A stretch of DNA of 13,004 nt from Methanosarcinaceae archaeon (GTDB lineage Archaea; Halobacteriota; Methanosarcinia; Methanosarcinales; Methanosarcinaceae). Under the pieces are notes generated by a model. That model was not told the DNA's origin. It saw nothing but the letters and a program-made list of their open reading frames with translations, and ran no database searches. The position numbers and the translations under genes were made by a program. Shown one piece after another: positions 1-13,004 of the stretch; the first letter of the stretch is position 1, and each line of letters opens with the position of its first letter. The stretch covers positions 1 to 13,004 of the forward strand of contig DQIO01000278.1 in NCBI GenBank assembly GCA_020793555.1. The letters are read 5' to 3'.

Positions 1-1
1 T

Positions 2-211
2 AGAAATGCGATAAATGTAGGTCTTCCGCTCATGGAAGCAAATGTAGAGTGCAACGAAGGCGACACTGTTGAGATCGATCTTCAACAGGGAACTGTAAAG
101 GTCAAGGACAAGACCTTCAAAGGCAACAAACTGCCGGAATTCCTGCTTGATATGCTCACAGACGGCGGTCTTGTGGCGCACCGAAAAGCAGAACAACAGC
201 GAAATGGATAA
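2..211 (+). CDS. leuD: 3-isopropylmalate dehydratase small subunit LeuD, C-terminal part (5' end outside window)
   Basis: The small subunit of isopropylmalate isomerase, with the large subunit LeuC, converts 2-isopropylmalate to 3-isopropylmalate in cytosolic leucine synthesis. Only the last 69 codons are present; the frame is open from the left edge to TAA at 209-211. The translation begins [14 protein letters not shown], contains [16 protein letters not shown] and ends with [20 protein letters not shown]. The INVGLP segment, the EGD-VEIDL strand and the PEFLL-GGL ending are typical of archaeal LeuD/HacB swivel domains. A homoaconitase small subunit (HacB/AksE, coenzyme B synthesis) has the same fold and cannot be excluded from this fragment; leuB downstream on the same strand favours the leucine pathway. 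The following gene begins about 70 bases after the stop. Confidence 0.85.
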
Positions 212-280
212 CGACCAAACATCGTCAATCACATCATCCATGACCAATAACGCAACGCAGATAATCCAATACAGGTGCAC

Positions 281-1138
281 ATGATATTTCCTGATGAATA
301 CAAGAATGTTGGAGTAACCAGCATACATCCGAATGATGCCAAAGGCAACAAAGTATATTTTTTATCGGACTACATAATCTCAGAGCCAAAACTGGATGAT
401 GGCACAATCGGGTATTCACTATACCAAGTAACAAAAAGCGGTAATGGACTCCTGCAAACCGCTGAATCGATCGAAACCATCGCATCCGGTAAACAAATCA
501 TAAAGTACAAAAAAGAACTTAACATTAAAAACCGTTCGCTCTTGATAGAGACTGCATCACAACTCTGCAAAGGAGATGTGAACACCGTCATCTTCACAGG
601 AGTTGACAAGCATGTAACATTCGTACATGCCCCCGACCTGTCAAGCATCATTGAGATCGAGATCGTTGATGTTGTACCGCCCGAACCTTCATGGCTCACA
701 CATGTTGTCAGAAGGCTTGAAACAAGCGGAATCTTCGGTGATTTCGGTGTGCTGTTCAGTGAAAATGTCATAGACCTCAAACAATTCGAAGGTGAAGACA
801 CAGTATTCCCATGCACAGCATCAGGACTCAAGGGTAAGTACCTTGACTCCGACATCATCACAAAAAACGGCTCACTGGTCGTTGGATGCGAGATATCGAG
901 AACCCTGATCGAATCCCGATTTCCCGAACTTGAATACACGCTTGTGAACATTTGTCCATTCAAATCCGATATATTCAAACCCACAAAACCTTTCATAACA
1001 AGATGCTGCCGCTCTGAAAAATCAGGACTTGTCACCATCAATGATGTCGAGGGAGTAGTGGTACACTGGGGTGCGTCCGAATTCGAGGTTGCAGAGGCGA
1101 TAAGGGATCTGGTTTTGCATGTCAAAGAGCAGGGTTGA
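281..1138 (+). CDS. Conserved-looking protein of unknown function between leuD and leuB
   Basis: A soluble-looking protein of about 285 residues without signal peptide or clear membrane segment. I cannot assign a function. From memory it may belong to an archaeal DUF family found beside leuB in methanogens (possibly DUF7714), but I could not check this. Visible features are a PPEPSWL motif near residue 140, a SGLKGKYLDSDII segment near 185, and a Cys pair (RCCRSEKSG) near 245. No nucleotide-binding or metal motif is obvious. The start is uncertain. GTG at 275 gives two extra residues (M-H-) but has no ribosome binding site; ATG at 281 follows AGGTG (273-277), with a short 3-base gap. The frame is closed upstream by TAA at 248-250. 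The 69-base gap from leuD and shared strand suggest co-transcription, so a role tied to leucine or 2-oxoacid metabolism is possible but inferred only from position. Confidence 0.8.
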   Translation: MIFPDEYKNVGVTSIHPNDAKGNKVYFLSDYIISEPKLDDGTIGYSLYQVTKSGNGLLQTAESIETIASGKQIIKYKKELNIKNRSLLIETASQLCKGDVNTVIFTGVDKHVTFVHAPDLSSIIEIEIVDVVPPEPSWLTHVVRRLETSGIFGDFGVLFSENVIDLKQFEGEDTVFPCTASGLKGKYLDSDIITKNGSLVVGCEISRTLIESRFPELEYTLVNICPFKSDIFKPTKPFITRCCRSEKSGLVTINDVEGVVVHWGASEFEVAEAIRDLVLHVKEQG

Positions 1139-1356
1139 ACTGCTTAATGCTATTGTTACTACTACTAAAAATACTACCACCACTACTATTTGCACAAAAA
1201 AACCGGCGCAACCATATGCGCTTTAGCGCGGCACGTTCCCACATCACCACCAAAACAATATCCATTCGGCTCAGATGAATGGTCATATAAATGAGAACAT
1301 AAGATGATTGGACACAGACCCAAAATATAGTTATTTCGATGAAGATGAAACAAATA

Positions 1357-1450
1357 TTCACCGCAAAGTGCGCAGAGAACGCAGAGTTGTTAACTGGTTT
1401 CCAACCCTCTTTGCGCCCTCTGCGCCCTCCGCGTTCTCTGCGGTTCATTG
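1357..1450. repeat. Inverted repeat of the GCGCAGAG intergenic type
   Basis: The left arm 1371-1386 (CGCAGAGAACGCAGAG) pairs with 1427-1442 (CTCCGCGTTCTCTGCG): 15 of 16 positions are complementary, across a 40-base loop. The right arm continues with further degenerate GGGCGCAGAGGGCGCAAAGAG units when read on the - strand. Dispersed intergenic repeats built from CGCAGAGA/GCGCAAAG units are, from general knowledge, common in many bacteria and in methanosarcinal genomes. It is therefore probably one copy of a multi-copy family. Its role (RNA structure, mobile palindromic element) is unknown. Confidence 0.75.
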
Positions 1451-1683
1451 TAGTCATATGCGATTGGTTTCTTGTAATAAGGACCATATACAAACGCGAA
1501 TTAAACACATTTTAACTGGAATCGTTGTCTTTAAAAAAAACACGATGATTGGTGTGACAGATAATGGAATGTGCTTATCTATTGATTAGTCATAAAACGC
1601 GCCGCTTGCAGCGTGTTGTTGCATGGGCTTCGAATCCATCTTAACAAACTCTTAATTTTATTATGAACATAATCCAACCATAA

Positions 1684-1713
1684 ATCTAATCTAATCTAAT
1701 CTAATCTAATCTA
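1684..1713 (+). repeat. Pentanucleotide tandem array, six perfect ATCTA units (CTAAT phase)
   Basis: Six exact copies of ATCTA run from 1684 to 1713. The array is bracketed by the direct repeat AACCATAA (1676-1683 and 1713-1720, sharing one base with the last unit). It ends 35 bases before the leuB ATG at 1749. A perfect short tandem repeat like this can change copy number by replication slippage, so it could alter promoter spacing or leader length of leuB; that effect is inference. Confidence 0.9.
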
Positions 1714-1748
1714 ACCATAATCATAATCACATGGAATAAGTGAATATC

Positions 1749-2750
1749 ATGAAACTTGCAATTATCGAAGGCGACGGAGTCGGGAAAGAAGTGATCTCCG
1801 CAGCAGTGGAAGTGCTTGATGCACTTAGTCTTGAGATTGAAAAAGTGCTGCTTGAACTCGGCTACGACAAGTGGGAGAGAACCGGTGCCGCGATTACGGA
1901 TGAAGATATCACTACACTGAAAGAATGCGACTGCGTTCTTTTTGGCGCAGTGACAACACCTCCTGACCCCAATTACAAAAGCGTGCTCCTGACGATCAGA
2001 AAAGAACTCGATGTCTACGCAAACATACGACCCATAAAACCGCTTGCCGGTATTAAAGGTGCAACAGGCAGGAATGATTTTGATTTTGTCATCGTGCGGG
2101 AGAATACCGAGGGCATGTATTCAGGTATCGAAGAACTGCATGACGATGTCTCATATACAACGAGAGTCATCACGCACAAAGGTTCAAAGCGGATAGCCGA
2201 ATATGCCTGTAAACTGGCAAAACAGCGACAAAACAGGGTTACCATTGTTCACAAATCCAATGTACTCAAATCAGACAAACTCTTTTTGGAGACATGCCGC
2301 AGTGTTGCAGACGATGCAGGAATCACACATAACGACATGCTGGTAGATTCAATGGCATACAGCCTGATAACATCCCCACAAAAATATGATGTTGTAGTAA
2401 CAACCAATCTTTTCGGGGATATATTGAGTGACATGTCCGCCGCACTTGTCGGAAGTCTGGGACTTGCACCGAGTGCCAATATCGGTGAAAGATACGCATT
2501 TTTTGAACCCGTGCACGGAAGTGCACCCGATATTGCGGGAAAGGGAATCGCAAATCCAATTGCAGCGATACTTTGCGTGAAAATGATGATGGAATGGAGA
2601 GGAGATACAAAAAGCGCTTCACTTGTGGAAGATGCTGTGAACCATGTGATTGGACAAGGTATCATAACACCCGAACTTGGCGGAACATCATCTACCAAAG
2701 ATGTTGGGCATGCCGTTGCTGAATATATAAAACTGCAACAAGAACGTTAA
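1749..2750 (+). CDS. leuB: 3-isopropylmalate dehydrogenase LeuB
   Basis: This cytosolic NAD-dependent oxidative decarboxylase converts 3-isopropylmalate to 2-oxoisocaproate, the third step specific to leucine synthesis. It has 333 residues, a normal length for the isocitrate/isopropylmalate dehydrogenase family. Visible landmarks are the N-terminal IIEGDGVGKEVI; substrate arginines in TIRKELDVYANIRP (R84, R94) and VIVRENTEG (R117); Y124; K169 in VHKSNVLK; metal-binding aspartates in VDSMAY (D200) and GDILSD (D224, D228); and the NAD-loop segment EPVHGSAPDIAGKGIANP. The start is ATG 1749, because GTGA (1740-1743) lies five bases upstream as a ribosome binding site; an upstream GTG at 1740 would add three residues and consume that site. 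The paralogue AksF (threo-isohomocitrate dehydrogenase, coenzyme B synthesis) is similar. The leuD neighbour and lack of AksF-type insertions favour LeuB. Confidence 0.9.
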   Translation: MKLAIIEGDGVGKEVISAAVEVLDALSLEIEKVLLELGYDKWERTGAAITDEDITTLKECDCVLFGAVTTPPDPNYKSVLLTIRKELDVYANIRPIKPLAGIKGATGRNDFDFVIVRENTEGMYSGIEELHDDVSYTTRVITHKGSKRIAEYACKLAKQRQNRVTIVHKSNVLKSDKLFLETCRSVADDAGITHNDMLVDSMAYSLITSPQKYDVVVTTNLFGDILSDMSAALVGSLGLAPSANIGERYAFFEPVHGSAPDIAGKGIANPIAAILCVKMMMEWRGDTKSASLVEDAVNHVIGQGIITPELGGTSSTKDVGHAVAEYIKLQQER

Positions 2751-2773
2751 TCATATCAAAATGCGAAAAGGCA

Positions 2774-2798
2774 GTTCAAGCCAATCGTGGACTTGAAC
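2774..2798 (-). terminator. Hairpin between convergent leuB and arlJ
   Basis: GTTCAAG at 2774-2780 and CTTGAAC at 2792-2798 pair perfectly. Three further pairs (CCA with TGG) extend the stem beyond a single-base bulge, leaving an ATCG loop. On the - strand the stem is followed by T-rich sequence (TGCCTTTTCGCATTTTG), which suits termination of the archaellum operon. On the + strand no T-run follows, so its role in ending leuB is less clear. It sits in the 81-base gap between the two stop codons. Confidence 0.55.
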
Positions 2799-2831
2799 AT
2801 AGATCTACCTGTGCACCGCCATTTGCTTCTA

Positions 2832-4487
2832 TCAACTTATACCAAGCAGTGATGCAACACCTGATGTCGTGACCACTGCAGCCACTCCCGATATCCAAAC
2901 CATTATCACAAAATCGGTTGTTGCGCTAAGCATATTGCCACCATCAACAACACGTATCAAAATAGCTGACAGTAATGAATGTGCGATCATAATAAACAAC
3001 ACCATGAGTGACAACGTCTCAATGCTCCCAACATCGGTATAAATTACCATACCCATCGACATTCCAGACGGCATATCCACACTTGAGAACATACTCTGCA
3101 TCAAGTCCAAAACACCAAGCGAGATATACATCGTAAATCCAATTCCACCGGTTAGACCATACAGCACACCGACCAGACTTGATGCTGATTGATATCGCTT
3201 TTTTCTAAGGGTCACAATCCGGTGAAAATTTGTAGCAATAATATCCCCAATGACTTCCGGTTTACCGCCAAGGTGTGTTGCTTCAACAAACATAACGCTA
3301 AAACGCTGGATAAGATTGCTGCCTGTGCTCGCTGCAAAAAGATGCCATGACTCAATTTTGTCAATCCTTGTTGATAATCTTCTATACAAATTATTCACAT
3401 CATGTGTCAGTGGTCCAAAATCGTGTGCACGCAACGCTTTGAGTGCCTCATCCACCAGACCACCCCGTGCACCGGCAGAACTTCCAAGTGAACGGATGAA
3501 CGAAGGAAAATTCTCATCCCTGCGCCTGATACCTTTCTCTATTTTTTTTGCAATATAACCTGTATAAACAAGAGGTGTAAAAACCATTGCAACCGCAATT
3601 GGAACTTCGATCTCGCCATAAAGATAAACAATAATCCCCACAACCAGACATCCTACAAGGGATATGGGGATCGAACGGTTCAACTTCAATTGATCATCTG
3701 TCATTATTCCTGTTTGTTGCCATATTGGATCCATTGGGACCTTGCTTTTTGCAAATACCACCATGACCAAATCTGTAGCAATAAATGTAGCAACAACAAT
3801 ACTCATAAGCAAAATTGCATCCATACCGGTAATAACCGGCATAATAACTGCAAAAGATGCCAAAAATATAAGAGACATGACCATCGATACAAATAATTCC
3901 TTGATCATCTCAATAGCATAAAGAGAACCTTCGTACATGGATTCGTATTCATTCATCACAACATTTTGCTCAGCACTCAAAAAATCATTAACATCCTCAC
4001 CAGACTGCAAACCATGTGCAAACCTGTCAAGAAAATCCTCATAAAGAATGGATGGTGTACGTTTTGATATGAACTTGCAGGCTTCTGCAAGACTCATGTT
4101 CCACACAGTTACCAGATTATAGATCTTTATAGTCTCTTCTGCAAGTCGCTTGTAATCTTTGTTTTCCGAAACTATCCTGATAATATCCAGTCTTGGTGTT
4201 TGTGCTGTTGCTATTGCACCCATTTGTGTGATATAATAGTGCATATTATTGTCAATTTCTGCAGCTTTGCCATCTGCAATTGATATCGGATAATATACAG
4301 CAAATAGGATACAAATTACCGGAAGCAGTGCAGGTATGTACTGAGTAGGACCAACAAAAAGTGTAGGGAGTAATGCATATAAAATAAACGAAAAGACAAA
4401 ACCAAAAACAATAACAGGTATTGCAAATCGTTTTATGTAAGACATCGGCTCCATATCAATGCTATGAAATGCCTTTTCGTAATTCAT
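2832..4487 (-). CDS. arlJ: Archaellum assembly platform membrane protein ArlJ (FlaJ)
   Basis: ArlJ is the polytopic membrane platform of the archaellum, homologous to type IV pilus PilC/GspF proteins, on which the ATPase ArlI acts. It is 551 residues, as expected for FlaJ. Hydrophobic segments lie near residues 22-45, 50-70, 198-220, 223-246, 273-291 and 293-313, with about three more in the last 130 residues. Between them are two GspF-like cytoplasmic regions, about 80-195 and 318-430; the second includes basic RRRDENFPSFIRSLG and a GARGGLVDEALKALR helix. The ATG is preceded by AAGGTGATC, a near-perfect archaeal ribosome binding site, which overlaps the arlI stop codon. The 11-base spacing to arlI indicates translational coupling in one operon. 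It is the last gene of the operon, followed by a hairpin. Confidence 0.95.
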   Translation of the reverse strand: MNYEKAFHSIDMEPMSYIKRFAIPVIVFGFVFSFILYALLPTLFVGPTQYIPALLPVICILFAVYYPISIADGKAAEIDNNMHYYITQMGAIATAQTPRLDIIRIVSENKDYKRLAEETIKIYNLVTVWNMSLAEACKFISKRTPSILYEDFLDRFAHGLQSGEDVNDFLSAEQNVVMNEYESMYEGSLYAIEMIKELFVSMVMSLIFLASFAVIMPVITGMDAILLMSIVVATFIATDLVMVVFAKSKVPMDPIWQQTGIMTDDQLKLNRSIPISLVGCLVVGIIVYLYGEIEVPIAVAMVFTPLVYTGYIAKKIEKGIRRRDENFPSFIRSLGSSAGARGGLVDEALKALRAHDFGPLTHDVNNLYRRLSTRIDKIESWHLFAASTGSNLIQRFSVMFVEATHLGGKPEVIGDIIATNFHRIVTLRKKRYQSASSLVGVLYGLTGGIGFTMYISLGVLDLMQSMFSSVDMPSGMSMGMVIYTDVGSIETLSLMVLFIMIAHSLLSAILIRVVDGGNMLSATTDFVIMVWISGVAAVVTTSGVASLLGIS

Positions 4488-4498
4488 ATATGATCACC

Positions 4499-6151
4499 TT
4501 ATACAGCGAATGGCAACCCATCGACACCATGTCGATAGAAATTCACCAGGATGTCATTCACTTCGTAATAATCATCAATACCACGTGAACGCATCTCTTC
4601 CAATATCCTTGAACGTAAGAACATATCCTCGTATATCGTCCGTTTGTCCTCATATCCCAATTTTGTAGCGATCTTGTCTTCAAGAATGAAACTGTTGTTC
4701 AAACCCCTGAATGCGTGCGTATCCGTTTCAGGATCCCACTGGAATACCGCCCTTGTGACCACACCGCCGGCTTCTTCATAATATCCTTCGATCTCATCAA
4801 TTGAGATGCATCGCCTAAGGAACTGTCCTTTTCGATAAACTGCCTGCAATATCATACCAACATTAAGATTATCGATAAAAGTCACAGGAACATTGATCGG
4901 GTCACCAGTTAAACGCTGGATCATCTTTGTTATTGCCGATGCGTGGAATGTGGCCAAAACAGGGTGTCCTGTCTGCATACCCTGGAATGCTACCGCTCCT
5001 TCAACACCTCGAATCTCACCAACAATGATATAGTTTGGTCTTGAACGCAACGCCGCCTTAAGCAACGTAAATGTATCTACTCTTGAATCAGGGGGACCGT
5101 CTTCACGGGTGATCAACTGTTGCCATACAGCCTGTGGCGGCTGAACCTCAGCCGTATCTTCAGTGGTATAAATTTTTGATTTTGGATTCACAAAAGACAG
5201 ACATGCATTCAACATTGTTGTTTTACCGCTTGCCGTCTCACCACTAAAGAATATACTCATACCATTTTCAAGTAACATCCACATGTAAGCTGCCATATCA
5301 CAATTAAAAGCACCCCAGTTAATAAGCTGAATAACACTCACAGGTACTTCACTGAATTTACGCATCGTGAAACTGCTTCCACGCCGACTGATATCGGGAC
5401 TGTAAATAATGTTAATACGTGAACCATCAGGCAATGCACCATCAGCAATAGGCTTTGCATCACTTACAGGACGACCGATTCGCTCACTCATACTGCGAAG
5501 CCATTGATCAAGTCCTGCCTCATCACCAAAAGAAAGATCTGTTTCCGTCATGCCCAATATCTTGTGAACAATGAACACACCACTGACACCTATACTGTGG
5601 ATATCTTCGAGATACGGGTCTCGGATGATGGGTTCTATAGGTCCCGATCCAATAATATTTCGCTCAATGTAATACAGTATTTTGTTGTACTCTAACTGAT
5701 CAAGTGGTACAATTTTTTGTTTAGGAATAAACTTCTGCACAAATCCCTGTTTTTCGTTTTCATCCGGAAGATCCCCACCGACACCGACATCAACCGATTC
5801 ATTAAGCAATTTTATGATCAGGTTCTTGAGTCCCTCTTCCCCTTCCGGGACCGGCTCTCTTGAAGATTTTTCAAGTATTTCACTCATAATTAGATCATAT
5901 TTTCTTTTTTCATTCGGAGTGAGTTTTGGTTCAATGGTATAATAAAAAGCTTCACCCAGTTCTGCTGTACCATAAAGGTGAATAAATACCGGATCTCCTA
6001 CAGGAAGAATTAGATTGACATTCTCCACTTCAAGATCTTTCGACAACTTCACAACAAATTCAGGAGTTGATCCTGTCTTTTGCCTGAACTCATTTATGTA
6101 GACTCCAAGGTGCGGATTTCTTTGCAGTGCTTTTTGGAATTCGGGGTCCAT
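4499..6151 (-). CDS. arlI: Archaellum motor ATPase ArlI (FlaI)
   Basis: This is the hexameric secretion-type ATPase that drives both assembly and rotation of the archaellum, on the cytoplasmic face beneath ArlJ. It has 550 residues. The N-terminal half is the variable FlaI domain. The C-terminal RecA-like domain has Walker A GETASGKT at 304-311, an Asp/Glu region (YTTEDTAE, 328-335), Walker B NYIIVGEIRG (373-382) and the His box TGHPVLATFHAS (394-405). All catalytic motifs are intact. Three arginine-containing segments (SERIGRP, PDGSRINI, SFTMRKF) match those seen in the FlaI/GspE family. The ATG follows GGAAGGT about nine bases upstream. It lies 25 bases after arlH and 11 bases before arlJ. 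A type IV pilus ATPase is the alternative, but the flanking arlH, arlG and arlJ genes settle the assignment. Confidence 0.97.
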   Translation of the reverse strand: MDPEFQKALQRNPHLGVYINEFRQKTGSTPEFVVKLSKDLEVENVNLILPVGDPVFIHLYGTAELGEAFYYTIEPKLTPNEKRKYDLIMSEILEKSSREPVPEGEEGLKNLIIKLLNESVDVGVGGDLPDENEKQGFVQKFIPKQKIVPLDQLEYNKILYYIERNIIGSGPIEPIIRDPYLEDIHSIGVSGVFIVHKILGMTETDLSFGDEAGLDQWLRSMSERIGRPVSDAKPIADGALPDGSRINIIYSPDISRRGSSFTMRKFSEVPVSVIQLINWGAFNCDMAAYMWMLLENGMSIFFSGETASGKTTMLNACLSFVNPKSKIYTTEDTAEVQPPQAVWQQLITREDGPPDSRVDTFTLLKAALRSRPNYIIVGEIRGVEGAVAFQGMQTGHPVLATFHASAITKMIQRLTGDPINVPVTFIDNLNVGMILQAVYRKGQFLRRCISIDEIEGYYEEAGGVVTRAVFQWDPETDTHAFRGLNNSFILEDKIATKLGYEDKRTIYEDMFLRSRILEEMRSRGIDDYYEVNDILVNFYRHGVDGLPFAV

Positions 6152-6176
6152 ATTATACTACCTTCCAATTTTGTGT

Positions 6177-6872
6177 TTAACCGACCGCTGCAATCTCTAC
6201 AACAAGACCAACCTTTGGCTCGATCCTAAATCCTATCATCTGTCCCACAGGACCCTTGGCTCCTGTGAACTTATTCACAATAACTGTACGTTTGACCTCG
6301 TTAGCCATTGGTTTTACTTTCAAGCTTATGTAAATCTCACATGAAGAGCGAAACATAGAAGTTACATCTTCACTTAGCTGGCTAGGCTCGACAGTCAAAA
6401 TTATGATCTTTCCCATTCCATTCAGTTTTTTGAAAAATGAGATCAGATCAAGACTTTTTTCATTGTCCACACTGTATTTTATTAGCGAGGAAATTGTATC
6501 AATGATAATAATATCATTTTCGAACAATTCCTGTGCAGTCATCAGACGTTCGATGAAATCGATCCTTGATTTTGCAGCTTGAACTAAGGGAATAACAGGA
6601 ATGAAAAGCAAACTTCCGTTTAATAAATAAGGAGCAATTGGATAATCAAGCGAATACATTTGGTTTATGAATCCTTTTGTTGTCTGCTGTGTTGATATGA
6701 ACGTTACACTGTGTTCGTTCTCCAACAATCCAAAGATCATACGCTGACATATCGTACTTTTCCCAGCACCGCTACCTCCTTCCATGACCACTAAAGAGCC
6801 AGTAGGGAAACCACCTCCAAGTTTGCGGTTAAATTCATCTCGGGGAATCTCAAAGGAACTAACGTTAACCAC
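6177..6872 (-). CDS. arlH: Archaellum regulatory ATP-binding protein ArlH (FlaH)
   Basis: ArlH is a RecA/KaiC-like ATP-binding protein that forms a ring with ArlI inside the archaellum motor; its nucleotide state is thought to control the switch between assembly and rotation. The protein is 231 residues, one KaiC-like domain. Walker A is GGSGAGKST at about 32-40 and the Walker B-like strand is DIIIIDTISSL (120-130), with D125 followed by Thr, not Glu. That is consistent with the weak or absent ATPase activity reported for FlaH. GTG is the start: AGAGGT lies seven bases upstream, and the translation begins MVNVSSFEIPRDEFNRKLGGG, the usual FlaH N-terminus. Spacing is 27 bases from arlG and 25 to arlI. 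Confidence 0.95.
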   Translation of the reverse strand: MVNVSSFEIPRDEFNRKLGGGFPTGSLVVMEGGSGAGKSTICQRMIFGLLENEHSVTFISTQQTTKGFINQMYSLDYPIAPYLLNGSLLFIPVIPLVQAAKSRIDFIERLMTAQELFENDIIIIDTISSLIKYSVDNEKSLDLISFFKKLNGMGKIIILTVEPSQLSEDVTSMFRSSCEIYISLKVKPMANEVKRTVIVNKFTGAKGPVGQMIGFRIEPKVGLVVEIAAVG

Positions 6873-6899
6873 TGTGACTACCTCTTTTTATCATTTTTT

Positions 6900-7379
6900 T
6901 CATGTTTTAAATCTCATCGAATCGGACTTACCATTTTCTGTGACCACACAAACACTGTGATCACCTGGACTCAATGGGCTTGTCGTTACGTTTATAGCAA
7001 GAACATCCCCAGGTCTCCATATCACATACCCATCCAATACAACTGCATTCATATTTTCCGGTGGAATCAGTATACCATCCAGAACAAGATTTACATAATC
7101 AATGTTCAACTCGGATTTCCCCGTATTCTTGGCATAAAACGTATAATATTCACTATTCCACGGTACCATGTCTGGATCATTGATTATCGTAATGTCAGTC
7201 CTCAACTGGTCTGATATAACTTTACTGCTTGCAGATGTTGCCCCTGATATAGATTGGACATTCACTGACAAAACAGAAACAACGCCCATTGCCAATACAA
7301 TCGCAACTATGAAGAATATCATGTGAGTTATGGCAGTTTCGGCCTGTTCATTTTTATAAATTGAGCGTGAGAATAACAT
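6900..7379 (-). CDS. arlG: Archaellum stator protein ArlG (FlaG)
   Basis: ArlG and ArlF are pseudoperiplasmic proteins, each anchored by one N-terminal helix, that link the rotating archaellum motor to the S-layer as a stator. This 159-residue protein has a cytoplasmic start with charged KNEQAETAITH, one hydrophobic segment (about 20-40) and an extracellular beta-rich domain. The AITHMIFFIVAIVLA motif is characteristic of FlaG. The C-terminus HSVCVVTENGKSD closely resembles that of the neighbouring ArlF (HRVKVVTENGVSD), which fits a shared fold. The ATG is preceded by AGGT about eight bases upstream; this AGGT sits in an 8-base motif that is tandemly doubled. The gap of 147 bases to arlF is the longest inside the operon. 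Confidence 0.88.
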   Translation of the reverse strand: MLFSRSIYKNEQAETAITHMIFFIVAIVLAMGVVSVLSVNVQSISGATSASSKVISDQLRTDITIINDPDMVPWNSEYYTFYAKNTGKSELNIDYVNLVLDGILIPPENMNAVVLDGYVIWRPGDVLAINVTTSPLSPGDHSVCVVTENGKSDSMRFKT

Positions 7380-7383
7380 TGTC

Positions 7384-7399
7384 AGACCTGTAGACCTGT
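7384..7399 (-). promoter_or_regulatory. Tandemly doubled ribosome-binding-site motif before arlG
   Basis: AGACCTGT occurs twice back to back (7384-7391 and 7392-7399). Read on the - strand this is ACAGGTCT twice, placing two AGGT cores about 8 and 16 bases before the arlG ATG. The nearer core is at normal spacing for translation initiation. The second may be a neutral duplication or may change initiation efficiency. Confidence 0.6.
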
Positions 7400-7401
7400 T
7401 A

Positions 7402-7436
7402 ATTATATTAGATTACATTACATTACATTACATTAT
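7402..7436 (-). repeat. Pentanucleotide array upstream of arlG, four perfect and three variant units
   Basis: On the + strand the units read ATTAT, ATTAG, four times ATTAC (7412-7431), then ATTAT. In the sense of arlG they are NTAAT units (GTAAT, CTAAT, ATAAT). The array ends 22 bases before the arlG start codon. It resembles the CTAAT array before leuB in period, core sequence, orientation and position. Slippage could change the length of the arlG leader. Confidence 0.85.
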
Positions 7437-7488
7437 GTAAATGATTGATATAAAGTTGATTGTTTTAATTTTTAAATATTATTTTATT

Positions 7489-7499
7489 GTATATATATT
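7489..7499 (-). promoter_or_regulatory. Possible TATA box for an internal promoter before arlG
   Basis: On the - strand the sequence AATATATATAC lies between arlF and arlG. An archaeal start site about 25 bases downstream would give a leader of about 85 bases containing the pentanucleotide array and the doubled ribosome binding site. The whole gap is AT-rich, so a match by chance is quite possible. Confidence 0.3.
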
Positions 7500-7526
7500 G
7501 TTAAACAGCTCCGATTCAAATTCGAA

Positions 7527-7961
7527 TTAACTCACAGTGTATGTATCATAATCTGACACACCATTCTCTGTTACTACTTTAACCCTGTGTGAGCCTGCAC
7601 CTGAAAGCCCTGTTACACTTAGTGTTTTTATCTCATCAGGCGTCCACGTTATCGTAGTCGGTAAAAAAGTACATGATTGTATTGTACCATCAATTAAAAT
7701 GTCCAATTCATCTGACCTTAAAGTTTCACTTCCCGTATTTGAGATGGATACTGTAAGATCATATGATGTGGAAGAACCCGTAGGATTTGAATAATCTATC
7801 AAAATGTCGGTCTGCAAACGTTTGATCTGCATCTCATTTTTCTCATAGGATGCATCATCCACAATGTCTTCTGAAGCACTTATTACTACATAGGATGTTG
7901 TTCCAAGAATCATTGCCGATAAAAAGAAAATCGCAACAACAACAGTGGTTTCAAATCCCAT
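7527..7961 (-). CDS. arlF: Archaellum stator protein ArlF (FlaF)
   Basis: ArlF binds S-layer protein and, with ArlG, forms the stationary outer part of the archaellum motor. The protein is 144 residues: MGFETTVVVAIFFLSAMILG opens with a very short cytoplasmic tip and one hydrophobic helix (about 6-27). A charged stretch (KNEMQIKRLQTDILI) follows, then a beta-sandwich domain rich in Ser, Thr and Asp. This start and length match FlaF. The ATG overlaps the last 11 bases of arlCDE, and its ribosome binding site AGAGG lies within that gene, pointing to coupled translation. It could be confused with ArlG, but gene order (CDE-F-G-H-I-J, as in other Euryarchaeota) supports ArlF. Confidence 0.85.
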   Translation of the reverse strand: MGFETTVVVAIFFLSAMILGTTSYVVISASEDIVDDASYEKNEMQIKRLQTDILIDYSNPTGSSTSYDLTVSISNTGSETLRSDELDILIDGTIQSCTFLPTTITWTPDEIKTLSVTGLSGAGSHRVKVVTENGVSDYDTYTVS

Positions 7962-9186
7962 ACAATTCCTCTAAACCGTGCTTGACTTTTGACATTTCCC
8001 GATCAATTGTGCTTAGCATGTTCTTGTCGATCTTACGTCCACATAGCCTCTCTATAAACAGGAGAGATTTTGTGTGATCTTCAGGAAGCAGTCTCCATGT
8101 CGGTTTTTCAACATAGTAGTCTATGCCCCGTGCATAAGCCATTATTTTAAAACGTACATCTTCACTGATCCACCCAATATCTACATAGTAGTCAAGTGCA
8201 TCCATGAGATTGTTCCTTCCGACACGTTCCATCAAAAATTCGATCCAGTTAAGCAATACAACAACACTCATCGGGTCACCTTTTATGGAATCCAGACGTA
8301 CGATAGGATAACCGTCTTTTGTTTTGATTTCGGTAACATTGTCTTGTACGGAATTTTTTTTATCTTCCTCTTCATTTTCCGAAGACTCCACGACTGCTTT
8401 TTGTGCCATCTTTGAAAAGTCGGTCTTTTCCAGATCATCTACCCTTGTCGAAATATTGCTTGTGGTCTCTGCCAGATCGACAATGTTCTGATCAAATTGT
8501 TCGGTTCTTTGAGATAGTTCATCTGTTTTTGAGGACATGGTTTCTATGCTTTCGTGCAGAATCACCATTGCATCTGCAAATGCATCGATCTTTGTCTCAA
8601 TGTCACTAATCTTTACATCGGTTTCTGGGGATACCTCTGGCATTTCAGTACGCTGTGACAAAACATCAAGTTCGTTCTTTAACATGACTGCCATATCACC
8701 AAACTCGGTCATGCGCGTTTCCACTTTTTCAAAACGCTCAATATTCTCGCGTCCATTTTCGGCTTCGCCAACAAATGGATTTACCTGATTTGAAACAATT
8801 TCATAAAGAGACAGGAGTTCAAGTACACTCTGGTCGATCTTCTCAACCGTCTTCTTGACTTCTTCGCTTTCCCGCTGTACCATTGATATGTTTACATCAA
8901 CTTTCGACAGTCTGCCTTCAATCTCACTGATCTTTTTGGCATTCTCTTCTGCCATCTGATTATTAGCTGGTTCACTTGCCTGCCCCGTAGGCGAACTCAT
9001 ACCAGGTGGACCTCCACCCATATCAGGCGGACCACCTGCCGTTAAATCGGGAACTCCGCCCATACCTGGTGGACCCTCACCAAATGGTGAAGGTTCTGCG
9101 GCAAATGGTGGCGCTCCCCCACCATTGTTACCTTTTTTACTGAATGCCCCAGTCAACTTCTTTAGTTTATCAGCAATCCCAGACAT
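7951..9186 (-). CDS. Fused archaellum cytosolic ring/switch protein ArlC-ArlD/E (FlaC-FlaD/E)
   Basis: ArlC, ArlD and ArlE form a cytosolic ring around the archaellum motor and link it, through adaptor CheF, to chemotaxis signals. Here one 411-residue protein combines these parts. Residues 1-18 form a possible amphipathic helix (MSGIADKLKKLTGAFSKK). Residues 20-75 are a Pro/Gly/Met-rich disordered linker with GGPPDM and GGPPGM units. Residues 78-260 are a long coiled coil that contains the FlaC hallmark LYEIVSNQVNPFV (128-139). An acidic hinge (SSENEEEDKK) leads to a C-terminal FlaD/E domain (about 290-400) with YPIVRLDSIKGDP, VVLLNWIEFLMERVG and LDYYVDIGWIS. The ATG has a weak AGTGA site five bases upstream. 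It is the first archaellum gene of the operon and overlaps arlF by 11 bases. Confidence 0.9.
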   Translation of the reverse strand: MSGIADKLKKLTGAFSKKGNNGGGAPPFAAEPSPFGEGPPGMGGVPDLTAGGPPDMGGGPPGMSSPTGQASEPANNQMAEENAKKISEIEGRLSKVDVNISMVQRESEEVKKTVEKIDQSVLELLSLYEIVSNQVNPFVGEAENGRENIERFEKVETRMTEFGDMAVMLKNELDVLSQRTEMPEVSPETDVKISDIETKIDAFADAMVILHESIETMSSKTDELSQRTEQFDQNIVDLAETTSNISTRVDDLEKTDFSKMAQKAVVESSENEEEDKKNSVQDNVTEIKTKDGYPIVRLDSIKGDPMSVVVLLNWIEFLMERVGRNNLMDALDYYVDIGWISEDVRFKIMAYARGIDYYVEKPTWRLLPEDHTKSLLFIERLCGRKIDKNMLSTIDREMSKVKHGLEELYGI

Positions 9187-9255
9187 ATTTTCACTTATAA
9201 TAATATAATGGTATGATATAAAATATAAATAAACAATAATAGTATATGCATATCC

Positions 9256-9266
9256 TTATATATAAA
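9256..9266 (-). promoter_or_regulatory. Possible TATA box of the archaellum operon
   Basis: On the - strand TTTATATATAA lies about 70 bases before the arlCDE start. Transcription beginning about 25 bases downstream would leave a leader of roughly 45 bases. It stands in a 109-base AT-rich spacer after the DUF5658-like gene, so that gene and the archaellum genes may be separate transcripts. A second AT-rich candidate lies near 9213-9230. Confidence 0.35.
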
Positions 9267-9295
9267 TGTTTAAAAAAATGTACCATGAACGTGTT

Positions 9296-9892
9296 TTATA
9301 AATACTGTCCATGGACATATGGGAATTTTGAATGTTTTCTATTGTCAATCAAGCTGCCAAATGATACTAACACAAACATTAAACCTGTGTACACCAGGAC
9401 AACTAGAAGTGGAGAAGGCACCCCATATCCAAAAATGACAAAATCATAGATACGCATAAGGTTTGCAATTGTTGCCATAATTCCACCAAGTCCTAATGCA
9501 ACCAAAAAACCATTTGTCATCCAATACATGGGATTATTTGAAATTTTTTCAATACTAAGTACTATTGACAAAAGTGTAAGTGTTATCCACAACTTGAAAA
9601 TAATCAGACCTATCCAACCCTGCGTTTCAACAATGTGACGTGCAAATGGATTTGCTTCTGACAATATTCCACAAACATTCATCATATATGCACCTGTAAA
9701 TCCATCCCCAATTCCAAAAGTAAAAAAAACTAATGATGCAAGCAAGAATTGAATCTTTTGTTTGCTATTGAACTTGAAAATACTTTTTTTATTGTTTGAT
9801 CTGACAATATATGACAATATTTGGAAAATACTGATATTAGCACGTTCACAGGTCGCAGTTTTTTGTTCCACATTTACATTACAGTCACTCAT
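9296..9892 (-). CDS. DUF5658-like integral membrane protein of unknown function
   Basis: A 198-residue protein with a hydrophilic N-terminus of about 45 residues and roughly four hydrophobic segments (48-70, 92-114, 124-146, 151-182). Landmarks are FGIGDGFTGAYMM near the first membrane segment, SEANPFARHIVETQGW after it, and FKLW in the second. The G-D-x-x-T plus E-x-NP pattern recalls the DUF5658 family of small archaeal and bacterial membrane proteins; I infer this from memory. ATG 9892 is chosen because GAGGG lies about seven bases upstream; ATG 9928 (12 more residues) has no such site. It lies on the same strand, directly before the archaellum genes, where an archaellin gene might be expected. 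It is not an archaellin: it has four membrane segments and no prepilin-like cleavage motif. Confidence 0.75.
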   Translation of the reverse strand: MSDCNVNVEQKTATCERANISIFQILSYIVRSNNKKSIFKFNSKQKIQFLLASLVFFTFGIGDGFTGAYMMNVCGILSEANPFARHIVETQGWIGLIIFKLWITLTLLSIVLSIEKISNNPMYWMTNGFLVALGLGGIMATIANLMRIYDFVIFGYGVPSPLLVVLVYTGLMFVLVSFGSLIDNRKHSKFPYVHGQYL

Positions 9893-9928
9893 GATTAAGC
9901 CCTCATAAATTGCCGATAAATTGTTCAT

Positions 9929-10390
9929 TTATACAAAATTGGCAATAAACATCGTACAATTGAATAGTTGTATGAACCCATACTTCAATCAAATGGACGT
10001 ATTTTCCACGAGTGTGAACATGAAACATATATCCGCAGGCGTATTTTTAAAACAAATATTTTTTAGCAAACGTTGAATAATGGCAGATGATTGTGTTTTT
10101 TAACGATTGTGTACAAATATTGTAGAATAATGTATGGACATATTATGTCGAAAGTGGTTAGGGTATATGCTCAATGTACGATATACCATATACACAATAC
10201 AAAAATAATATTTGTTGGACATCTAAAACTGCTATCAACAAAAATAGTACAAAATTTACATACGTGTGGTGTCGAATTAAAGTGTTTGTAGCACGTACTT
10301 TTACCAAACTGTCGGAATAAAATAAAAATCGAAAAAAAAAAAAATAGTGCTTAGAATAGTTCTAAAAACTGTGTTGAATGTTTAAAAATA
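9929..10390. other. AT-rich gap of about 460 bases without a gene
   Basis: No supportable coding sequence was found. The longest frame (about 66 codons on the + strand near 10091-10291) has random-looking composition and no ribosome binding site. The stretch contains a dyad GGTATAT/ATATACC (10162-10187), a 13-base A-run near 10335 and further A-rich sequence towards the cytochrome terminator. It should include the promoter of the DUF5658-like gene. An untranslated RNA is possible but nothing specific supports one. Confidence 0.5.
10162..10187. promoter_or_regulatory. Dyad GGTATAT-12-ATATACC
   Basis: Seven-base perfect inverted repeat (10162-10168 with 10181-10187), separated by 12 bases. The centre-to-centre spacing of about 19 bases is long for two helical turns but possible for a dimeric regulator. 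It lies about 270 bases before the DUF5658-like start. A chance dyad in AT-rich DNA is a fair alternative. Confidence 0.3.
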
Positions 10391-10420
10391 GAAAAAAAAA
10401 GAAAGTAAAACTTACTTTCT
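10391..10420 (-). terminator. Hairpin plus T-tract terminator of the cytochrome gene, including its stop codon
   Basis: On the - strand AGAAAGTAA, loop GTT, TTACTTTCT form a perfect 9-base stem (10400-10408 with 10412-10420), followed at once by nine T (10392-10400, the first shared with the stem). The left half of the stem includes the last codons and TAA stop of the cytochrome gene. A second T-run (about 13 T) follows some 45 bases later on that strand. T-tracts are sufficient terminators in Archaea, so this is a strong candidate. Confidence 0.8.
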
Positions 10421-11371
10421 TCTACTTACAAGATAAAGAGCTGCAATTGCTCCGATTGCAGATATAATTCCAAATCCTGGCACAGATGCATCCTCTTCTG
10501 ATTCAGTCTGTGCTGGCTCATCTGGTTCTGTTGTTGTTGGTTCTGTTATTGTTGGTTCTGTTGTTGTTGGTTCTGTTGTTACAGGTGCATCAGCTGGTTG
10601 TGAACCCGAGAAGTATGAATTCGGGTGACATGCACTACATTTCATATCATCTTTTGACTTTACACCAACAATTTCATATGAGTGAAGATCATCGACTTGG
10701 TGACATCTTACACACTCCGGAACAATGATTATTTCATCATCCATGTGACATGCTACACATGTTACATCTGGAATGTGAATGTTGTGCGGTACCTGAGATG
10801 CAGAAACATTACCATCTCCGGGTCTGTGACAGTTATAACATGCCTGCTCGTCTGTCTCATTTCCGTGAACAGATGCCACATTATCATTTACGTGACATGC
10901 TTGGCACACAATATCCATGTCTGCAGTTTTAACGGGTTTCACAACATCAGGAGCCGTGCTGTGACATTTCGTACAACTTTCAATTTCGCCACCGTGATCC
11001 ATAATCAGGTCCCTGTGGCAGTGTGCACATACGCTTTCTGCAAGAGCACTGTTGTGTACACTTTCAAGTCCCTGGTGACAATAGGAACAATCTTCTGTCA
11101 CTACTTTGCCTATGTGAACCTCATGTATTGGTCCATTGTGACAATTTTCACATTGCGGAATTGCAATCGAAAGTGTCTCACCATGGCAAGCCACACATGT
11201 CACTGGTCTTCCAGCGTGTATTGTGTGAGGATTTGCGGCGTGACATGCAGACGTACAATCCACATCCATCGCATCCAAAGTGGTGACTGAAAAGCCCTCC
11301 TCTGCAGATGCAGGAATCGCTAACATAGCAACAAGAAGTGCTATCAGCGAAATAAATATCAGTTTTCTCAT
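10412..11371 (-). CDS. Secreted multihaem c-type cytochrome with PGF-CTERM surface anchor (10 CXXCH plus one CX3CH)
   Basis: Probable surface electron-transfer protein of 319 residues. Residues 1-24 are a signal peptide (MRKLIFISLIALLVAMLAIPASA). Ten canonical haem motifs begin at C59, C74, C95, C115, C133, C156, C178, C205, C220 and C245; the first cysteine motif, C39-TSA-C43-H44, is CX3CH and may bind an eleventh haem. Other scattered His residues (for example HTIH, HEVH, HNIH) can serve as distal ligands. Residues 264-283 form a Thr/Glu/Pro repeat, probably a glycosylated wall-spanning stalk. It ends VPGFGIISAIGAIAALYLVSRRK (PGF at 298-300), a PGF-CTERM signal for archaeosortase processing and lipid anchoring. 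The family resembles cytochrome c3/NrfH-like multihaem proteins. GAGGT eight bases upstream supports the ATG. Partner and substrate are unknown; a role in extracellular or membrane electron transfer is inference. Confidence 0.92.
   Translation of the reverse strand: MRKLIFISLIALLVAMLAIPASAEEGFSVTTLDAMDVDCTSACHAANPHTIHAGRPVTCVACHGETLSIAIPQCENCHNGPIHEVHIGKVVTEDCSYCHQGLESVHNSALAESVCAHCHRDLIMDHGGEIESCTKCHSTAPDVVKPVKTADMDIVCQACHVNDNVASVHGNETDEQACYNCHRPGDGNVSASQVPHNIHIPDVTCVACHMDDEIIIVPECVRCHQVDDLHSYEIVGVKSKDDMKCSACHPNSYFSGSQPADAPVTTEPTTTEPTITEPTTTEPDEPAQTESEEDASVPGFGIISAIGAIAALYLVSRRK
10524..10583 (-). repeat. Four 15-base tandem repeats coding the Thr/Glu/Pro stalk
   Basis: GGTTCTGTTGTTGTT occurs four times in tandem (10524, 10539, 10554, 10569), the second with one change and the fourth ending in ACA. 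On the coding strand each unit gives a five-residue T-T-E-P-T-type repeat. Because the period is a multiple of three, copy-number changes would keep the frame and vary the stalk length of the cytochrome. Confidence 0.9.
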
Positions 11372-11471
11372 TTTAAATACCTCTCTGATTTAACATATTG
11401 AATAATGTGATAGTGAGTAACACAATCATATTTTACTTTTTCCATATTAATAGGCGGATTTTTTAATACAG

Positions 11472-11539
11472 ATCATTCAGGTCAATGATGACGTATGAAG
11501 CTATTATTACTTCATAATTGTTTGCATATTTTATGCAAA
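11472..11539. promoter_or_regulatory. Three stacked inverted repeats between divergent genes
   Basis: Three dyads lie side by side: ATCATT/AATGAT (11472-11489, 6-base spacer), TATGAAG/CTTCATA (11494-11516, 9-base spacer) and TTTGCATA-TTT-TATGCAAA (11521-11539, 8-base arms). They lie about 100 bases before the cytochrome start and about 150 before the methyltransferase start. That position fits operators for a shared or cytochrome-specific regulator. The third is the strongest. Confidence 0.5.
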
Positions 11540-11612
11540 TGTTATTTATTCGACACATCATATTTTGAAAATCCCATTTGTTGGAATACCCACTTGTTTG
11601 ATGACAAAGTTG

Positions 11613-11620
11613 TTTAAAAG
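11613..11620 (+). promoter_or_regulatory. Possible TATA box of the methyltransferase gene
   Basis: TTTAAAAG lies about 71 bases before the chosen TTG start. A start site about 25 bases downstream would give a leader of roughly 45 bases containing the GGTGATC ribosome binding site. Evidence is sequence similarity only. Confidence 0.3.
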
Positions 11621-11680
11621 GATTGCGATTTTAACCTCTTGACGAAAGGATGATTTTAAATTGATTGAAACAGTGTAATT

Positions 11681-11687
11681 GGTGATC
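11681..11687 (+). promoter_or_regulatory. GGTGATC ribosome binding site that decides the methyltransferase start
   Basis: GGTGATC matches the archaeal 16S anti-Shine-Dalgarno core fully. It sits three bases before TTG 11691. The other possible starts, TTG 11679 and GTG 11682, lie upstream of or inside this site, so they are less likely. No in-frame ATG occurs near the beginning of the gene. Confidence 0.65.
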
Positions 11688-11690
11688 AAT

Positions 11691-12734
11691 TTGTCACGTA
11701 AAAAGAATTTTGAAAAAACCCTATATTCCGATAAAGATGGAATACGATTCGCAACACCAAAGATTGTTGCACAATATCGAGCAAAACGTTTAAAGTGCAA
11801 ACGACTAGCTGACATCAGTTGCGGCATTGGTGGACAAACGATATTCTTTGCAAAAGAATGTGATTTTGTCTATGCTGTGGAGATAGATCCAAAAAAAATC
11901 GAATACGCAAAGAAAAACTGCGAACTTCACGATATTGATAATGTCGAATTCATCTGTGGAGATGCACTGTCACCAGAGGTAATTGAGCAGATCCCAAAAG
12001 TAGATGTTGTGTTCTCAGATCCTTCCAGACCTGCCAAAGAAAATAAACGCAAAGTGATAAGTCTTGAACCTGGAATTCCAAAAGTCATATCTGCGTACTC
12101 CGATAAAACCCATAACTTTGCATTTGAAGCACCGCCCCAGATGCCACCAAAACGCATTCAATTTGATTGTGAGCGCGAATATTTGTCCCTAAATGGACAA
12201 CTCAATCGCTTGACATTATATTTTGGAGAACTGAAACAATGCGAGCGCTCAGCCATATCACTGCCGGATGGTGCACATATCAATTCAACTGATGCAACAG
12301 GTAAAAATTGTGGAACTTATGACATAACAGAAGTGTCACAACTAAGAACGTATGCATACGAACCTGACCCATCTTTGGTTAAATCAGATCTTCTGTCCCA
12401 GTTTGTAAAATCCACCGAAAATAAAATGGATGACATAAAACATGTTGAGCTATTTACAATCGATAAAAAAAGATTGCTCCTCACATCTGATACAATATTG
12501 AAAAACCCAATGCTGAAAAACAATTATTTGGTCATGCAAGTTACTGAATTTAAACCAGAGGTCATAAATTCAACATTAAAAAAGCATGATGTGGGTAAAG
12601 TTGTACTCAGAGCAGGAGTTGACCCTGCCGACTACTGGACCATAAGAAATGAAATTGAAAATGGGTTAAGTGGCAAAAAAACCATACACCTTTTTGTAAA
12701 GGATAGAACTGCAATACTCTGTGAGATTATATAA
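11691..12734 (+). CDS. Class I SAM-dependent methyltransferase, THUMP-like family
   Basis: Probable S-adenosylmethionine-dependent methyltransferase of 347 residues. Residues 20-115 hold a Rossmann-type core: motif I ADISCGIGGQTIFFA (40-54), acidic YAVEIDP (61-67), CGDAL (89-93) and motif IV VDVVFSDPSRPAK (104-116). The DPSR motif followed by basic residues and LEPG recalls the DPARR of methyltransferases with a C-terminal THUMP-like domain (about 260-347 here, including VVLRAGVDPADYW). THUMP domains bind RNA, so an RNA substrate is plausible, but the family's reaction is not known to me. The core is intact. TTG is taken as start on the basis of GGTGATC; the frame is closed by TAA at 11676. 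It is transcribed away from the cytochrome gene, with about 320 bases between starts, and has no operon partner in the window. A protein methyltransferase is a less likely alternative. Confidence 0.82.
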   Translation: MSRKKNFEKTLYSDKDGIRFATPKIVAQYRAKRLKCKRLADISCGIGGQTIFFAKECDFVYAVEIDPKKIEYAKKNCELHDIDNVEFICGDALSPEVIEQIPKVDVVFSDPSRPAKENKRKVISLEPGIPKVISAYSDKTHNFAFEAPPQMPPKRIQFDCEREYLSLNGQLNRLTLYFGELKQCERSAISLPDGAHINSTDATGKNCGTYDITEVSQLRTYAYEPDPSLVKSDLLSQFVKSTENKMDDIKHVELFTIDKKRLLLTSDTILKNPMLKNNYLVMQVTEFKPEVINSTLKKHDVGKVVLRAGVDPADYWTIRNEIENGLSGKKTIHLFVKDRTAILCEII

Positions 12735-12786
12735 TATGGAATTCACATGACACAAGTACACTGCATGCCCCTAAACTAATATTGAG

Positions 12787-13004
12787 TCAAAACCGTGATG
12801 GAGCCAGTGTCGTGCCAAGTGTCGGATTATGAAGGGCATAGATCATATGCCACAATTTCAATTTTCCAAATTCCAAAATGACCGATAGGTTTCTACACAA
12901 CGCCGTCGCCATATTGCGAACAAACCTAGCGGATTCAAGTAACATATTATGTATTTGTATAGCTGGTTTCGATAACTCACTTTCCGAATCATTTGTTTTA
13001 TAAT
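12787..13004 (-). CDS. Doubtful partial reading frame, C-terminal 71 codons of an unknown protein
   Basis: On the - strand a frame is open from the right edge to TGA (12787-12789). It reads SELSKPAIQIHNMLLESARF and continues with LEFGKLKLWHMIYALHNP to the stop. No family is recognised, and an open frame of this length can occur by chance or be a decayed gene. The 52 bases between the methyltransferase stop and this frame show nothing else. A dyad GGCATA-GATCA-TATGCC lies at 12835-12851 inside the frame. Confidence 0.25.
   Translation of the reverse strand, partial: YKTNDSESELSKPAIQIHNMLLESARFVRNMATALCRNLSVILEFGKLKLWHMIYALHNPTLGTTLAPSRF

Follow-up and report, generated by a model that had tools for sequence, protein, structure and literature searches.

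How electrons travel outward from methanophenazine in the ANME-3 archaea is an open point, and the survey in PMC9012536 reported no Mco, the methanophenazine:cytochrome c oxidoreductase, in this group. The window analysed here, a whole stretch of 13,004 nucleotides, gives this question a concrete form, as it encodes a multihaem cytochrome c beside a set of archaellum genes. What would such a protein carry electrons between, and does its position next to a motility locus reveal anything about its function?

The host can be identified with near certainty as the methanotroph ANME-3 sp. HMMV2 (Ca. Methanovorans). Its assembly (G000) comprises 2,557,143 bases in 334 contigs with a completeness of 92.7, and the genomes searched include a congener, ANME-3 HMMV (DQIP01000226.1). 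A first-pass annotation of this DNA had spoken of methanogens. The ANME-3 matches, combined with the distribution of the methanol methyltransferase MtaB, which was found in 25 of the 28 other Methanosarcinaceae and in none of the seven ANME-3 genomes, the host included, lead us to infer a methanotroph instead. Among the 60 genomes compared, family f1 is Methanosarcinaceae, in which genus g1 is ANME-3 and g12 a second genus; f2 and f3 probably correspond to ANME-2a/b and ANME-2c, judging by named contigs, f5 is perhaps Methanoperedenaceae, and the 28 other f1 genomes are regarded as methanogens from their kinship and MtaB.

Architecture, haem sites and membrane anchor

The features of the window are listed below; the signal peptide, the stalk and the Shine-Dalgarno-like element are sequence readings.

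2832..9186, minus strand: archaellum genes ArlC/E, ArlF, ArlG, ArlH, ArlI and ArlJ; neighbours, not assigned to the cytochrome system
9296..9928, minus strand: DUF5658-like membrane protein (23.1 bits against a Pfam cut-off of 25.2); not assigned to the cytochrome system
10412..11371, minus strand: eleven-haem cytochrome c gene, 319 residues; homologous to the ANME-2a/b cytochrome that adjoins a VhtC-like cytochrome b
10415..10480, minus strand: C-terminal anchor of the PGF type, residues 298-319 (PGF followed by a hydrophobic stretch and RRK); below the TIGR04126 cut-off
10487..10612, minus strand: Thr/Pro/Glu-rich stalk, approximately residues 254-295
10622..11257, minus strand: haem domain, residues 39-250, with ten CXXCH motifs, one CX3CH and eleven further conserved histidines
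11240..11257, minus strand: haem site 1, CTSACH (CX3CH), residues 39-44; CXXCH in many homologues
11303..11371, minus strand: likely signal peptide, residues 1-23 (MRKLIFISLIALLVAMLAIPASA)
11380..11385, minus strand: Shine-Dalgarno-like GAGAGG, 9-14 bases 5′ of the cytochrome ATG
11679..12734, plus strand: divergent methyltransferase, which adjoins archaellum genes in several methanogens

The first-pass annotation had described a 319-residue multihaem reading frame at 10412..11371, without giving a strand. The frame is confirmed and lies on the minus strand. Its ten CXXCH motifs are likewise present, and the loosely stated total of 10-11 haems can be fixed at eleven sites, the last being contributed by the CX3CH. 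All 22 cysteines of the protein fall inside these eleven motifs, which cannot be put down to chance, since 2000 shuffles of the residues produced a mean of 0.1 and a maximum of 3 CXXCH. Pfam models scoring above cut-off are Cytochrom_c3_2, Cytochrome_C7, Cytochrom_CIII and Paired_CXXCH_1, and no S-layer domain reached its cut-off in the family-model searches. The signal peptide and the Thr/Pro stalk noted at first pass also hold up as predictions. The former is a hydrophobic N-terminal stretch ending at ASA/EE, modelled as a helix at residues 2-18 (mean pLDDT 81 for residues 1-10 and 63 for residues 11-20), and the latter has a pLDDT below 50. The two AlphaFold models, computed without haem, are poor overall (mean pLDDT 43 and 54, pTM 0.22 and 0.35), and a fold search of the PDB with the better of them returned a single meaningless hit (E 8.9).

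Besides the proximal ligands, eleven further histidines (window residues 49, 52, 83, 86, 106, 117, 126, 169, 196, 199 and 230) are invariant in a 67-row alignment, together with every haem cysteine and proximal histidine, and are also invariant in two further alignments of the family. Their number equals that of the haem sites, one ligand per haem; H117 lies inside the CAHCH of haem site 5, and conserved pairs are spaced HxxH three times. The conservation of these eleven residues makes it likely that the protein carries eleven bis-His haems, as predicted from the alignments.

All 46 locus-derived members have eleven haem sites in the mature protein, once an extra motif in L032 and L033, found only where the called reading frame extends further upstream, is set aside; L061 has one cysteine outside the haem motifs. 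Site 1 is CX3CH in six of six main ANME-3 rows and in eight of the 13 rows linked to McoA, the VhtC-like cytochrome b of Mco, with CXXCH as its alternative form in the family. As for the 71 database proteins, 63 show eleven CXXCH/CX3CH sites, five more (P0062-P0066) reach eleven through a CX4CH at site 3, and three do not. Two earlier family alignments took 59 and 61 of these 71 proteins, and the ones they omitted include each of the eight that fall short of eleven CXXCH/CX3CH sites; a 72-row alignment of all 71 plus the window protein includes them. There, the 33 haem-site and histidine positions are intact in 69 of the 72 rows, the exceptions being P0002, with one proximal histidine replaced, and P0061 and P0070, in which internal gaps delete one haem site plus one or two further histidines.

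These counts bear on whether the protein is a catalytic multihaem enzyme, for example a nitrite, sulfite or metal reductase. Sequence scans of the PDB match NrfB, NrfA, NrfH, high-molecular-weight cytochrome c, MtrC and others, so NrfA-type chains do occur among the distant profile matches. The similarity nevertheless spans only parts of the haem domain, the window protein has no CXXCK, and spare conserved histidines equal to the haem sites in number leave no obvious open site; we regard a catalytic function as very improbable.

At its C-terminus the protein ends in a tail of the PGF type (PGFGIISAIGAIAALYLVSRRK). The PGF-CTERM assignment made at first pass is thus right in kind, although the 35-residue tail narrowly misses the TIGR04126 cut-off (20.9 bits against 24.5). 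The Heimdall-CTERM model scores 25.7 bits on the tail, above its cut-off of 24, and 20.0 on the whole protein; PF18204 does not match the tail. Most family members share P-G-(F/Y) followed by a hydrophobic stretch and a basic end, and P298 and G299 are conserved in the family alignment. The proposed archaeosortase anchor fares less evenly. ArtA scores above cut-off in 55 of the 60 genomes, including four of the six congeners (G001, G002, G004 and G006), but not in congeners G003 (a fragment) and G005, nor in the 93%-complete window assembly. The window genome does possess an archaeosortase gene, that for archaeosortase B (TIGR04144; L123:5876-6457), which is also its sole, weak match in the ArtA scan; a lack of any archaeosortase, which the first-pass annotation named as refuting the anchor, is therefore not what the genome shows. 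Attachment of the cytochrome by ArtA is plausible, and an ordinary transmembrane helix at the C-terminus would result in an identical topology.

The tail also weighs against a second alternative, namely that the protein polymerises into an extracellular filament like OmcS, OmcZ or the archaeal cytochrome nanowires. Its many haems, predicted export and three HxxH pairs would all suit a filament. However, most members whose C-terminus is complete end in a hydrophobic anchor, which fits attachment better than release, and the PDB sequence scans match no chain named for OmcS, OmcZ or nanowires. Lacking sequence support in those scans, the nanowire reading was rejected and is, in our estimation, distinctly unlikely.

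Relatives, phylogeny and the Mco cytochrome

A search for the same architecture in Methanosarcinales, recommended by the first-pass annotation, was productive. At E 0.001, matches occur in 30 of the 60 genomes, eight of them through stalk and tail only, so that haem-domain homologues are found in 22, the host included in both counts. They are present in six of seven ANME-3 genomes (the one without is 60% complete), both g12 genomes, all six ANME-2a/b genomes, all six ANME-2c genomes (the G045 copy being cut by a contig end) and two of the five f5 genomes, and absent from six f4 genomes and the 28 other Methanosarcinaceae. A scan of named records yielded 39 loci, 38 of them from Methanosarcinaceae, Methanosarcinales or ANME-2 records and one a distant gammaproteobacterial protein with 25% identity. 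In a phylum-wide scan of 392 drawn genomes, which at E 1e-15 and five candidates scored per genome could miss distant relatives, six genomes including the host have a homologue, all in the same order as the window genome.

A tree of 46 rows separates two groups of interest. One clade (99/97) unites the 13 McoA-linked proteins and contains no ANME-3 rows; the ANME-3 and g12 proteins make up another (100/99; eight rows). The g12 genomes (L036 and L038; Zod_Metabat MAGs), which are 75-76% complete, place the cytochrome beside the same methyltransferase as the window does, yield no MtaB match and encode a divergent (34-35%) Rnf-type cytochrome b. They may represent another lineage of the ANME-3 kind, whose name points to Zodletone spring as its origin.

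What, then, is the relationship to Mco? PMC9012536 describes Mco as a pair in ANME-2a/b, consisting of a VhtC-like cytochrome b and a cytochrome with 7-11 haems, places the ANME-2c homologue of the cytochrome at a different genomic site, and reports ANME-3 to be without Mco homologues; the name McoB does not occur in its main text. In our data, all six ANME-2a/b genomes encode, ahead of the cytochrome and in the same orientation, a VhtC-type cytochrome b at a distance of 115-171 bases as judged from match coordinates. Ten of eleven named loci of the same type likewise have it directly upstream, and the eleventh starts at a contig end. The one upstream cytochrome b tested contains PF01292. It is through the text description in PMC9012536 that we identify this pair with the published Mco. 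The window cytochrome falls within the described range of 7-11 haem motifs and is homologous to the Mco cytochrome along the protein, with 44-49% identity (41-43% by tblastn). The architecture is not a new one.

The cytochrome b half is another matter. No VhtC-like cytochrome b (McoA) was found in the seven ANME-3 assemblies, which are 60-98% complete, or in the two g12 genomes. It occurs in five of the six ANME-2c genomes, on contigs other than that of the cytochrome, and weaker, VhtC-like matches exist in 12 of the 28 other f1 genomes. In the window genome, the sole PF01292 match is the Rnf-linked cytochrome b. We do not count the window protein as part of an Mco complex, as no McoA was found in the ANME-3 assemblies and the protein falls outside the McoA-linked clade, and because the clades are separate, the protein is best called a homologue of the Mco cytochrome and not a demonstrated orthologue. 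Our data thus agree with the published absence of Mco as far as the cytochrome b is concerned, but the cytochrome half does have a homologue in ANME-3. Small anchored ANME cytochromes, C-terminal helices in ANME-3 cytochromes and Mco itself have been in print before. We met no statement in the literature examined, supplements aside, that ANME-3 has an Mco-type cytochrome without the cytochrome b, and the same holds for the pattern of eleven plus eleven histidines and for the explanation of the archaellum neighbourhood given below.

Gene neighbourhoods

Could the cytochrome work with the archaellum, for instance by forming a conductive sheath or by acting as a redox sensor for motility? It lies 1.2 kb upstream of the archaellum genes on the same strand, and this order is kept at five of six ANME-3/g12 loci with downstream sequence (at L033 only ArlC/E is on the contig). 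Yet the two part company in both directions. ANME-3 HMMV retains the cytochrome without archaellum genes at the locus, and a search of its genome, 94% complete, finds no ArlI at E 1e-120. At that threshold ArlI is also missing from all six ANME-2a/b genomes, each of which encodes a homologue of the cytochrome, and is found in four of seven ANME-3 and one of two g12 genomes. Conversely, four methanogen loci have archaellum genes and no cytochrome. A functional link was rejected on synteny and co-occurrence, and we consider it scarcely credible.

The same four methanogens show how the neighbourhood may have come about. In G009, G019, G031 and G033, the methyltransferase and ArlC/E start 155-176 bp apart, ArlC/E-F-G-H-I-J follow, and the 9.5-10 kb fetched from each locus contains no cytochrome match; by coordinates, such proximity occurs in seven of the 28 genomes, of which these four were fetched. 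At L035 and L036 the cytochrome sits inside this gap, in the window it does so along with the DUF5658-like reading frame, and at L034, L037 and L038 it also adjoins the methyltransferase. At L032 and L033, the upstream position is taken not by the methyltransferase but by a gene of the inositol-phosphate-synthase type (Pfam was applied to L032 only). The DUF5658-like frame, which lies between the cytochrome and the archaellum genes, belongs to a cluster found at three of the 39 loci (the window, L032 and L033). The archaellum neighbourhood is thus a site of gene insertion, or of retention while others lost the gene, and not a sign of shared function. The caution at first pass that the proximity might be coincidental seems apt on synteny and co-occurrence, and the neighbourhood is a poor clue to what the cytochrome does.

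Several other features of these loci may be recorded. At the ANME-3 HMMV locus (L124), the archaellum genes are missing and the other flanks are kept. Window positions 275-1138 encode a DUF7714 protein and positions 1740-2750 an isopropylmalate/isohomocitrate dehydrogenase-type protein, relatives of which likewise come after the locus in L032, L036 and L037. The 13-kb contig shows no recognisable archaellin gene.

The surroundings of the relatives also bear on function. Two ANME-3 genomes (G002 and G005) have a second paralogue with 44% identity; none was found in the window genome at E 0.001. At L101 (positions 9953-17533), where one such paralogue lies, a Psr/Phs-like set of NrfD-like, Fe-S and molybdopterin genes begins 2.3 kb downstream, beyond two intervening genes, and two multihaem proteins are encoded upstream, one with nine haems and the other with 15 haems and an N-terminal NapC/NirT domain. 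L102 has reading frames of sizes matching the L101 set (families run on L101 only), and at L108 an ANME-2a paralogue points away from a similar NrfD/Fe-S/molybdopterin set. Such repeated proximity to membrane oxidoreductases of the quinol type supports a role for the family as first extracytoplasmic electron acceptor. Against it stand the many ANME-2c copies that adjoin RNA-polymerase or NIF3-type genes, and the homologue at an f5 locus (L103:122-4926), which is divergent from genes for HemL, porphobilinogen deaminase, tetrapyrrole methylase and HemD.

The window genome itself offers two candidate partners. One is an Rnf cluster with a cytochrome b and MmcA. This cytochrome b is 66-100% identical in six of seven ANME-3 genomes (35% in G002); in all six ANME-2a/b genomes the best match has 46-53% identity, both g12 genomes have 34-35%, all five f5 genomes approximately 30% and two of six f4 genomes 29-34%, and it was not found in the ANME-2c or the 28 other f1 genomes. 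The other is a NapC/NirT-type 15-haem protein (G000:C271; 70% identity) in an uninterrupted 375-codon frame. Near full-length matches to this kind of protein are present in G000, G002, G005 and three ANME-2a/b genomes and absent from the 28 other Methanosarcinaceae. These 15-CXXCH proteins, 375-384 residues long, map to L136:2575-3699 in the host genome and L101:7858-9012. The window genome also has four matches to Cytochrom_C_asm (haem attachment).

Proposed role and comparison with known systems

Taken together, the evidence favours a reading that we consider probable: the window cytochrome would be an exported, membrane-anchored relay with eleven bis-His haems that operates in the space separating the cytoplasmic membrane from the S-layer, between methanophenazine oxidation and the outer cytochromes of ANME-3. 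Haem loading, location, direction of electron flow and partners are the parts of it that we infer. Reduced methanophenazine would be oxidised at the cytoplasmic membrane by the Rnf cytochrome b/MmcA or by the NapC/NirT-type 15-haem protein, electrons would pass from this membrane partner into the eleven-haem chain, and the stalk may let the haem domain reach the larger outer cytochromes, from which electrons would leave the cell. Given that McoA was not found in ANME-3, the cytochrome most likely takes its electrons from another methanophenazine oxidase. The exported multihaem electron carrier proposed at first pass is supported, with membrane anchoring probable.

Several points argue against the relay. 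At the ANME-3 loci no electron-donor gene is adjacent, and function may have diverged in proteins that fall outside the McoA-linked clade. Conserved neighbours in ANME-2c are not redox membrane proteins, and those of the f5 locus belong to haem biosynthesis. The Rnf-type cytochrome b is not confined to genomes carrying the cytochrome, with weak matches (29-34%) in f4 and f5 genomes that have none. Finally, ArtA and the PGF-CTERM model both stay below cut-off in the host, and three of the 71 database homologues are without a haem site or a proximal histidine.

Some of these points suit a protein with no dedicated partner, which might store electrons in its many haems as a capacitor or simply be a small, redundant cytochrome in the pseudoperiplasm. 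In favour of this are the lack of adjacent redox genes at the main ANME-3 loci and of conserved ones at the ANME-2c loci, along with the many small cytochromes that PMC9012536 reports in ANME. Against this, the cytochrome is 72-89% identical in the five congeners having a copy, and its relatives stand repeatedly near membrane oxidoreductase genes, both of which point to a defined place in a chain; we judge a store or redundant carrier unlikely.

Within the relay reading, a more specific proposition is that the chain is modular, with one carrier family fed by a VhtC-like cytochrome b in ANME-2a/b and by another methanophenazine oxidase in ANME-3, either the Rnf cytochrome b with MmcA or the NapC/NirT-type 15-haem protein. 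This we put forward tentatively, as possible but rather doubtful. If true, such a swap would make good the reported lack of Mco in ANME-3, and g12 would add a terrestrial lineage wired in a similar way. Even by itself, a cytochrome half without its cytochrome b supplies a concrete, testable component together with two candidate donors.

How does this protein compare with the cytochromes already known? Like the window protein, the seven-haem, Rnf-linked MmcA is an exported multihaem cytochrome of Methanosarcinaceae encoded in the same genome, where it is recognised by TIGR04314. The distinction drawn at first pass between the two is well founded: the window gene lies outside the Rnf cluster, the TIGR04314 model does not match its product, and the best BLASTP segment between them scores 21 bits at E 0.057, no meaningful similarity. 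The ANME proteins MHC-A/B are likewise exported and multihaem, but are exceptionally large, with 20 and 80 haem sites and S-layer domains (PMC9012536), as opposed to eleven sites and no such domain above cut-off here; the same source reports very large cytochromes in ANME-3, including a mixed MHC-B/MHC-C type in HMMV2. Closer in general architecture are the small anchored ANME cytochromes with PGF-CTERM tails or a C-terminal helix, for which PMC9012536 names no gene in the part concerned, and C-terminal helices are also described for ANME-3 cytochromes in PMC8470020. The closest known counterpart is the Mco cytochrome of ANME-2a/b, which shares the eleven haem sites and the PGF-type tail, and differs in belonging to a separate clade and in adjoining the VhtC-like cytochrome b that the seven ANME-3 assemblies lack.
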